From Roseobacter sp. MED193 (lineage in GTDB: Bacteria > Pseudomonadota > Alphaproteobacteria > Rhodobacterales > Rhodobacteraceae), in contig NZ_CH902583.1 of NCBI RefSeq assembly GCF_000152965.1, positions 3,601,694-3,665,693 on the forward strand: DNA of 64,000 nt. Direction: 5' to 3'. The position numbers and the translations under genes are program-made. Shown piece after piece: positions 1 through 64,000 of the stretch. Every line of letters starts with the position of its first letter. The stretch's first letter is position 1. The notes below the pieces were generated by a model. The model did no database searches and was not told where the DNA came from. It saw only the letters and a list, made by a program, of their open reading frames with translations.

Positions 1-339
1 GCCCTTTGGCATCTGCACAATCGAATAAAGGGAATCGACGCCAGAGAGGGCGCGGGTCTGAACTGGTACGCCGACAACCGGCACCCGGGTTTTGGAGGCA
101 ACCATGCCGGGCAAATGCGCAGCTCCGCCTGCGCCAGCAATAATCACCTGCAAACCGCGTTCCGCCGCTGACTTTCCGTATGACCAAAGCCGGTCAGGGG
201 TGCGGTGGGCTGAGACGATCTTGGCCTCATAGGGAACGCCGAGCTCATCCAGGAGCGTGGCGGCTTCTTTCATCGTTGGCCAGTCTGATTGACTTCCCAT
301 GATGATGCCCACTTTGATGTCGCTGGGGGTGTTTGGCAT
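1..339 (-). CDS. purE: PurE, N5-CAIR mutase (3' end outside window)
   Basis: This is the N-terminal 113 residues of the purine-biosynthesis enzyme that converts N5-carboxyaminoimidazole ribonucleotide to CAIR in the cytoplasm. The phosphate-binding GSQSDWPTM appears near residue 15, followed by SAHRTP and [12 protein letters not shown], the class I PurE signatures. The ATG at 339 is preceded by AGGAC seven bases upstream, which supports this start. The gene leaves the window at base 1, so the last third is not seen. PurK usually follows PurE in this lineage and would lie outside. Confidence 0.95.
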
Positions 340-574
340 GTGATTTGTCCTGTCATGCCGCAGTCCCCGTTGGTGGAGAGCTGCTGGGGTGGAAGGAAGC
401 CGCACTATAGTCAAACTTCCCTGTGGTGCAATGCGACAATGCTACGAGAGTGGGCTGCGCGTTTAGGGTTTTTGATAAGGTTAAGATCGGTGCGCAAAGG
501 TGGCACTCCTGCCAAGAAAAGAAGGGGCGCGACCGTTTGGGTAAGAAAAAGGGGGGGGCTCCCGTCCAGGCAAA

Positions 575-700
575 ATGGCAGCAAGCTGCCATATGCCTGG
601 TTGGGCATGGCACCGCGCATGGCGCGACATGTCGCGCCAAAGCAGCGCGCCGACAGGCGCGCTGCCGGGCCCAAGGGGCTGGTGGGGTGGCCTTGCCACC
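575..700. repeat. Cluster of four inverted repeats between ydcH-like gene and purE
   Basis: The 433-base space 340-772 holds no convincing gene. It does contain four close inverted repeats: ATGGCAGC/GCTGCCAT with a 2-base loop (575-592), a perfect 18-base palindrome (621-638), CAGCGCGCC/GGCGCGCTG with a 4-base loop (643-664), and GGTGG/CCACC (686-700). Read on the minus strand, downstream of the ydcH-like gene, the last hairpin met (592-575) is followed by TTTT, so it can act as a terminator. The others have no T-run. The spacing and GC content suggest a structured 3' region or RNA, but its role is unknown. Confidence 0.6.
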
Positions 701-772
701 ACTGCTGCCGCGCGGGAGAGCTTGCTTGGCGGTGCCAATCAAGCGGGTTATTTCCATGTCGGGCGGGGAGGG

Positions 773-997
773 CTAGGCGATGATGTCGGGGGTCAACCGG
801 TCTTCTATCTGTGAGATTCGATCCTTGAGCCCCAATTTCTGCTTTTTCAGTCGCCGGATGGTCAGTTGGTCGCTGGTGCCGCGTTCCTGCAGGGCAATGA
901 TTGCTTCGTCTAGATCTCGATGCTGCCTCCGAAACACTTCCAGTTCTACTTTGAGGACCTCATCGGTTTTCATGGAAATATCGACGGAAGCATTCAT
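773..997 (-). CDS. YdcH-like DUF465 small coiled-coil protein
   Basis: A 74-residue protein of the DUF465/YdcH family, which has no established biochemical role. Nearly all of it is predicted helical with heptad-like spacing (VLKVELEVFRRQHRDLDEAI, then LTIRRLKKQKLGLKDRI), the usual family pattern of an antiparallel helical hairpin with a basic second helix. I chose the ATG at 997 (MNASVDIS). An in-frame TTG at 1036 would add 13 residues that do not look family-like, and an ATG at 973 would remove eight. It is divergent from hsp20 with about 180 bases between them. Confidence 0.8.
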   Translation of the reverse strand: MNASVDISMKTDEVLKVELEVFRRQHRDLDEAIIALQERGTSDQLTIRRLKKQKLGLKDRISQIEDRLTPDIIA

Positions 998-1080
998 GGG
1001 CGACTCAAAATACAGAAGGGTTCGGATAGGGTTCAAGATACTTCTTTAACGTCTTTTCCGCTAGACCTTGCAGCCATAGT

Positions 1081-1109
1081 CTTGAGAATTCGAGAAAAGT
1101 TACCATATT
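1081..1109 (+). promoter_or_regulatory. Sigma-32 (RpoH)-type heat-shock promoter
   Basis: CTTGAGA (1081-1087), a 15-base gap, then CCATATT (1103-1109) fits the heat-shock sigma pattern CTTGAAA / CCCCATnT. It sits 67 bases upstream of the GTG of the small heat-shock gene. Transcription would begin near 1116 and give a leader of about 60 bases. The assignment rests on motif and context. Confidence 0.65.
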
Positions 1110-1112
1110 CTA

Positions 1113-1178
1113 GACAGGCGGTTGCCGCTACGGGACCGCAGATCAACGTCGCTTTGCAGCAAAAGGACGATATACGTG
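1113..1178 (+). promoter_or_regulatory. ROSE-like RNA thermometer leader of hsp20
   Basis: The leader can fold so that the ribosome-binding site is masked. CGTC (1147-1150) pairs with GACG (1166-1169), and CTTT (1152-1155) pairs with AAAG (1162-1165), leaving G1151 unpaired and a 6-base loop. The pentamer UCGCU (1149-1153) lies opposite the Shine-Dalgarno AAGGA. This reproduces the U(U/C)GCU element of ROSE thermometers, including its conserved extra G. A second small hairpin GCGG/CCGC lies at 1118-1128. ROSE elements are typical of hsp20 leaders in alphaproteobacteria. The fold was drawn by eye, without energy calculation. Confidence 0.6.
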
Positions 1179-1589
1179 TCGAAACTCACTCTGGGGTCTT
1201 ACCCGCATATGCTGGGGTTTGAGCAGTTGGAACGCCTTCTGGAGCGTTCTGCCAAATCCGGAAATGAGGGCTACCCGCCTTATAATATTGAACAAACTTC
1301 CGACTTTTCTTACCGTATCACCCTCGCGGTGGCGGGGTTTGCCGAGCAAGACCTGGCCATTACAGTCGAGGATCGCCAGTTGGTGATCCGGGGGCGTCAG
1401 GGTGATGAGAGCGACGGGCGGGTTTTTCTGCACCGAGGAATCGCTGCGCGGCAATTCCAGCGCATGTTTGTGCTGGCCGATGGTGTCGACGTCGGCGAAG
1501 CCGTGATGGAAAACGGGCTGTTGCATGTCGACCTTACCCGGTCACGTCCAGAAACAGTTGTGCAAACAATCAATATCAAGAAGGGTTAA
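1176..1589 (+). CDS. Small heat-shock protein, Hsp20/alpha-crystallin family
   Basis: A 137-residue ATP-independent holdase chaperone that keeps unfolding cytoplasmic proteins soluble. The alpha-crystallin domain covers about residues 35-130, with YRITLAVAGFAEQDLAITVE and the beta strand LVIRGRQ. The N-terminal SYPHMLGFEQLERLLERS and the YPPYNIE lead-in are typical of IbpA-like class A proteins. The GTG at 1176 is the start: AAGGAC lies seven bases upstream and the family N-terminus begins there. An upstream ATG at 1122 would read through the leader structure. DUF1150 follows five bases after the stop, probably in the same mRNA. Confidence 0.92.
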   Translation: MSKLTLGSYPHMLGFEQLERLLERSAKSGNEGYPPYNIEQTSDFSYRITLAVAGFAEQDLAITVEDRQLVIRGRQGDESDGRVFLHRGIAARQFQRMFVLADGVDVGEAVMENGLLHVDLTRSRPETVVQTINIKKG

Positions 1590-1594
1590 GAGAT

Positions 1595-1828
1595 ATGCAT
1601 ACGCCTGTAGACACACCCATGCCTGAAGTTTCTGGCCTCCGTATCGTCTATGTCAAAACGGTCGCTGTGGGGGATCTGCCCAAGGACATGCAGGCCAGCG
1701 CCGAAGGCCGGGATCATCTTTATGCGGTGCATGACGCCGAGGGGGAACAGTTGGCCGTTGTCACCGATCGTAAACTGGCCTTCGCACTGGCGCGGCAAAA
1801 CGATTTTTCTCCAGTTGCGGTGCACTGA
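1595..1828 (+). CDS. DUF1150 family protein
   Basis: A 77-residue protein of the DUF1150 family, found next to hsp20 genes in alphaproteobacteria. The pattern LRIVYVKTVAVGDLPKDM, then LYAVHDAEGEQLAVVTDRKLAFALARQND, ending near VAVH, is diagnostic. The biochemical role is unknown. The five-base gap from hsp20 and the absence of a separate promoter suggest it is co-expressed under heat shock. The ATG at 1595 follows AAGAGAT, a weak ribosome site, consistent with translational coupling. Confidence 0.88.
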   Translation: MHTPVDTPMPEVSGLRIVYVKTVAVGDLPKDMQASAEGRDHLYAVHDAEGEQLAVVTDRKLAFALARQNDFSPVAVH

Positions 1829-1961
1829 TCTGCAGTCCGCGCAGGTTGGTGCTCAAACCAGTTGGTCCTGCAAAAATCGCTTAGCTTTTGTGAGTGGTTT
1901 CACCTGCGCTCAATCCCGGTTAAGTTCCGTCTATTAAAACCAAGCGGATAGGGCAGGGGTG

Positions 1962-2846
1962 ATGAGTAGATTTGATTTCGACTGGGTTGATGCCTTTTCC
2001 GACCGCGCCTTTGGGGGCAATGGCTGTGCGGTGGTGCATGGTGGAGCCCATCTTCCGGTCGAAATATGTACAGCCTATGTACGGGAAACCTCTCTGGTCG
2101 AATGTACCTTCACTGGCCCCTCTGAGGTGGCGGACATACGCGTGCGCTATTTTCTGGCCAGCCGCGAGATTCCCTTTGCGGGCCATCCCACGATTGCAAC
2201 CGTGGCTGCGCTGCGGGATCGCGGTCTGATCGGCGCCGGAGAGATTCGGTTGGAAACTGGCGCCGGTATCGTCCCAGTTACAGTTACGGGCGATCAGATT
2301 GAAATGACCCAAATCGCGCCGGAGTTTGGGGCAAAACCGGATCCGGCCTTGGTGGCAGCAGCGATTTCATTGCCGGTGGAAGAGATTTTGGGCGCGCCGC
2401 AAAAGGTCTCCACCGGACTACCCTTTTGTGTGACGGTGCTAAAGGATCCGGCTGCCTTGGCTCAGGCGCGTCTTGATCTATCAGCCTTGGCGGAGTTGGG
2501 GCGGTCTCTGGGCGCAGATGGCATAGACATGATGGAACCCTTTCTGGTGACCCTGCAGGGGGCTACGGCGCAGGGCGATACCTATTCGCGGCTTTTGATG
2601 GCGCCGCCGAGCCCCCCAGAGGATCCGTTTACCGGGTCCGCCACTGGGGCGATGGCCGCCTATCTGTGGCGTCATGGGTTGATGCAAAAGGAAAGCTTTA
2701 TCGCAGAGCAAGGACATGGCATGGGCCGGCCGGGGATGGCGCGGGTCAGCCGTTTGGGCTCTTGTGACGACCTGCAAGGCATCAAGGTTGCCGGCCAGGG
2801 TTTCGTTTTGATGCGGGGCTCGGTTGACCTGCCGGATCAAAACTGA
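1962..2846 (+). CDS. PhzF-family isomerase/epimerase
   Basis: A 294-residue protein of the PhzF family, which share the diaminopimelate-epimerase fold and act as isomerases on small acids. The active-site region shows FGGNGCAVV, where most members have GNPAAVV, and the catalytic glutamate in TSLVECTF. The second lobe carries DPFTGSATGAMAAYLWRHGL, the DPxTGSAxG signature. The substrate cannot be named; no phenazine genes lie nearby. GGGCAGGGG precedes the ATG at 1962; a GTG directly before it (1959) is an alternative. Confidence 0.88.
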   Translation: MSRFDFDWVDAFSDRAFGGNGCAVVHGGAHLPVEICTAYVRETSLVECTFTGPSEVADIRVRYFLASREIPFAGHPTIATVAALRDRGLIGAGEIRLETGAGIVPVTVTGDQIEMTQIAPEFGAKPDPALVAAAISLPVEEILGAPQKVSTGLPFCVTVLKDPAALAQARLDLSALAELGRSLGADGIDMMEPFLVTLQGATAQGDTYSRLLMAPPSPPEDPFTGSATGAMAAYLWRHGLMQKESFIAEQGHGMGRPGMARVSRLGSCDDLQGIKVAGQGFVLMRGSVDLPDQN

Positions 2847-2875
2847 TCTCGGACCTCAATGTAAAACGGAAACCT

Positions 2876-3766
2876 GTGCCGATGACGCTTTCTGAGACCG
2901 CAGCCATGACAGAGCCTGCAATTGCGATCATGCCCTATGGCGGCAAGCTAGGGAAAGCTCTGGCAGAACGCCCGCTCTGTGAAATGGAATGGCCGCTGGG
3001 CTGCCCTGATCGACTGCTTGGAAAACGCGTCAAAGATATGGCGTCAGAGGATCACCTGATCGTCTATGCCAAGCGGGCCATGCATATTCAGTCCCATCGG
3101 TGCTGCCCTGGGCGGATTTCAATGATTGTGGCCGAACCCAAGATCATGTCTGCAGATCATCACCGCATTCTCAGGCTTAGTGCCCGTCGCTTTTTCCGAA
3201 TCTTTAGCTATGACCCACAGCTCTTGTCGCGTATTCCCAACGGTTTGATGCTGCCCTACGGCACCTCGTGGGTGCCCGAGTGGCAAGAGCTGCACATAAA
3301 AAAGACTAAAGACTTGTCGCTCATTGCGTCGGCTAAGAATGACCATCCAGGCCATAAATTGCGCCATCAGATTGTTGCCTCTCTGCAGGCACGGATGCCC
3401 GGGGCGCAGATTTTGGGGCGCGGCTACCAGGCCTTTGAGCAAAAGTCAGAAGGGCTTGTCCCCTTCCGCTATTCCGTGGTGATCGAAAACGTGCGGGAGC
3501 CAAATTACTTCTCGGAGAAACTGATAGATGCAATCCTCTGCGAGACCGTACCTCTTTATTGGGGCTGTCCCAATATTGAGGATTTCTTTGCAGGGGAGGG
3601 GATAATCCTGTGTCGCGATCAGGGTGCGTTTGAGGCTGCGTTAAAACAGATAGGTCCAGAGGACTATGCGCGGCGGCTTCCGGCACTGCGGGGCTTGAAA
3701 CAGGCGGCGGCGGAACTGGCAGATTTGCCGTTACGCGCCGCGCTTGCGCTGCGCGATAGCCTTTAA
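2876..3766 (+). CDS. Glycosyltransferase family 10 (fucosyltransferase-like)
   Basis: A 296-residue protein whose C-terminal half (about 180-260) has the GT10 donor-binding pattern FRYSVVIENVREPNYFSEKL...ILCETVPLYWGCPNIEDFF. Alpha-1,3-fucosyltransferases and their bacterial relatives share it. The N-terminal half is poorly conserved, as is usual. No signal peptide or membrane span is visible, so it probably works in the cytoplasm on a nucleotide-sugar donor. The donor and acceptor are unknown. The start could be GTG 2876 or ATG 2882; neither has a strong ribosome site. It is an orphan: no glycan cluster flanks it, but it converges on the sulfate-activation fusion gene. Confidence 0.8.
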   Translation: MPMTLSETAAMTEPAIAIMPYGGKLGKALAERPLCEMEWPLGCPDRLLGKRVKDMASEDHLIVYAKRAMHIQSHRCCPGRISMIVAEPKIMSADHHRILRLSARRFFRIFSYDPQLLSRIPNGLMLPYGTSWVPEWQELHIKKTKDLSLIASAKNDHPGHKLRHQIVASLQARMPGAQILGRGYQAFEQKSEGLVPFRYSVVIENVREPNYFSEKLIDAILCETVPLYWGCPNIEDFFAGEGIILCRDQGAFEAALKQIGPEDYARRLPALRGLKQAAAELADLPLRAALALRDSL

Positions 3767-3802
3767 CGCGGCGCTGGGAGATATAACTACCCTGCGTGCA
3801 AG

Positions 3803-3835
3803 AAAAAGGCCCGCCCTTGGTTAAAGGGGCGGGCC
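3803..3835 (-). terminator. Rho-independent terminator of the sat-cysC fusion
   Basis: GGCCCGCCC (3808-3816) pairs perfectly with GGGCGGGCC (3827-3835). On the minus strand the hairpin is followed by TTTTTCTT, placing it as the terminator for the fusion gene ending at 3872. It may also stop GT10 transcription from the other side, although no T-run exists on the plus strand. Confidence 0.9.
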
Positions 3836-3871
3836 TAAAGTATTGGCAGGGGATTCACCCAAGGAGGTTGA

Positions 3872-5947
3872 TCAGCCTGCGATCAGACCCATGTTTTCGA
3901 GCTTGAGCAAAACCTGATGGGCGCAGTTGTCCACATCAACGTTTTCTGTCTCAACGCTCAGCTCAGGATCAACGGGGACATCATAGGGGTCAGAGATCCC
4001 GGTGAACTCTTTGATTTTGCCTTCGCGGGCCAGTTTGTACAGGCCTTTGCGGTCGCGGCGTTCGCATTCTTCCAGCGAGGTGGCGACATGCACTTCGACA
4101 AAGGCTCCAAAGGCTTCCACGTCTTCGCGTACGGCACGACGGGTGGTTGCATAGGGGGCAATGGGAGCACAGATGGCGATGCCGCCGTTCTTGGTGATCT
4201 CAGACGCTACATAGCCGATGCGGCGGATGTTGAGGTCACGGTGCTCTTTCGAAAAGCCCAGCTCGGAAGAGAGGTTTTTGCGCACAATATCGCCATCCAG
4301 CAGCGTCACAGGACGGCCGCCCATTTCCATCAGCTTGACCATCAGAGCATTCGCAATGGTGGATTTGCCAGAGCCGGACAGGCCGGTCAGGAAAACGGTG
4401 AAACCCTGCTTGGAGCGCGGAGGCTTGGTGCGGCGCAGCTCTTTCACCACCTCGGGGAAGGAGAACCACTCAGGGATCTCCAGGCCCTCGGCCAGGCGGC
4501 GGCGCAGCTCTGTGCCGGAAATATTGAGGATCGTGACGTCATCCTTGTCTTCGATCTCGTCGATGGCCTCATATTGTGCGCGCTCGGAGACCCAAACCAT
4601 GTGTTTGAAGTCGACCATTTCGATACCCATTTCCTCTTCATGGGTGCGGAACAGGTCCTGTGCATCATAGGGGCCGTAGAAGTCTTCACCAGCAGAGTTT
4701 TTGCCCGGACCTGCGTGGTCGCGGCCAACGATGAAATGGGTGCAGCCATGGTTTTTACGGATCAGACCATGCCAGACGGCCTCACGGGGGCCGGCCATCC
4801 GCATTGCCAGGTTCAACAGGCTCATGGAGGTGGTGGAGGCTGGGTATTTATCCAGTACTGCCTCGTAGCAGCGCACGCGGGTAAAATGATCCACGTCGCC
4901 AGGTTTGGTCATGCCGACAACGGGGTGGATCAGCAGGTTAGCCTGGGCTTCACGCGCGGCGCGGAAAGTCAGCTCCTGGTGGGCGCGGTGCAGAGGGTTG
5001 CGGGTCTGGAAGGCCACAACCTTGCGCCAGCCCAGTTTGCGGAAGTAGGCGCGCAGCTCGTTTGGGGTGTCGCGGCGGGCGCGGAAATCATAGTGCACAG
5101 GCTGCTGGATGCCGGTCACGGGGCCGCCCAGGTAGATCTTGCCTGCCTGGTTGTGCAGGTAGTTCACGGCAGGGTGCGCATCATCATCTGCGCCAAAGAC
5201 CATTTCGGCCTCGCGGGATTTGTTCGGGGTCCAGCGATCTGTCACGGTCATGGTGGCCAGGATCACGCCTTCCTGGTCACGCAGGGCAATGTCTTCGCCC
5301 ACTTCCAGTGTGGCGGCGAATTCTTCTGAGACGTCCAGGTTGATGGGCATCGGCCAGAGAGACCCATCAGCCAGGCGCATGTTTTCAACGACGCCGTTGT
5401 AATCTTCCTCGTTTAGGAAGCCTTTGAGCGGGTTGAAGCCACCGTTCATCAGCAGTTCAAGGTCGCAGATCTGGCGAGGTGTCAGATCGTGGCTTTTCAG
5501 CTCGCCTGCGTCGACTTTCAGCTTTTGTGCGGAGTCATAAGAGACATAAAGCTCGGGGATGGGCGCGAGATTATTCTGCATAGGGTGGGTCCTGTGTTTA
5601 ATGTGAGGCAAGCCGCTGGCTGTACCAGTGAGTTCCGCATAGAGCGCGTTGTATTCAGCGAGTTTGCGGGAAAGGAATTGATCTGCGAGGCGTCGTTTCT
5701 CGGCGCCACCACGTCTGGTCAATGTATAGGTGTAACGCTGTCGTTTGTCTGGGCCGGGGCGGTCGCTAATTGTGATCAGCCCGGCATCTGCTGCCGTGCG
5801 CAACTGTGTGTTGAGCCCGCCCAAGGACACACCCAGAGCAGCCGCTGTGGCGCGCTGTGATGCGTCCGGTGCCAGGTCAAGCTGGCGCAGGAGTCGGAAG
5901 CGCAGGTCTTCCTCATCTGGGTTGGGTTTGGTGTCGGGCGAGGTCAT
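3872..5947 (-). CDS. Fusion: MarR/EPS-type regulator + ATP sulfurylase + APS kinase
   Basis: One uninterrupted 691-residue frame. Residues about 12-110 are a winged-helix domain matching the MarR EPS-associated regulator family (SQRATAAALGVSLGGLNTQL, YTYTLTRRGGAEKRRL, FLSRKLAEYNALYAEL). From M123 it is bifunctional Sat-CysC: a PUA-like N-domain, ATP sulfurylase with QTRNPLHRAH (314-323) and GRDHAGPG (about 408), and APS kinase with P-loop GLSGSGKST (522-530). Together these make APS and then PAPS from sulfate and ATP. The linker is only about 14 residues. The internal ATG at 5581 (MQNNLAPIP) has AGGA eight bases upstream, so a separate 569-residue enzyme is also possible. The single-frame reading is seen; use as one polypeptide is inferred. 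Confidence 0.88.
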   Translation of the reverse strand: MTSPDTKPNPDEEDLRFRLLRQLDLAPDASQRATAAALGVSLGGLNTQLRTAADAGLITISDRPGPDKRQRYTYTLTRRGGAEKRRLADQFLSRKLAEYNALYAELTGTASGLPHIKHRTHPMQNNLAPIPELYVSYDSAQKLKVDAGELKSHDLTPRQICDLELLMNGGFNPLKGFLNEEDYNGVVENMRLADGSLWPMPINLDVSEEFAATLEVGEDIALRDQEGVILATMTVTDRWTPNKSREAEMVFGADDDAHPAVNYLHNQAGKIYLGGPVTGIQQPVHYDFRARRDTPNELRAYFRKLGWRKVVAFQTRNPLHRAHQELTFRAAREAQANLLIHPVVGMTKPGDVDHFTRVRCYEAVLDKYPASTTSMSLLNLAMRMAGPREAVWHGLIRKNHGCTHFIVGRDHAGPGKNSAGEDFYGPYDAQDLFRTHEEEMGIEMVDFKHMVWVSERAQYEAIDEIEDKDDVTILNISGTELRRRLAEGLEIPEWFSFPEVVKELRRTKPPRSKQGFTVFLTGLSGSGKSTIANALMVKLMEMGGRPVTLLDGDIVRKNLSSELGFSKEHRDLNIRRIGYVASEITKNGGIAICAPIAPYATTRRAVREDVEAFGAFVEVHVATSLEECERRDRKGLYKLAREGKIKEFTGISDPYDVPVDPELSVETENVDVDNCAHQVLLKLENMGLIAG

Positions 5948-5959
5948 GGCGATCTTGGT

Positions 5960-5981
5960 ATTATATGTTCACGCGTGAACA
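5960..5981 (-). promoter_or_regulatory. Consensus -10 abutted by a perfect 16-bp palindrome (candidate operator)
   Basis: On the minus strand TATAAT occupies 5965-5960. Immediately upstream, 5981-5966 is the perfect palindrome TGTTCACGCGTGAACA, so the palindrome fills most of the -35/-10 spacer. Transcription would start near 5953, only about six bases before the ATG at 5947, making a nearly leaderless message with no ribosome site. A dimeric winged-helix regulator such as the one encoded just downstream is the obvious candidate ligand. Binding is inferred. Confidence 0.6.
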
Positions 5982-6161
5982 CATGGCATAAAATGCTGCA
6001 GGTGCAAAGGGGGAAAATGTCGAATTCAGGAGCAGAAGGCTTGCGTAGCTAGATTACAACGCCATCTGGTCTGCATTGTAGCGCTCTGGGCTGACGCGGT
6101 TCCAGGTGCTCCTGGCTCCTGGGAATGTTGGACCAAAAGTTGCGAAAAATTCGGGACAGCT

Positions 6162-7883
6162 TTAGGTCACTTTGCCTGTGGCGGCAGGTGCAAAGACCGT
6201 TGCCTCAGGATCAGGCTGCGGCGTAAGGAGGTTTTCCAAGGTTGAGGCTTGGGCAACTGGCAGTGCGCTCACGGGGTGGTCGACGCCGCGCAGCGAAAAA
6301 TCCTGCAACCGCTCCTGTGGGGCAGCCATGCCTGCTGCAAGCACAACCTGGTTGGAGATCAGGAGTTCAACGCCGAGTTCCTTGGTCTTCGCCTCCAGCC
6401 GACTGGCTGCATTCACAGCAGAACCAATCAGGGTGCGCGGAGCATTATCGGTGGTGCCAATCTCTCCCAGAACAACGGTCCCAGTGTGCAGCCCCATACC
6501 GATCCGAACGGGGTCTTCGCCCTCGGAGGCCAGCATCATGTTAAAGCGGGCCAGTGCTACGCCGATATTGCCAGCAGCAGTGATCCCAGCCATGGCCGAA
6601 TGTTCGGGGCTGTCCATCTCAAATAGCGCCAGCAACCCATCACCCATGTATTTGTCGACAGTGCCACCTGCTTTGGTGATCTCCGGCACAATGGCGTCAA
6701 AAAACCGGTTCAGCAAAAAGACGATATCATAGGGGAGCAAGCCGGCTGATCGCGCGGTAAAGCCCCGAATGTCCAGAAACAGAACCGTAATGGTCTTTTC
6801 CACCCCCTGCGCCGAATGAACCTGACGGCGCCCCTTTGGCTGGTAAACGCGCTGGATGCTCAACGATGCGGTTGGCCTGACCTGGCAGGCCAGGCGTACG
6901 TTCTCACGGGCTTTGATCGCCTTTAGCGTTCGCGCTTCGGCGCTGCTGGGAGGGGCGAGGTTCTCCAAACCCTTGGTGACTTCGATCCGGCAGGTGGTGC
7001 AGCGCCCCTTGCCCCCGCACAGCGAAGTATGGGGGATTCCGTTGAGTTGAGAGATCTCCAGCAGGGTTAGCCCATGTTCGATGGTGATCTGGGTGCCATT
7101 CTCATAGCTTATCTGCAGAGATTTTTTCTTGCGGATAAAGCGACGCATGTAGAAGGCGGAGAGGGCAAGGCCAAGCAGGAGCACAAAAGTCCAAAAGGCA
7201 ATGTCGTAGATTTCAAACAAGCGTGCGAAGACGGTGTTGTCTGGCCAGTTAAAGCTATCGCGGATCACTGGTCCATTGCCGGGGCGGATGAAGATCGACC
7301 AGATACGACGGCCTTCTGTCAACAGCCCAGCCAGGGCGAGGGCAGGCACCAGGGTTGCCAGGCCAATCATATAGGGGAGTGCCTGGCGCCACCATGTGGT
7401 CAGCCGCAGCCACATATGCAGTCCAATGCAGCCGTGCACCCAGACGACTAGTAACAATAGGTACTGATGCCAGACTTCGGGCGAGTTCCACATCAGCAAT
7501 ATGATCGAAGTCATATCGTCGTCGAGGCCATATACGTTTGACGCATAGCTGGTGAAAACGAGATGCTGGATCAGCTGGAAAGGGATCAAAAGGCCCAAGA
7601 TCAGCTGCAAGGCTTGCGGCAGGCTCATACGGAGCGTGCGACGGCTGGCCACTTGCCAAAGGGCCAGGGCCATATGAACCAGCAGCGCGGCAAACAGTAG
7701 GAATTGGCCAGGCGGGTGACCCGTGAGCAAGCCGCGCAGTTGTTGCACCTGGAACATGACCTCAGGCGAGACGAGCCCCGCAGCGATGTTCATGAAGTGC
7801 AAGAAGGCATAACCCATCAGGAACACACCGCTCACGGTGCGGCTGCGTTCCACTAGATCTCCTCGCCAGAGTACATTTGCCAC
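6162..7883 (-). CDS. Membrane-anchored 2Fe-2S ferredoxin/class III adenylate cyclase (CyaC-like)
   Basis: A 573-residue protein predicted to make cAMP in response to membrane redox state. Residues 1-250 form about six membrane spans with several histidines (29, 70, 107, 139, 150, 156) that could bind heme, resembling SdhC-like anchors. Residues 255-345 are a ferredoxin domain with C289, C295, C298 and C333. Residues 360-545 are a class III cyclase: metal aspartates D371 (FLDIRGFT) and D415 (YMGDGLLALF), K411 and T484 at adenine-specifying positions, and transition-state N491/R495 in GSAVNAASRLE. The layout recalls the redox cyclase CyaC of Sinorhizobium meliloti, from memory. The gene stands alone, upstream of sat-cysC and downstream of trxB on the same strand. 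Confidence 0.88.
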   Translation of the reverse strand: MANVLWRGDLVERSRTVSGVFLMGYAFLHFMNIAAGLVSPEVMFQVQQLRGLLTGHPPGQFLLFAALLVHMALALWQVASRRTLRMSLPQALQLILGLLIPFQLIQHLVFTSYASNVYGLDDDMTSIILLMWNSPEVWHQYLLLLVVWVHGCIGLHMWLRLTTWWRQALPYMIGLATLVPALALAGLLTEGRRIWSIFIRPGNGPVIRDSFNWPDNTVFARLFEIYDIAFWTFVLLLGLALSAFYMRRFIRKKKSLQISYENGTQITIEHGLTLLEISQLNGIPHTSLCGGKGRCTTCRIEVTKGLENLAPPSSAEARTLKAIKARENVRLACQVRPTASLSIQRVYQPKGRRQVHSAQGVEKTITVLFLDIRGFTARSAGLLPYDIVFLLNRFFDAIVPEITKAGGTVDKYMGDGLLALFEMDSPEHSAMAGITAAGNIGVALARFNMMLASEGEDPVRIGMGLHTGTVVLGEIGTTDNAPRTLIGSAVNAASRLEAKTKELGVELLISNQVVLAAGMAAPQERLQDFSLRGVDHPVSALPVAQASTLENLLTPQPDPEATVFAPAATGKVT

Positions 7884-8082
7884 CTGAACGACCCCTCTGG
7901 TTGCGCTGGATAAGGGTGTTGGATGTGGCTGTGTAGGTCAAGGGTGTTTCAGGCCGCTACGGCCCGTGCGCAGAACAGAGGCGCAAGATCATCTGGCGGT
8001 GATTAGGTTTTTGGCCGACCACAATGTGCTGAGGTCGACCAAGTTGGTTCAGGGGCAGAGTATGGCCGCGCCAAAGGCTGGC

Positions 8083-9027
8083 TTAGTCGTCTTGCTCCGC
8101 CAAAAAGCGTTCTGCATCCAGTGCCGCCATGCACCCCATACCGGCCGAGGTCACGGCCTGGCGGTATTTGTGGTCGGTTAGATCGCCTGCGGCAAAGACA
8201 CCTGGTACTGAGGTCTCCGTCGTGCCGGGCTTGACCGAAACATAGCCGCCATTGTGCAGCTCCAGGGTGTCCTTGACCAATTCATTTGCAGGCGCATGGC
8301 CGATAGCAACAAAAACACCCTTGCACGGGATATCGGTGATCTCTCCGGTCTCCACATGTTTGACCTTGATACCTTCAACACCCAGCGGGCTGTCGGTGCC
8401 GTAGACTTCTTCCAGCTCATGGAACCACAGGGGCTCGATCTTTGGGTTTTTGAACAGGCGGTCTTGCAGGATTTTTTCCGAGCGCAGCTCGTCGCGGCGA
8501 TGGACGAGCGTGACCTTGGAGGCAAAGTTGGTCAAAAACAGCGCTTCTTCCACAGCGGTATTGCCGCCGCCGATGACAACGATCTCTTGGCCACGATAGA
8601 AGAACCCATCGCAGGTGGCGCAGGCGGACACACCAAAGCCCTTGAACTTTTCTTCTGTTTCCAGTCCCAGCCATTTGGCGCGCGCGCCCGTGGCCAGGAT
8701 GACCGCATCCGCCGTATAGGTGGTGCCGCTATCCCCCTTGCCCACAAAGGGGCGTTTGGTGGTGTCCAGCGAGGTGATGATATCGCCGATGATTTCGCAG
8801 CCCATGGTTTTGGCATGTTCCTGCATACGGATCATGAGGTCCGGACCCTGAACCTCGGTATCGCCGGGCCAGTTTTCCACCTCGGTTGTGGTGGTCAGTT
8901 GACCGCCGGGCTCGATGCCCTGAACCAGAACCGGTTCCAGCATGGCGCGGGCGGCATAGACCCCGGCAGTGTAGCCCGCCGGGCCGGAGCCAATGATCAG
9001 AACCTTGGTGTGGCGCGTGTCGCTCAT
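8083..9027 (-). CDS. trxB: Thioredoxin reductase
   Basis: A 314-residue FAD/NADPH enzyme that reduces thioredoxin in the cytoplasm. It has the FAD-binding [18 protein letters not shown] at the N-terminus, the redox pair in CATCDGFF (about residue 138), the NADPH-binding [15 protein letters not shown], and [16 protein letters not shown] near the C-terminus. I start it at ATG 9027 (MSDTRHTK); an ATG at 9060 adds 11 residues absent from the family. It is divergent from the Lrp-type regulator, a pairing that may be functional. Confidence 0.95.
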
Positions 9028-9221
9028 CTCGTATCCCCAAATCTGCAAGTGATGCTGCATATGGCGGCTGTGGCCACCGTCAGGGCTTGCATATAGCGGT
9101 CCGGCGGCGCCTCTTAAACCCCTCTTGATGGGCCAAGGGCCGGGAAGCGCGACTCAGCAGGTCACGCTTTTGCGATTGTCCGCCCTGTCTGATTTGGTGC
9201 TTGTATCTGGCAGGAGCAAAG

Positions 9222-9245
9222 ATTATTTCGCGGTTGTGAAATAAT
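9222..9245. promoter_or_regulatory. 8-bp inverted repeat upstream of lrp-type gene (candidate operator)
   Basis: ATTATTTC (9222-9229) and GAAATAAT (9238-9245) form a perfect AT-rich inverted repeat with eight bases between the arms. It lies 57 bases before the Lrp-type gene, in the 274-base trxB/lrp divergent space. Lrp/AsnC proteins commonly bind such sites in their own promoters. Autoregulation, and possibly trxB control, is inferred. Confidence 0.45.
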
Positions 9246-9301
9246 ATTGCGCGGCCTGGCGGTGGTGCTATAAGAAACGAAAATCGACAGGAGCTTTCAC
9301 C

Positions 9302-9802
9302 ATGGTCACAACCCGTCTTGATCCGATTGATCGCAAGATACTGTCGGAATTGCAGGCCGATGGGCGCATGACCAATGTTGAGCTGGCCAAACGGGTTGGC
9401 ATTTCTGCGCCGCCCTGTCTGCGCCGGGTACGCGCCCTGGAAGAGGCCGGTCTGATTGGCGGCTATCATGCCGAAGTCAACGCCCGCGAACTGGGCTTTG
9501 AGGTGCAGGTCTTTGCCATGGTTGGGCTGGAGAGCCAGGCCGAGGCGGAGCTGTCGGCCTTTGAAGAGCAATGCCGCAGTTGGCCCTTGGTGCGGGAATG
9601 CCATATGCTGAACGGTGAGGTGGATTTCATTTTGAAATGCGTCTCGCCGGATCTCAGTACATTTCAGAGCTTTCTGACCGGCGCGCTTTTGACCACGCCC
9701 AATGTGGCCAGCGTCAAGACATCACTGGTGATCCGCGGCGCCAAGGATGAGCCCGGAGTGCCCTTTGATGTTCTGGAAGAGCGCCTGCAGCGCGAAGCTT
9801 GA
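9302..9802 (+). CDS. Lrp/AsnC-family transcriptional regulator
   Basis: A 166-residue regulator. The N-terminal helix-turn-helix (about 8-60) reads LDPIDRKILSELQADGRMTN followed by VELAKRVGISAPPCLRRVRALE, almost canonical for the family. The C-terminal RAM domain (about 70-150) binds small effectors, usually amino acids, and includes EVQVFAMVGLESQAE and VRECHMLNGEVDFILKC. The start ATG 9302 follows GACAGGAGCTTTCACC, a good ribosome site. The targets are unknown; the divergent trxB is a natural candidate. Confidence 0.9.
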   Translation: MVTTRLDPIDRKILSELQADGRMTNVELAKRVGISAPPCLRRVRALEEAGLIGGYHAEVNARELGFEVQVFAMVGLESQAEAELSAFEEQCRSWPLVRECHMLNGEVDFILKCVSPDLSTFQSFLTGALLTTPNVASVKTSLVIRGAKDEPGVPFDVLEERLQREA

Positions 9803-9909
9803 CGTGAGGGCACTGAACGCAAAACCGCAGCGACAGCCTTGCGACCGTCTGTTTTTTGCAAGCTGGCCCCTGGTGGCAGGGGCGAATTGCGGGCCTGCCG
9901 GACTGCCTG

Positions 9910-10692
9910 TCAACCGCGCAGTATGCTGTCAGCCGTGGTGGGAGCACGCTCATAGGCCAAGGGGCCAAAACCGCTCAGCGAATCCACATGGCTAAAGAGA
10001 TTGAAGTAGAGCGTCTTGATTGCATAGCTCACCAGCTTGAGCGCCTCGGGGCCGGGGTGATAGGTCTCAAACTCCAAGCCGCCAACATTTATCACCGCAT
10101 GCTTTGGCAGACATAGGTGGAACAGGTCCACGACAGTGGGTGGCGCGGTTTCGAAGATGTTCATTCCGTCCTGGAATTCTTCTACGAGGGTGAGAAGTTG
10201 TGGCGTGTCCGCCGCGATCTGCATATGCGGCGGCATCCGCAACAGCCGCGCCGATGGTCCGGCCACGACGCAGGAGGTGGGCTTTTGCAGCCCCAGGCTA
10301 TCTGCCATAAAGCTGGTGAGCCGGTGGGCGCGGCCTTTGGCATCACTGCGGGAGGGCACCAGGCTGGTGGTGCCCTTCCAGACGAGCGGCTGGCAGCCCC
10401 CGCCCTGGGTGATGATCTCATCTCCCGGCAGCAGGTCTTCCACGGCGATCGGCCCAGCGGTGGTTTCCACCAGCGACCCCCGTGTGAAGGCACAAAATGC
10501 ATCCTCAAAGATTGGCAGGGCAGGGGCGATGTGGCGGGTCTCTGCAATGCCCCCATTGGGCAGTAAGCTGCAGACCTCATAGCGGCGTAGTTGCGGTTTA
10601 CTGGCCTGACGCAGCGCAGCAGGGTCTTGCAGCAAGGCGCTGGTTTCGGTGGCCTTGGCAGCGGCTTGTTGCAGGGAATGCGGGAGTGTCAT
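9910..10692 (-). CDS. Hint-domain (hedgehog/intein-type) protein
   Basis: A 260-residue protein with a Hint domain over about residues 85-235, in the form common in Rhodobacteraceae. It opens with CAFTRGSLVETTAGPIAVED, continues with LLPGDEIITQGGGCQPLVWKG, and ends with HAVINVGGLEFETYHPGPEA. In other proteins these domains carry out protein splicing or self-cleavage, often at the C-terminus of secreted proteins. Here there is little beyond the domain, no secretion signal and no clear partner gene. I start at ATG 10692 (MTLPHSL); a longer frame to 10770 uses a non-ATG start and lacks a ribosome site. The function is unknown. Confidence 0.75.
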   Translation of the reverse strand: MTLPHSLQQAAAKATETSALLQDPAALRQASKPQLRRYEVCSLLPNGGIAETRHIAPALPIFEDAFCAFTRGSLVETTAGPIAVEDLLPGDEIITQGGGCQPLVWKGTTSLVPSRSDAKGRAHRLTSFMADSLGLQKPTSCVVAGPSARLLRMPPHMQIAADTPQLLTLVEEFQDGMNIFETAPPTVVDLFHLCLPKHAVINVGGLEFETYHPGPEALKLVSYAIKTLYFNLFSHVDSLSGFGPLAYERAPTTADSILRG

Positions 10693-11049
10693 CGGCTCAA
10701 GACCTTTCTTGCAAAACACATCACAACAGAGGCTCCCCCGGGCAGAGAAGGGGAGGGAAACGAGGGCCATGAATAGCCAGGTGATAGAGTTTTGTTTTGC
10801 ATCGTTTGAATATGCACGAGAGTGCCTTGTCGGTTATGTCTCAACGGGTCAGAAAATACTGCGCGCAGGCGATCTGGTGTTGGGTTCCGTAAAGACTGTG
10901 GCGGTTATTGACTAAAAAAGGGTCACCGCAATTGGGCGGCCATGCAGGCGTGCGATAGCATCAGTGGTCAGAACAGGGGGCAGACGAGACAGTGATTGAA
11001 ACCGTCTGAGCTTGAGTGTTCGGCTGTCTGGCCAAATAAAGCCCAGGCC
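10693..11049. other. Gene-poor spacer upstream of the Hint gene
   Basis: About 360 bases between the Hint-domain gene and the small basic protein gene. The only reading frame of note is the weak 48-residue one at 10769-10915. No terminator with a T-run and no convincing palindrome was seen. Confidence 0.5.
10769..10915 (+). CDS. Possible 48-aa protein, unidentified
   Basis: A short frame, MNSQVIEFCFASFEYARECL..., ending KTVAVID. A purine-rich GGGGAGGG stretch lies 10-20 bases before its ATG. It lies divergent from the Hint gene in a space that otherwise would hold only that gene's promoter. It shows no motif I recognise and could be chance. It is listed because of the upstream purine-rich stretch. 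Confidence 0.2.
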   Translation: MNSQVIEFCFASFEYARECLVGYVSTGQKILRAGDLVLGSVKTVAVID

Positions 11050-11211
11050 CTAGGCGCGTTTCAGACGCTCTGGCGCAGCTGGGGAGGGTTGCGGCGTTCG
11101 ACGCTGAACCACATGTGCCGCGCGGATGGCGCCACGGCACCAAGGCATCTGCGTAGTCTCTGATTTTGCAGTCGAAATAACTGATTTCAAAAAACGATCT
11201 CTGGCCTTCAT
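11050..11211 (-). CDS. Small basic protein (53 aa), MPW-motif, Rhodobacteraceae type
   Basis: A 53-residue frame beginning MKARDRFLKSVISTAKSE, then TTQMPWCRGAIRAAHVVQRR and a Pro/Ala-rich basic tail. AGGAGAGG stands four bases before the ATG, one of the best ribosome sites in the window. The pattern F-L-K-S-V-I-x-T-A...MPW-x-RG-xx-RAA resembles small basic proteins I recall from many Rhodobacteraceae genomes, where they are usually unannotated. The charge suggests nucleic-acid or membrane-surface binding, but the role is unknown. The flanking 11212-11469 holds nothing else clear. Confidence 0.7.
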   Translation of the reverse strand: MKARDRFLKSVISTAKSETTQMPWCRGAIRAAHVVQRRTPQPSPAAPERLKRA

Positions 11212-11469
11212 TGTGCCTCTCCTACCTGGGACGAGCGATGTTTCCTTGGCTCTGTTGGTCCCATTTATCGGTAATCATTGCGCCCTCAATGTGGCCCGTA
11301 GGTGGTATTCTTTGGCAGCATGAGTTGTGGCCAGCACCGAGGTCAGGGGGGGCTCGGGAAGGCCTAAGTCCCTGGATTTAATAAAATTGTAAGAATTTTT
11401 CAGCGGCATCGCCGCCAAATTGGATCGGGATTTAGGCAAAAAGCGCGCAGGGCTGCCCAAATTTTCGCG

Positions 11470-12225
11470 TCATAGGGCGATGCAGGATATTAACCTTCCG
11501 TAGTCCGCTTCCCCTGCGTGGGTGGTGCGGCGATAGGAGTAGAACAGCTCTTCATCGCTATAGGTGCAGTGGCGTGTCCATTCTGCCTGGCCGATGCCCG
11601 CCTGCCGCAGCAGGTGCAGCCCAAGACCCGGCAGGTCAAATTGATAGCGCCCGTCCTGGCCGGTCGCAAAGAAATGGCTATGGTCCGGGTCTTTTTGCAA
11701 GAAATCTGCATAGAACTCGGGGCCAACTTCATAGGCAGACTGCGAGATGGAGGGGCCGATAACAGCGGAGGTGTTGGCGCGATCTGCGCCTAGATCCTCC
11801 ATCGCCTCCAAAGTCGCCTCTAGCACCCCTTCCAATGCGCCGCGCCAGCCAGCATGGGCCGCGCCAATAACGCCGGCTTGGGCATCGGCAAAGAGTACCG
11901 GCTGGCAATCTGCTGTCAGAATACCCAGGGCGACTCCGGGTGTGTTTGTCACCATGGCATCTGCGCGGGGGCGTTCTGATGTTGGGCCTGTGATGACCGC
12001 AACATCGGGCGAATGGATCTGATGCACCCCAACCAGCGCGGCTGGGGCCACATTCATGGCCTCTGCCACGCGCGCACGATTGAGCGTTACGGCCTCTTTT
12101 TGGTCGCTGGAGCCGACACCGCAGTTCAACCCCTTGAAAATTCCGGATGAGGCGCCGCCTCGACGGGTAAAGAACCCGTGATGTACGCTGTCCAGCAGCT
12201 CAGAGGTGAGTATTTCCAGCGTCAT
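11470..12225 (-). CDS. pgeF: Peptidoglycan editing factor PgeF (YfiH, laccase-domain)
   Basis: A 251-residue YfiH/PgeF protein; family members act on misincorporated residues in peptidoglycan precursors and have also been called polyphenol oxidases. Conserved features are HGFFTRRGGAS at the N-terminus, the metal-site residues H in GVHQIHS, C in LTADCQPVLFAD and H in AAHAGWRGALEG, plus SAYEVGPEF. The length matches the family. It overlaps the upstream methyltransferase by four bases (ATGA), so the lgt-midA-pgeF genes are translationally coupled. Confidence 0.92.
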   Translation of the reverse strand: MTLEILTSELLDSVHHGFFTRRGGASSGIFKGLNCGVGSSDQKEAVTLNRARVAEAMNVAPAALVGVHQIHSPDVAVITGPTSERPRADAMVTNTPGVALGILTADCQPVLFADAQAGVIGAAHAGWRGALEGVLEATLEAMEDLGADRANTSAVIGPSISQSAYEVGPEFYADFLQKDPDHSHFFATGQDGRYQFDLPGLGLHLLRQAGIGQAEWTRHCTYSDEELFYSYRRTTHAGEADYGRLISCIAL

Positions 12226-13292
12226 GCATTTAATCCTGGTGGCGGGGCGATATCTGCAGGGGTGAGACCCAGCACTTTGAACAGGTTTCCCATTTCGGAT
12301 GGATGCGTCAACCGCCGATGTGCGGCAATCAAGCTCTCCAGAGCCTCCCCTTCCAGCCCTGCTGCCAGATTGCGCGCACGATCGGTGATGCCAAGTCGTT
12401 CGAGAAACACGCCCTGAGGCGTGACTTTGCTATGGGCGCAGCCTGCTCCCGCTGCGACAGAGCAGAGCACCTCGAAATCCACATGCGCCGTTAGATCGGC
12501 CTCACCTGGCGTTTCCAGCGGTTCAACGGGCGTATGGGATTTCAGAGCCTGTAGCGTGTCCCCCAGAGAGCGCCAGTCGCCATAATCGACAATCAGCGCC
12601 GCTCCGCCGTGGCTGGCGATGCGCTGGGCAAGGCTCGACAGGATCGGCGCCGCCCCAGGGCTTAGCTCAACCAGATCACCGTCCGTCGTGTCGCGCAGGC
12701 GATGTTCAAGCGCGGGTTGCGGCGCCGCTGGTCCCAATCCAAAGCCCAGCCCGCCGTCCACCAAGCCGATCCGCTTTTCTCGCCAGCCATCGCCATCTCG
12801 GACAAACTGCCGGATGGGCAGGGCGTCAAAAAATTCGTTGGCCACCAGAAACAATGGCTGTTGTGGCAAGGCATCTGCGGTATCGACCCATGTGGCATCA
12901 TAGCGGGCCAGCGCCTTGGCCTGTTGCTCTTGCAGGTTGGGAGAGGCCTCAACCAGATAAAGCTGTAGCGCGGTGTGAAAGCCAGGAACGCCGCGGGTGG
13001 CGCGCAGCAAATCTGCCATCAGTGTGCCCCGCCCAGGTCCGAGCTCTGCCAGTGTAAAAGTATCGGGAGCGCCTTGATTCAGCCAGCTCTGGGCGAGAGA
13101 CAGGCCGAGAAGTTCCCCAAACATCTGGCTGATCTCTGGCGCGGTGGTGAAATCGCCTTGGGTGCCAAAGGGACTACGGGTGGTATAATAACCGTGTTCG
13201 GGATGCAGCAGGCATTCGGCCATAAAATCCGCCAGGCTGATGGGGCCGTCGCTGCTTATCCGGGCGAGCAATTGATCTGTAAGGGGGCTCAT
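12222..13292 (-). CDS. MidA/NDUFAF7-family SAM-dependent methyltransferase
   Basis: A 356-residue class I methyltransferase of the COG1565 family; the mitochondrial relative NDUFAF7 methylates an arginine of complex I. The N-terminal [26 protein letters not shown] is diagnostic. The SAM-binding motif is [18 protein letters not shown] at about residue 75, and [18 protein letters not shown] marks the family's NEFFDALP signature. The bacterial substrate is not established. It sits between lgt and pgeF with 4-base overlaps on both sides, a gene order typical of Rhodobacterales. Confidence 0.9.
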
Positions 13293-14188
13293 GCGGCTGG
13301 ATCCAAGTCGGGTTTGCGGCGCAGGGCAAAATAGAGCCCCAGCGCGATCATTGGCAGGGACAGGATCTGCCCCATTGTCAGCCCGTATCCGGCGGTCTCC
13401 CAGGCCAGGCCTAGGGGATTGCCCGGGGTGACAAATTGGGCGTCTGGTTGGCGGAAAAACTCGACTGTAAAACGCGCCAATCCATATCCAGCCAGGAATA
13501 CGCCAAGGTTCAGGCCGGGGCGCAGGAAGCTCTGACGTCGCCAGGTCAGCCAGATAAGCGCGGCGCCTAGGATCAGACCTTCCATGGCCGCTTCATATAG
13601 CTGCGAGGGATGGCGGGCGCAGATTTGCCCCAGAGCTTGTCCGCAGTCCTGTGCCGCGGCTCCCGGAAAGGCAACGCCCCAGGGCAGATTGGTGGGACGC
13701 CCCCATAGTTCTGCGTTGATGAAGTTTGCCAGGCGACCCAGCATCAAGCCCGCAGGCACAGTATAGGCCACCAGATCAGCCATCTGGAGTTTGGAAATCC
13801 CGTGGCGGCTGGCATAGGCCCAGGAGGCGACAATCACCCCAAGCAAGCCACCATGAAAGGCCATGCCGCCCTGCCAGATCCGCAGGATCTCACTGGGATG
13901 GGACAGGTAGTAATCGGGCTGGTAGAACAGCACAAATCCCAGGCGACCGCCGAGAATCACCCCCAGAATAATCCAGGTCAGCAGGTCTTCGACCTGTTCG
14001 GGGCGCATTGGCACCCTTTGACCAGGCCAAAGCATCGGAGATTTCAACGCCGCAATGGCCAGCCGCCAGGCGATGACGATGCCAGCGATATAGGCTAGGG
14101 CGTACCAACGCAGGGCAAACTCCATACCAAACAGGGAAATCGAGAAAATCTCGGGCGAAATTTCGGGGAATGGGATCATGGCTCGCAT
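13289..14188 (-). CDS. lgt: Prolipoprotein diacylglyceryl transferase
   Basis: A 299-residue integral inner-membrane enzyme that transfers diacylglycerol from phosphatidylglycerol to the lipobox cysteine of prolipoproteins. About seven hydrophobic spans are visible. Signatures are [12 protein letters not shown] (the essential His-Gly region), [16 protein letters not shown] and RHPSQLYEA. The first ATG at 14188 has AGGA close by (four bases); ATG 14179 (MIPFPEISP) is the other choice and would shorten it by three residues. It leads the lgt-midA-pgeF operon and is divergent from ubiK. Confidence 0.95.
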
Positions 14189-14285
14189 GTGGTCCTGAAT
14201 GCCTTTGCTCTCGAATGGAAGTCAACGGCTTGTCCGCGACCCTTTGCGGCCCCATATAGGGGGTAAGAGTGATACGGAGAAGATG

Positions 14286-14528
14286 ATGCAGAGCCGAAAC
14301 AAGATCATGGACGACATTTCGCAGTTGATGACCAATGCGATGGGCGTGGCCCAGGGCGCTAAGGACGAAGCGGAAACCGCGATGAAGAGCCTGATGGATC
14401 GCTGGTTGGCAGACCGGGATTTTGTCACCCGCGAAGAATTTGACGCTGTACGGGCGATGGCCCAGAAGGCGCGGGAAGAGAATGAAGCCCTGAAGGCCCG
14501 GCTAGATTCGCTTGAGGCCAAGGGCTGA
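14286..14528 (+). CDS. ubiK: UbiK-family ubiquinone accessory factor (BMFP)
   Basis: An 80-residue helical protein of the BMFP/UbiK family, which assists the aerobic ubiquinone-biosynthesis complex and associates with membranes. Seen here are an N-terminal amphipathic helix (NKIMDDISQLMTNAMGVAQG), then DRWLADRDFVTREEFDAVRAMAQKAREENEALKARLDSLEA, a C-terminal coiled coil. GGAGA stands two bases before an ATG at 14283 and five before the ATG at 14286; the second fits better. A longer upstream frame is probably leader. It is divergent from lgt. Confidence 0.85.
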   Translation: MQSRNKIMDDISQLMTNAMGVAQGAKDEAETAMKSLMDRWLADRDFVTREEFDAVRAMAQKAREENEALKARLDSLEAKG

Positions 14529-14671
14529 TATCATTGCGGGCCGCGCCAGGGCTGGTCATTTGCTGGTCTGCCCGGGCGCCTGGGCGGGCATGATCCAAAA
14601 TTTGGCCGTATGGGCAGTCTTTCGCTTTGAGCAGGGATGCCTACGGCGGGTATGTTTCTAGAAAGATGAAG

Positions 14672-14917
14672 TCAGGGCTGTGCTCGGGCCTCAGGCGGAG
14701 GTTCGGCCCATGAAGTCCTTGGACTGTTTTCATTGGGCTCCTCTCGACCTTGCGTTGCAATATCTGCCGGGTTTTGCGATCGGAGCGGCGGTTTTTCCAA
14801 ATTGGTTAAGTCTCGCGCAAATGCGCCGATATCTTGAGGTGAATAGTTATTCGTCCACAACTTATTGAAGATATCCCCAAATAAGGGCTTGCCAGTTTCT
14901 AGCCCCCTTGCCACCAT
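14672..14917 (-). CDS. Unidentified small ORF (81 aa), doubtful
   Basis: A frame starting MVARGLETGKPLFGDIF, then NKLWTNNYSPQDIGAFARDL and a Pro-rich tail. The composition of the first 50 residues looks protein-like, and the frame stays open upstream of the ATG (ending SIPASILD). No ribosome site precedes the ATG, and I recognise no family. It could be a remnant of a longer gene or a real small protein. The rest of the 14529-15017 space shows no gene or repeat that I can support. Confidence 0.3.
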   Translation of the reverse strand: MVARGLETGKPLFGDIFNKLWTNNYSPQDIGAFARDLTNLEKPPLRSQNPADIATQGREEPNENSPRTSWAEPPPEARAQP

Positions 14918-15017
14918 ATCTAGTATGGAGGCGGGGATGCTCCCCGGTCCCTTGACCAGAAACCTAGCTGTAGGGGGCTATATTGGCCCGAGCGGCTAGA
15001 GACCTGAGAGGTGAGAC

Positions 15018-15518
15018 ATGGCCCTTTCCGAATTTCATTTGGACGACGATATTCACCCCATTGACATCGTTGAAAATCTGGCAGCCCACCACGACTGGGA
15101 TTTTGATCGCATTGGTGATGATCAGATTGCCATGGCCGTAGAAGGCCAATGGCGGACCTATTCCCTGACGCTGGCTTGGTCGGCTTATGAGGAAACGCTG
15201 CGACTGGTTTGCAGCTATGAGATGGAACCGCCTGAGGTCAAGATCCCTCAGCTCTATGAGCTGATCAACCTGATGAATGATCAGTGCTGGGCGGGGGGGT
15301 TTACCTACTGGGCCGACCACAAGGTTATGCTCTACCGCTATGGGTTGGTTTTGGCCGGTGGGCAGTCTGCCAGCCCACAACAGGTTGACGCCATGATCCA
15401 CGCGGCAGTGAGCAATTGCGAACGCTATTACCCGGCTATTCAACTGACGACCTGGGCGGAAAGATCCCCCAGCGAGGCGATTGGGGTCGCAATTGCAGAG
15501 GCATATGGTCGGGCGTAA
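15018..15518 (+). CDS. YbjN-domain protein
   Basis: A 166-residue protein of the YbjN family, sensory-like proteins that resemble type III secretion chaperones in fold and have a loosely defined stress role. The pattern HPIDIVENLAAHHDWDFDRI, then TYSLTLAWSAYEETLRLVCSYEMEPPE and LYELINLMNDQCWAGGFTYW, is typical of the alphaproteobacterial form that precedes proC. GAGAGGTGAG stands just before ATG 15018. The gap to proC is about 45 bases, so the two are probably co-transcribed. Confidence 0.85.
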   Translation: MALSEFHLDDDIHPIDIVENLAAHHDWDFDRIGDDQIAMAVEGQWRTYSLTLAWSAYEETLRLVCSYEMEPPEVKIPQLYELINLMNDQCWAGGFTYWADHKVMLYRYGLVLAGGQSASPQQVDAMIHAAVSNCERYYPAIQLTTWAERSPSEAIGVAIAEAYGRA

Positions 15519-15562
15519 GCCTATGCATTGATATGGAAACACCTGAGAGAGGCAGTCGGAAG

Positions 15563-16375
15563 ATGACAACCGGTATTGAAACGCGCGGGCTGGTGCTGCT
15601 GGGCTGCGGCAAAATGGGTTCTGCCATGTTGGCGGGCTGGTTGGAGGGCGGATTGCCCGCATCCTCCGTCTGGGTGCTCGACCCCAATCCTTCTGAATGG
15701 CTACAGTCGACAGGCGTGAATATCAATGTCGATCTGCCAGCCACTCCTGCCCTGGTGCTGGTTGCGGTGAAGCCACAGATGATGGGGGCTGCGCTGCCCA
15801 AGCTCCAGGCGCTGGGCAATGGTGACACGCTGTTTGTCTCGGTTGCGGCAGGGACCTCTATTGCCAGTTTCGAAGAGATCCTGGGCGCGCAGACGCCGAT
15901 CATTCGCGCCATGCCCAATACCCCAGCGGCAATTGGCCAGGGCATCACTGCAATGGTGGGGAATGCCCATGCTACCGCAGAGGATTTGAATAGGGCTGAA
16001 GGGCTCCTGAAGGCCATAGGTCAGACCGTGCGGCTGGAGGCGGAGGCGCAGATCGATGCCGTCACCGGCGTGAGCGGCTCTGGTCCTGCTTATGTTTTCC
16101 ACTTGATCGAGACGCTCGCCGCCGCCGGAGAGGCGCAGGGTCTGTCAGCAGATCTATCGATGAAGCTGGCCAAAGCCACCGTGGCAGGGGCAGGGGCATT
16201 GGCCAGTGTGGCTGACGAAAGCCCCAGTCAGTTGCGTATCAATGTGACCAGCCCCAATGGCACCACCCAGGCGGCTCTTGAGGTTTTGATGCAGGAAGAC
16301 ACCGGTTTTCCGGATTTGCTCGGCCGGGCCGTGGCTGCGGCGACCAACCGATCAAAGGAGCTGGCGCGTGGCTGA
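15563..16375 (+). CDS. proC: Pyrroline-5-carboxylate reductase
   Basis: A 270-residue enzyme for the last step of proline synthesis (P5C to proline, NAD(P)H). The Rossmann motif is LVLLGCGKMGSAMLAGW at residues 9-25. The C-terminal signature ELAAATV-like region reads AGAGALASVADESPSQLRINVTSPNGTTQAAL. SGSGPAYVFHLIE is the conserved substrate-side segment. ATG 15563 (MTTGIE) is preceded by GAGAGG ten bases away; an ATG at 15533 would add ten residues. The 3' end overlaps csaA by eight bases. Confidence 0.93.
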   Translation: MTTGIETRGLVLLGCGKMGSAMLAGWLEGGLPASSVWVLDPNPSEWLQSTGVNINVDLPATPALVLVAVKPQMMGAALPKLQALGNGDTLFVSVAAGTSIASFEEILGAQTPIIRAMPNTPAAIGQGITAMVGNAHATAEDLNRAEGLLKAIGQTVRLEAEAQIDAVTGVSGSGPAYVFHLIETLAAAGEAQGLSADLSMKLAKATVAGAGALASVADESPSQLRINVTSPNGTTQAALEVLMQEDTGFPDLLGRAVAAATNRSKELARG

Positions 16376-16706
16376 AATCACTTTTGACGACTTTATGAAG
16401 GTAGATATCCGTGTCGGCGAGGTCATTCGCGCAGAACCCTATCCGGAGGCGCGCAAGCCGGCGATCAAGATCTGGATCGATTTTGGTCCAGAGATAGGCG
16501 AAAAGAAGACCTCAGCTCAGGTGACCGCGCATTACACGCCACAGACGTTGATTGGTAAACAGGTCTTGGCGGTGGTGAATTTTCCGCCAAGACAGATTGG
16601 CAAGTTCATGTCTGAGGTTCTGGTGCTGGGCCTGCCGGATGACACAGGTGAAATCCGTTTGGTTGGGCCCGACGGCCCGGTGCCTTTGGGCGGAAGGATG
16701 CACTGA
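16368..16706 (+). CDS. csaA: CsaA-type tRNA-binding domain protein
   Basis: A 112-residue OB-fold protein of the tRNA-binding/MetG-C-terminal family, called CsaA and proposed to be a chaperone in Bacillus. Signatures: VDIRVGEVIRAEPYPEARKP, FGPEIGEKKTSAQVTAHYTP and VLAVVNFPPRQIGKFMSEVLVLG. It has a GTG start inside the end of proC (8-base overlap) and stops two bases before the next gene's ATG, so it is the middle gene of a tight operon. Confidence 0.9.
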   Translation: MAEITFDDFMKVDIRVGEVIRAEPYPEARKPAIKIWIDFGPEIGEKKTSAQVTAHYTPQTLIGKQVLAVVNFPPRQIGKFMSEVLVLGLPDDTGEIRLVGPDGPVPLGGRMH

Positions 16707-16708
16707 CC

Positions 16709-17659
16709 ATGAAGCTCTTGATTACCCGCCCGATGACTGCGGCGGTAGAAGCACGGGCGCGAGCTGAGTTTGACGTGGATTTTCGGCGTGAGACCGCAGT
16801 CATGACTCGGCCAGAGATGCTGTCTGCGCTGCGCGACTATGACATGGTGATGCCGACCCTGGGGGACGGCTTTGATGCTGGGATTTTCGCAGAAACACCA
16901 AAGCCGAGCTGTCGGCTCTTGGCCAATTTTGGGGTTGGCTTCAATCACATTGATGTCGCAGCAGCCACTGCCAGCGGGATTGCAGTCAGCAATACGCCAG
17001 GTGCTGTGACTGATGCGACGGCGGATATCGCATTGGCGCTGATCTTGATGTCGGCGCGCCGCGCAGCTGAGGGAGAACGCCTGGTGCGCAGTGGCAATTG
17101 GCCTGGCTGGCATCCAACCCAGATGCTGGGGCAGCATGTGACGGGCAAGCGGCTGGGGGTGATCGGTATGGGCCGTATTGGCGCTGCGATTGCCCAACGT
17201 TGCCATTTTGGCTTTGATATGCAGGTCTTTTACAGCGCACGCAGCGAAAAGACTCCTGGGTTCCCGGTCACGCGTATAGCCGACCCCGTGCAACTGGCTG
17301 CCAAGGTGGATTTCCTCGTTGTGGCGGTTCCGGGAGGGTCAGAGACGCGTCATCTGGTGGATGCATCTGTTTTGGCGGCCATGCAGCCTCATGCGCATCT
17401 GATCAATATTGCACGTGGCGAAGTGGTCCAGCAACACGCCTTGATTTCCGCTCTGCAAAAGCAGCGTATCGCCGGGGCTGGCTTGGATGTTTATGAATTT
17501 GAACCAGAAGTTCCAGCGGAGTTGCGCGAGCTGTCCAATGTCACCTTGCTTCCACATCTGGGCACTGCCACTGATGAGGTGCGCAGTGCCATGGGAAATA
17601 TGGCACTGGACAATGTCGCCGCATTTGTCGCGGGGCAGCCGCTGCCAAACCAAGTCTGA
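16709..17659 (+). CDS. D-2-hydroxyacid dehydrogenase (glyoxylate/hydroxypyruvate reductase type)
   Basis: A 316-residue NAD(P)-dependent reductase of 2-keto acids. The nucleotide fold has LGVIGMGRIGAAIAQR (about 150-165), where GxGxxG is intact. The catalytic triad is visible as R in LINIARGEVV, E in LDVYEFEPEVP and H in LLPHLGTAT. FGVGFNHIDVAAATASGIAVSNTP is the substrate-side loop. The sequence is closest to glyoxylate reductase-type proteins, but the substrate is not proven. It is the last gene of the ybjN-proC-csaA block. Confidence 0.88.
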   Translation: MKLLITRPMTAAVEARARAEFDVDFRRETAVMTRPEMLSALRDYDMVMPTLGDGFDAGIFAETPKPSCRLLANFGVGFNHIDVAAATASGIAVSNTPGAVTDATADIALALILMSARRAAEGERLVRSGNWPGWHPTQMLGQHVTGKRLGVIGMGRIGAAIAQRCHFGFDMQVFYSARSEKTPGFPVTRIADPVQLAAKVDFLVVAVPGGSETRHLVDASVLAAMQPHAHLINIARGEVVQQHALISALQKQRIAGAGLDVYEFEPEVPAELRELSNVTLLPHLGTATDEVRSAMGNMALDNVAAFVAGQPLPNQV

Positions 17660-17710
17660 GGGGCGGCATCTGAGCTGGGGCGGTGAACTGGGCGCTTTTT
17701 CAGGTTTCAC

Positions 17711-17765
17711 TTTTCCCTAAATATTCCGGGGGTGAGCGCCAGCGGCGCGAGGGGGCAGAGCCCCC
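17711..17765. repeat. REP-like GC-rich palindromic repeat, copy 1
   Basis: The element begins CCCTAAATATTCCGGGGG and continues through GCGCC/GGCGC and GGGGGCAGAGCCCCC hairpins. Related copies lie at 34823-34870, 54725-54742 (short) and 62228-62271. All lie in intergenic space just after a gene's stop. A further palindrome TCCCCCGGGGGA at 17804-17815 touches the tdk stop codon. It looks like a dispersed roseobacter REP family. Confidence 0.6.
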
Positions 17766-17815
17766 ATAGGGTGCCGACGACCCGTACCGGGCTGGCGCGT
17801 TTCTCCCCCGGGGGA

Positions 17816-18400
17816 TTAGTTCCCCTGTGCCATGGCCTCGCGCCAATGGCGGCGACACAGGGATACATAGCTCTCGTTGCCGCCAATTTGCACCTGATCG
17901 CCTTTGATGATGGCGCGTCCCTCTGCATCCTGGCGGATCACCATGGTGGCCTTCTTGCCGCAATGACAGATTGTGCGCACCTCGCGCATTTCATCCGCCA
18001 AGGCCAGCAAGGCGGCAGAGCCAGGAAACAACTGTCCTTGAAAATCGACCCTCAGCCCGTAGCACAGAACGGGGACCTTGAGATCATCCACCACCGTTGC
18101 CAACTGCCAGACCTGATCTGAGGTCAGAAACTGGGCTTCATCGATGAAGATGCTGGCGACTTTCCCCTGTTTCAGGCGCGCGCCTATTTTGGCAAACAGA
18201 TCCTCGCCGGGGGCAAAGGTCTCGGCGGCTTCGCTTATGCCAATACGCGAAGCGATTCTCCCTTTACCTTCCCGCGTGTCGATCTGCGCGGTCAGCAGAT
18301 AGGTATCCATGTTGTTTTCACGGTAGTTGTGCGAGGCCTGCAGCAGAACGGCTGACTTGCCTGCATTCATGGTCGAGTAGTTGAAGTAGAGCTTTGCCAT
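17816..18400 (-). CDS. tdk: Thymidine kinase (type II, zinc)
   Basis: A 194-residue salvage enzyme that phosphorylates thymidine. The P-loop is FNYSTMNAGKSAVLLQASHN at the N-terminus. The Walker B-like region is IFIDEAQFLT (about residue 85), followed by YGLRVDFQGQLFPGS for substrate binding. The zinc ribbon is CHCGKKATMV and CRRHW near the C-terminus. The length matches type II bacterial Tdk. It stands alone, converging on the hydroxyacid dehydrogenase. Confidence 0.95.
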   Translation of the reverse strand: MAKLYFNYSTMNAGKSAVLLQASHNYRENNMDTYLLTAQIDTREGKGRIASRIGISEAAETFAPGEDLFAKIGARLKQGKVASIFIDEAQFLTSDQVWQLATVVDDLKVPVLCYGLRVDFQGQLFPGSAALLALADEMREVRTICHCGKKATMVIRQDAEGRAIIKGDQVQIGGNESYVSLCRRHWREAMAQGN

Positions 18401-18955
18401 GGCGTCCCTTTAGCCTGTCGCGGGCAGGGGGGGCAAGAGGACGAGGGAGGCAAACCGTCGATAGGGGCGCTGTTTTACAGTCACGAGCGCTGCCGCACCC
18501 AATGGCCTGGTGTGGCGCAACAAAGGCGGTGCCCATGAGAATTCGACGTCAACCTGTATGTGAAAAAATTCGTTTATTTTCTGTGGGTTAAGCTTTTCCC
18601 CCAAGGGGAGGGCGCCGTGAGCCACATGCGAAGCAATATGATCATACCCCCCCTGATCCCCAAGAACTGGTGCTCAAAAGGGGAGGGCGGCCGATATTGC
18701 CGACACATCAGGAAGGGTACTTAGGCCAAAAACGTGCCCACTCAAAAAACCACGGGAAAATGCGTCCCGCGTCAAAACCAAGCCCACTCACTAAGCCGGT
18801 TCCGAGATACAATGAGGGTCAAAATACTCCCCCGTCACTCGCTAAATCCCTGAAAACCTTAGGGATGGTGTAAGAATAACAAATACTTTACAACATCGGC
18901 ATGGGAAATTACTCCCGTCCTTCCCCTTTTGGCGCGGCATGGCTGGTGAAAATTA
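18401..18955. other. Long AT-richer spacer between tdk and the 157-aa gene
   Basis: About 555 bases with no gene I can support. The right half (18700-18955) is visibly richer in A and T than the surroundings, with many short GGGA/TCCC and GCCCACTCA repeats (18737 and 18780 areas). A frame of 67 codons at 18670-18873 has low-complexity composition and no ribosome site. The region may hold long promoter or leader sequence for the gene at 18956. Confidence 0.5.
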
Positions 18956-19429
18956 ATGGCAGAGATCGGTACTTACCTAAAAAAGCATACTGAGGCCCTG
19001 GTAAAGGATGTTGGGATCGAGGCAGCCTGCCAGATCACCGGCAAATCCAAGGCGACTTTGGGACGATATTATTCCGATAATGCAGAGCACACCGACCGGT
19101 TTATGCCAGTCGATGCTGTGGCCAAGCTGGAACAAGAGGCCTCATACCCTCATGTGACCTCTGCTCTGGCAGATCTGAAGAACATCACCCTGTCCTATGA
19201 CACCAAAAATGCGAGCAATGGCGATGCAAGCGTTACCCGCAGCGGTGGCGTGAACGCAGATGTCATCGCATTGAGCCAGCGATTTGCCTTCTTGATGAGC
19301 GAATATCAAACCGCCATAGAGGATGGGATTATCACGGTGAATGAGGCCAAGCGGCTGCTACGTGAAACCGTTATGCTGCAGCATGTGCTTTTGGACATGA
19401 AACTCCATCTCGAAGAAGAGAGCGCCTAG
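18956..19429 (+). CDS. Unidentified 157-aa protein with HTH-like N-terminus
   Basis: The N-terminal half (IGTYLKKHTEALVKDVGIEA, ACQITGKSKATLGRYYSD) has the look of a helix-turn-helix: an 'AACQITGKSKATLGRYY' segment like a recognition helix in phage or Cro/CII-type regulators. The C-terminal half (about 105-155) is helical and acidic, with LMSEYQTAIEDGIITVNEAKRLL. No catalytic motif or membrane span is visible. I believe similar proteins occur in Rhodobacteraceae as hypotheticals, but I cannot name a family. The unusually long upstream spacer suggests complex control. Confidence 0.75.
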   Translation: MAEIGTYLKKHTEALVKDVGIEAACQITGKSKATLGRYYSDNAEHTDRFMPVDAVAKLEQEASYPHVTSALADLKNITLSYDTKNASNGDASVTRSGGVNADVIALSQRFAFLMSEYQTAIEDGIITVNEAKRLLRETVMLQHVLLDMKLHLEEESA

Positions 19430-19607
19430 CGCTTGGAGTTGAAAGACCTGCCGTAGGCTCGGCCTGCGGCCTGACTGCTATAGATGACGATTCCCGGGTA
19501 CAGTCCAGAGATCGGCGCTATATCAGGTGTTGGCGCAAAACCTGCTTGGAAGGCTCGTGTTTAGTATAGGTCTCAAGCGGAGAGATGCGTATCAGTGATC
19601 CCTCAGC

Positions 19608-19649
19608 CTCAGGGCGTGACGCGGCGATGTGAAGCGCCGCAGTCCTGAG
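19608..19649 (-). terminator. Branched hairpin after the FabH-like gene
   Basis: On the minus strand, 10 bases after the stop, CTCAGG/CCTGAG encloses GCGGCG/CGCCGC (arms 19608-19613 with 19644-19649, and 19621-19626 with 19635-19640). There is no clear T-run, so factor-independent termination is uncertain. It may instead stabilise the 3' end. Confidence 0.4.
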
Positions 19650-19657
19650 CCTTGTTC

Positions 19658-20785
19658 CTAGGCTTTGTGGCGTTTCAGGATCACCGAGCCTACGGAGTAA
19701 CCTGCGCCGAAGGAACAGATTAGCCCTAGATCGCCCTCGCCAAGATCTTCGGAGTATTTTGAAAAGGCGATAATCGATCCGGCCGAAGAGGTATTGGCGT
19801 AGTCTTGTAAAATATTGGGCTGCTCATCCGCGGCAGGCGCGCGCCCCAGGGTCTTTTTGCCAATGAAATCATTCATCGATTTGTTTGCCTGGTGCAACCA
19901 CAGCCGTTTGAGCTCTTCGCGCTCGACACCTTCAGCCGCCATGTGACTGGCAATATGCTGGCTGACCATGGGCAGAACTTCCTTGAACACTTTGCGGCCA
20001 TTTTGCATGAACTGCATATCGCGCCGGTCTGCGACCCCGTCGGGGCGTGAACGACGCAGGAAGCCGTTGTTGTTGCGGATGTTGTTGGAGAAATCAGTGG
20101 CGCACCGGGTGGACAGGATTTCGAAATGGTCGCCTTTGGCATCCTCAAGGCGCTCCAAAAGGGTGGCAGTGGCCACGTCGCCAAAGATGAAGTGACAGTC
20201 ACGGTCACGCCATTCCAGATGGCCAGAGCAGATCTCTGGGTTCACAACCAGTGCTGAGCGGATGCTGCCGGAACGGATCATATCAGCGGCGGTCTGGATA
20301 CCAAAGGTCGCAGAAGAACAGGCGACATTCATGTCAAAGGCAAAGCCCTTGATGCCCAGAAGATCCTGTATTTCGATGGCCACGGCGGGGTAGGCGCGCT
20401 CCATATTCGAGGCCGCACAGATTACCAGATCAACGTCCTCTGCCGTCTTGCCGGCCTGCTTTAGCGCCTTTTTGGCTGCGTCCAGCGCGATTTCGGCCAT
20501 GATGCCGGGTTCGGAATCGTCTCGTTGGCGCAGCTGTGGGTACATGATCTCAGGGTTCAATACCCCTGCCTTGTCCATCACATAGCGCTGCTCAATGCCT
20601 GAGGCCTTAAAGATGAATTCTTCCGAAGAATGGGGCAGGGCCTCAAAGCTGCCAGCGGCAATGGCCTCGGCATTCTCGGCGTTGATCTTGTCGGCGTAGG
20701 CATTATAGGCCTCTACCAGTTCAGCATTGGTGATGGTTTGGGCGGGGGTGAAAACCCCGGTGCCGGTGATTGCGGCTGTGTACAT
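19658..20785 (-). CDS. Long-form beta-ketoacyl-ACP synthase III (FabH-like)
   Basis: A 375-residue thiolase-fold condensing enzyme. The catalytic triad is complete: Cys in MNVACSSATFGIQ, His in LWLHQANKSM and Asn in DYANTSSAGS. It is about 50 residues longer than housekeeping FabH (about 320), with an insertion near residues 30-75 (AYNAYADKINAENAEAIAAG). Such long forms often use unusual primers. I start at ATG 20785 (MYTAAITGTG), since the upstream 18 residues are not family-like. It is divergent from a marR-RND pump operon, which may indicate lipid-linked stress control. Confidence 0.88.
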   Translation of the reverse strand: MYTAAITGTGVFTPAQTITNAELVEAYNAYADKINAENAEAIAAGSFEALPHSSEEFIFKASGIEQRYVMDKAGVLNPEIMYPQLRQRDDSEPGIMAEIALDAAKKALKQAGKTAEDVDLVICAASNMERAYPAVAIEIQDLLGIKGFAFDMNVACSSATFGIQTAADMIRSGSIRSALVVNPEICSGHLEWRDRDCHFIFGDVATATLLERLEDAKGDHFEILSTRCATDFSNNIRNNNGFLRRSRPDGVADRRDMQFMQNGRKVFKEVLPMVSQHIASHMAAEGVEREELKRLWLHQANKSMNDFIGKKTLGRAPAADEQPNILQDYANTSSAGSIIAFSKYSEDLGEGDLGLICSFGAGYSVGSVILKRHKA

Positions 20786-20887
20786 GACAGAGACCCTATG
20801 GGGAAGAAACCCCGTATTTGTGACGCTTTTTTGACCCAAAGGTCAAGGTTGACGACGGGTATCTGCGCCCGGATTCGTAAGCAGAAG

Positions 20888-20923
20888 TGTGATGTTCATC
20901 ACATGAAAGGTTCATCAGGTGAA
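20888..20923. promoter_or_regulatory. Candidate MarR operators in the fabH-like/marR divergent promoter
   Basis: TGTGATG-tt-CATCACA (20888-20903) is a perfect 7-bp inverted repeat. Overlapping it, GTTCATCAcaTGAA (20894-20907) and GTTCATCAggTGAA (20910-20923) are direct copies 16 bases apart, each with TTCA/TGAA arms. They sit 40-75 bases before the marR start and 100-140 bases before the fabH-like start, so one protein could control both directions. Binding is inferred. Confidence 0.5.
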
Positions 20924-20962
20924 GTATAGCGAATGGAATCACAATGAATTGAACTGATCCAG

Positions 20963-21445
20963 ATGCCACAGGCCCGGAAAAATCCTTCATCCCAGAACAA
21001 GACCAGCGCTGAGATGCGGGTGCTGTTGGGGATATTTTCTCTCTATTGGCGCTTAGATGATGCCCTGGCAAAGCAGGAAATCACCAGTGGCCTGGGGCGG
21101 GTGGAGTGTAATCTCTTGCTGCAACTGGATACCCCGCGCCGCATGGGTGAGTTGGCAAAGAGAATGATACTGGTTCCGTCGAGCGTGACTATGGCTGCGG
21201 ACCGTCTGGAGCAGGATGGTCTGGTCCTGCGGGTGCGCGATGCTGAGGACCGCCGAGCCTTTTTGCTGCAGCTGACGGCTAAGGGGAACAGTCTGCGCGC
21301 GGCGCTGGAAAAGCGGGCAGAACGGGCATTTCGTGAGATCTGCGGTCTCAATGACGACGATATTCAGCAATTTGCGCTGTTATCCGATAAGCTACAAAAC
21401 AAATTTCTTGGGTGCGCCAACCGGTGTCCCGGCAAGGAGAAGTAA
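20963..21445 (+). CDS. MarR-family transcriptional regulator
   Basis: A 160-residue winged-helix regulator. The core (about 35-120) reads LLLQLDTPRRMGELAKRMIL, then VPSSVTMAADRLEQDGLVLRVRDAEDRRAFLLQLTAKG; the DxRRxxLxLTxxG wing is diagnostic. It stops three bases before the adaptor gene and so heads the efflux operon, the common arrangement for a repressor of its own pump. No cysteine sensor is obvious apart from C144/C150 near the C-terminus (CGLNDDD area and CANRCPGKEK), which could be redox responsive but need not be. Confidence 0.9.
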   Translation: MPQARKNPSSQNKTSAEMRVLLGIFSLYWRLDDALAKQEITSGLGRVECNLLLQLDTPRRMGELAKRMILVPSSVTMAADRLEQDGLVLRVRDAEDRRAFLLQLTAKGNSLRAALEKRAERAFREICGLNDDDIQQFALLSDKLQNKFLGCANRCPGKEK

Positions 21446-21448
21446 GAC

Positions 21449-22522
21449 ATGCACCTTATGCAAAAGTTAGCCGTAGCAATGCTGCCGGTTCTGGCAGGTC
21501 CGGCGGTGATGACGGTAGGGCTGGGCCTGGCTGGAGCTGTGCAGGCAGAGGAAGTCCTCAAACCGGTAAAGTTAATGACTACCCAATCAGGGACACGTCT
21601 TCTTGAGCGGCAGTTTTTTGGACAGGTAGCGGCCAAACAGACGGTTGATCTGGCCTTTCAGGTTCCAGGCCAAGTGCTGCGGTTCCCGGTGGCAGAAGGT
21701 TATATCGTGCCAGAAGGGCAGCTGATCGCTGAGCTGGATCTAGAACCTTTTGAGCTGAACCTGGAACAGGCACGGCTGCAAAAGGAACAGGCCGATCGCA
21801 CGGTCAATCGTTTGGAACGGCTCAAAGGCACCGTGAGCGCGGTCTCTATCGAGGATGCCGCGACCCAGGCAGGCTTGACCCGGGTGGCGCTGCGCAATGC
21901 GGAATACGAACTGCGCCATGCCACTTTGAACGCACCGTTTGAGGCCCTGGTCTCTACCCGCGAAGTGGAAAATTTCACGACCGTTGCCGCAGGGGCACCG
22001 ATTGTCCGCCTCCATGACATGTCAGTGCTGCATATCGAAGTCGACGTGCCTGAGGTGCTGTTCCAGCGTGCGGATCGCGGCGACAATGTCTTGACCACGG
22101 CGACCTTTCCCGGCAGCGACGAGAGCTTCCCGCTTCAGATCCTCGAATTTACCGCTGAGGCCAGCAATATTGGTCAGACCTACCGGGTGACCTTTAGCAT
22201 GGAGCCCCCAGAGGGCCGACAGATCCTGCCGGGGGCCTCGGCCACCGTGCAGGTCAAGGTGGATACGGGGGAGCAGGGCATTCTGGTGCCGCCCACCGCC
22301 ATTGTGACCACCCCGACAGGGGAGACAGGTGTCATGGTGTTCACGCCCAAAGGCGGCGATACCGGAGAGGTAACCTGGGTCGAGGTGGCGTTGAGCGCAA
22401 CCCAACATGGTAGCTTTGCCATCTCCTCTGGACTGGAGGGAGGCGAGGAGATTGTTTCGACCGGCGGCAGCGCTTTGATCGACGGCCAAAAGGTCCGCCG
22501 GTTCACCGGCTTTGCGAACTGA
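21449..22522 (+). CDS. RND efflux periplasmic adaptor subunit
   Basis: A 357-residue membrane-fusion protein that links an RND pump to an outer-membrane channel. It has a signal peptide (about 1-33, ending AVQA-EE). The lipoyl-like half-motif is VDLAFQVPGQVLRFPVAEGY, followed by a hairpin with LEQARLQKEQADRTVNRLE, and beta-barrel segments ending in GSALIDGQKVRRF. There is no lipobox cysteine, so it is probably anchored by protein contact. It lies three bases after marR and ten bases before the pump gene's ATG. No TolC-type gene follows. Confidence 0.9.
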   Translation: MHLMQKLAVAMLPVLAGPAVMTVGLGLAGAVQAEEVLKPVKLMTTQSGTRLLERQFFGQVAAKQTVDLAFQVPGQVLRFPVAEGYIVPEGQLIAELDLEPFELNLEQARLQKEQADRTVNRLERLKGTVSAVSIEDAATQAGLTRVALRNAEYELRHATLNAPFEALVSTREVENFTTVAAGAPIVRLHDMSVLHIEVDVPEVLFQRADRGDNVLTTATFPGSDESFPLQILEFTAEASNIGQTYRVTFSMEPPEGRQILPGASATVQVKVDTGEQGILVPPTAIVTTPTGETGVMVFTPKGGDTGEVTWVEVALSATQHGSFAISSGLEGGEEIVSTGGSALIDGQKVRRFTGFAN

Positions 22523-22532
22523 GGCTGAGACC

Positions 22533-25500
22533 ATGGATATCGCACGCGCCTCAATCGACCGGCCACTTTACACCTGGATCATCATGCTGGTGGCCCTTCT
22601 TGGCGGGATCTGGGGGTTCTTAAACCTCGGACGTCTGGAAGACCCGGCCTTTACCATCAAACAGGCGGTGATCGTCACGGCCTATCCCGGAGCCAGCGCC
22701 GAACAGGTGGCCCGTGAAGTCACGGAACCACTGGAATCCGCCATCCAGAAAATGGGGGAAGTCAAAACCATCACCTCGATCAACCGGCCAGGCAGTTCTT
22801 TGATCGAAGTGGAAATGCAGGACATCTATGATGGCACCGAACTGCCCGCAATTTGGACAGATCTGCGTGCCAAGATCCGCGATGCCTCCAGGGGGTTGCC
22901 CGATGGGGTGTCGCAGCCCTATGTGAATGACAGCTTTGGAGATGTTTTTGGCCTGTTTTATGCCGTCACATCAGAGGGCTACACAGATGCAGAGAAGCAT
23001 GAATTGGCAACGTTCCTGCGCCGTGAACTGCTGGCCGTGGACGGGGTTGCCGATGTCGAGATTTCGGGCCTGCCGGATGAGGCGGTTTTTGTTGAGCCCG
23101 ATATGGCGATTTCGGTCAACCAAAACATCTCGATTGCGGCAATTGCAAATTCCATTGCTACCTCCAATACGGTGCGCTCTGGTGGTTATCTGGACGGCGC
23201 CGCGGCTGAGACTCGCATCAGTGCCCCTGAGGGTTCTGACACGGTGTCCGAAATCGCCGGGTTGTCCATAGGGGCCCAGGGTGAGGTCATCAATGTCGTT
23301 GATATGGCAAAAGTGTACCGCGGCCGCACCAGCAACCCTGATCTGATGATCCGTCACAATGGCGTCGAAGCCTTCACCATGGGCATTGCAGGTCTGGCAA
23401 GCGAAAACATTGTAGAAGTTGGTGCCCGGGTAGATGCCCGTTTGGCCGCGCTGGACGCGCAAATCCCCTTTGGCGTTGAGCTCTTGCCGATCTATCAGCA
23501 GCATGTGGTGGTGGATCAGGCCTCAAACGACTTTCTGGTCAATCTGGCGACTTCGGTTGCCATCGTTGTCGCGGTATTGGCTCTGTTTATGGGCTGGCGC
23601 GCCGCGGTCGTGGTGGGGGCGACCCTCTTGTTGACGGTGGTTGGCACGCTTTTGTTCATGAACCTGTTTTCCATTGAAATGGAGCGGATTTCACTGGGTG
23701 CTCTGATCATTGCCATGGGGATGCTGGTGGATAACGCGATCGTTGTTGCCGAAGGCATGCAGATTTCCATGCAACGTGGGCGCAGTTCACGCGAGGCCGC
23801 ACATGATGCTGCTTCCAAAACCCAGATCCCGCTCTTGGGCGCGACGGTGATTGGCATCATGGCCTTTGCCGGCATCGGACTTAGCCCGGATTCTGCGGGG
23901 GAATTCCTGTTTTCTCTTTTTGCCGTGATTGCGATATCGCTGCTCTTGAGCTGGGTCCTGGCCCTGACTGCGACGCCAATTCTGGGGCATTACTTTTTCA
24001 AGCAGGGGCATGAAGGCTCAGCGGACGCCTATGGTGGCCTGCTGTTTCGGGCCTATGGCGGCCTGCTGCGGATCTCGCTCAAGCTGCGCTGGCTGGTGGT
24101 GGTTGGGCTGATCGGCCTCACCGTTGTCTGTTTTGCCGCTTTTGGTACCGTCAAACAGCAGTTCTTTCCGAACTCCAACACGCCTTTGTTTTTTGTGCAC
24201 TATAAATTGCCACAGGGCAGCACCATCGAGACAACCTCGGCGCATCTGCAGGTGGTGGAGGACTGGCTGTCCAAACGGGAGGATGTGGTGGATTTCTCCA
24301 CCTTTGTCGGGCAGGGGGCCTCGCGGTTCCTATTGACCTACAACGCTGAAAAGCCGAACCCGAGCTACGGCCATCTGATAATTCGCACAGAGGATCTTGC
24401 GGCAATTCCACCGCTTCAGGCGGATCTTGAGGCCTTTGGCCAGAGTCGGTTCCCGGAAGGGGAGTTTCGGACCAAGCGGCTGGTCTTTGGCCCCGGCGGC
24501 GGCGATCCGATCCAGGTGCGGTTTTCCGGGCCGGACGCAACTGTGCTGCGGCAACTGGGGGAAGAGGCCATGCGCCGACTGGAGGCCGCCTCCCCCAATA
24601 TCCTCAGCCCTCGACAGAATTGGCGGGAGCGCGAACTGGTCCTGACGCCGCGCTATGCCACGGAGCGGGCGCAGACTGCGGGCATCGCGCGCGAAGACAT
24701 CGCAGATACGCTGCTGTTCTCAACTGACGGGCTGCAGGCCGGGGTGTTCCGCGAACAGGACCGCTTGATTCCAATTGTCATACGGCGAGCGCAGGAGGGC
24801 GGCTATAACATCATGGATCAGGTGGTTTACTCCAACACCGCGCAGAAATTCCTGCCGATGGAGCAGATGATCGACGGGGTGGATCTGGAGCTGGAAGACA
24901 CCCTGCTGCATCGCAGGGATCGGGTTCCAACACTCACTGTCGGGGCCGATATCCCGGTGGAGCTGACGGCTGCCACGGTCTTTGCCGAGATTCAGTCGAC
25001 CATCGAAGAGATGCAACTGCCGCCAGGCTATGCCATGGAATGGGGGGGCGACCATGAGAGCTCAGGTGATGCCAATGAGAGCCTTGGCAAACAGTTGCCG
25101 GTGACGGCGCTGATCATGGTGATGATCTCGGTCTTCTTGTTCAATGCCATCCGCCAGCCGATCATTATCTGGCTCTTGGTGCCGATGTCGGTGAACGGCG
25201 TGGCCATGGGGCTGCTGGGCACGGGTCTGCCCTTCACCTTTACCGCGCTTTTGGGCCTGCTGAGCCTATCTGGCATGTTGATCAAGAACGGCATTGTTCT
25301 GGTTGAAGAGATCGACCTGGTCCGCGCCGAGGGCAAACCCCTGCGCGAGGCCATCGTCGAAGCCTCTGTCTCGCGTCTGCGTCCGGTGATGCTGGCGGCG
25401 GTCACGACCATTCTGGGGATGATCCCGCTTTTGTGGGATGCCTTCTTTGTCTCCATGGCGGTGACGATCATGGGCGGCCTTGCCTTTGCCACCGTGCTCA

Positions 25501-25580
25501 CCCTAGTGGCGGCACCGGTGTTCTACCTGATCTTCTTTGCCCGCGATGAAAAGCGGGAGAAGGCAGCACTGGCTACCTAA
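22533..25580 (+). CDS. RND efflux transporter, inner-membrane permease
   Basis: A 1015-residue proton-driven pump with 12 expected spans and two large periplasmic loops. The N-terminal IARASIDRPLYTWIIMLVAL and VIVTAYPGASAEQVAREVTEPLE are typical of the AcrB/MexF type. The TM4 region is MGMLVDNAIVVAEGM, so the proton-relay pair reads DN where AcrB has DD, a variant frequent in this clade. ATG 22533 is preferred: GAGGCTGAGA lies before it, and an upstream frame start at 22512 overlaps the adaptor end. Drug or hydrophobic-compound export is likely; the substrate is unknown. Confidence 0.92.
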   Translation: MDIARASIDRPLYTWIIMLVALLGGIWGFLNLGRLEDPAFTIKQAVIVTAYPGASAEQVAREVTEPLESAIQKMGEVKTITSINRPGSSLIEVEMQDIYDGTELPAIWTDLRAKIRDASRGLPDGVSQPYVNDSFGDVFGLFYAVTSEGYTDAEKHELATFLRRELLAVDGVADVEISGLPDEAVFVEPDMAISVNQNISIAAIANSIATSNTVRSGGYLDGAAAETRISAPEGSDTVSEIAGLSIGAQGEVINVVDMAKVYRGRTSNPDLMIRHNGVEAFTMGIAGLASENIVEVGARVDARLAALDAQIPFGVELLPIYQQHVVVDQASNDFLVNLATSVAIVVAVLALFMGWRAAVVVGATLLLTVVGTLLFMNLFSIEMERISLGALIIAMGMLVDNAIVVAEGMQISMQRGRSSREAAHDAASKTQIPLLGATVIGIMAFAGIGLSPDSAGEFLFSLFAVIAISLLLSWVLALTATPILGHYFFKQGHEGSADAYGGLLFRAYGGLLRISLKLRWLVVVGLIGLTVVCFAAFGTVKQQFFPNSNTPLFFVHYKLPQGSTIETTSAHLQVVEDWLSKREDVVDFSTFVGQGASRFLLTYNAEKPNPSYGHLIIRTEDLAAIPPLQADLEAFGQSRFPEGEFRTKRLVFGPGGGDPIQVRFSGPDATVLRQLGEEAMRRLEAASPNILSPRQNWRERELVLTPRYATERAQTAGIAREDIADTLLFSTDGLQAGVFREQDRLIPIVIRRAQEGGYNIMDQVVYSNTAQKFLPMEQMIDGVDLELEDTLLHRRDRVPTLTVGADIPVELTAATVFAEIQSTIEEMQLPPGYAMEWGGDHESSGDANESLGKQLPVTALIMVMISVFLFNAIRQPIIIWLLVPMSVNGVAMGLLGTGLPFTFTALLGLLSLSGMLIKNGIVLVEEIDLVRAEGKPLREAIVEASVSRLRPVMLAAVTTILGMIPLLWDAFFVSMAVTIMGGLAFATVLTLVAAPVFYLIFFARDEKREKAALAT

Positions 25581-25768
25581 CGTCGACTTGAAGATGCTGC
25601 CTGGTCGACCAGACTGGGCAGCATCCATCACACAGATCTGGGTACATGCCTTTGCATTGCGGCGGGTAGTTGTAGGGACTATTCCCCTGTTTTCAAATAG
25701 CTCCGGGTGAGGGTCACCCGGAGGGGTCTAGAATTTTGGTGTCAATTCTCGGTAAGACTGATGCGCAT

Positions 25769-26329
25769 TCAAAACACCGGCTCTGTAGGGGAATAAGTTT
25801 CCACGAGGCCTTGATAAAAGCAAAATTCGTGCTTTGGTGAACAATCGTATTTATACTGGTGTTCGATCCCAGGAAGTAGATAGAGAGATTCACTCGACAT
25901 GTACCTGATTTGCTCTTGTGAGAAACGGGTTTCATCCTCCAGCGTCTCTTTTCCATTTAGGTAACTTCGTACCACACATTCAACAAAGCGTGGAGGTTGC
26001 TCACCCATCTCCGGGGTGCATCCATTTCGGAAAAAAATCGGTCCCGCCAGTTCGACGGGAATTTCCGGGCTGGCGACACGTTTGGCGGCTTTCCCACGAA
26101 CAAAGGAATTCAGATTGATAAAGCCTGAAAACCGCAGATCACTTAATAGGACTTCTTCTGGATCCGACAGCGGCTGCGTAAAGGTTCCATGGAAAAAATG
26201 CATGAGGTGCCCCATACTGACTTCGAATTCGCCACCACGAATAAAATCTACGCAGAGGCCATAGATGCAGCGATCTGGATTGATTTGAATTTCAAACAAT
26301 CCACCAATATGACGTTCGCTCTTTGCCAT
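25769..26329 (-). CDS. Imm26-like hypothetical protein
   Basis: A 186-residue protein with a beginning, HIGGLFEIQINPDRCIYGLCVDF, similar in pattern to the opening of Imm26-type immunity proteins (IGDIFxIPLxxxxYAYGRVL). The middle (FSGFINLNSFVRGKAAKRVA) and the end (PGIEHQYKYDCSPKHEFCFYQGL) have no motif I recognise. The base composition is more AT-rich than neighbouring genes. ATG 26329 has AGGGAAAAG just upstream; a TTG at 26350 is an alternative. It lies 151 bases downstream of the HExxH gene on the same strand. The family assignment is a guess from pattern. Confidence 0.55.
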   Translation of the reverse strand: MAKSERHIGGLFEIQINPDRCIYGLCVDFIRGGEFEVSMGHLMHFFHGTFTQPLSDPEEVLLSDLRFSGFINLNSFVRGKAAKRVASPEIPVELAGPIFFRNGCTPEMGEQPPRFVECVVRSYLNGKETLEDETRFSQEQIRYMSSESLYLLPGIEHQYKYDCSPKHEFCFYQGLVETYSPTEPVF

Positions 26330-26500
26330 TACTTTTCCCTGTTCGATCAAGCTGATATTTTCAGTTGGGCACTCAGAACTGTAATTAAAAAGTTTAGAAA
26401 TTGGTCTTTCGAATCTGGTCTCTCACCGCTTCTCGGAAACGCCCCGATGAAGCGATTCCGAGATCTTTTTCCCCTGCAGGCTTTTCACCTCAACCTTATC

Positions 26501-27154
26501 CTAGGTTTGAGTTTTCATCGCTTTGGTGAGCAGTTTTTGGCATTTTGGGGTCAAATGCCTAGCTACACTGTCTCGCTCTAATCCGCGGCGGCGCAAGAAC
26601 AGGCCCAAGGCATAGGCGCGTGAGTCCTGGCTCATGTAGCCGGTCCATCCCGCATCATCGGCGCCTTGCAACTGAAACACGCCAAATCCGGCGATAATAC
26701 AGCCTAAATCTGTGGCCAGTTCATGGGCGCCAGCGCCACCTGGAACTTCATCTTCCAAGCCGGATAACCTGGCATGCATGACTTCATGAGCCAGTATATT
26801 GATGAATTGCAGCGGGCTTTTCAGCAGCTCGGGATCATAGCGGATTACGGCATTTTCGCCGTCGTTCTGAAAGGTGCCAGCGACAGCGGAGGAGGAATTA
26901 TAGTCGATGCGATACTCTGCTGACAACACATCCAAAGGGACCAGGTCTATTGGGTGATCAAAATGGAGAAGCCGCGTCACATCCTTGAGGACTTGCTGGG
27001 CGGTTTCCTGACTTTCGCCGCCGCCTGCTTTGAAGAAATCCTTGGTCGGCAGGATTGGAGCCTTGGGTGGCTCAAACCTGTCATCAAACCAGTCAAAGCA
27101 TTCCTCAATCCAGTCTTTGATATCCGGAGAAACCCGGGGGCGGGACCAAAACAT
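26501..27154 (-). CDS. HExxH putative metalloprotease, hypothetical
   Basis: A 217-residue protein with a zinc-binding HEVMH motif in FINILAHEVMHARLSGLEDE (about residue 124). It is followed by GAGAHELATDLGCIIAGFGVFQL, where H-E and D could supply further ligands. No signal peptide or transmembrane span is visible. The N-terminus (MFWSRPRVSPDIKDWIEECF) is acidic/aromatic. Similar single-domain HExxH proteins occur beside ImmA-type or polymorphic-toxin loci, but I cannot assign a family. It sits upstream of the Imm26-like gene in an AT-richer pocket and may share its promoter. Confidence 0.65.
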   Translation of the reverse strand: MFWSRPRVSPDIKDWIEECFDWFDDRFEPPKAPILPTKDFFKAGGGESQETAQQVLKDVTRLLHFDHPIDLVPLDVLSAEYRIDYNSSSAVAGTFQNDGENAVIRYDPELLKSPLQFINILAHEVMHARLSGLEDEVPGGAGAHELATDLGCIIAGFGVFQLQGADDAGWTGYMSQDSRAYALGLFLRRRGLERDSVARHLTPKCQKLLTKAMKTQT

Positions 27155-27270
27155 TTAGGGAAATCCTCGCGTTACTGACTGGCAGTTATAGGTGTGCAAC
27201 TCAAAAGGTCAATGCCTGGGAAAAGTTTGGTTCAGGGTTGTGGCTGGAAGAGGAAAAAGAGCCGCCAATG

Positions 27271-27300
27271 AAAAAGGCCCCAGGATATGTCCCGGGGCCT
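27271..27300 (-). terminator. Rho-independent terminator of carB
   Basis: AGGCCCC (27275-27281) pairs with GGGGCCT (27294-27300). On the minus strand the hairpin is followed by TTTTTCATTGG. It sits 38 bases beyond the carB stop codon, with no T-run on the other side. Confidence 0.85.
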
Positions 27301-27337
27301 GTGAAACGGTGCTGGATCACTTTCTCTGCCTGGGGGA

Positions 27338-30300
27338 TTACCCCTGCAATGACTTCACCTCAACCTCACCCTCGGCCTGGGCCTTGATCGCCAGGGCGGC
27401 GGCATTCGCGGCGGCGGCGGTGGTGAAATAGGGGATCTTGTCATAGAGCGCGACCGAGCGCATTTCTTTGCTGTCTTCAACAGCCTGCGCACCCTCGGTG
27501 GTGTTCATCAACAGCTGCACATGGCCGTCTTTGAGCAGGTCCACCACATGGGGGCGGCCCTCATAGACCTTGTTGACCAGCTCACAAGCGACGCCGTGAC
27601 CTTCCAGCCAGCTCTGGGTGCCGCCGGTGGCCACCAGGGTAAAACCTTGCTCTACCAGTACCTTGGCCGCTTCCAGCATCGGTGCGCCCTTGTCGGCGTC
27701 CTTGATCGACATAAAGGCGCGGCCCTCGCTTGGCAGCACCATGCCCGCGCCCATCTGCGCCTTCAGGAAGGCGCGCGGGAAGTCGCGGTCCCAACCCATG
27801 ACCTCACCGGTGGAGCGCATTTCTGGCCCCAGCAAGGTGTCAACGCCGGGGAAGCGGGCAAAGGGCAGAACCGCTTCTTTGACTGAGAACCAGGGCATGT
27901 CGGGATCAGCCAGGGTCATCGGGTCCGCCATCGGCGTATCCACATCATAGCCTGCATCGGGTTTATAGGCGCCGCGATGGGGGAAGGCGGTCAGCTTTTC
28001 ACCGGCCATAACGCGCGCCGCAATCGAGGCAATGGCGCTGTCGGTGGCTTTGGCCACAAAGGGTACGGTCCGGCTGGCGCGGGGGTTGACCTCAATGAGG
28101 AAGATCACCCCGTCCTTGATGGCGAACTGGATGTTCATTAGGCCGACAACATTCAATGCCTTGGCCAGCGCATAGGTCTGGGTCTTTATCTCTTCCAGAA
28201 TCTCCTTGGACAGGGAGTAGGGCGGCAGGGAGCAGGCGCTGTCGCCCGAGTGCACACCGGCTTCCTCAATGTGCTGCATGATACCTGCCACATGCACATC
28301 CGTGCCGTCGCAGATCGCATCCACATCCAGCTCCACCGCGCCGGACAGGTAGCTGTCGAGCAACACAGGGCTGTCACCGGAGACCACCACGGCCTCGTTG
28401 ATGTAGCGTTTCAGCTGATCCATGTCGCGCACGATTTCCATCGCCCGGCCGCCCAGAACGTAAGAGGGGCGAATGACCAGTGGGAAGCCGATTTCTTCGG
28501 CGATTTCCAATGCTTGTTCGTCCGTGGAGGCAATGCCGTTATGTGGCTGCTTGAGGCCCAGATTGTTCACCAATTCCTGGAAACGCTCGCGATCTTCGGC
28601 CAGGTCAATAGCATCGGGAGAGGTGCCGAGGATAGGAATACCTTCCTCTTCCAGCGCATTGGCCAGTTTTAGCGGGGTCTGACCGCCGAACTGAACGATG
28701 ACGCCGTGGAGGGTGCCGTTTTCCTGTTCAACCCGCAGGATTTCCATCACATGTTCAAAGGTGAGCGGCTCGAAATACAGACGGTCCGAGGTGTCATAGT
28801 CGGTCGACACGGTCTCTGGGTTGCAGTTGACCATGATGGTCTCATAGCCCGCGTCCGTCAGCGCATAGCAGGCGTGGCAGCAGCAGTAGTCAAACTCGAT
28901 GCCCTGGCCGATGCGGTTTGGACCGCCGCCCAGGATGACCACCTTTTTGCGATCCGAAGGCCGCGCCTCACATTCCACTTCGCCCATCATCGGGGCCTCA
29001 TAGGTGGAATACATATAGGGGGTCTGCGCCTCGAATTCGGCGGCGCAGGTGTCGATACGTTTGAAAACCGCGGTCACGCCTTTGGCAATCCGTGCATGGC
29101 GCACAGATTTTTCAGAGGCTTCGGTCAGATTGGCCAGACGCGCATCGGTAAAGCCAAGCATTTTGAGGTGGCGCAGAGCTTTCTCATCCTCAGGCAAGCC
29201 GTTGGTGCGGACTTCTGCTTCGGCATCGATGATTTCGCGGATGCGGTCCAGGAACCAGGGGTCAAACTTGGTGACGCCGTGGATTTCATCGTTGCTCAAC
29301 CCGTGGCGCATGGCCTGTGCGATGGTGCGCAGCCGGTCCGGTGTTTGCTGGCTGATCGCTTTGATTACCGCAGCCTTGTCGGTTGCGACCTCCCAGGTGC
29401 CAATCGTTAGGCCAGGGATTTCAATTTCATCAAAGCCGGTGAGGCCCGATTCCATCGAGGCCAGCGCCTTTTGCATCGATTCATGGATGGTGCGGCCAAT
29501 GGACATGGCTTCACCCACGGATTTCATCGCGGTGGTCAGATAGGGCTCGGAGCCGGGGAATTTCTCAAAGGCAAACTTTGGGATCTTGGTGACGACATAG
29601 TCGATTGAGGGCTCAAAGGAGGCCGGTGTCACCTTGGTGATGTCATTGTCCAGCTCGTCCAGCGTATAGCCTACGGCCAGCTTGGCAGCGATCTTGGCGA
29701 TCGGGAAGCCTGTCGCCTTGGAGGCAAGGGCGGAAGAGCGCGACACCCGTGGGTTCATTTCAATGACCACCATACGGCCATCGGCAGGGTTCACTGCCCA
29801 TTGCACGTTGGAGCCGCCGGTCTCAACGCCGATCTCGCGCAGCACGTTGATCGAGTGGGTGCGCATGATCTGGTATTCTTTGTCGGTCAAGGTCAGCGCT
29901 GGCGCTACGGTGATCGAGTCGCCCGTGTGCACGCCCATGGGGTCGATGTTTTCGATGGCACAGACGATGATCGCGTTATCCGCTTTGTCGCGGACCACTT
30001 CCATCTCGAACTCTTTCCAACCCAGCAGGCTCTCATCCACCAGGATCTGGTTCACTGGCGAGGCATCCATGCCGGTGCGGCAGAAGTGCTCGTAGTCTTC
30101 CCGGTTATAGGCAACACCGCCACCGGTTCCACCCATGGTAAAGGCTGGGCGGATGATCGCTGGCAGGCCGATATCTTCGAGCGTTTCCAAGGCGATACGT
30201 ACGCCTTCATTCAGGTCGGCCTTGCCATCTTCCAGCTTGGGCGCTGTGACGATGGTGGCGCGGGGGTTTTCAATGCCCAAACGGTCCATGGCGTCGCGGA

Positions 30301-30694
30301 ACAGTTTACGGTCTTCCGCCATCTCAATGGCGTCACGGGTGGCGCCAATCATTTCGACGCCAAATTCTTCCAGCACACCCATTTCTTCCAGCGCCAGCGA
30401 GGTGTTGAGGCCGGTCTGGCCCCCCATGGTAGGCAGCAGCGCGTCGGGGCGCTCTTTCTCGATGATTTTGGCGACCACCTCGGGGGTGATTGGCTCGATA
30501 TAGGTTGCATCGGCCAGGCCGGGATCGGTCATGATGGTGGCTGGGTTCGAGTTCACCAGGATAACCCGGTAGCCCTCTTCCTTGAGCGCTTTACAGGCCT
30601 GGGCGCCAGAGTAGTCGAATTCGCAGGCCTGCCCAATAATGATGGGCCCCGCACCGATGATCATGATCGACTGGATGTCGGTTCTTTTGGGCAT
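27338..30694 (-). CDS. carB: Carbamoyl-phosphate synthase large subunit
   Basis: An 1118-residue enzyme making carbamoyl phosphate for arginine and pyrimidine synthesis. It opens [20 protein letters not shown] and has two ATP-grasp halves (first with [20 protein letters not shown], second with [20 protein letters not shown]), then the allosteric MGS-like domain ending KSLQG. The length is slightly above E. coli CarB (about 1073), normal for this lineage. A separate carA is expected elsewhere. It ends at a strong terminator and is divergent from pabB. Confidence 0.97.
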
Positions 30695-30934
30695 GGGTGT
30701 GCTTCCTTCGATTTGTGCGAGCGGCTTGGCCAGGCAGGTTGGCAGGTCGGTCTGAGTTCAATGGCGAGTCGGGCGCCCCCGTGCGCCCAAATTGTCCTGC
30801 GTTATAGGGGTAGCGCAAAAAGGTGCAAGAGGGATCGGACACGCGCTTCGAATTGCCGCTTTTATGACTTTTGTTCGCATAGCGTACAGATATAAGCATC
30901 TACAAGAGAAATGGCAGAAATTTAGAGGTGCTGG

Positions 30935-32101
30935 GTGCAGATCCGTTTTGATCAAGGGCCAGATCAGTGGATAGAACCGGGACAGGGGATGCAGTTCGCT
31001 TGCCCCTTGCGTGTGATCCGGGCTGATTCTGCGCAGGAGATCCCTGGCGCATTGGATGCGTTGAACAAAGTGCAACAAGAGGGACACTGGCTGGCAGGCT
31101 ATGCCAGCTATGAGCTCGGCTATGCTTTGGAGCCGAGCCTGGCAGCCTGCATGCCGACCCATCGCCGCCTGCCGCTTTTGTGTTTTGGTGTCTACGCGCA
31201 GGCAAGCCCGGTTTCGCACGCGAAACATTGGCCCGAGGGGGGCGCTTGGCGCGGTCTGGGAGAGTTTCAGCCGCGCTGGAGCCGCGCGCGCTATACAGAG
31301 GCCTTTGCTGCTGTGAATTCTGCTATCGGAGCAGGCGATATCTATCAGGCCAATCTGACCTTCCCAATGGATGCCCAGGTCAGTTGGGGCTCTGAAGATC
31401 TGTATGGGGCATTGATGGCGCGCCAGCAGGTGGGGCATGGGGCCTTGGTGCTGCAGGAGGATCTGCCGGATCTGCTGTCGCGCTCGCCAGAGCTGTTTTT
31501 TCGCACAGATGCACATGGTCAGATCGAAACCCGGCCGATGAAGGGAACGCAACCGCGCAGCGCCGATCCGGTTGCGGATGCAAAGGCGCGGGATTTTCTG
31601 CGTCAGGATGAAAAGAACCGTGCCGAGAACCTGATGATCGTGGATTTGTTGCGCAATGACATCTCGCGTATTGCCACTCTGGGATCGGTCAAAGTGCCAG
31701 AACTCTTTGCGGTGGAAAGCTATGCCACTGTCCATCAGATGGTTTCAACCGTGCAGGCGCAGTTGCGCCCCGGTGTGGGGCTGGGGCAGATCCTTCAGGC
31801 GCTGTTTCCCTGCGGGTCGATCACCGGAGCGCCCAAGATACGCGCCATGGAAATCCTAGCAGAGCTTGAGCCTTGGGCACGTGACGCCTATTGTGGCAGC
31901 ATCGGTTGGATGGCCCCCGATGGGGCGTCTGAGTTCAACGTAGCCATTCGCACCCTGATGGTCGAGGGAGGGCGGGCACAGCTGAACGTCGGCGGCGGCG
32001 TGGTCTGGGATAGCACAGCCCAGTCTGAATATGAGGAAGCCCTATGGAAAGCCCGTTTTGCCCAGTTGCGGCCATTCGAAGCGACGCCGATTTCCGCCTG
32101 A
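30935..32101 (+). CDS. pabB: Aminodeoxychorismate synthase component I
   Basis: A 388-residue chorismate-using enzyme that, with a glutaminase (PabA), makes 4-amino-4-deoxychorismate for folate. The core has PMKGT (the reactive lysine of PabB), ENLMIVDLLRNDISRIA, PCGSITGAPKIRAMEI and RTLMVEGGRAQLNVGGGVVWDS. The start is GTG 30935, with TAGAGGTG just upstream. Its end overlaps the next gene by 58 bases in another frame. Divergent from carB over about 240 bases that contain no gene. Confidence 0.93.
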   Translation: MQIRFDQGPDQWIEPGQGMQFACPLRVIRADSAQEIPGALDALNKVQQEGHWLAGYASYELGYALEPSLAACMPTHRRLPLLCFGVYAQASPVSHAKHWPEGGAWRGLGEFQPRWSRARYTEAFAAVNSAIGAGDIYQANLTFPMDAQVSWGSEDLYGALMARQQVGHGALVLQEDLPDLLSRSPELFFRTDAHGQIETRPMKGTQPRSADPVADAKARDFLRQDEKNRAENLMIVDLLRNDISRIATLGSVKVPELFAVESYATVHQMVSTVQAQLRPGVGLGQILQALFPCGSITGAPKIRAMEILAELEPWARDAYCGSIGWMAPDGASEFNVAIRTLMVEGGRAQLNVGGGVVWDSTAQSEYEEALWKARFAQLRPFEATPISA

Positions 32102-32727
32102 TCGAAACTTTTGGCTATCACCCAGGGCGGGGGATAGATCGCATTGATCTGCATCTTGCGCGCATTTCGGCCTCGGCGGTCTTTTTTGGCCTCCCCTTTG
32201 ATCTGGGGCGGGCCAAGGCGCATCTCGCAGGTCTTGGTGGCCCCCAGGTGTTGCGCTGCCGCCTGACACTGTCGTCCGCAGGGGAGCTGGAACTGGTCAC
32301 AACGGCGATGCCTGTACACCAGCCGCTGTGGAGCTTTAAGGTAGCGGCCCAGCGGTTGGTGGCTGATGATGTCTTTCTGGCGCATAAGACCACCAGGCGC
32401 GCGACCTATGATGAGGCCCGTGCCCAACTGCCCCAAGGAATTGACGAACTATTATTCTTGAATGAACGCGGAGAGATCTGCGAGGGAACCATTAGCAATA
32501 TTGTGGTCGAAACAACTGTCGGGGACTGTTTGACCCCGCCTCAAAGCTCTGGCTGCTTGCCTGGGGTCTACCGCCAAAGCCTGCTGAATGCGGGGGGGGT
32601 GAAGGAGGCCGTGCTGACCTTGGATGATTTGGCAAAAGCCCGCGATATTCGCCTGGTGAATTCTCTGCGCGGCGAGATGCAGGGTATTTGGGTGCAGGAC
32701 AGCGAGGAATTTGCCAGCTTTGCTTGA
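32044..32727 (+). CDS. pabC: Aminodeoxychorismate lyase-like (aminotransferase class IV)
   Basis: A 227-residue PLP enzyme of the class IV aminotransferase fold, probably PabC, which releases 4-aminobenzoate from aminodeoxychorismate. FRLIETFGYHPGRGIDRIDLHLARI is the N-terminal pattern. The PLP lysine is in FLAHKTTRRATYD, and EICEGTISNIVVE is the conserved phosphate-side loop. ATG 32044 has GAGGAAG five bases upstream, inside pabB, giving a 58-base overlap and likely tight translational coupling. A later start would lose the FRLIET motif. Confidence 0.85.
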   Translation: MESPFCPVAAIRSDADFRLIETFGYHPGRGIDRIDLHLARISASAVFFGLPFDLGRAKAHLAGLGGPQVLRCRLTLSSAGELELVTTAMPVHQPLWSFKVAAQRLVADDVFLAHKTTRRATYDEARAQLPQGIDELLFLNERGEICEGTISNIVVETTVGDCLTPPQSSGCLPGVYRQSLLNAGGVKEAVLTLDDLAKARDIRLVNSLRGEMQGIWVQDSEEFASFA

Positions 32728-32849
32728 CAAGAGCGCTGCAACCCTGTGTATCGGCCCAGACGAATTTTGCGCCAAATTCGAGGTGCCGATGGCATATTCC
32801 GAATGACGGCCCGACCAGAGACTAGACCCGCATACCGAAAGGTCACGCC

Positions 32850-34703
32850 ATGCATGCCTATCGCAGCCATACCTGCGCCGAACTGAACAAATCCAACGTG
32901 GGCGAAACTGTGCGCCTCTCCGGCTGGGTCCATCGTGTCCGCGATCACGGCGGCCTGCTGTTCATCGACCTGCGTGACCATTATGGCATCACTCAGGTCA
33001 TGGCAGACCCCGACAGTCCGGTCTTTGCCGAGATTGAAAAAGTGCGCTCGGAATGGTGTATCCGCATCGACGGCAATGTGCTGGCTCGCGATGAGAGCCT
33101 GGTCAATGACAAGCTGCCCACCGGTGAGATCGAGGTCTTTATCCGCGACATCGAAGTCCTGGGCAAAGCCGAAGAGCTGCCCTTGATGGTCTTTGGCGAG
33201 CAGGAATACCCCGAAGAAACCCGCCTGCGCTATCGCTACCTGGATCTGCGCCGCGAAAAGATGCAGCAGAACATGCTCTTGCGCTCCAACATGGTGCAGT
33301 CGATCCGCAAACGCATGTGGGACAAGGGGTTCAACGAGTATCAAACTCCGATCATTACAGCGTCTTCTCCCGAAGGTGCCCGTGACTTCCTGGTGCCCTC
33401 TCGTCTGCACCCTGGCAAGTTCTACGCTCTGCCGCAAGCGCCCCAGCAGTTCAAACAGCTGATGATGGTCTCGGGCTTTGACAAGTATTTCCAGATCGCG
33501 CCTTGCTTCCGGGATGAGGACCCGCGCGCCGACCGCTCGCCCACCGATTTCTACCAGCTTGACCTGGAAATGTCCTTTGTCACCCAGCAGGATGTCTTCG
33601 ACACCATCCAGCCGGTGATGCAGGGCGTGTTTGAGGAATTCGGCGGCGGTCGCAAGGTCGACAGTGAATGGCCGCAAATCTCTTACCGCGATGCGGCGCT
33701 TTGGTATGGCTCGGATAAGCCCGACCTGCGCAACCCGATCAAAATGCAGGTGGTCTCTGAGCATTTCGCGGGCTCTGGCTTTGCCATCTTTGCCAAACTG
33801 CTGGAACAAGAAGGCACCGAAGTGCGCGCCATCCCAGCCCCCAAAGGCGGCTCGCGCAAGTTCTGCGACCGGATGAATGCATTTGCGCAAAAAGAAGGTC
33901 TGCCCGGTATGGGCTATATCTTCTGGCGCAAGCAATCGCCTGACAGCATCGCTCAGGAACGCGGCATCACCGTGAAAGAGGTGAACGCCTTGGTCAAATC
34001 CGGTGAAATCACCCTGGGCAATGAGGCCGCGGGCCCGCTGGCCAAAAACATCGGTCCCGAGCGCACCGAGGCGATCCGCCAGCAGCTGGGGCTGGACGTG
34101 GGCGATGCCGCCTTCTTCCTCGGCGGCAAGCCCAAAGCCTTTGAAGGCGTTGCAGGACGTGCCCGTAACGTCATCGGCGAAGAGCTGGGCCTCACCGACA
34201 AAGACCGCTTTGCCTTTGCCTGGGTCGTGGACTTCCCGATCTATGAGGCAGACGAGGAAACCGGCAAGATCGACTTTGAGCACAACCCCTTTTCGATGCC
34301 GCAGGGCGGGATGGATGCGCTTGAAGGCAACCCGCTCGAGGTGCTGGGCTATCAGTACGATCTGGCCTGCAACGGCTACGAGCTGGTCTCGGGTGCGATC
34401 CGGAACCACCGCCCCGAAATCATGTTTAAGGCCTTTGAAATTGCCGGTTACGGCAAGGACGAAGTTGAGAAACGCTTTGGCGGCATGGTCAACGCATTTC
34501 AGTATGGCGCTCCGCCCCACGGTGGCTGCGCCGCCGGAATCGACCGTATGGTGATGCTGCTGGCAGATGAAGCCAATATCCGTGAGGTCATCATGTTCCC
34601 AATGAACCAGCGCGCCGAAGACCTGATGATGTCTGCCCCTTCTGAGCCGATGTCTGATCAGCTGATGGAGCTGGGTCTGCGGGTGATCCCTCAAGATCAA
34701 TAG
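32850..34703 (+). CDS. aspS: Aspartyl-tRNA synthetase
   Basis: A 617-residue class IIb synthetase charging tRNA-Asp. The N-terminal OB-fold starts [18 protein letters not shown] and has [20 protein letters not shown]. Motif 2 is [20 protein letters not shown]; motif 3 is [20 protein letters not shown]. The bacterial-type insertion (GAD domain) is present between them, covering about 300-400. AAAGGTCACGCC precedes the ATG. It is followed closely by a strong terminator. Confidence 0.96.
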
Positions 34704-34744
34704 AACCGTTCTGAAAAGGCCCCGTCGGGTCATGTCGAAATCTG

Positions 34745-34774
34745 ACACCCGAGAGCGCGCTCTCGGGTGTTTTG
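34745..34774 (+). terminator. Rho-independent terminator of aspS
   Basis: Bases 34745-34770 form a perfect 26-base palindrome (arms ACACCCGAGAGCG / CGCTCTCGGGTGT) with TTTTGCG at its end, 41 bases after the aspS stop. On the minus strand the region would not give a long T-run. Confidence 0.9.
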
Positions 34775-34822
34775 CGTCCTGCATATTGCTCCTTACTCCA
34801 TACGATCTGCTGGTTTCATTTG

Positions 34823-34870
34823 GCCCCAAATATCCTGGGGGAGCGCCCATGGGGCGTGGGGCGGAGCCCC
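34823..34870. repeat. REP-like GC-rich palindromic repeat, copy 2
   Basis: GCCCCAAATATCCTGGGGGAG, then GCGCCCATGGGGCG and GGGGCGGAGCCCC. It matches copy 1 in the CCCnAAATATnCnGGGGG core and the GGGGCnGAGCCCC hairpin. It fills part of the 308-base aspS/DUF1800 spacer, which otherwise contains only the aspS terminator and presumably the DUF1800 promoter. Confidence 0.55.
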
Positions 34871-35011
34871 TATTTGACCGCCTCAGGCGCGACTTGCGCA
34901 GGTTTACGCGTATCGGAAAACTTTTTGAGTGCCTGGAGGGCGACGACAGCCTAGTCTGCAGTCGAGAGAGTTCCTGTACAGAGGCTTCTCGCGCGCCCGG
35001 GGAGAACAACA

Positions 35012-36397
35012 ATGATCTTTGACCCAGAACTGGCTGAGATCCGGTTTGGCTGTGGCCTCTCCCCTGCGCTGAGGCCTGTTGCCTCTAGGCAGGAAATGCT
35101 ATTGCGGCTTCAGGGGAATGACAGCACAGCAGATCACTTTCCGATCGCCGAAACCGAAGAGATCCTCGTTTCTGTGCGCCGCTTTGCCGAGCTGCGAAAA
35201 CTGAACCGCACAAAACGTGGAACCCCAGATGCAGAGCGGGCCCAAAAAGCCTTTCGCCGGTTTCGGCGCGATCACCTGAAACAGCGGGATCTGCATTTTC
35301 GCCAATTGCTCTTGCGCCATATCACTACCCCTGACGGGTTTCGTGAGCGCCTGACCCTGTTCTGGGCGGATCATTTTACTGCCAAGGGCAAGAACCCGGC
35401 GATGCGGCCCCTTGCCTATGGCTATGTTGAAAGCGCCATTCGGCCGCATATTTCCAGCCGCTTTGAAGATCTGTTGATTGCTGCGCTGACGCACCCGCTG
35501 ATGCTGCACTACCTTGATCAATTCCGGTCGCGGGGGGAGAACAGCGCGCTGTCGCAGCGCCAGGGCGGACGTGGCGGTTTGAACGAAAATTTGGCGCGTG
35601 AAGTGCTGGAGTTGCACACGCTGGGTGTTGACGGCCCCTATGGGCAGCAGGATGTGCGGCAACTGGCTGAATTACTCACCGGGCTAAGCTACCGCATAGA
35701 ATCAGGTTTCCAGTTTTACGAGCAGATGGGGGAGCCAGGAAGCGAGATCGTCCTGGGGCAAAGCTATGGTGGTGCTGAGCCAGAGCTGGAGCCAGTGTTG
35801 CAGGCACTGCGGGATCTTGCCCGGCACCCGGCGACAGCCGATCATATAGCCAGAAAACTGGCGGTGCATTTCACCAAAGATCAGCCTGATCCTGATTTGG
35901 TCGCCCATCTGGCGGCAGCCTATCGCGCAAGCGCGGGGGATCTGACGCAGGTCTATGCGGCGATGCTGGACCATCCCAGTGCCTGGGAGGATGTGCTGGC
36001 CAATGTAAAGCCTCCATTTGACTACATGGCCTCCGCCTGCCGTGCCCTTGGGGTGAACCCGGAGCAATTGGCTGGCTGGGGAGCCAAGCCGATCCGCCGT
36101 AATTTCGTCGCGCCTTTGCGGCTGATGGGGCAGGATTGGCAGTCGCCAGTGGGGCCGGACGGCTGGGAGGAGGCGGATGCGGCCTGGGTCACTCCGCAGG
36201 GACTGTCGGCGCGATTGCGCTGGGCCATGGCTGCGCCGCGACGCCTAATGACGCCTCTACCGGATCCAGTGGCCTTTGCGAGCCAATGCCTTGGAACGCG
36301 GGCAAATCAACGGGTGCAATTTGTAGCCTCGGCGGCTGAAACCCGCGCCGAAGCCATTGGGCTGGTGCTCAGCGCGCCCGCCTTTCAACGGCGGTAG
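35012..36397 (+). CDS. DUF1800 family protein
   Basis: A 461-residue DUF1800 protein; the family is uncharacterised and almost always paired with a DUF1501 gene. The hallmark GGRGGLNENLAREVLELHTLGVDGPYGQQDV (about residue 190) is present, preceded by LTLFWADHFTAKGKNPAM. No signal peptide is evident, so its location is uncertain. GGGGAGAACAACA precedes the ATG. It is 28 bases from the next gene, so the two form an operon. Confidence 0.88.
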   Translation: MIFDPELAEIRFGCGLSPALRPVASRQEMLLRLQGNDSTADHFPIAETEEILVSVRRFAELRKLNRTKRGTPDAERAQKAFRRFRRDHLKQRDLHFRQLLLRHITTPDGFRERLTLFWADHFTAKGKNPAMRPLAYGYVESAIRPHISSRFEDLLIAALTHPLMLHYLDQFRSRGENSALSQRQGGRGGLNENLAREVLELHTLGVDGPYGQQDVRQLAELLTGLSYRIESGFQFYEQMGEPGSEIVLGQSYGGAEPELEPVLQALRDLARHPATADHIARKLAVHFTKDQPDPDLVAHLAAAYRASAGDLTQVYAAMLDHPSAWEDVLANVKPPFDYMASACRALGVNPEQLAGWGAKPIRRNFVAPLRLMGQDWQSPVGPDGWEEADAAWVTPQGLSARLRWAMAAPRRLMTPLPDPVAFASQCLGTRANQRVQFVASAAETRAEAIGLVLSAPAFQRR

Positions 36398-36425
36398 CGG
36401 GACAAAGAAAGAGAGAGATCTGGCC

Positions 36426-37664
36426 ATGGCAGCTTCAGCACTTTCACGTAGAAAATTTCTGACCCAAAGCGGAGTGCTGGGCTGCTCTCTTGCGGCCAGC
36501 CCGCTGATGACCCCGGTGAGCCTGGCTGCCGCGCCCTGGGACCGGCGGCTGGTGGTGATCATCCTGCGTGGTGGTATGGATGGTCTGGATGCGGTGCGCC
36601 CCTATGGGGACGCAAACTTTGCCGCCCTGCGCCCGGGGTTGCTGGCCCCCTCTCAGCCAACCGGTCATGATCTGGATGGATTTTTTGCCATGCACCCGGA
36701 TCTGGGGGAGCTGATGCCTCTTTGGCGCCAGGGGGAGCTTGGTTTTGTGCAGGCGGTTTCGACTCCTTACCGGGACCGGCGCAGCCATTTTGACGGGCAA
36801 GATTTGCTGGAAGCGGGCACCATGGGCCTGGGGCACCGGCGCGATGGCTGGCTCAATCGCTTGTTGCAAATGCAAAGCGGGGTCGTGGCGCGCACGGCTT
36901 TTGCCATAGGGCACGGGGATATGCAGTTGCTGCATGGGACAGCGCCAGTGTCTGATTGGTCGCCTGATGCGGATCTGGCGCTTAGCCCGCAAGCAGAACA
37001 ATTGGCCAGTTTGATGATGCAGGAGGATCCGCTGTTTGCCTCTGCTCTGTCCGAGGCTCTGGACCTGTCACGGTCTGAGGTTGAATTGGGCGCCATGGCG
37101 AGTGGGAATGAGGACAGTCGGGAAATGGCTGAGCCTATGATGGCGATGCCACGCGGGGCCAAGGGCAAGGCCCATCTGAAACTGGCGGAGTTTGCTGCAA
37201 AACAGCTGCGTGGGGAGACCCGCATAGCCTCGTTTTCGCTCAATGGCTGGGATACCCATAGCTACCAAAAACGTGGGCTCGGGGCAGCTTTGAAACGGTT
37301 GAGCGGCTGCATTCTGGCGCTCAAACAGGGCGTTGGTCCATCTGTTTGGGATCAAACGGCTGTTGTGGCGATGACTGAATTTGGTCGTACAGTGCGCGAA
37401 AATGGTACAGGTGGCACGGATCACGGTACTGGGGGAACCATGGTTTTGGCCGGAGGCGCCATTCGGGGCGGCAAAGTCTACGGGCGCTGGCCGGGATTAA
37501 GTGAGGCGGCGCTCTACAATCGCCGGGATCTGATGCCAACTGGCGATGTTCGCGAAGTGGCAGCCTGGATTATGCGGGGACTGACCGGAACCAGCCAGAG
37601 CGCTCTTGAAAACCAGGTTTTTCCAGGTTTGCAGATGAGACAAGATCCCGGTTTCCTGCGCTAG
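36426..37664 (+). CDS. DUF1501 family protein, Tat-exported
   Basis: A 412-residue member of DUF1501, in the alkaline-phosphatase-like superfamily and usually Tat-exported. The N-terminus has the twin-arginine motif SRRKFLTQSG, then a hydrophobic stretch to about residue 34 (SLAAAPW). Family features: VVIILRGGMDGLDAVRPYGD near the start, SFSLNGWDTHSYQKRG with the metal-site D/H, and TEFGRTVRENGTGGTDHGTGG near residue 325. The start is ATG 36426; an earlier in-frame codon lies inside DUF1800. Metal-dependent hydrolase activity is inferred. Confidence 0.88.
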   Translation: MAASALSRRKFLTQSGVLGCSLAASPLMTPVSLAAAPWDRRLVVIILRGGMDGLDAVRPYGDANFAALRPGLLAPSQPTGHDLDGFFAMHPDLGELMPLWRQGELGFVQAVSTPYRDRRSHFDGQDLLEAGTMGLGHRRDGWLNRLLQMQSGVVARTAFAIGHGDMQLLHGTAPVSDWSPDADLALSPQAEQLASLMMQEDPLFASALSEALDLSRSEVELGAMASGNEDSREMAEPMMAMPRGAKGKAHLKLAEFAAKQLRGETRIASFSLNGWDTHSYQKRGLGAALKRLSGCILALKQGVGPSVWDQTAVVAMTEFGRTVRENGTGGTDHGTGGTMVLAGGAIRGGKVYGRWPGLSEAALYNRRDLMPTGDVREVAAWIMRGLTGTSQSALENQVFPGLQMRQDPGFLR

Positions 37665-37730
37665 GGATAGCAGCTCTGTTTCGAAATTGGGCGCATAAGC
37701 GGGGGGCTCAATATCCCTGCGATATCCAAC

Positions 37731-37883
37731 CTAATGCGAGATCTCGCCTGGGTGTATCTGCATGGATTTTAAGGACGCCGGTGCATTGTCCCGCTTACGT
37801 CGGATGACCCGAGCGGAATGGCGCGCCTGTAGGTAAAGGACAATGGCGAGTGTCGCCAAGGACGTCGAGAAAATTTCGAACAT
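37731..37883 (-). CDS. Possible 50-aa single-span membrane protein coupled to the response regulator
   Basis: A 50-residue frame, MFEIFSTSLATLAIVLYLQA followed by RHSARVIRRKRDN, with one hydrophobic span and a basic flank. The ATG lies two bases past the response-regulator stop (TGA tc ATG), allowing coupled translation. No ribosome site is seen. The rest of 37665-37885 has no other gene. It could be chance; protein data would be needed. Confidence 0.4.
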   Translation of the reverse strand: MFEIFSTSLATLAIVLYLQARHSARVIRRKRDNAPASLKSMQIHPGEISH

Positions 37884-37885
37884 GA

Positions 37886-38605
37886 TCAGATGGCGATCTT
37901 GCGTTCCAGGCGCTCTTGTACAAGACCGGCGATCACTGCTGCATCGGTCGCAACCGGGCGTCCTTCGGATCGGGCGAGGGCTAGGTTTTCGGCGGCCTTG
38001 GCCAGGGGGGCGTCACCAGCGCTGCGGGCAACCCCGCCTACAAATTGAGCCAGATAGTCCAGTGTTTGTTCTTCTTGGGTATCGTTCAACACATCCGCTG
38101 CATGGGCCATATCGTCGAGAAAAGCGATTGGATCTGGTTCTATGGTCTCATCCGCGAGCTGGCGGGGGCCGCTGGGTTGGCGATCATCCGGAAGGCGCGA
38201 CAGAATAGCGTTTTGAAACGCAGCCAGAGAGGTAATAGGTTTGGCCAGAAAACCGTCAGCACCGGCGGCGAGGGTTTCTTCCTCGACGTTTTCATCTCCG
38301 GAGATTGCGAGGATGATCCTCACTCTTGGACGGGCTGCGTCCATTTCCTTGATCAGGTCGAGCCCTGATCCATCCGGCAGACCTACATCTGTAATCACCA
38401 CCGAGGGGCGGTAGACCTGCAGATGGCGGCGGGCTGATTTCAGGCAATCTGCACGGCGAATACGTGCGCCGCTTCGCAGGCACAACAGGCGCAGGGCCTC
38501 GCAGGCATAGCGACTATCCTCAATGACCAGAATGGTAAGGCCCAGCAAGGGGCGGCGGGCACTTGGTAGTCTTTGGGCGGCTGCAAACAGTTCCGAATCG
38601 TCCAT
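37886..38605 (-). CDS. CheY-like receiver-domain response regulator
   Basis: A 239-residue protein. Residues about 22-140 are a REC domain: acidic pair E29/D30 in ILVIEDSRYACEAL, phospho-acceptor D73 in VITDVGLPDGSGLDLI, S102 and lysine K122 (FLAKPIT). The last 90 residues are helical, without a DNA-binding motif or an obvious Hpt histidine: PDPIAFLDDMAHAADVLND, then GGVARSAGDAPLAKAAENLA. It stands alone without a visible kinase. It is likely a stand-alone signalling output or adaptor; the partner is unknown. Confidence 0.85.
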   Translation of the reverse strand: MDDSELFAAAQRLPSARRPLLGLTILVIEDSRYACEALRLLCLRSGARIRRADCLKSARRHLQVYRPSVVITDVGLPDGSGLDLIKEMDAARPRVRIILAISGDENVEEETLAAGADGFLAKPITSLAAFQNAILSRLPDDRQPSGPRQLADETIEPDPIAFLDDMAHAADVLNDTQEEQTLDYLAQFVGGVARSAGDAPLAKAAENLALARSEGRPVATDAAVIAGLVQERLERKIAI

Positions 38606-38824
38606 TACTCATACTCCTAACCGAATACGGATAGACGCTATAAATTTGAGGCTAATTCGAAGTTAACAGCATTGTGCCGGGTTTTTGATCAGCTCTGCTG
38701 CCAGAGCGGACACAACAAACCTCGCGTGATCCGCCGATCTGGGCGCATTGGCGCACTTGCGCCGGATTGCCACGGCAGAGCATAAGGCTGCAACACATCT
38801 ATATTGCCAAGGAGAAGTCAGACC

Positions 38825-39229
38825 ATGATTGGACGCCTGAACCATGTCGCTATTGCCGTCCCCGACCTAGAGGCCGCTTCAGCCCAGTACCGCAGCACGC
38901 TTGGGGCCAAGGTCGGCGCACCACAGGATGAGCCCGATCACGGGGTTACGGTCGTCTTTATCGAGCTGCCAAATACCAAGATCGAGCTGCTCTACCCGCT
39001 GGGCGACAACTCACCTATCAATGGGTTTTTGGAAAAGAACCCAGCGGGCGGCATTCATCATATCTGCTATGAAGTCGATGACATTCTGGCGGCGCGCGAT
39101 CACCTTCAGGCCGAAGGGGCCAGGGTGCTGGGCAGTGGGGAGCCAAAGATCGGCGCACATGGCAAACCCGTCTTGTTCCTGCATCCCAAAGATTTCAACG
39201 GCTGCCTGGTGGAACTCGAGCAGGTTTGA
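38825..39229 (+). CDS. mce: Methylmalonyl-CoA epimerase
   Basis: A 134-residue vicinal-oxygen-chelate enzyme that interconverts R- and S-methylmalonyl-CoA in propionate metabolism. Metal ligands fit the family: H7 in LNHVAIAVPDLE, the His in GGIHHICYEVDD, and the C-terminal E in GCLVELEQV. FIELPNTKIELLYPLG and ENSPI-like DNSPINGFLEKNP match Mce. AAGGAGAAG stands before ATG 38825. It is divergent from the response regulator and 58 bases upstream of the DUF1467 gene. Confidence 0.93.
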   Translation: MIGRLNHVAIAVPDLEAASAQYRSTLGAKVGAPQDEPDHGVTVVFIELPNTKIELLYPLGDNSPINGFLEKNPAGGIHHICYEVDDILAARDHLQAEGARVLGSGEPKIGAHGKPVLFLHPKDFNGCLVELEQV

Positions 39230-39241
39230 AACTAGATTGAC

Positions 39242-39265
39242 GGGGCTGCCAATCTTAGCAGCCCC
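39242..39265 (+). terminator. Hairpin terminator/attenuator between mce and the DUF1467 gene
   Basis: GGGGCTGC (39242-39249) pairs with GCAGCCCC (39258-39265), an 8-bp perfect stem with an 8-base loop, followed by TCGCTCTT. It sits in the 58-base gap, so it may terminate part of the mce transcript or process it. Confidence 0.55.
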
Positions 39266-39287
39266 TCGCTCTTAAGGAAGATATACA

Positions 39288-39563
39288 ATGGCCATTACAT
39301 CCGGATTGGTTCTGTTTGCTGTGATCTGGTTCATGACCTTTTTGGTCATTATTCCGATCCGTATCGAAACGCAGGGCGAAAAGGGCAGTATTGAACCTGG
39401 CACCCACGCTGGCGCGCCTGAGAACCACTACCTGAAGCAAAAGGCTTTGATCACCACTGGGGTGAGCTGTCTGCTCTGGGCTGTGATCGCTGGGATCATT
39501 CTGTCCGGTGTGATCAGCGTCAATGACTTTGACTGGTTCGACCGTTTGCCTGACCCCTCCTGA
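39288..39563 (+). CDS. DUF1467 family small membrane protein
   Basis: A 91-residue inner-membrane protein with two spans (about 5-25 and 52-72). The first segment, SGLVLFAVIWFMTFLVIIPIRIETQGEKG, is diagnostic of DUF1467, a family found next to mce in Rhodobacterales. The role is unknown. AAGGAAG stands before the ATG. Confidence 0.88.
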   Translation: MAITSGLVLFAVIWFMTFLVIIPIRIETQGEKGSIEPGTHAGAPENHYLKQKALITTGVSCLLWAVIAGIILSGVISVNDFDWFDRLPDPS

Positions 39564-39590
39564 CCAGTATCCTGAGGGGCCAGGGCCGTC

Positions 39591-40283
39591 TCAGTGGTGG
39601 CGCCAGAGCGCGTGAAACAGATGCGTATAGGTGGCAGCCCCTAGGATAGGGATCACCAGGTTCAGCAGAGGGATAGACAGGGGCATTGCCATCAAAATAC
39701 CGGCCATCCAGATGGTGCCGCGATGCTTGCGGCAGAGCTTTCTGGCCTCCACCGGGCCCACCCGTCGGCTGGCGGCCAGGGTGAAATACTCCCGTCCCAA
39801 AAGATATCCGTTCAGCGCCCAAAAGATAAAGGGCGCGGCAGGTGGGAAGAGCGCATAAAGGATCAGGGCCAGAATATTGGCCCCGATTAAGACGCCAAGA
39901 AAGTTCACCGTGTCCTTGATCGCGGCCCAGAGCGGCACGGGGTCAACCCTGGGGAGGTGCGGGAAATGTCGATCCTCAACTGCTTGCGCCACATCATCCA
40001 GAAACATTGAGGTGATGGCCGAGGCGACGGGCACCATCAGAAAGATCGACAGGATCATCATCAGGATAACCGAGCCCGCGGAAAACAGGTTGTCGAGCCA
40101 GGTAACCTCCCCGATCAAGGGTAGATCGACGGAGGCGGCGGTCAGCCATTGAACCAGCACCAAAAATCCGATGGTTGCGCCGATCAGCAGCGCCAGTGTC
40201 AGGCCAATGCCGAGCAAGAGCACCCGCAAAAATCGCGGATCAGTGATCTGATTCAGGGTTTTGAAAAAAGCGTCGAAGATCAT
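39591..40283 (-). CDS. EI24/CysZ-like membrane protein
   Basis: A 230-residue membrane protein of the EI24 (CysZ) family; CysZ is a sulfate permease, but most alphaproteobacterial members are uncharacterised. The family pattern begins FFKTLNQITDPRFLRVLLLG, with a later PFIFWALNGYLLGREYFTLA. About four to five spans are visible. ATG 40283 begins MIFDAFFK and overlaps the nitroreductase stop by four bases. An upstream reading to 40460 would cover the nitroreductase in another frame and is not supported. Confidence 0.82.
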   Translation of the reverse strand: MIFDAFFKTLNQITDPRFLRVLLLGIGLTLALLIGATIGFLVLVQWLTAASVDLPLIGEVTWLDNLFSAGSVILMMILSIFLMVPVASAITSMFLDDVAQAVEDRHFPHLPRVDPVPLWAAIKDTVNFLGVLIGANILALILYALFPPAAPFIFWALNGYLLGREYFTLAASRRVGPVEARKLCRKHRGTIWMAGILMAMPLSIPLLNLVIPILGAATYTHLFHALWRHH

Positions 40284-40873
40284 TCTGGCATCCAGGTTGT
40301 GAGAGCGGAAAGATCCGGGCGAGGTCGCTCTGGCGGTACGGTACCCTGGGTGGCGATATGGATGATTCCCGCCACGCGTTCGCGGTCTTGCAGGCCAAAG
40401 GCATCCTGGCAGAACCTGCGATCGTGGCTGGCCCAGCCTGAAAGCCAATTGGCTCCCCAACCCGCTGCCAGCGCGGCATTGAGAAGGGCGAGGCAGACTG
40501 CGCCAGCACTATAGCTCTGCTCGATGGTCGGAATTTTTACGCTGTCCTTTTGGACTTCCACAACCACAACGGCCAAGTGTCCCAGATCGAATTGGCTGCG
40601 GCCCTTGATGATGTCGGCCTCTGATTTTCCCAGCCGGGCTCCGGCCTGAACGGTTAGCTCTGCCAGCCGCGCCATGGCTGGCTTTTCGATCACCACGAAC
40701 CGCCAGGGCTCCAGCTTGCCGTGATCTGGCGTTCGCGCCGCCGCCGTGAGCAACGGCAAGAGTTGCGCGCGCGTCGGTGCCGGTGCGACCAGTGTCTTGG
40801 CCGGACGGGAGCGGCGCGACATCAAGAAATCCAGGGCGGCGCTATTGGCCAGGGTCTGGGGGGCATTGCTCAT
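40280..40873 (-). CDS. Nitroreductase-family protein (YdjA-like)
   Basis: A 197-residue FMN oxidoreductase. FLMSRRSRPAKTLVAPAPTR is the N-terminal phosphate-binding arginine pattern, GKLEPWRFVVIEKPAM follows, and the C-terminal GWGANWLSGWASHD matches small YdjA-type nitroreductases. The substrate is unknown. Its stop overlaps the EI24 start (ATGA), so the two genes form an operon. Confidence 0.88.
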   Translation of the reverse strand: MSNAPQTLANSAALDFLMSRRSRPAKTLVAPAPTRAQLLPLLTAAARTPDHGKLEPWRFVVIEKPAMARLAELTVQAGARLGKSEADIIKGRSQFDLGHLAVVVVEVQKDSVKIPTIEQSYSAGAVCLALLNAALAAGWGANWLSGWASHDRRFCQDAFGLQDRERVAGIIHIATQGTVPPERPRPDLSALTTWMPE

Positions 40874-41073
40874 ATGTAAATCCCTTTTACATCAATGGGG
40901 GTAATCTCGCCATCTGGCGGCGGGAATTCAAGAGGCGCAGAGCCGCAGTTGTTCAGTTTTTGCCCTTGATCCGGCTGTTACACCCGGTTTTTGCCACTGC
41001 AGTGTAGGTCGTCGCGGCCTTGACGCGCGCTCAGGCCGGGCATTTTCTATGGTAAAACGCGCCATCCGCTGGC

Positions 41074-41361
41074 ATGAGCCTTTCTATGGGGAAGCCAAAG
41101 AGAAAGAACCTGCCGGATCTGAGCCATCTGGCCGTTGCAGGCGCTAAGATCGCTGTGAGGGTGACGCCCAAAGCGGCCTCCAATAGCATTTCTGTCTCTG
41201 AGGCGGGGTTGAAGGTGACTGTTACCTCAGTTCCCGAGAACGGCAAAGCGACTGAGGCCGTGCGCAGTCTTCTGGCCAAGGCGATGGGGGTTGCTGCGTC
41301 TAAACTGGACCTGAGCCAGGGGGCTACGTCTCGCAACAAGGTCTTTGTCTATACCGATTAG
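41074..41361 (+). CDS. DUF167/YggU family protein
   Basis: A 95-residue protein of the YggU/DUF167 family, without a known function. Diagnostic: IAVRVTPKAASNSI, LKVTVTSVPENGKATEAVRSLLAKAMGV and TSRNKVFVYTD. Either ATG 41074 or ATG 41086 could be the start; neither has a clear ribosome site. Confidence 0.85.
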   Translation: MSLSMGKPKRKNLPDLSHLAVAGAKIAVRVTPKAASNSISVSEAGLKVTVTSVPENGKATEAVRSLLAKAMGVAASKLDLSQGATSRNKVFVYTD

Positions 41362-41389
41362 GCCGAGTTCAAAAGTTGATCAGCTGCAG

Positions 41390-41647
41390 TCAAGAGCCGC
41401 GAGGCTTTGAGATCGCGTCCGGAACCAGACGATAAACGCCTTCTGGCAAATCCAGGGCCGCAGCCAGATCACGGACTTGGGTATAAGACAGAGTGATTTT
41501 CTGCACCTGATCGGTGCGACTGTCCAATTGTTCGATCGTCACGCATTCCGCAAAGGCATGCAGGGTGAGATCCTCTTGCAGCGGCTGCTCCCCTTCGTCG
41601 ACCAGGGTGACGGTGGTGCAGTCAAAATCATGTTCGATACTAAACAT
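41390..41647 (-). CDS. Conserved hypothetical protein (85 aa)
   Basis: An 85-residue protein, MFSIEHDFDCTTVTLVDEGE at the N-terminus, then LHAFAECVTIEQLDSRTDQV and LPEGVYRLVPDAI. It is acidic and has no membrane span. I believe close relatives occur in Rhodobacteraceae as hypotheticals, but no function is known. It converges with the YggU gene, with 28 bases between stops. Confidence 0.7.
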   Translation of the reverse strand: MFSIEHDFDCTTVTLVDEGEQPLQEDLTLHAFAECVTIEQLDSRTDQVQKITLSYTQVRDLAAALDLPEGVYRLVPDAISKPRGS

Positions 41648-41801
41648 AGTGCCAGACTGCCCCCTCCCGTGGCGGTTTGCAAGCGGGGTTCCCGATCTGT
41701 GGCACTCATAAGGAGGGCAAGCCCCCTAGGCCCCCTTGGCTGTGACTGGTGTTGCGCTGCGTTGAACGATATGAGGGGGCTGACCCTCGCTCCTTTGTAA
41801 C

Positions 41802-42203
41802 ATGGACCCCAGCCCCAAGATGACTGCTTCCACCCCCTCCGCCATTTCTTTGACCCGCCTGGGGGTCGTGTTGACGGATCGTGGCTCACGCTATGCGGTG
41901 ACAGGGGCGTCTGTTACCTCACGGGCAGAGGTGGATCAGGTTTTGGCAACGCTGAAAAAGGATCGCAGCTACGCCAAGGCAACCCATAACACCTGGGCTG
42001 CCTTGCTGCCCACAGGGGCGCTTAAGGCGGATGATGGCGAAAGCGGCGCCGGGATGGTGATCCTGCGGATGCTGGAGCGCGAAGAGCTGCGCGACCATAT
42101 CATTATCGTTACGCGTTGGTATGGCGGCAAGAAGCTTGGCGGAGACCGCTTTCGGCGGGTACAGGATGCGGTGCGGGCCTATCTGGACCAACAGTCCAGT
42201 TGA
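41802..42203 (+). CDS. YigZ/IMPACT family protein
   Basis: A 133-residue protein of the UPF0029/YigZ family, linked to translation regulation by homology to IMPACT but without a clear bacterial role. Diagnostic: RSYAKATHNTWAALLP, DDGESGAGMVILRMLE and IIVTRWYGGKKLGGDRFRR. The usual C-terminal extra domain of YigZ is missing; the short form is common in this lineage. The start may be ATG 41802 or ATG 41820. Confidence 0.85.
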   Translation: MDPSPKMTASTPSAISLTRLGVVLTDRGSRYAVTGASVTSRAEVDQVLATLKKDRSYAKATHNTWAALLPTGALKADDGESGAGMVILRMLEREELRDHIIIVTRWYGGKKLGGDRFRRVQDAVRAYLDQQSS

Positions 42204-42282
42204 TGGGGCGTTGATTTGTATCAAAGCGTCCTGGCTTTTGCGCGCTTAGCTTTTGTGCATCACCATTGTCAGGAGACCATCC

Positions 42283-42546
42283 GTGCGTGCACAAGCTACT
42301 CTCAAGACACATGCAGCCCTGTTTGATGGCATGAGCCAGGCTCTAGGGTTGGATCTGCAGGAAGAGGCCATCGCGGGCCATTTGCAGTTCGACGAAATCT
42401 CAGAAGCGGTGTTGCGGTGTCAACGCTGTGCCCATCCGCTGCAGTGTTCCGCGCGGCTGGCCCAGGGGGAGAGGGGGCTGGCGGAGGCTCCGGACTATTG
42501 CCGCAACAGGGATTTGCTGGGCTATCTGCAGGAGCGCACCCCCTAA
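42283..42546 (+). CDS. DUF6455 family protein, first of a tandem pair
   Basis: An 87-residue protein of the DUF6455 family with CX2CX5CX17C (RCQRCAHPLQC ... DYCRN). The four cysteines could hold a metal ion or cluster. The N-terminal helix has LKTHAALFDGMSQALG. The start is GTG 42283, with AGGAGA six bases upstream; the upstream frame to 42253 lacks support. It precedes a paralogue with 39 bases between them, which suggests duplication and a shared mRNA. Confidence 0.75.
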   Translation: MRAQATLKTHAALFDGMSQALGLDLQEEAIAGHLQFDEISEAVLRCQRCAHPLQCSARLAQGERGLAEAPDYCRNRDLLGYLQERTP

Positions 42547-42585
42547 TTCTGTGGCGGCGTGGATCTGGGCAAAAGGAGTTTTATC

Positions 42586-42864
42586 ATGCACCCTCTTGGC
42601 GACGCGATGGAGCATTTGCAATTGATGGCCCGCATGGGCAAACATCTGGATGCAGATCTGGTGGAGGCGTTTGCGGCAGGAAAAATCAGTGCCGAGGATT
42701 GGGCCGCGATGATCACCGCCTGTCGGGGGTGCGATGCGCCCGATGGGTGCAAAGCCTGGCTGGAGCGGCAGGAGTTGGCAGAGCAGGGCGAGAAAGCAGT
42801 GCAGCCACCGGGATATTGCTGTAACGCCGCCCGCCTGCTGCGCCTGCGCGCGGGATCCGCCTGA
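42586..42864 (+). CDS. DUF6455 family protein, second of a tandem pair
   Basis: A 92-residue paralogue of the previous gene: ACRGCDAPDGC (CX2CX5C) and PGYCCN about 22 residues on, with an N-terminal MEHLQLMARMGKHLDADLVE. AAGGAGTTTTATC precedes ATG 42586. The matching cysteine layout and spacing support a tandem duplication. The function is unknown; a metal-binding or cluster-carrying role is inferred. The 261 bases to the rimO stop hold nothing I can support. Confidence 0.75.
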   Translation: MHPLGDAMEHLQLMARMGKHLDADLVEAFAAGKISAEDWAAMITACRGCDAPDGCKAWLERQELAEQGEKAVQPPGYCCNAARLLRLRAGSA

Positions 42865-43125
42865 GGCACCCCCGATGGGCTAACGCAGATTGCCGACAAC
42901 AGTTTCCAGACGAAAGATGTCTACGCAGAGCACTAAGTTCTGGGAGCGTTCAATCCTCATTTCAAGCAGCCGCCGTGCTGTCGCAACGCGCCCAACCCTC
43001 CCCCGCGGCGCAGGCGCTTTCGTTCCCCAACCTCGATACAGGCTGGGTGGCGCGATATGGGGAAGGGCAGGATCTGAGCTGGTGATTTAGGGCTCCGCCC
43101 GTTAACTCGCGAAACGATCCCCGGA

Positions 43126-44538
43126 TCAATTTTGGGACGCCACACGCCCCCACAAATCATAATCCCCGGCCTCGTCCACTTCGACCGTAACCAGATCGCC
43201 GACCGACAATCCTCCGGTGCCTTCATCAATGAACAGATTGCCGTCAATCTCCGGGGCATCGGCCTTGGTGCGGCATGTGGCGATGCCGTCCTCGTCTATG
43301 TCATCCACGATGACCTGGCAGATCTGGCCGACCTTGGCTTGCAGCTTGGCCTCGGAAATAGCCTGGGCCTTTTCCATGAACCTCTCCCAGCGCTCCTGCT
43401 TGACCTCTTCTGCAACATGATCAGGCAAGGCGTTTGACCGCGCACCATCGACGTTTTCGTACTTAAAGCAACCAACCCGGTCCAGCTGAGCCTCATCCAT
43501 CCAGTCCAGCAGGTGCTGGAACTCGGCCTCGGTCTCGCCTGGGTAGCCGACAATAAAGGTCGAGCGCAGGGTGATATCGGGGCAGATCTCCCGCCAGGCG
43601 GCGATCTCTGTCAGAGTCTTGGCAGTATGGGCGGGGCGCGCCATGCGTTTCAGCACATCCGGGTGGGAGTGCTGGAAGGGGATGTCCATATAGGGCAGCA
43701 GCGCATTGTCCGGATCCGCCATCAGCGGGATCAGATCGCGCACATGTGGGTAGGGGTAGACATAGTGCAGCCGGACCCAAAGCTCATCCGCCGGGGCCAG
43801 CTTGCCCAGCTCGCGGCTCAGATCGAGGATATGGCTTCGCACCTCGCCCTCGTTCCAGGGGTTCACGTCATATTTGCGGTCCAGCCCATAGGCGGAGGTG
43901 TCCTGGCTGATCACCAAAAGCTCCTTAACCCCAGCCTTGACCAGCTTATCGGCTTCACGCAGCACCGCATGGGCCGGCCGCGAGGCCAGCTTGCCGCGCA
44001 TATCGGGGATGATGCAGAACTTGCACTTGTGGTTGCAGCCTTCCGAGATCTTCAGATAGCTGAAATGGCGCGGGGTCAGCTGCACGCCGGTGGCGGGCAA
44101 GAGATCAATAAAGGGGTTGGGGTCGGCCGGTACGGCGGCATGGACGGCGTCCAGAACCTGCTCATACTGATGTGGGCCAGTGACGGCGAGAATGCGTGGG
44201 TGATGTTCGCGAATGTAATCTGGCTCGGCGCCCAGACAACCTGTAACGATGACCTTGCCGTTTTCCTTCAGCGCCTCGCCAATGGCCTCCAGGCTTTCGG
44301 CCTTGGCACTGTCGAGGAACCCACAGGTGTTGACGATCACGGCGTCAGCCCCGGCGTAATCAGGCGAGATACCATAGCCCTCGGCACGTAGCCGGGTGAG
44401 GATGCGTTCACTGTCCACCAGCGCCTTGGGGCAGCCAAGCGAGACCATGCCAAGCGTTGGCTGGCCGGCACGGGGGCTGTCCCCCATCAGGGCTTTGGGG
44501 GCGAGGTCGGGGCGGAGTTCTGGCGGATTGCTGGTCAT
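43126..44538 (-). CDS. rimO: Ribosomal protein S12 methylthiotransferase
   Basis: A 470-residue radical-SAM enzyme that methylthiolates aspartate in ribosomal protein S12. Two iron-sulfur sites are visible: the N-terminal cysteines in [28 protein letters not shown] and [10 protein letters not shown]; and CNHKCKFC (CxxxCxxC) of the SAM site. A C-terminal TRAM domain ends at LWGRVASQN. RimO rather than MiaB is indicated by [10 protein letters not shown] and the S12-type LPHHYVYPY-like [15 protein letters not shown] 44538 gives the family N-terminus. Confidence 0.95.
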
Positions 44539-44735
44539 GATCGCGCATATAACAGGAATGCGCGAGGAGGCAAGAAAAACGGCTGCGGAAGGCGTGCAAC
44601 TCCCCCTGCACAGGTCAGGTGCCAAGAGCCATTCGCCCGGTCGCTAGGTCAGGCGCTGCCCTCACTTGCAAGTTGCAGGGCTGCGGCGAAACCTCATAGG
44701 TTGAACCAAAGTGATTTTGGGGACGAGAGCCACAG

Positions 44736-46076
44736 ATGCGAGACGAGAGTGAGGCGCAAGACGTGCCAAGATCCAAATTGAAGCCTGCCAATGAGAACCC
44801 CTGGTATGTGCTGATGACGCTTTATGGGGAGCAGGAAGGACGGAATATTGATCCTGAACTGCATGAGGCTAACCGTAAGGCGTGGAATGCCTGGGCTGGT
44901 CAGAAACTCAGCGATGAGATTTGTGCAAATTCTGCCAAAAAAGCCGGGATTGAAGAGCGGGAGCTGTCAGCTTGGGGGAATTGCGGAACTCAGTTGCGCC
45001 TCAAATTTTGTGAAGAATACAGTAAACGAAACCCAAATGTTGAAAAGGTCCCGGGCCTGCCTGAACCGAACATGAAGATAACCTGTGGTGATAGCGTGTT
45101 TTCGAAAACCGTAGATTTGAGGAAGTTTGTCATTCCATCGGAAATTGACCTGTGTTCAGCACGCTTCGAAAAAGATGCAATTTTTCAATCCACGGTTTTT
45201 CTGAGCGAGGCTTGGTTCAGCCACGCAACATTTTATGAGTCAGCTTTCTTTAACTCAGCACGCTTCATTGAAAGAGCAGTGTTTTACGGGTCGATGTACT
45301 TCAAGAGATGTGACTTTGTTGAGGTGATTTTTGAAGGGAGCGCCAGTTTCGAGCGGTGTTACTTCGAGGGAGTGAGATCTCGGAAAAGCGATGCATACTT
45401 CTATGGGTGCAACTTTCAAAAACCTGCAACATTTCGAAATGCTGTGTTTCGTGATACCTACCCTGACTTCGCAGGGGCTGAGCTACACGAAAAAACAAGC
45501 TTCACAGCCCACTACGACCCTTTAGAAATCGAATTGGACTTAGGCCTAGCTCAAAGAGGAAACACCTACTGGCCAAAGAAAACAATGCAAGACCCTGAAA
45601 CTGCCCGCGAAACCTGCGCCACTATCCGTCACATCCTTGCAAAACAAGGTCTGCCAGAAGACGAACATTTCTTCTTTCGCCGTGAGATGCACTTCGCCGG
45701 TCAGATTGGCTCGATCTGGCAGCGGTTGCCCTATCTGCTCTTTGGTTTGTTCTCGGATTATGGCCATTCCATTGCGCGGCCCGCGCTTTGGTTGGCAGGG
45801 CTCTGGGCCTTTGGGTTTGTTGCCTTCTGGGGCTATCTCGCGGGCTGTTGCGTGCCTGCGCCTTTGGAGGCTGTTGAGAGACCGATGGGGGCGGCGATGG
45901 GGCTCAGCTTTTCCAACCTTTTTCCTCTCTTTGGATTTGGCCGGACCTTTCTAGCGGCGGAACTGGCGGGCTTGCCTGCCGTTCTGAAAGTCATCTCAGG
46001 TTTCCAGACAGTCTTTAGCGTGCCGCTCTTGTTCTTTCTCGGCCTTGGGCTGCGGCAGCGGTTCCGGCTGCGTTAG
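44736..46076 (+). CDS. Pentapeptide-repeat protein with C-terminal membrane region
   Basis: A 446-residue protein with three parts. Residues about 30-100 are an acidic/aromatic lead (YVLMTLYGEQEGRNIDPELH, SAWGNCGTQLRL). Residues about 130-250 show A(D/N)LXX-like pentapeptide repeats in F-rich form (ARFEKDAIFQSTVFLSEAWF and FINSARFIERAVFYG). Residues 335-445 are hydrophobic with three or four spans (PALWLAGLWAFGFVAFWGYL) and a basic tail. The first two-thirds is AT-richer than the last third and than neighbours. The role is unknown; an ion-channel-like membrane protein with a sensory beta-helix is possible. Confidence 0.75.
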   Translation: MRDESEAQDVPRSKLKPANENPWYVLMTLYGEQEGRNIDPELHEANRKAWNAWAGQKLSDEICANSAKKAGIEERELSAWGNCGTQLRLKFCEEYSKRNPNVEKVPGLPEPNMKITCGDSVFSKTVDLRKFVIPSEIDLCSARFEKDAIFQSTVFLSEAWFSHATFYESAFFNSARFIERAVFYGSMYFKRCDFVEVIFEGSASFERCYFEGVRSRKSDAYFYGCNFQKPATFRNAVFRDTYPDFAGAELHEKTSFTAHYDPLEIELDLGLAQRGNTYWPKKTMQDPETARETCATIRHILAKQGLPEDEHFFFRREMHFAGQIGSIWQRLPYLLFGLFSDYGHSIARPALWLAGLWAFGFVAFWGYLAGCCVPAPLEAVERPMGAAMGLSFSNLFPLFGFGRTFLAAELAGLPAVLKVISGFQTVFSVPLLFFLGLGLRQRFRLR

Positions 46077-46186
46077 GGGGCGCGCTTGGGTATGGCTGGC
46101 TCAGTCAAGCATTGCGCGCAATCTCGGACTGGCTAAGCTGGTTGTAAGCCCCTAAAGCCAAGGGGAAAGACAGGAGGATTGGGCCG

Positions 46187-48124
46187 ATGAAGCTGATTTT
46201 GCGGATCTTGGGGGCAGTGGTCGCGACGCTCGCGGTTTTGCTTGTGGTGCTGTTTATGCTCCCCGGCGAAAAGGTGGCGGGGCTGGCGGCGGATCAGATC
46301 GAGGCCCAGACCGGGCGCAAGCTGACCTTTCATGGCAAGGTGCGCTTTACGCTTTGGCCGGTACTGGGGGTGAAATCCGATGGGGTGTCGCTGTCCAATG
46401 CCCCATGGGCCGGGCCCGAGCCAATGTTAACGGCTGAGCGCCTGTCCATTGGCATCTCGGCCGGAGATCTGTTGCAGGGCAAGGTGCGGGTGACTGAGGT
46501 CTCGGCGCTGCTGCCCCACCTGAACCTGTCGGAAAACGCTGAGGGGCAGGGCAACTGGGTGCTGGGCGGCGGCGCGGATGCCGGTGCCGATCCAGCGGTT
46601 GTTGCGCCGGAAAACCAGTCTGCGGTCTTGCCGATCAGCATTGAGAAACTCACCCTGACCGGAGCCTCGTTGCGCTATCAGCCACATCAGGGTGCGCCGA
46701 TAGAGATGTCCATGGTGGATATGATGCTACGCTGGCCAGATCCCAGCGGTACGGTGAATGTCGACCTGACGGCCCGGCCCGCAGGTGCCCCGGTGCAAAT
46801 CCAGGCTGAAGTTGGGACCTTTGCCGATTTTCTGAACGGGGCAGTGTCTTCGATCGGGGCTTCTGTGGCTGCTGACGGTGGGATATTGCGCTTTGACGGG
46901 CGAGCAGATTTGACCGGGGCCGCGACGGGCCGGGTTACGGCAAAGACCTCGGATACCGCCGCATTTTTGACCGCCTTTGGTCAGTCTGGGATTTCACTGC
47001 CGCAGGGGTTGGGGCAGGCGATGGTTGTTGGCGCTGATGCCACCTATACCACGGATGGGCGTCTGGCCCTGCGCGACATGACTCTGGACCTGGATGGCAA
47101 CAAGCTGGAAGGGGGGGCCGATATTACCCTGGCGCAGGTGCCAGAGTTCACTGCGCAGCTCAATGGGGGGCATCTACGGGTGCCGGGGTTAACCTCTGCA
47201 GTCGGCGAGAACGGCGCAGCGGCCGGGGAGGGCGGCTCGGGCTGGTCAAAGGATCCTATTGATGCCTCAGCCTTGGCCCAGGCCAATGGCACGGCAGTCC
47301 TGAGTTTTGAGAGCCTTACGGCCGCGGGCTATGAATTTGGCGCCAGCAAACTCTCGCTGACCTTGGATCGTGCCCGCGCGGTGTTAAAGCTGCAACCTGC
47401 AGCGTTGTTTGGGGGGCAGGTTCAGGGGCAGGTGGTCGCCAATAACCGCAACGGGTTCTCTGCTGGTGGCAAGCTGAGTTTTAATGGCATCAGATTGGAA
47501 AAGGCCATGGCGCAGGTCGCGGGCTATGACCGGTTGAATGGTGAGGCGCTGGGTGAGTTAGAGTATCTGGCCTCTGGGGCCAGTCTGGATGCGCTGATGC
47601 GCTCCCTGTCAGGCAAAGGCTGGCTGGAGGTCAACAAGGGGTTCTTTACCGGGTTTGACCTGGAAAAGCTGATGCGTTCGGGGCAAGGCAATGGGGGGAG
47701 CACGGTGTTTGAGCGGCTGTCTGCGAGCTATGCCATCGCGAAGGGGCAGTTGCAGAATGACGATTTGCTGGTGACGCTCAAAGGGATACGTGCAGATGGC
47801 GCGGGGCGGATTGGCCTTGGCACACGGGACCTGGACTACCGATTTGCACCGACAATTTCTGGTCTCAATGGTGCGTCGGGGTTGACTATTCCGGTGGTGG
47901 TCACCGGCTCTTGGGAGGATCCCAAAATTCGACCCGATTTGAAAAATGCCCTGCAGCCAGAAATTGATGCGGTGGAGCAGGAGGCCAAGGACCGAGTGAT
48001 TGAAAAGCTGAGCGAGGAGTTGGAAGTAGAGATTGCCCCAGAGCAGGATCTGAACCAAGTGATCCGCGATCGAATAGAACAAGAGGCCAAGGATCAGCTG
48101 CTGCGGTTGCTGCAAGGGGACTGA
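46187..48124 (+). CDS. AsmA-family protein
   Basis: A 645-residue AsmA-like protein; the family, which includes TamB relatives, bridges inner and outer membranes and affects outer-membrane lipids. The N-terminal span (MKLILRILGAVVATLAVLLV) is followed by the family's GEKVAGLAADQIEAQTGRKLTFHGKV. A second AsmA signature is near residue 430-520 (MAQVAGYDRLNGEALGELEY). It is long and mostly beta-helical in appearance. GGAGGATTGGGCCG precedes the ATG. It is not clearly in an operon with the pentapeptide gene. Confidence 0.88.
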   Translation: MKLILRILGAVVATLAVLLVVLFMLPGEKVAGLAADQIEAQTGRKLTFHGKVRFTLWPVLGVKSDGVSLSNAPWAGPEPMLTAERLSIGISAGDLLQGKVRVTEVSALLPHLNLSENAEGQGNWVLGGGADAGADPAVVAPENQSAVLPISIEKLTLTGASLRYQPHQGAPIEMSMVDMMLRWPDPSGTVNVDLTARPAGAPVQIQAEVGTFADFLNGAVSSIGASVAADGGILRFDGRADLTGAATGRVTAKTSDTAAFLTAFGQSGISLPQGLGQAMVVGADATYTTDGRLALRDMTLDLDGNKLEGGADITLAQVPEFTAQLNGGHLRVPGLTSAVGENGAAAGEGGSGWSKDPIDASALAQANGTAVLSFESLTAAGYEFGASKLSLTLDRARAVLKLQPAALFGGQVQGQVVANNRNGFSAGGKLSFNGIRLEKAMAQVAGYDRLNGEALGELEYLASGASLDALMRSLSGKGWLEVNKGFFTGFDLEKLMRSGQGNGGSTVFERLSASYAIAKGQLQNDDLLVTLKGIRADGAGRIGLGTRDLDYRFAPTISGLNGASGLTIPVVVTGSWEDPKIRPDLKNALQPEIDAVEQEAKDRVIEKLSEELEVEIAPEQDLNQVIRDRIEQEAKDQLLRLLQGD

Positions 48125-48258
48125 GACGGGGCTAGGGCGATGTTTTCACCGGCTCCCTGCTTACTTCTTTGGCATTCTGGGGCCTGTGTTTGTCCTGAGG
48201 CTACGCCCGTTTTCTCAATCAAATTGGCTCGCCTCACGGCGAGGCAGGTTTGTAAATG

Positions 48259-48284
48259 AAAAGGGCCCGCCGATAGGCGGGCCC
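48259..48284 (-). terminator. Rho-independent terminator of the kpsT-kpsE-kdsA-PMM operon
   Basis: GGGCCCGCC (48263-48271) pairs with GGCGGGCCC (48276-48284), a perfect 9-bp stem with a GATA loop. On the minus strand it is followed by TTTTCATTTAC. A second hairpin CCTGCC/GGCAGG lies at 48291-48306, upstream in the same transcript. Confidence 0.9.
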
Positions 48285-48325
48285 GGGTCGCCTGCCGCAA
48301 GGCAGGGGAAACCATTCTAAACGGG

Positions 48326-49822
48326 TCAGATTGTTTGATCGTAGTCGCCAACCTGCGGCTCAGTCCGGATCACGGCGTCTATATCGGCAAAGATGGCGCG
48401 CATTTCTTCTTCGCTGTCGGAGCTTTCGCAGACCACCACAAGATTGGGGGTATTGGAAGAGGCGCGCACCAGGCCCCAAGAGCCATTGTCCAGAATGACA
48501 CGGGCACCATTCACGGTCACAACCTCTTTGATGGCACGCCCTGCAAGCATCTCTCCGGCCTCATGTTTGGCGACCAGTTTTTCCACCAAACGCTCCAACA
48601 CAGTGTATTTTTCGGTGTCGGCACAATAGGGTGACATGGTGGGAGTCGACCAGGTCTTTGGCAGGGCCTTACGCAGGTCTGACATCGACATTTCGGGATT
48701 GCGCTCCATCAGTTTGCAGATCTCAACGGCTACGCGCATGCCGCAGTCGTAGCCGCGCCCGACGGGTTCGGCCAAAAAGTAGTGACCGGATTTTTCAAAG
48801 CCCGCCAGAGCGCCGATTTCTTTGACCCGGCGTTTCATATGGCTGTGGCCGGTTTTCCAATAATCGGCTTTGACACCGTTTTTCTGCAGCTCAGGATCCG
48901 AGGCAAACAGCCCGGTGGATTTTACGTCTGCCACAAAGGTCGCATTCGGGTAGATCTTGCTGAGATCACGCGCCATGATAACGCCGACCTTATCGGCAAA
49001 GATCTCTTCGCCCTCATCATCCACCACGCCACAGCGGTCGCCATCGCCATCAAACCCAAGCGCCATATCGGCGCCGGATGCTTTGACGCTATCGGCCATG
49101 TCGTGCAGCATTTCCATGGCTTCAGGATTGGGGTTGTAGTTGGGGAAGGTGTAGTCGAGCTCATTGTGGCTGGGCACCACCTCGACACCGATACGTTCAA
49201 ACAGCTCCGGGCCAAAGGCCGAGGCGGTGCCATTGCCGGTGGCGCAGACGACTTTGAGCTTGCGGGTCATCTTGAAGTCACCCACCAGATCATCGAGATA
49301 GGCTTCTTTGACGCCGTCGACAAACTCATAAGAGCCGCCAGGGCGGGCAATGCCTTCGCCGTTTAGCACGATATCGCGCAGCTCTGACATCTCGTCAGGA
49401 CCGTGTGTCAGAGGGCGCTCAAAGCCCATTTTGACGCCGGTCCAGCCATTTGGATTGTGGCTGGCGGTGATCATGGCAACCGCAGGCACATCCAGATGAA
49501 ACTGGGCAAAATAGGCCATCGGCGACACGGCGGGGCCGATATCCTTGACCTGAATTCCGGCCTGCATCAGGCCGAGGATCACTGCCTGTTTGATCGCCAG
49601 GGAATAGTCACGATAGTCATTGGCCACCGCAATCACCGGTTCGATGCCTCGGCGGTGCATTTGAGTACCGAGCCCAAGACCCAAGGCGGTCATGCCGGGC
49701 AGGTTTATTTCTTCTGGGTATTTCCAGCGGGCGTCATATTCGCGAAAGCCCGTGGGTGTAATCATTGGATCGCGTAGAAAATTCCAGGTGTTTGGCTGCA
49801 CCGGGGAGCTCGGCTTTGTCAT
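48326..49822 (-). CDS. Phosphomannomutase/phosphoglucomutase
   Basis: A 498-residue alpha-D-phosphohexomutase, likely AlgC/ManB type, making mannose-1-P or glucose-1-P for sugar nucleotides. The phosphoserine loop is MITASHNPNGWTGVKMG at about 120, the metal-binding loop is LGFDGDGDRCGVVDDEGEEI, and the C-terminal phosphate-binding region is DNGSWGLVRASSNTP. ATG 49822 (MTKPSSPV) is supported by TTAAAG nearby and by family length. It is the last gene of a four-gene minus-strand operon and ends at the 48259-48284 terminator. Confidence 0.9.
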   Translation of the reverse strand: MTKPSSPVQPNTWNFLRDPMITPTGFREYDARWKYPEEINLPGMTALGLGLGTQMHRRGIEPVIAVANDYRDYSLAIKQAVILGLMQAGIQVKDIGPAVSPMAYFAQFHLDVPAVAMITASHNPNGWTGVKMGFERPLTHGPDEMSELRDIVLNGEGIARPGGSYEFVDGVKEAYLDDLVGDFKMTRKLKVVCATGNGTASAFGPELFERIGVEVVPSHNELDYTFPNYNPNPEAMEMLHDMADSVKASGADMALGFDGDGDRCGVVDDEGEEIFADKVGVIMARDLSKIYPNATFVADVKSTGLFASDPELQKNGVKADYWKTGHSHMKRRVKEIGALAGFEKSGHYFLAEPVGRGYDCGMRVAVEICKLMERNPEMSMSDLRKALPKTWSTPTMSPYCADTEKYTVLERLVEKLVAKHEAGEMLAGRAIKEVVTVNGARVILDNGSWGLVRASSNTPNLVVVCESSDSEEEMRAIFADIDAVIRTEPQVGDYDQTI

Positions 49823-49844
49823 CTTTAAAAAATCCCTTTTGGGG

Positions 49845-50678
49845 TCAAACAGAAATTGGGTTGGCTTTGGCGAGGGCGTCAAACGCCATCAGAGTTTCAA
49901 TCAGTTGTGGCATCTGGTCTAGGTAGATCATATTGGGGCCATCACAGGGCGCATTGTCTGGGTCATGATGCGTTTCCATAAAGACCGAGGCAATTCCGGT
50001 CGCGACAGCCGCGCGGGCCAGAACCGGGGCAAATTCGCGCTGCCCGCCCGACGCGCCACCAAGACCCCCGGGTTGCGCCACAGCATGGGTCGCATCCATT
50101 ACCACCGGATAGCCGGTGCGGGCCATCTCTGGCAGGCTTTGCATATCGACCACCAGTCGGTTGTAGCCAAAGGAGACGCCTCTTTCCGTGAGCATGATAC
50201 GTTCATTGCCGGTGCTGGCGATCTTGGCCGCTACATTGGGCATGTCCCAGGGGGCCAGGAACTGGCCCTTTTTGACGTTGATCACCGCGCCGGTGCGCCC
50301 AGCAGCAAGCAAAAGCGCGGTTTGGCGGCACAAAAAGGCCGGTATCTGCAGGATATCAACCACCTCGGCCACAGGGGCACAGTGCTCCGCCTCATGGATA
50401 TCGGTCAGAACCGGTACGCCGATACTGTCCTTGACCGATTGTAAAACCTCCAGGCCCTTTTCCAGACCCAGGGCAGGTTTGGCGTTGATCGATGTGCGGT
50501 TGGCCTTGTCGTAGGAGCCCTTGAAGACAAATTGCGCCCCAGCCTTGTCACAGGCCTCCTTCAGGGTGCCGGCAATCATCTGGGCGTGATCTGCGCTCTC
50601 CAGCTGGCAGGGGCCAGCAAGAATGGTCAGGGGGCGATCATTGCCAATGGTGAGATTGGCGACTTGGATGTTTTTCAT
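49845..50678 (-). CDS. kdsA: KDO-8-phosphate synthase
   Basis: A 277-residue enzyme joining arabinose-5-P and PEP to make KDO-8-P for LPS or capsule. Signatures: LAGPCQLESADHAQMIAGTL, FKGSYDKANRTSINAKPALG, VLTDIHEAEHCAPVAEVVDI and VMDATHAVAQPGGLGGASGG. It lies three bases after kpsE, so it is probably translated from the same message. The metal-dependent subtype is suggested by the extra His/Cys residues (IHEAEHCAP). Confidence 0.95.
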   Translation of the reverse strand: MKNIQVANLTIGNDRPLTILAGPCQLESADHAQMIAGTLKEACDKAGAQFVFKGSYDKANRTSINAKPALGLEKGLEVLQSVKDSIGVPVLTDIHEAEHCAPVAEVVDILQIPAFLCRQTALLLAAGRTGAVINVKKGQFLAPWDMPNVAAKIASTGNERIMLTERGVSFGYNRLVVDMQSLPEMARTGYPVVMDATHAVAQPGGLGGASGGQREFAPVLARAAVATGIASVFMETHHDPDNAPCDGPNMIYLDQMPQLIETLMAFDALAKANPISV

Positions 50679-50681
50679 GAC

Positions 50682-52361
50682 TTACGATGAAACCTGTTCC
50701 CGGAGAATGGATGCTGTGAGTGAACACAACAGATAGATACCGGAAAAGATCAGGAATGCCAAAATCGTATTTTCGAACTTGCGCGGATAACTGGGCTCTT
50801 CGCTGGCGACGGGGGCAACCGCAGTGGTCAGATAGCGGACCTGCCGATTGGCCTCCATGCGGGTGGATTCCACTTGCTGCAAGGCCGATTGCAGCATCAA
50901 ATCACGGGTGGCGAGATCTGCCTGCGCCATCTGGATTTGTACCCGGTGATTGGCAAGCGAGTTTTCGCCTTCCGAGGCATCTGTCATCCGGTCATTCAGC
51001 CGTGCAATTACCTCTTTCAGGCGGCTTATGTCGGCCTCAACCCCGGCGACTTTGGCGCGGTTGGGGCGGGTATTGTCCAGCAAGGCCGCCTGTTCCAACT
51101 CTTTCTGTTGCAGCTGTACCTCAAAGGTATTGATCTGCGAGCGCAAAGACAGAATGACCCCCTCTGGGTCGAGTACCATCCCGTCCTGTTGCAGCTCCAC
51201 CAGGTGACGCTGAGCCTCTCGGCGTTTGCTTTCGGCGAGTTCCAGCGCCGCCTCGGATTCGCTGACCTGATCAGAACGTTTTTGCTCGGAGAGGTGATTT
51301 ACCTCATCCTGGGCGTAGCTGATGAGGCGGCGAGAAAACTCGGCCGAAACCTCAGGATCTGCGGCAGAGACTTCCATACGCACTACGCCTTCGGTAGGGT
51401 CATAGCCGATTTTGACGTTTCGCTTATAGACCTTGTAGGCTTGTTCATTGGTTGGGTTGGGATCCAGCCGCTGAATAGGATCGATCCAGTCCTGGGTGAA
51501 GTGAGATTTGAACCCCATCTCTTCGTCCAGCCGCAGCATCGCCCCCTTGGACTGCAAATAGCCTTGCACCGCGATGGAATCCTGGCTGGTGGCAAATTGG
51601 GTGCCGCTCAGCAAGCCGCTGACAGCGCCGGCGCCATCGGCTTTGAGCACCAGGAATTCGGATTTGGTCGCGTACATCGGGGTTGCCACGACATAAAAGA
51701 AATAGCCGGTGATGAGGGTCGGAAGCATGACGAAAAAGGCAAGCCGCCCCATCAGCAACGCGAGTTTGCGGCGGCGACGTGCGGCGATGTCACGCTGAAT
51801 TTCGGAGATTTCGCGCTGGCGCCGCTCTGCCGGGCTCAGGTCGGTCGATGGTAGATTGGTTTTCGCTGCAGGGATGGTCTGGGGCAGCTGTACATTCTGG
51901 CCCGCGGCTGGCGTGTTGTCCGGCTGGGCCTTGTTCTGAGGCACCACCAATTCCAGCATGTTTGCCCGTTTGAAGGGGTCAATGCCTTTTTCTCGCAGCA
52001 GTCGGACCGCGTCAAAATCTGAGGTGGCTGGCAGGTTGTGTTTTTGCGCCACCCGCCGGGCCATGCGCAGCTGGCGCCCGGTGAGCCCTTCTTGCCGAAT
52101 GGCATCCATATCGGTCTCAAGATTGGTCTCTCGGGCCGAACTCACTTCTCCTGAAAGCGGCTTTGCCCCCGGCGCTGGCTGAGATGCGCCAGGGTCAGAC
52201 TGCGGCTGTTGACGGGCTGAGGCGCTGGCGACGCCGGCGCTGCTATTGGCGTCGGGCGCGGGCACAGGGCGTGCTGCTGCTGCCCCATCCGAGGGTGAGG
52301 CATCCGGAGAGGCTGGGTTGCGGCGTATTCTGAACTTCTTAGCCTTGGGTTTGATAGTCAT
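50682..52361 (-). CDS. KpsE/Wzz-like capsule export inner-membrane protein
   Basis: A 559-residue polysaccharide co-polymerase. The first 190 residues are Pro/Ala/Gln-rich and probably disordered (MTIKPKAKKFRIRRNP, then SPSDGAAAARPVPAPD). A membrane span at about 235-260 (ALLMGRLAFFVMLPTLITGY) is followed by the KpsE/CtrB-type periplasmic coiled-coil (LELAESKRREAQRHLVELQQ), and a second span lies near the C-terminus (TILAFLIFSGIYLLCSL). ATG 52361 overlaps kpsT by 23 bases. It is part of the minus-strand capsule operon. Confidence 0.82.
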   Translation of the reverse strand: MTIKPKAKKFRIRRNPASPDASPSDGAAAARPVPAPDANSSAGVASASARQQPQSDPGASQPAPGAKPLSGEVSSARETNLETDMDAIRQEGLTGRQLRMARRVAQKHNLPATSDFDAVRLLREKGIDPFKRANMLELVVPQNKAQPDNTPAAGQNVQLPQTIPAAKTNLPSTDLSPAERRQREISEIQRDIAARRRRKLALLMGRLAFFVMLPTLITGYFFYVVATPMYATKSEFLVLKADGAGAVSGLLSGTQFATSQDSIAVQGYLQSKGAMLRLDEEMGFKSHFTQDWIDPIQRLDPNPTNEQAYKVYKRNVKIGYDPTEGVVRMEVSAADPEVSAEFSRRLISYAQDEVNHLSEQKRSDQVSESEAALELAESKRREAQRHLVELQQDGMVLDPEGVILSLRSQINTFEVQLQQKELEQAALLDNTRPNRAKVAGVEADISRLKEVIARLNDRMTDASEGENSLANHRVQIQMAQADLATRDLMLQSALQQVESTRMEANRQVRYLTTAVAPVASEEPSYPRKFENTILAFLIFSGIYLLCSLTASILREQVSS

Positions 52362-52998
52362 AGAGCTGTTTCGCTTCTTCCAAGGTTTCAAACATATTGA
52401 GCTGCCCATTCAACAAAACTGCGGCGGAACGGGCAAATTTTTCCAGGGTTTTGGCCTGGTGCGAGACGATGATGATGGTGGTGGTTTGCAGGCGTTCCTG
52501 AAGGATTGCCCCGGCCTTTTTGTTGAACTCCACATCCGTGGTGCTCGGCATGCCTTCATCAATCAGGTAGATATCAAAATCCAACGCCAGCATCAGCGAA
52601 AAGCTGAACCGGGCGCGCATCCCCGACGAATAGGTGCCTATGGGTTGGTCAAAGTACTCTCCCAGGCCGCAAAGCCAGCGGCAATAGGCCTCGACGTAGT
52701 CAGGGTCCAAGCCGTAGAGGTTGGCGATATAGCGGGCATTTGCCAGCGCCGAGAGGCGACTGACCACCCCGCCCATAAACCCCAGCGGAAAAGAAATCTT
52801 GGATCCACGGCGGATTTCACCCTCGTCAGGTTTCTCCAGCCCTGCCATCATATTGATCAGCGTTGTCTTGCCGGTGCCATTGGGCGCCAGAATGCCCAGT
52901 GATTTGCCCAGCTCAACCCGAAAGGACACCTGATCAAGAATGACCTTGCGCTGGCTTCCTGTCCAAAAGGACTTGCTGACATTTTCAAACTCAAGCAT
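52339..52998 (-). CDS. KpsT-like polysaccharide ABC exporter ATP-binding protein
   Basis: A 219-residue ABC ATPase of the KpsT/Wzt family: Walker A LGILAPNGTGKTTLINMMAG, signature YSSGMRARFSFSLMLAL, Walker B IYLIDEGMPSTTDVEF. The short length and lack of a C-terminal extension fit capsule (group 2) KpsT rather than O-antigen Wzt. No KpsM permease is adjacent on either side. It is the first gene of the operon; its promoter lies in the AT-rich 52999-53316 space. Confidence 0.87.
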   Translation of the reverse strand: MLEFENVSKSFWTGSQRKVILDQVSFRVELGKSLGILAPNGTGKTTLINMMAGLEKPDEGEIRRGSKISFPLGFMGGVVSRLSALANARYIANLYGLDPDYVEAYCRWLCGLGEYFDQPIGTYSSGMRARFSFSLMLALDFDIYLIDEGMPSTTDVEFNKKAGAILQERLQTTTIIIVSHQAKTLEKFARSAAVLLNGQLNMFETLEEAKQLYDYQTQG

Positions 52999-53131
52999 CG
53001 CTTGTTCCGGTTGGTGTTGGCCCCAGGGGTCAGGTTCGGCGGGTTTTCGAGCAGCCTAGGCGACTGCGGTTTCCTTCCCGTTTCTGGAATATCGTAAGAT
53101 TGTTAAGGGTATGGGCTCCGATTTTGGCTTT

Positions 53132-53151
53132 ATTATGTCGAATTATGTCAT
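53132..53151 (-). promoter_or_regulatory. 10-bp tandem repeat in the kpsT upstream region
   Basis: ATTATGTCGA and ATTATGTCAT (53132-53151) repeat with a 10-base period, one helical turn, in an AT-rich 317-base space between kpsT and the uracil-DNA glycosylase gene. Read toward kpsT this is GACATAAT twice, and CATAAT resembles a -10 box. Control of the capsule operon is inferred. No other gene or terminator is seen in 52999-53316. Confidence 0.4.
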
Positions 53152-53316
53152 AAATCTTCAAGGATTGATTAACCATTCTGCTCATTGCCAGGGCTGACAA
53201 GCATGGAAACGATCTCATTGCTTGTTTTCTAACTGTTTTTAAGCTGGAAACAATCGCAATGGTGGTTTGCTATGGGCGACATCGCGCGACAGAGGCGCAA
53301 AATGGAGAGGGGCGCA

Positions 53317-53907
53317 ATGCAGACCACCCAGCTATGTGAGGCGATAACGCAGTGCCGAATTTGCACAGACCGGTTTGCTGCAACCCATACCGGCCATCAG
53401 CCACGCCCTGTTGCGTGGTTTGACGCCTCAGCGCGGATCTTGATCGCTGGCCAGGCACCTGGACTGCGGGTGCATGAGAGCGGCAAGCCTTTTACCGACC
53501 CATCGGGCGACCGTCTCAGGGACTGGTTGGGGCTGGATGAAACGGCGTTTTATGATCGAAAACGGGTAGCGATAGTGCCGATGGGATTTTGCTTTCCTGG
53601 CTATAACGCGCGAAACTCTGATCTGCCCCCGCCACCTATCTGTGCCAAGACCTGGCGCGACCGGGTGATGCAGAGCCTTCCCAATATTGCGCTTACCTTG
53701 GCGATTGGCGCACCAGCCCAGGCCTTTCATTTGGGAGGGAAGGTTCCGGTTGGCCAACGCGTCGCTGCCTGGCGGGACCATGCGCCGCGCGTCTTCCCCT
53801 TGCCACATCCGTCTTGGCGCAATACCGGGTGGTTAAAACGAAACCCGTGGTTTGAGGCAGAGTTGCTGCCGGTGCTGCGCGGGCGGGTTAAGGAGTTGAT
53901 GACATGA
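53317..53907 (+). CDS. Uracil-DNA glycosylase-superfamily protein
   Basis: A 196-residue protein of the uracil-DNA glycosylase fold, probably a base-excision or UDG-like enzyme. Motif A is ARILIAGQAPGLRVHESGKP (GQAPG is typical of the family), and the C-terminal motif is LPHPSWRNTGWLKRNPWFEA (H in LPHPSWRN). An N-terminal CX2C (AITQCRICTDRF) could be part of a cluster-binding set as in family 4 or 5 members. GAGAGGGG precedes ATG 53317. It overlaps the SseB gene by four bases. Confidence 0.82.
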   Translation: MQTTQLCEAITQCRICTDRFAATHTGHQPRPVAWFDASARILIAGQAPGLRVHESGKPFTDPSGDRLRDWLGLDETAFYDRKRVAIVPMGFCFPGYNARNSDLPPPPICAKTWRDRVMQSLPNIALTLAIGAPAQAFHLGGKVPVGQRVAAWRDHAPRVFPLPHPSWRNTGWLKRNPWFEAELLPVLRGRVKELMT

Positions 53908-54710
53908 GTGACACACCCCTAGAAGATGTGACGCCGCTGGACCAGGCCCATGCGGCGATGCAGGAGGCTCCAGAGGACGGTGTGGCGCGGCTACGGTTTT
54001 ATGAACGTCTGGCAGACAGCGAGTTGTTCATGATGTTGAGCAAAGAGCCGGAAGGGGAGCATATCGCGCCAGAACTGTTTGAAACGCCTGAGGGTCGGTT
54101 TGTGCTGGTGTTCGACCGCGAAGAACGCCTTGCACAATTCGCCGGAGCGGCGGTGCCCTATGCCGGGCTGGCCGGGCGTGGCGTGGTTGAGATGCTTGCA
54201 GGGCAGGGCATTGGTCTCGGCGTGAACCTGGAGGTGGCGCCGTCTTCTACGCTCCTGCCAGCTGACGCCATTGGTTGGCTCCATGAGACCTTGCAAAATG
54301 CGCCGGATCAGGTCGAGGCCGAGATCGAGGAGCTTTTGCCTCCCAGCGGGCTGCCGGAGATCCTGCTCACGGCGCTGGATGTCAAGCTTGCAACAGCTGC
54401 AGGGTTGGCAGCTTCTGCCTATCTGGTCTCACTGCGCTACGTGGGGGGAGGGCAGGGGCATCTGTTGGGCTTTGTAGCTGCAAACCCAGAGGCCGAACCG
54501 GCCTTGGCGCAGGCGGTCAGCGAGGCCCTGACCTTCTCCGGGATAGAGGCAGGGGCTTTGGACGTTGGCTTCTTCGCTGCTGCAGATCAGATGGCAGCGC
54601 GGCTGGCGCGGGTCGGCTTGCGCTTTGATCTGCCAAAGCCAGAGGAGGCGAAGCTTTATCAGCCGAAAATACCAGGCGGTGATCCGGATGCGCCCCCGAT
54701 CCTGAGGTAG
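53904..54710 (+). CDS. SseB-family protein
   Basis: A 268-residue protein with an SseB N-terminal domain (about 30-150: LRFYERLADSELFMMLSKEP, then FVLVFDREERLAQFAGAAVPYAGLAGRGVVEML), in the enhanced-serine-sensitivity family. The C-terminal 110 residues resemble the second SseB domain (VLATAAGLAASAYLVSLRYVG). The function is unclear in bacteria. The ATG overlaps the UDG-like gene's stop (ATGA), so the two form an operon. Confidence 0.8.
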   Translation: MSDTPLEDVTPLDQAHAAMQEAPEDGVARLRFYERLADSELFMMLSKEPEGEHIAPELFETPEGRFVLVFDREERLAQFAGAAVPYAGLAGRGVVEMLAGQGIGLGVNLEVAPSSTLLPADAIGWLHETLQNAPDQVEAEIEELLPPSGLPEILLTALDVKLATAAGLAASAYLVSLRYVGGGQGHLLGFVAANPEAEPALAQAVSEALTFSGIEAGALDVGFFAAADQMAARLARVGLRFDLPKPEEAKLYQPKIPGGDPDAPPILR

Positions 54711-54724
54711 AGAAAAACAGAGAC

Positions 54725-54742
54725 AGGGGCAGAGCCCCCCCC
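54725..54742. repeat. Short REP-like hairpin after sseB
   Basis: GGGGCAGAGCCCCCCCCA is the GGGGC-AGA-GCCCC hairpin shared with the REP copies at 17711 and 34823, without the AAATAT part. It lies 15 bases after the sseB stop and may also act as a weak terminator. Confidence 0.45.
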
Positions 54743-54794
54743 ATAGGCGGTCATCGAACCAGCGCAGGCAGCGTCGGCTCGATGCCTTGGTGAT

Positions 54795-55676
54795 TTAGCT
54801 GCCGCCTTCGGTAGGCTCCAACTTGTCCTGGGTTTTGGTGTCAAAATCGCCCGCATCGTGGCGCTCACGCAGTTGCGTATGCAGCGCGCCAAAGGCACGG
54901 TTCACCATGCGTCCACGGCTAACGGCAGGGCGGGCGTCGATCTCTTTGGCCCACCGCATCACATGAGTATAGCTTTCCACATCCAGGAACTCGGCCGCTT
55001 CATAGAGCCGCCCCAGCACCAATTGACCATACCAGGGCCAGATCGCAATATCGGCGATGCTATAGTTGTCGCCAGCGATAAACCTGTTCTCGGCCAGTTG
55101 TCGGTCCAAGACATCCAATTGACGTTTCGTCTCCATAGTAAAGCGGTCAATGGGATATTGCCATTTTTCTGGCGCATAGGCGTAGAAATGGCCAAAGCCG
55201 CCGCCTAGGTAGGGCGCGCTGCCCATTTGCCAGAACAGCCAGTTCATGACTTCGGTGCGCGCGGGGCCATCTGTGGGAAGGAATTCGCCGAATTTTTCGG
55301 CCAGGTGGACCAGCATGGACCCAGATTCAAACACGCGCAGCGGTGTCTCGCCACTGCGGTCATGCAGGGCGGGGATCTTTGAGTTTGGGTTGACCGCTAC
55401 AAAGCCGGATCCAAACTGATCGCCTTCGCCAATATTGATCAACCAGGCATCGTATTCTGCCCCCGTGTGACCCTTCGCCAAGAGCTCTTCCAGCATCACC
55501 GTGACCTTGACCCCATTGGGCGTGGCGAGAGAATAGAGTTGGAACGGATGCTTGCCCACTGGCAGCTCTTTGTCATGGGTCGCCCCGGCGATCGGGCGGT
55601 TGATCGAGGCAAACCGCCCACCGTTGTCCTTTTCCCATGTCCAGACCTGCGGTGGGGTGTAGGTTGTATCACTCAT
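54795..55676 (-). CDS. yghU: Glutathione-dependent disulfide-bond oxidoreductase (YghU-type)
   Basis: A 293-residue glutathione-transferase-fold protein of the Nu/YghU class, which reduces disulfides with glutathione. The N-terminal stretch YTPPQVWTWEKDNGGRFASI, then NRPIAGATHDKELPVGKHPF, precedes the thioredoxin-fold domain; the GSH-binding IPALHDRSGETPLRVFESGSMLVHLA and PYLGGGFGHFYAYAPEKWQY are YghU landmarks. The length matches E. coli YghU. It is divergent from the YHS gene. Confidence 0.9.
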   Translation of the reverse strand: MSDTTYTPPQVWTWEKDNGGRFASINRPIAGATHDKELPVGKHPFQLYSLATPNGVKVTVMLEELLAKGHTGAEYDAWLINIGEGDQFGSGFVAVNPNSKIPALHDRSGETPLRVFESGSMLVHLAEKFGEFLPTDGPARTEVMNWLFWQMGSAPYLGGGFGHFYAYAPEKWQYPIDRFTMETKRQLDVLDRQLAENRFIAGDNYSIADIAIWPWYGQLVLGRLYEAAEFLDVESYTHVMRWAKEIDARPAVSRGRMVNRAFGALHTQLRERHDAGDFDTKTQDKLEPTEGGS

Positions 55677-55812
55677 CTGAAGGAGCCCTGTCTTTGTTAG
55701 CGGTATGATAGCTGCGTGACGCCAAGCTGCGAAAACGCGCGATGGTTAAAGAATAGGGGCTTTGTTCAAAATTCCAATGACTGGAAGGTCTGATCCTATC
55801 AACTTTTTGCGC

Positions 55813-55874
55813 GTTCACGAAAATTCCCAGGTGAAACACAGTCCCGTGAGCCCCGTTTCACCGCTCAAGTGAAC
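55813..55874. promoter_or_regulatory. Nested inverted repeats in the yghU/YHS divergent space
   Basis: GTTCAC (55813-55818) and GTGAAC (55869-55874) enclose GGTGAAAC (55830-55837) and GTTTCACC (55855-55862), both perfect inverted pairs. The 62-base element sits upstream of both yghU and the YHS gene. It may be an operator or a cruciform-forming site; no protein can be named. Confidence 0.4.
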
Positions 55875-55971
55875 AGGCTAACCTACCTTGGAACGGGGGC
55901 TGTCGTTCTGATGCAGCTCACAGATTCAAACGCCGCATTTGGCGTTGATTTAACTCAGGAGAATGACACAG

Positions 55972-56487
55972 ATGAAGCGATTTGCATTTGCCGCACTGGC
56001 GGCCATCAGTTTTGGTCTGCCAGCATTTGCGGGGCCACAGTTTGTGGATCAGACGGGTTATGCGGTTTCGGGTTATGATGTTGTTGCCTATCGCAGCCTT
56101 GAACAGAGCGCGGTTGGGCAGCAACAGCCCGCCGGCGTGCCAGGACGTGCGGATATCACCGCCGAATATAACGGGGTTCAATTTGCCTTTGCCAGCGAAG
56201 AGAACCGGGCGAAGTTTCTTGAGAACCCTGCCTATTTCGCTCCGCAATATGATGGTCATTGCGCCTATGGCGTCTCCAAGGGCGGTAAGGTCCCCGGCAA
56301 CCCGAACCTTTGGCGTATCGTTGATGACCGGCTGTATCTAAACATAACCAAAAATGTGGTGGGATTCTGGGAAGAAGACATCCCTGGCAACATCAATCTG
56401 GCCGAGGGCAACTGGCCTGGCATTGAGGCAGGGGATGCTTCCAATCGAAAGATCCCCAACTTTAGCTCCAGCGCTCCTGAGAGCTGA
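55972..56487 (+). CDS. YHS-domain secreted protein
   Basis: A 171-residue protein with a signal peptide (MKRFAFAALAAISFGLPAFA) and a YHS-like metal-binding domain (about 35-105): VSGYDVVAYRSLEQSAVG and YNGVQFAFASEENRAKFLEN, then QYDGHCAYGVSKGGKVPG. It is probably periplasmic; a role in metal delivery or redox is inferred. AGGAGA sits about 10 bases before ATG 55972; an ATG nine bases upstream is too close to it. Confidence 0.85.
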   Translation: MKRFAFAALAAISFGLPAFAGPQFVDQTGYAVSGYDVVAYRSLEQSAVGQQQPAGVPGRADITAEYNGVQFAFASEENRAKFLENPAYFAPQYDGHCAYGVSKGGKVPGNPNLWRIVDDRLYLNITKNVVGFWEEDIPGNINLAEGNWPGIEAGDASNRKIPNFSSSAPES

Positions 56488-56564
56488 AGACAGAGTATTC
56501 AACATTGGTTTGGGCCCTGGCATTTGCCGGGGCTTTCCTTTTCTGGGGTGCTCAACAGGGGCTC

Positions 56565-56576
56565 GGGGGGGGGGGG
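56565..56576. repeat. 12-base poly-G tract
   Basis: Twelve consecutive G residues lie between the convergent YHS and LysR genes, 18 bases from the LysR stop. It is outside any gene I call. Such tracts are slippage-prone; length variation would not shift either frame. Confidence 0.8.
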
Positions 56577-56594
56577 AGGAGTGTCATGAGTTTT

Positions 56595-57470
56595 TCATTT
56601 CTTGGCAAGGAAGTTGATGAACAGGGCGGAGAGGCCTTCTTTGGGCGCATTGGGGGGCCAAACTGCATAGACCCCAACCGAGGCCACGTTCCAGTCTGGC
56701 AGCACCCGGCGGACCAAACCGGCAGCGATGTCCTCGTGGGTGAGATATTCCGGGACCAATGCCAGCCCGGCACCGCTTCGCGCCAGATGATACAGCGCGT
56801 GCGCATCATTGACGCTGAGACGTGGATTGGGTTTCAGGGTTATCACATGCTTCCCCTCGGTGCGGAATTCAGTCGTCAACCCAACCTGCGCCAGTGTAAG
56901 CCAATCCCAATCCTGTAGATCATTTGGAGACTCCGGCTTTGACCGTTGGTCTACATAAGACTGCGCCGCAATGAGATAGCGTTGAACATCAAACAGTTTT
57001 CGCGCCTTCAGACTACTGTCTTCGAGCCAGCCCATACGCAGGGCCACGTCAATCCCGTCGGCAATCACCTCGCGCCGCAAATCGGAAAAATCCAGGGTCA
57101 GTCGCACCGCTGGATAGGTGGCGGTGAATTGAGCAATCCGATCCACTACATGGGACTGCGCCAGGGCGGCAGGGATGGTGATCTGCAACTCTCCCGAAGG
57201 CTGGGCTGCCTGATCCGAAACTGCCTGAAGGCCTGTTTCCGCCGCCTCCAACATGGCCCTTGCGGATCCGATCAATCGTTCTCCGTCCCGGGTCAGCGAC
57301 AGCCTGCGGGTTGAACGGTAAAGCAGGGCCACCCCCAGATGGTGTTCCAGCTGGGTGATATGGTGGCTGACGACGGAAGGAGACAGGCGCAGAGCTTGGG
57401 CTGCGGCGCGAAAGGAGCCGTGATCCACGGTTTTGGCAAAGATTGCGACTTGGCGCAGGTGGTCTAGCAT
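56595..57470 (-). CDS. LysR-family transcriptional regulator
   Basis: A 291-residue LysR regulator. The N-terminal helix-turn-helix (about 1-60) reads MLDHLRQVAIFAKTVDHGSF and RAAAQALRLSPSVVSHHITQLEHHLGVALLYRSTRRLSLT. The effector domain (about 90-290) has DFSDLRREVIADGIDVALRM. It is divergent from the ester-cyclase-like gene with 129 bases between them, the usual layout when LysR regulates the neighbour. Confidence 0.93.
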   Translation of the reverse strand: MLDHLRQVAIFAKTVDHGSFRAAAQALRLSPSVVSHHITQLEHHLGVALLYRSTRRLSLTRDGERLIGSARAMLEAAETGLQAVSDQAAQPSGELQITIPAALAQSHVVDRIAQFTATYPAVRLTLDFSDLRREVIADGIDVALRMGWLEDSSLKARKLFDVQRYLIAAQSYVDQRSKPESPNDLQDWDWLTLAQVGLTTEFRTEGKHVITLKPNPRLSVNDAHALYHLARSGAGLALVPEYLTHEDIAAGLVRRVLPDWNVASVGVYAVWPPNAPKEGLSALFINFLAKK

Positions 57471-57483
57471 TACTAAAGAATCC

Positions 57484-57544
57484 AGAACAGTGAACTTTAT
57501 TTATCCCAACTTATGCTTTTAAGCCTTGAGGTCCATCCTGTTCT
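57484..57544. promoter_or_regulatory. Inverted repeat in the LysR/ester-cyclase divergent space
   Basis: AGAACAG (57484-57490) and CTGTTCT (57538-57544) are perfect inverted arms 47 bases apart. CTTATGCTTTTAAG lies between them. LysR proteins bind inverted arms in divergent promoters, so this is a candidate site; it is wider than a classical LysR box. Confidence 0.35.
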
Positions 57545-57599
57545 CAGGGGCTGATTTCAGTCACGCCTCCAAAGAAACCTGAGGATATGGAGACAACAG

Positions 57600-58079
57600 A
57601 TGAAAATGATCAACGCACTGGCCGCAGGAGCGCTGCTACTGAGCTTGCCTCTGGCGCAGGCCGCTGCAGCTGATGACAGGGCAACGGTGAAGGTGTTTTA
57701 TGACTTCCTGAGCAACCCGGCCTCCCAGGCCCATGCCGAAGCCTTTGATGCGGTTTTGGCCGAGAACTGGCAGAGCATCGGCGACTATTCCGGCAAGACC
57801 AAATCCGGCGATCAGCTGATGGGCCAGATGGGAGGCTTTGCCAAGCTGATCCCAGATCTCAACTGGGAGGTCGAGGAGATGATCCAAGGAGGCAATCGAG
57901 TGGTTGTGCGGGGGCGCGCCACGGGCACCCCAAACGGGCCGTTTTTTGGGGTTGATGGCGCGGGCAAGAGCTTTGAGATTATGAGCATTGACATTCATAC
58001 CATCGAAGATGGCAAGATTGCCCAGACCTACCATGTCGAGGATTGGTCAGGAGCCCTGCGCCAGTTGAGCGGCAAGTAA
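57600..58079 (+). CDS. SnoaL-like ester-cyclase-fold periplasmic protein
   Basis: A 159-residue NTF2-fold protein of the SnoaL/ester cyclase type with a signal peptide (MKMINALAAGALLLSLPLAQ, cleavage near AAAADD). The pattern FYDFLSNPASQAHAEAFDAV, WQSIGDYSGKTKSGDQL and MSIDIHTIEDGKIAQTYHVEDWSGALRQL is typical. The substrate is unknown; its export to the periplasm is unusual for the family. Start could also be ATG 57606. Confidence 0.82.
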   Translation: MKMINALAAGALLLSLPLAQAAAADDRATVKVFYDFLSNPASQAHAEAFDAVLAENWQSIGDYSGKTKSGDQLMGQMGGFAKLIPDLNWEVEEMIQGGNRVVVRGRATGTPNGPFFGVDGAGKSFEIMSIDIHTIEDGKIAQTYHVEDWSGALRQLSGK

Positions 58080-58136
58080 GCTTCCGCAGCAGCGACACTC
58101 AAAAACTGGATGCATCGCAACCAATCAAAACAACAG

Positions 58137-58167
58137 AAAAGCCCCGTGCCAATTGGCCGGGGCTTTT
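58137..58167. terminator. Bidirectional terminator between the ester-cyclase gene and gcrA
   Basis: AAAAGCCCCG (58137-58146) pairs with CGGGGCTTTT (58158-58167), and inside it GCC-AATT-GGC continues the stem after one unpaired T. A run of four T follows on both strands, so it can stop both the ester-cyclase transcript and gcrA. Confidence 0.85.
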
Positions 58168-58217
58168 GCGTCTGTGTAAGAATTGAACCTAGCCAGTTGG
58201 GCCGGAACCTTCCAAGA

Positions 58218-58808
58218 TTACCGTTTGCGGTCGCGGCGGGCGCTCATCGGTTGGAACGCTACACCCACGTGGGCCTCACAATAGGGTTTGCCCTGCTGCA
58301 CTGGCAGGCCGCAGAACCAGAAGTCCTCGGTGGCGGGATCGCCGACGGGCCATTTGCATGTGCGTTCGGTCAGCTCCATCAAAGACAGTTTCTTAGCCTT
58401 CTTTTCGATCTCATTGACTTTTGCCAAGGCCTCAGGGCTGATCTCATTTGCCGAAGGCTGCGGTGGCAGCGGCTGGCCGGCGGGGATGATCTGCTTACGG
58501 GCAGGTACCAGGGGGCGGGACGCCGATGCCGGTGCCGCTGCAGGCGGCGGGGTTACCGGACGCGCAGGCTCTGTCTTGGGCTGCGGTTTTGGCTTTGGCG
58601 CCGGTTTGGCGGCCGCTGCGGGCTTTTCTTTAGGCTCGGCTGCGGCCTTGGCGCCAGTGGTGGCGCGGTTGGACAGGCCGAGGCGATGCACCTTGCCAAT
58701 CACAGCATTGCGGGTCACCCCACCCAGTTCTTTGGCGATCTGGCTGGCCGACTGACCTTCGCCCCACATCTTCTTGAGCAATTCGACGCGATCGTCTGTC
58801 CAGGACAT
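58218..58808 (-). CDS. gcrA: GcrA cell-cycle regulator
   Basis: A 196-residue regulator of the alphaproteobacterial cell cycle that binds sigma-70 holoenzyme at CcrM-methylated GANTC promoters. The N-terminal DNA-binding region is MSWTDDRVELLKKMWGEGQS, then ASQIAKELGGVTRNAVIGKV. A Pro/Ala/Lys-rich linker spans about 60-125, and the C-terminal sigma-contact domain has CKWPVGDPATEDFWFCGLPV and CEAHVGVAFQP. ATG 58808 is the family start; a longer frame to 58823 is not needed. A GAATC (GANTC) site lies at 58840-58844, 32 bases upstream. Confidence 0.95.
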   Translation of the reverse strand: MSWTDDRVELLKKMWGEGQSASQIAKELGGVTRNAVIGKVHRLGLSNRATTGAKAAAEPKEKPAAAAKPAPKPKPQPKTEPARPVTPPPAAAPASASRPLVPARKQIIPAGQPLPPQPSANEISPEALAKVNEIEKKAKKLSLMELTERTCKWPVGDPATEDFWFCGLPVQQGKPYCEAHVGVAFQPMSARRDRKR

Positions 58809-58969
58809 CTGTTGCCTTTCCAAGCTAATAGCGGCCCCAGAATCCTGCGGCCGCCATCGAGTTCCGTATTCAGTCCCCTATCTTAATCACTGGGCACAGA
58901 GTTACAAGAGACCTTGCGCCTCAGAACCCAAGCGCTATGCAGTGAAAGCACAACAAATGTGGGGAAACC

Positions 58970-59800
58970 ATGGCAGAGCAGCGGTCAAACGATCAGGTGG
59001 GCTATCAGATTGCCCTTGGTGAGCGCCGGTTTGGCCGCGTGAACTGGCTGGGGCTTTACACCCTGGCTCAAAGAGAAATTACCCGTTTTCTGGTGGTCTG
59101 GACGCAAACACTAATGGCGCCGCTGGTGACAGCCGGCCTATTTTTGCTGATCTTCAACCTCGCCATCGGCCCTAAACGGGGCGATGTTATGGGCGTGCCC
59201 TTCCTACATTTCCTGGCCCCTGGCATCATGATGATGACGGTGATCCAGAATGCCTTTGCCAATACGTCATCGTCGCTGGTGATTTCAAAGGTACAGGGAA
59301 ATATCGTCGATACGCTTATGCCGCCTCTGTCTGGGGTGGAAATCCTACTGGGCTATCTTGCCGGAGCCGTGGTGCGGGGCACACTGGTGGCCTGTGGTAT
59401 TGCCCTTGGGCTGGGCCTGGTGTTGCAGATCGTTCCAGCCCATCCGCTCGTTTCCCTGGTTTTCATTGTTCTGGGAGCCGTTTTTCTGGGGGGGCTCGGT
59501 ATCGTCGCCGGTATCTTTGCCAATAAGTTTGACCAGATGGCGGCGATCACCAATTTTATCGTCACCCCCTTGGCGTTTTTGTCTGGCACCTTTTATTCGA
59601 TCAACGCGCTGCCGCCTGTTTTGCACGCTTTGGCGCAGGTGAATCCGGTGTTCTATCTGATTGATGGGTTGCGCTTTGGCATGATCGGCACCTCCGATGG
59701 CGATCCCTTCGTGGGTATGGCGATCTGTGCAGGGTCCAGTCTGGCCATCTGTCTTCTGGCCTGGGCCATGCTGCGCAGCGGCTACCGCCTCAAGGCTTGA
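58970..59800 (+). CDS. ABC-2 type transporter permease
   Basis: A 276-residue membrane protein with six spans of the ABC-2 export type (NodJ/YadH-like): LYTLAQREITRFLVVWTQTL, GDVMGVPFLHFLAPGIMMMT, VIQNAFANTSSSLVISKVQG, then LAFLSGTFYSINALPPVLHA. No ATPase gene is beside it. It could serve as the missing permease for a polysaccharide exporter, but it lacks specific KpsM features and lies 6 kb away from kpsT. The ATG 58970 follows GGGGAAACC. Confidence 0.85.
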   Translation: MAEQRSNDQVGYQIALGERRFGRVNWLGLYTLAQREITRFLVVWTQTLMAPLVTAGLFLLIFNLAIGPKRGDVMGVPFLHFLAPGIMMMTVIQNAFANTSSSLVISKVQGNIVDTLMPPLSGVEILLGYLAGAVVRGTLVACGIALGLGLVLQIVPAHPLVSLVFIVLGAVFLGGLGIVAGIFANKFDQMAAITNFIVTPLAFLSGTFYSINALPPVLHALAQVNPVFYLIDGLRFGMIGTSDGDPFVGMAICAGSSLAICLLAWAMLRSGYRLKA

Positions 59801-60695
59801 TTGCGGCCTGTTGCTTAGGGCGCTGCCGCCCCTCGCGCCAGGCTAGAATCGCAGCTCCCGAAAGAATAACAGCAGCCCCTAAGAGGGTGATCCAATCCGG
59901 GATCACGCCAAACCCAAAGAAATCATAAAGCGTAGCGAAGATTAGCGTCGCATAGCTGAAGGGCGCCACGAAAGAGGCATCGGCCCGCGCCATACCATTC
60001 ACAAAACAGGCCTGCGCACAGGCCATTAGGGTACCAAGGGCAGCCAAAGCGCCCCATTGCAGTGCAGTTGGCATGTGCCAGACTGGCGAGACGGCCGCCG
60101 TTGCAATCATCATTCCGAGCGCATTGTTGAACCATAACACCTGTAAAGGGCGTTCGCGCCCAGCAAGCTTTTTGATAAAGATGAGCTCCAGCCCCATGAT
60201 CGCCGCCGCAGCCAATGCCAAGAGGGCGGCAGGTTGAAAGCTATCAGGGGTTGGTCGCAACAGGATCATGGCACCGATTAGGGCAATGCCAGCGGCGCCC
60301 CAGCGCCAGCGGCCAACCTGTTCGCCCAGCAAAGGGATCGCCAAGAGCATGCCAAAAACCGGGTTCAAAAACGCAATCGCTGTGGCGTCTGCAAGCGGGA
60401 TATAGGCCACCGAGGCAAACATCAGAGTGATGCCCAGCCAGCCACAGCTGGTGCGGCCGATATGCAGCCGCCACTCTGGTCGCTGCAATTTGAACCGCAG
60501 TATCGCCACAGCCGTGGAAATCGCAACAAATGCGAACAGAAATCGCCCATGACTGATTTGCAATGGGTGCAGCGCAGGGCCTAGGGCTTCGGTTCCCAGC
60601 GCTTTTGCCAAGAGTGTGGTCGCGGCAATAAAAACCGTGGCGAGTGTTATCAAGGCAGCGGCAAGCGGCGGGTTCTGTGGAGGCGAAATTCTCAT
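59790..60695 (-). CDS. DMT-family (EamA) transporter
   Basis: A 301-residue ten-span exporter of the drug/metabolite superfamily. Two EamA repeats are seen: about 10-145 (ALITLATVFIAATTLLAKAL ... ISHGRFLFAFVAIS) and 155-290 (AAIMGLELIFIKKLAGRERP, ALGTLMACAQACFVNGMARA). It ends with a basic tail. The 3' ends overlap by 11 bases with the ABC permease on the other strand. The substrate is unknown. ATG 60695 gives a normal length. Confidence 0.88.
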   Translation of the reverse strand: MRISPPQNPPLAAALITLATVFIAATTLLAKALGTEALGPALHPLQISHGRFLFAFVAISTAVAILRFKLQRPEWRLHIGRTSCGWLGITLMFASVAYIPLADATAIAFLNPVFGMLLAIPLLGEQVGRWRWGAAGIALIGAMILLRPTPDSFQPAALLALAAAAIMGLELIFIKKLAGRERPLQVLWFNNALGMMIATAAVSPVWHMPTALQWGALAALGTLMACAQACFVNGMARADASFVAPFSYATLIFATLYDFFGFGVIPDWITLLGAAVILSGAAILAWREGRQRPKQQAAIKP

Positions 60696-61037
60696 GCCAG
60701 CACTGCTGCGCCGATCGCCTCCCGTTTGCAAGGCCTATCGCTTTGAAGGTAGGCCTCCTGGCCCAATAGCGGCGTTTGAAGCCGCAGACAAAATGTGGGT
60801 CTTTGGTGGCAAAAGGGGTTTCTTTTTGCCAAATCCTCCGATATGGACCCCGACTATGATCAAAGATACGCATATCCCTTTGCTGCGACGCCGACGCCGA
60901 CTGGCGTAACTCGGCCCGTTTGATCTATGGCCTGCGCAGTTTTGCTGCGGAATGGCACAAAACCCATCTCTCATTATTGACCCTCAGGCCCGGCTCATGC
61001 ACTGCTTTGGCCTTAACTTCTCGAAAAGGATGATCCA
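60696..61037. other. Spacer between the DMT exporter and argD
   Basis: About 340 bases with no gene that I can support. It presumably holds the two divergent promoters; no strong palindrome or terminator was seen. Confidence 0.5.
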
Positions 61038-62219
61038 ATGATCCCGTCCGTACTGCCCACCTATAATCGTGCTCCGCTGGAGTTCGTAAAAGGCGAAGGT
61101 TCCTGGCTGTTCGAGGCGGACGGACGCCGATTTCTGGATCTCGGTTCTGGTATTGCCGTCAACGCCCTGGGCCATGCGCACCCCAAATTGGTTGAGGTGC
61201 TGTCAACGCAGGCGCAGAACCTCTGGCATGTCTCTAACCTATACAAGATCCCGCAGCAGGAAAAACTGGCGGATCTTTTGGTGGAGCATACCTTTGCAGA
61301 TACGGTCTTCTTTACCAACTCCGGCACGGAGGCCTGCGAACTGGCGGTCAAAATGGCACGCAAGTATTTCTATGAAAAAGACCAGCCAGAGCGGGTAGAG
61401 ATCATCACCTTTGACGGCTCTTTTCATGGCCGTTCTTCTGCAGGCATTGCGGCTGCAGGCACTGAAAAGATGGTCAAAGGCTTTGGCCCGCTGTTGCCCG
61501 GCTTTGTTCATCTCACCTTTGGTGACATGGACGGGCTAACCAATGCGATTACTGCAAACACAGCCGCAGTGCTGATTGAACCGGTGCAGGGTGAGGGTGG
61601 TATTCGCCCAGTGCCTGACGCTGAGCTCAAAGCGCTGCGTCAGATCTGTGATGAGGCCGGGATCCTGTTGATCCTGGATGAGGTGCAATGTGGCGTGGGT
61701 AGGACCGGTAAGCTCTTTGCGCATGAATGGGCCGGTATCACTCCGGATATCATGATGGTTGCCAAGGGCATCGGCGGTGGCTTTCCCTTGGGCGCGGTTT
61801 TGGCCACGGAAGAGGCAGCCTCGGGCATGACTGCAGGCACCCACGGCTCCACCTATGGCGGCAATCCTTTGGGCTGTGCAGTCGGCTGCGCGGTGATCGA
61901 GGAGGTCATGGCCCCCGGCTTTCTGGCGGGTGTGAACCGCCGTGCAGGATTGCTGCGCCAGCGGCTGGACGGTCTGGTGGCGCAACACCCAGATGTGTTC
62001 GAAGAGCTGCGCGGCTCCGGGTTGATGCTGGGACTGAAATGCAAGGCCTTGAACATGGATGTGGTGCAGTCAGGCTATGACAACGAGGTCATAACGGTGC
62101 CTGCCGCCGATAATGTGATCCGCCTTCTGCCGCCTTTGACCCTCAGTGAAGAGGACATCGCGGAGGCCATTGCCCGCTTGGACAAGGCGGCCACCCAGAT
62201 AGAGCAGACGTTGGGCTGA
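61038..62219 (+). CDS. argD: Acetylornithine aminotransferase
   Basis: A 393-residue PLP enzyme making N-acetylornithine for arginine synthesis. The PLP lysine is in MMVAKGIGGGFPLGAVLATE; TNSGTEACELAVKMARKYFY, the substrate-side FHGRSSAGIAAAGTEKM and LDEVQCGVGRTGKLFAHEWA are typical. The length and N-terminus (MIPSVLPTYNRAPLEFVKGE) match ArgD. It is followed by argF after 90 bases that include a REP-like repeat. Confidence 0.95.
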   Translation: MIPSVLPTYNRAPLEFVKGEGSWLFEADGRRFLDLGSGIAVNALGHAHPKLVEVLSTQAQNLWHVSNLYKIPQQEKLADLLVEHTFADTVFFTNSGTEACELAVKMARKYFYEKDQPERVEIITFDGSFHGRSSAGIAAAGTEKMVKGFGPLLPGFVHLTFGDMDGLTNAITANTAAVLIEPVQGEGGIRPVPDAELKALRQICDEAGILLILDEVQCGVGRTGKLFAHEWAGITPDIMMVAKGIGGGFPLGAVLATEEAASGMTAGTHGSTYGGNPLGCAVGCAVIEEVMAPGFLAGVNRRAGLLRQRLDGLVAQHPDVFEELRGSGLMLGLKCKALNMDVVQSGYDNEVITVPAADNVIRLLPPLTLSEEDIAEAIARLDKAATQIEQTLG

Positions 62220-62227
62220 CATTCATC

Positions 62228-62271
62228 TTTCCCCATATACTCCCGGGGGTACGGGGGCAGGCAGTCCCCGT
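62228..62271. repeat. REP-like GC-rich palindromic repeat between argD and argF
   Basis: CCCCATATACTCCCGGGGG, then ACGGGGGCAGGCAGTCCCCGT. It matches the CCC(n)ATAnnCCCGGGGG core of copies 1 and 2 and ends in a GGGG...CCCC hairpin. It lies inside the argD-argF operon, so it may stabilise or weaken the downstream message. Confidence 0.5.
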
Positions 62272-62309
62272 CTGTTGACCGCCCTCGCACATGCAAAAAG
62301 CGACATGAT

Positions 62310-63236
62310 ATGAACCACTTTCTTGACATCCACACAACCGACACTACTGCACTGCACGGTATCATCGATCAGGCAAAACTGATGAAACAGGCCCGCCAGG
62401 GGCGCCCCAAGGGCATGCCAGACGATGAGCAGCCCCTGGCAGGCCAGATGGTGGCGCTGATTTTTGAAAAACCCTCTACCCGGACCCGCATTTCCTTTGA
62501 TGTCGGGGTGCGGCAGATGGGGGGTCAGAGCATGGTTTTATCGGGCAAAGATATGCAATTGGGTCATGGCGAGACAATCGCTGATACCGCCCGGGTAATG
62601 TCGCGCTATGTGGATCTGATCATGATCCGTACCTTTGACGAGGCGGTCCTGCAGGAAATGGCGGAATATGCCGATGTGCCTGTGATCAATGGTCTGACGG
62701 ATCGCACCCACCCCTGCCAGATCATGGCCGATATCCAGACCTATGAGGAGCACCGTGGTTCGATTAAGGGCAAAAAGGTGGTCTGGGCTGGCGACGGCAA
62801 CAATGTTTGCGCCTCCTTTCTGCACGCGGCGGCCAAGTTTGGCTTTGACCTCACCTTTACCGGGCCGGCGCAGCTTGACCCGGAAGAAGAATTTGTCGGT
62901 CTTGCCCGCAAGGCTGGCTCCAAAGTGGTAATTGAGCGCGACGCCTTCAAAGCGGTGGAGGGCGCAGATCTGGTGGTTGCCGATACCTGGGTCAGCATGC
63001 ATGACAGCCAGTCCTCCAAGGAGCGGCGCCACAACATGCTTCGCCCCTATCAGGTCAATGATGAGCTGATGTCCCACGCCAAGTCCGACGCGCTGTTCAT
63101 GCATTGCCTGCCCGCTCACCGTGAAGAAGAGGTGACATCGGCAGTGATGGATGGGCCGCAGTCGGTGATCTTTGATGAAGCCGAAAACCGCTTGCACGCT
63201 CAAAAAGCCATCATGCGCTGGTGCCTGGGTGTCTAA
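62310..63236 (+). CDS. argF: Ornithine carbamoyltransferase
   Basis: A 308-residue enzyme making citrulline from ornithine and carbamoyl phosphate. Carbamoyl-phosphate loop [15 protein letters not shown], then [20 protein letters not shown] and the ornithine-side [20 protein letters not shown] are all intact. No ribosome site is obvious; expression may be coupled to argD. The gene is followed by a strong terminator. Confidence 0.96.
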
Positions 63237-63298
63237 CAAACCCTAATGGTCGCGCAATAGTCTGCCTTGGGACTGGTCATTTTGAAAAACTTCTGCAA

Positions 63299-63333
63299 CC
63301 CTCGCGCTATCAGTTTAGCGCGAGGGTTTTCTT
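63299..63333 (+). terminator. Rho-independent terminator of argD-argF
   Basis: CCCTCGCGCTA (63299-63309) pairs with TAGCGCGAGGG (63316-63326), an 11-bp perfect stem with a 6-base loop, followed by TTTTCTT. It leaves only a few bases before the next gene's possible GTG start at 63334. Confidence 0.92.
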
Positions 63334-63357
63334 GTGAATGCGGATCGACCAAAGCAA

Positions 63358-63927
63358 ATGGATCAGCACTGGGCACTTCTGGTTGTAGATATGCAGATGG
63401 AGATGGCGAATGCCACGGTGGCTGGGCGGCCGCGTGCGAACCCGGACGCCGAGGACAATGTGGCGCAACTTCTAGCAGCCTTTCGCGGAGCTGGTTTGCC
63501 GGTTCTGCACGTGATGCATGATGATCCGCGCCCAGAGAGCAAGTTTCGCCGCGATTTGCCCTCTGGCCAGCCGATGCCCTGCGCGAAGCCCGCTCCGGGA
63601 GAAACAGTGATCTGGAAAACGGGCTCCTCTGGCTTTGTTGACACCGGATTGGCGGAGCTGCTGCGCGCACGCAGTATAACAAATCTGGTGATTGTTGGTG
63701 GGGTTGCGGCCTTTTGCGTGAATTCAACGGCGCGCTCTGCGGCCAATCTCGGCTTTGAGATCGAAGTGGTCGAAGATGCGCTCATCGCTTTTGCCATGCC
63801 TGCGCGCAAGGGCGGTGATCTGGATGCAGAGGTGGTGCTGGAGGTGACCCTCTCCTCTTTGCAGGCAGGGTTTGGCTCCGTATTACCAACCCGTGAGGTT
63901 CTTGCGCGGCTCACCGTAGCAGCATGA
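63358..63927 (+). CDS. Isochorismatase-family cysteine hydrolase
   Basis: A 189-residue hydrolase of the isochorismatase-like fold. The catalytic triad is visible: D in LLVVDMQMEMANATV, K in IWKTGSSGFVDTGL, and C in VVGGVAAFCVNSTAR (the nucleophile). The family acts on isochorismate, nicotinamide or other small amides; the substrate here is unknown. I start at ATG 63358. A GTG at 63334 is possible, but it lies next to the terminator. It overlaps the next gene by four bases (ATGA). Confidence 0.85.
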   Translation: MDQHWALLVVDMQMEMANATVAGRPRANPDAEDNVAQLLAAFRGAGLPVLHVMHDDPRPESKFRRDLPSGQPMPCAKPAPGETVIWKTGSSGFVDTGLAELLRARSITNLVIVGGVAAFCVNSTARSAANLGFEIEVVEDALIAFAMPARKGGDLDAEVVLEVTLSSLQAGFGSVLPTREVLARLTVAA

Positions 63928-64000
63928 GCGCACAGGGCGGGAAATCACTGCGTATTGTGATTGCCGGTGCTGGTTCTATTGGATGTTTTTGTGGTGGGCT
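63924..64000 (+). CDS. 2-dehydropantoate 2-reductase-like, 3' end outside window
   Basis: The first 25 residues begin MSAQGGKSLRIVIAGAGSIG and continue CF-GG, the N-terminal Rossmann motif (GAGSIG) of the PanE/ApbA family, which reduces ketopantoate to pantoate. The substrate may differ, because PanE-like proteins are diverse. It overlaps the isochorismatase-type gene by four bases, so the two are coupled. The rest is beyond the window. Confidence 0.7.
   Translation, partial: MSAQGGKSLRIVIAGAGSIGCFCGG

Follow-up and report, generated by a model that had tools for sequence, protein, structure and literature searches.

A single gene of Roseobacter sp. MED193 is likely to encode an autoregulated "trigger enzyme" read from two in-frame starts, the long form joining a winged-helix regulator to ATP sulfurylase-APS kinase and the short form being the enzyme free of its regulator. 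The gene lies on the reverse strand of the window, the 64,000-nucleotide stretch of DNA analysed here; its features are collected in Table 1. If this reading is true, the gene represents a new trigger enzyme with a built-in route to a regulator-free form, one that would occur in 65 of 296 family genomes sampled, each from a different genus, with a further copy truncated at a contig end.

Table 1. Features of the fused gene and its flanks, in window coordinates
Feature	Position	Strand	Evidence
Predicted long form: MarR_EPS-like winged helix + ATP sulfurylase + APS kinase, 691 aa	3872..5947	-	ORF call, domain profiles
Winged-helix DNA-binding domain, residues 12-108	5624..5914	-	TIGR04176, HTH_24, AlphaFold, dN/dS
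Linker, residues 109-122	5582..5623	-	Gene alignment, dN/dS
Putative internal Shine-Dalgarno AGGA (codon 119 AGG + first base of codon 120)	5590..5593	-	Conservation
Predicted short form from internal ATG (codon 123): complete Sat-CysC, 569 aa	3872..5581	-	Start-codon conservation, PRK05537
PUA_2 domain of ATP sulfurylase, residues 130-281	5105..5560	-	Pfam
ATP-sulfurylase catalytic domain, residues 292-506	4430..5074	-	Pfam
APS kinase domain, residues 514-665	3953..4408	-	Pfam
Proposed operator TGTTCACGCGTGAACA, dyad GTTCA-N4-TGAAC	5966..5981	.	Conserved dyad
Promoter-like pair ATGCCA-18-TATAAT, operator within spacer; weak evidence	5960..5989	-	Pattern scan
Terminator-like hairpin, 10-bp stem then T run	3807..3836	-	RNA fold

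Domain organization of the fused gene

The open reading frame begins with ATG and is free of stops over its 691 codons. The first-pass annotation of this DNA had described a MarR-type domain read without a stop into Sat-CysC across a linker of about 14 residues, together with an internal ATG at 5581 preceded by a good AGGA site. The frame and its domain profiles bear this out, with the linker at residues 109-122 and the AGGA at 5593-5590, 8 nt ahead of codon 123. The region marked in that annotation ended at 5981, beyond the ORF start at 5947; the extra bases include a perfect 16-bp palindrome that went unmentioned.

The enzyme part is a full-length bifunctional Sat-CysC. The Pfam PUA_2, ATP-sulfurylase and APS_kinase domains all score above their own cut-offs, and the PRK05537 model of bifunctional Sat-CysC aligns nearly end to end with residues 121-690 (1043 bits against a cut-off of 669, profile positions 4-571 of 572). 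Profile position 4 falls on residue 121, two residues ahead of codon 123, and a product begun at that codon would be the whole normal enzyme. The solved relatives of this enzyme (e.g., 1i2d, 2gks and 3cr8) share the same part of the chain and differ at its N terminus: in none of the 36 PDB sequences among the matches listed does the best match start before residue 130 (it starts at 142 for 1i2d), so that no winged helix is seen there.

The N-terminal domain is matched by Pfam HTH_24 at residues 14-59 (24.7 bits, cut-off 21.9) and by the NCBIfam MarR_EPS model TIGR04176 at residues 12-107 (E 9e-22, 77 bits; 81 bits in a second search). Both TIGR04176 scores lie below the curated equivalog cut-off of 88 bits, and by its profile matches the domain is taken as a relative of the MarR_EPS family without being filed as a member. 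One published paper (PMC10599003) reportedly names an EPS-associated MarR regulator. AlphaFold predicts residues 1-112 as a confident winged helix (mean pLDDT 89), with helices at 10-25, 31-38 and 42-54 followed by a beta wing and a 30-residue C-terminal helix at 78-107. In this model the domain has the three helices, beta wing and long C-terminal helix of a MarR-like winged helix. Foldseek searches with the domain model gave MarR proteins as the best E-values (4e-5, TM 0.4-0.6), and the top target-normalised TM-score among the 50 matches listed, 0.74, belonged to Sso10a-2 (4hw0), which we take to be a dimeric winged helix. A profile search of the PDB with the domain returned weak MarR matches (best E 0.005). 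The full-length AlphaFold model is poor (pLDDT 53), so nothing is drawn from it as to contact between domain and enzyme or mixed oligomers.

Downstream, the terminator-like hairpin (3836-3807) gave a z-score of -4.4 as an 86-nt fold, with 0 of 200 shuffles as stable; its loop measures 10 nt, and the pattern scan, which permits 8, therefore omitted it. The gene probably ends alone after this hairpin and seems to stand as a unit of its own. Upstream, the one promoter-like pair found compares with 0.8 expected in shuffles, and its TATAAT is absent from most relatives' sequences. The leader mRNA showed no significant fold (z -1.4).

Distribution and selection of the fusion

Relatives were taken from three sources: 60 whole genomes near the window, the 80 loci from named records that best matched the fused query, and one genome per genus across the family (296 genomes), to which further stretches were added. 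The 80 named-record loci are fused through their selection by the query and were left out of frequencies, which rest on the domain search of the 296 family genomes. Enzyme-only loci were the top-scoring rows of the near-genome and family searches, among the matches listed. The winged helix was found in 155 of the 219 loci that carry the enzyme, always in the enzyme's own stop-to-stop frame, which means that no stop separates the two in any of the 155. A search for a linker stop in homologues, the test proposed in the first-pass annotation, accordingly returned none among these domain-bearing loci, and the single chain posited there, with a DNA-binding domain ahead of a PAPS-making enzyme, is upheld by a frame kept in every one. 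One genome row (G244) was flagged for a TAG inside; its locus, L161, is nevertheless one open frame of 695 aa. Chance or mis-assembly as the source of the fusion is ruled out by an architecture common to 155 loci. In the remaining 64 loci, no ORF of at least 40 aa in the examined flanks matched the winged helix; a separate neighbouring regulator gene, sought in these enzyme-only loci as an alternative arrangement, was not found in those flanks, nor did one adjoin the enzyme in any of the 219 loci within the examined stretches. Removal of 10 genes whose last 2,000 bases were identical to another's left 145 distinct fused genes.

When the 296 family genomes were searched with the domain alone, 65 held the fusion and one more held a copy cut by a contig end. 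The strong rows of this search, also 65, comprise 64 with open frames of 690-1059 aa and G066, a 267-aa frame where, judging by position, the contig end cuts the gene; the divergent G301 (locus L171), with a fused frame of 713 aa, is counted in the family's 65. The next matches, among those listed, were stand-alone proteins, most of them 119-225 aa in length, with identities no higher than 52%. In a class-wide sample of 387 genomes, with the domain required at E 1e-12 or better, a frame of fusion length occurred in three, all from the family, and six other genomes had frames of 122-173 aa. The fusion is present in part of the marine roseobacter-type bacteria. One draft genome of the same genus (G001, locus L260) carries the enzyme with neither domain nor dyad, and its copy is broken into frames in that draft.

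The linker measures 14 residues in 143 of the 145 distinct fused genes, L154 and L171 being the exceptions. With these two left out, dN/dS, computed from those 680 of the 10,153 gene pairs whose synonymous divergence is low, was 0.20 for the winged helix, 0.37 for the linker and 0.14 for the enzyme, values that indicate purifying selection on winged helix and linker. A domain that is in frame throughout and has a dN/dS of 0.20 argues that the long frame is maintained for its protein product. Resolution of the enzyme tree is weak, with 39 Fitch changes over 209 rows; a 70-row sample gave 19 changes, at least 8 of them forced by starred branches. One fusion followed by repeated loss, or by gene exchange, would fit the near-constant linker. 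The linker of L171 is longer and different, and its winged helix is at best 51% like the others; this locus may represent an old branch, or else a fusion that arose a second time independently.

A conserved internal start

Residue 119, an arginine, is encoded by AGG in 144 of the 145 distinct fused genes, compared with 57 of 7,649 other arginine codons counted across the whole stop-to-stop frames of the same genes; other well conserved arginine columns have at most five AGG each. The following base is A in 144, giving AGGA in this register in 144 of 145. Codon 123 is ATG in 139 genes, GTG in five and TTG in one, all of them start codons, and the residues between Arg119 and codon 123 vary. In the divergent L171, an AGGA in a different codon register lies 7 nt upstream of the ATG.

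A four-base Shine-Dalgarno match precedes the internal start in 141 of 141 loci, a base made up of the 142 genes with the exact dyad described below less L082, for which no start was placed. Such a match is found before 120 of 2,252 other internal Met codons, 595 of 7,250 random codons and 5 of the 63 enzyme-only genes with a placed start (64 less L031). Before the long start it appears in 4 of 141 loci; the rule for placing that start also accepted 22 TTG codons, some surely wrong, and with only ATG and GTG counted the figure is 4 of 139. A weak three-base match precedes the long start in 91 of 141 (102 of 139 with ATG and GTG only), so this start may be better served than "no site" would imply. 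These counts indicate that the strong site is a feature of the internal start of the fused gene and under selection there.

By its sequence, then, the gene has a nested start, a conserved internal ribosome site with its start codon. Since the long and internal starts are conserved together, both products are expected, and the choice offered by the first-pass annotation, a fusion or an enzyme made alone with the long frame minor or historic, gives way to both at once: from this one gene the cell probably obtains a self-regulating enzyme as well as an ordinary one.

A candidate operator ahead of the long start

The perfect 16-bp palindrome at 5966-5981, of the form GTTCA-N4-TGAAC, lies 18 nt ahead of the long ATG. 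The exact dyad is found upstream of the long start in 142 of the 145 distinct fused genes. In 88 of these 142 it sits 69-71 nt ahead of codon 18, the commonest spacing; its arms are invariant and its four central bases variable. The three others are L098, where the contig starts, and L099 and L129, each with one mismatch; over all fused loci the count is 151 of 155, the fourth case being L133, where the contig begins. None of the 64 enzyme-only loci has an exact dyad within 400 nt of the start, and none occurs anywhere in their 267,179 bases. In a 70-row tree of 35 fused and 35 enzyme-only genes, where 33 of the 35 fused rows carry the dyad (L129 and L133 lack it), the domain distinguishes the members of eight independent, well supported pairs; its presence is matched by the dyad in 7.6 of the 8 on average and contradicted in none (median p 0.008). 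Domain and promoter adjoin and a single deletion could remove both, so their joint loss supports binding of the one by the other and does not prove it.

The YGTTCANNNNTGAACR form occurs once in the genome of MED193, at the fused gene, and the reversed control also occurs once; the search thus points to the lack of a regulon and not to an excess of sites. A regulon was sought and none is claimed: the 10 further sites all have three mismatches, against six sites for the reversed control. In 10 of 11 same-genus relatives there is a site beside the fused gene and from zero to two others, the eleventh being G001. One site in its own genome, together with a terminator-like hairpin after the gene, suggests that the gene controls itself only. 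Its conservation and position mark the dyad as a candidate binding target within the control region of the gene itself. The promoter regions of L106, L169, L170 and L171 each contain two or more exact dyads (two in L171), and such repeats could allow cooperative binding.

The stand-alone relatives of the domain were represented by 25 MarR_EPS genes chosen from the stronger rows of the near-genome, family and class searches. Stand-alone relatives share a like domain (29-52% identity to that of the fused gene in the stronger rows of the family search, E <1e-9; 53% at best in the class sample) and differ in being mostly separate proteins of ~120-225 aa, among the matches listed; the 25 are unlinked to the enzyme within the examined stretches. 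Two stand-alone genes, L233 and L234, lie among polysaccharide genes by our reading of the neighbouring genes. A weak place in the MED193 genome itself (L238) gave no domain match. The exact dyad stands upstream of nine of the 25 (L237, L239-L242, L252, L255, L256 and L258), one of five in one set and eight of 20 in the other; two of those eight lie ~300 nt upstream of the domain. It is missing before the other 16. A one-mismatch dyad at a like distance, counted in the set of 20 only, was found in four, leaving 12 of the 25 with neither form. This pattern suggests that the dyad is the operator of a wider MarR_EPS regulator family.

Proposed regulation and alternatives

In the mechanism we favor, one promoter region containing the dyad would give one mRNA, on which the internal start is marked by an invariant AGGA and the long start by a weak ribosome site at most. 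Translation from the long start would yield the regulator-enzyme; translation from the internal one would yield the ordinary ATP sulfurylase-APS kinase, which is probably the main product. Two winged helices of the long form, held together by their long C-terminal helices, would bind the dyad just ahead of the start codon and repress transcription of the gene. Long and short chains could mix in the enzyme oligomer and the DNA-binding part hangs on the enzyme, which makes the enzyme's amount, or its state (with substrate, APS or PAPS bound), the likeliest signal to free the operator. The existence of both proteins, the pairing, dyad binding, repression and the sensed signal are what we infer from these data, and repression as the presumed sign of control is read from one thing, the dyad's nearness to the start. 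Control of the gene by its own enzyme, as suggested in the first-pass annotation, finds support in the kept frame, purifying selection and the promoter dyad. An extension of the mechanism is possible rather than probable: a one-gene feedback device of armed and more numerous arm-less chains, in which mixed oligomers would read APS or PAPS and gate the operator while the long-to-short ratio, set by the nested site, fixes the gain. We know of no sulfur regulator (CysB, Cbl, CymR and the like) that works in this manner.

Two rival readings each retain a single product. That only the short enzyme matters, with the long frame a minor or historic product, strikes us as highly unlikely: the sole strong ribosome site does belong to the internal start, and the fused domain is absent from most genera of the family sample, but the winged helix is under purifying selection at a dN/dS of 0.20, no stop falls between domain and enzyme in any of the 145 distinct genes, and 142 of them keep the dyad. 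It is likewise very improbable that only the long fusion is made, with the internal AGGA and ATG left over from an old enzyme start. The fusion presumably did join a regulator gene to an enzyme gene with a start of its own; a relic, however, would drift from AGG to the common CGN arginine codons, yet AGG stays in 144 of 145, and the rarity of the site before enzyme-only genes (5/63) assigns it to the fused gene; L171 has the site too, in another register.

MarR-type proteins can act as activators or repressors. The domain might activate, or might set a fixed level by negative feedback on protein amount without ligand sensing, since the present results require no ligand. We consider this unlikely, in that a regulator fused to the enzyme, rather than separate from it, suggests coupling to the enzyme's state; in the trigger enzyme PutA it is the substrate that chooses between repressor and enzyme (PMC8249747).

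Relation to known systems

Trigger enzymes are a known kind, represented by PutA, BirA and NadR (PMC8249747; PMC4016012). E. coli PutA binds only the putA-putP spacer, and substrate decides whether it serves as repressor or enzyme (PMC8249747). Like these proteins, the product of the fused gene would combine DNA binding with metabolic catalysis in a single chain, here by its domain matches a complete enzyme with a putative DNA-binding domain. The fused gene differs in that the enzyme is one of sulfate activation, the DNA-binding family is MarR_EPS-like, and a conserved internal start should yield the enzyme alone from the same gene. For this last feature the nearest likeness is AerR of Rhodobacter capsulatus, whose long and short forms come from nested in-frame starts and have opposite roles; mutation showed that the short isoform arises at an internal site equipped with a ribosome site of its own (PMC6199135). 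AerR is not an enzyme, being a cobalamin photoreceptor that acts through CrtJ, and a second transcription start was also mapped there (PMC6199135). The available portions of the PutA/BirA/NadR and AerR work contain nothing on a sulfate-activating enzyme (PMC8249747, PMC4016012, PMC6199135), and no published description of the fusion was found among the open papers listed. A proteogenomics study of R. pomeroyi has the search terms just once in its main text, in the reference list, for another enzyme (PMC3305630).

The model makes a compact set of predictions: two proteins, one operator, and one silent codon whose change should remove one of the proteins.

Sulfur metabolism and gene neighbourhood

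No second match to the fused protein was found in the MED193 genome. The only match to the PAPS_reduct family there is one CysH-like gene, so no CysD was seen, the model being one that presumably would detect it. A neighbouring ORF codes for a sulfite reductase-like protein, and the cysteine pairs of the CysH-like protein resemble what we take to be the APS reductase motif. Were it an APS reductase, cysteine synthesis would draw on APS and PAPS would be a side branch, which makes a sensor at the fused enzyme plausible. DMSP is a source of reduced sulfur for marine bacteria of this kind; to our knowledge, how they tune the use of sulfate against that of reduced sulfur is not settled. Here the sulfate-activating enzyme itself appears to be the regulator.

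The convergent neighbour of the fused gene (2876-3766, forward strand; 296 aa) had no Pfam or NCBIfam match at E 0.001, and by eye its product reads like a glycosyltransferase. Upstream of the fused gene, on the reverse strand (6162-7883), is a gene for a 573-aa protein with 2Fe-2S ferredoxin and adenylate/guanylate cyclase domains. A like cyclase gene is also located upstream of the L260 enzyme in G001, the same-genus genome without the winged helix.
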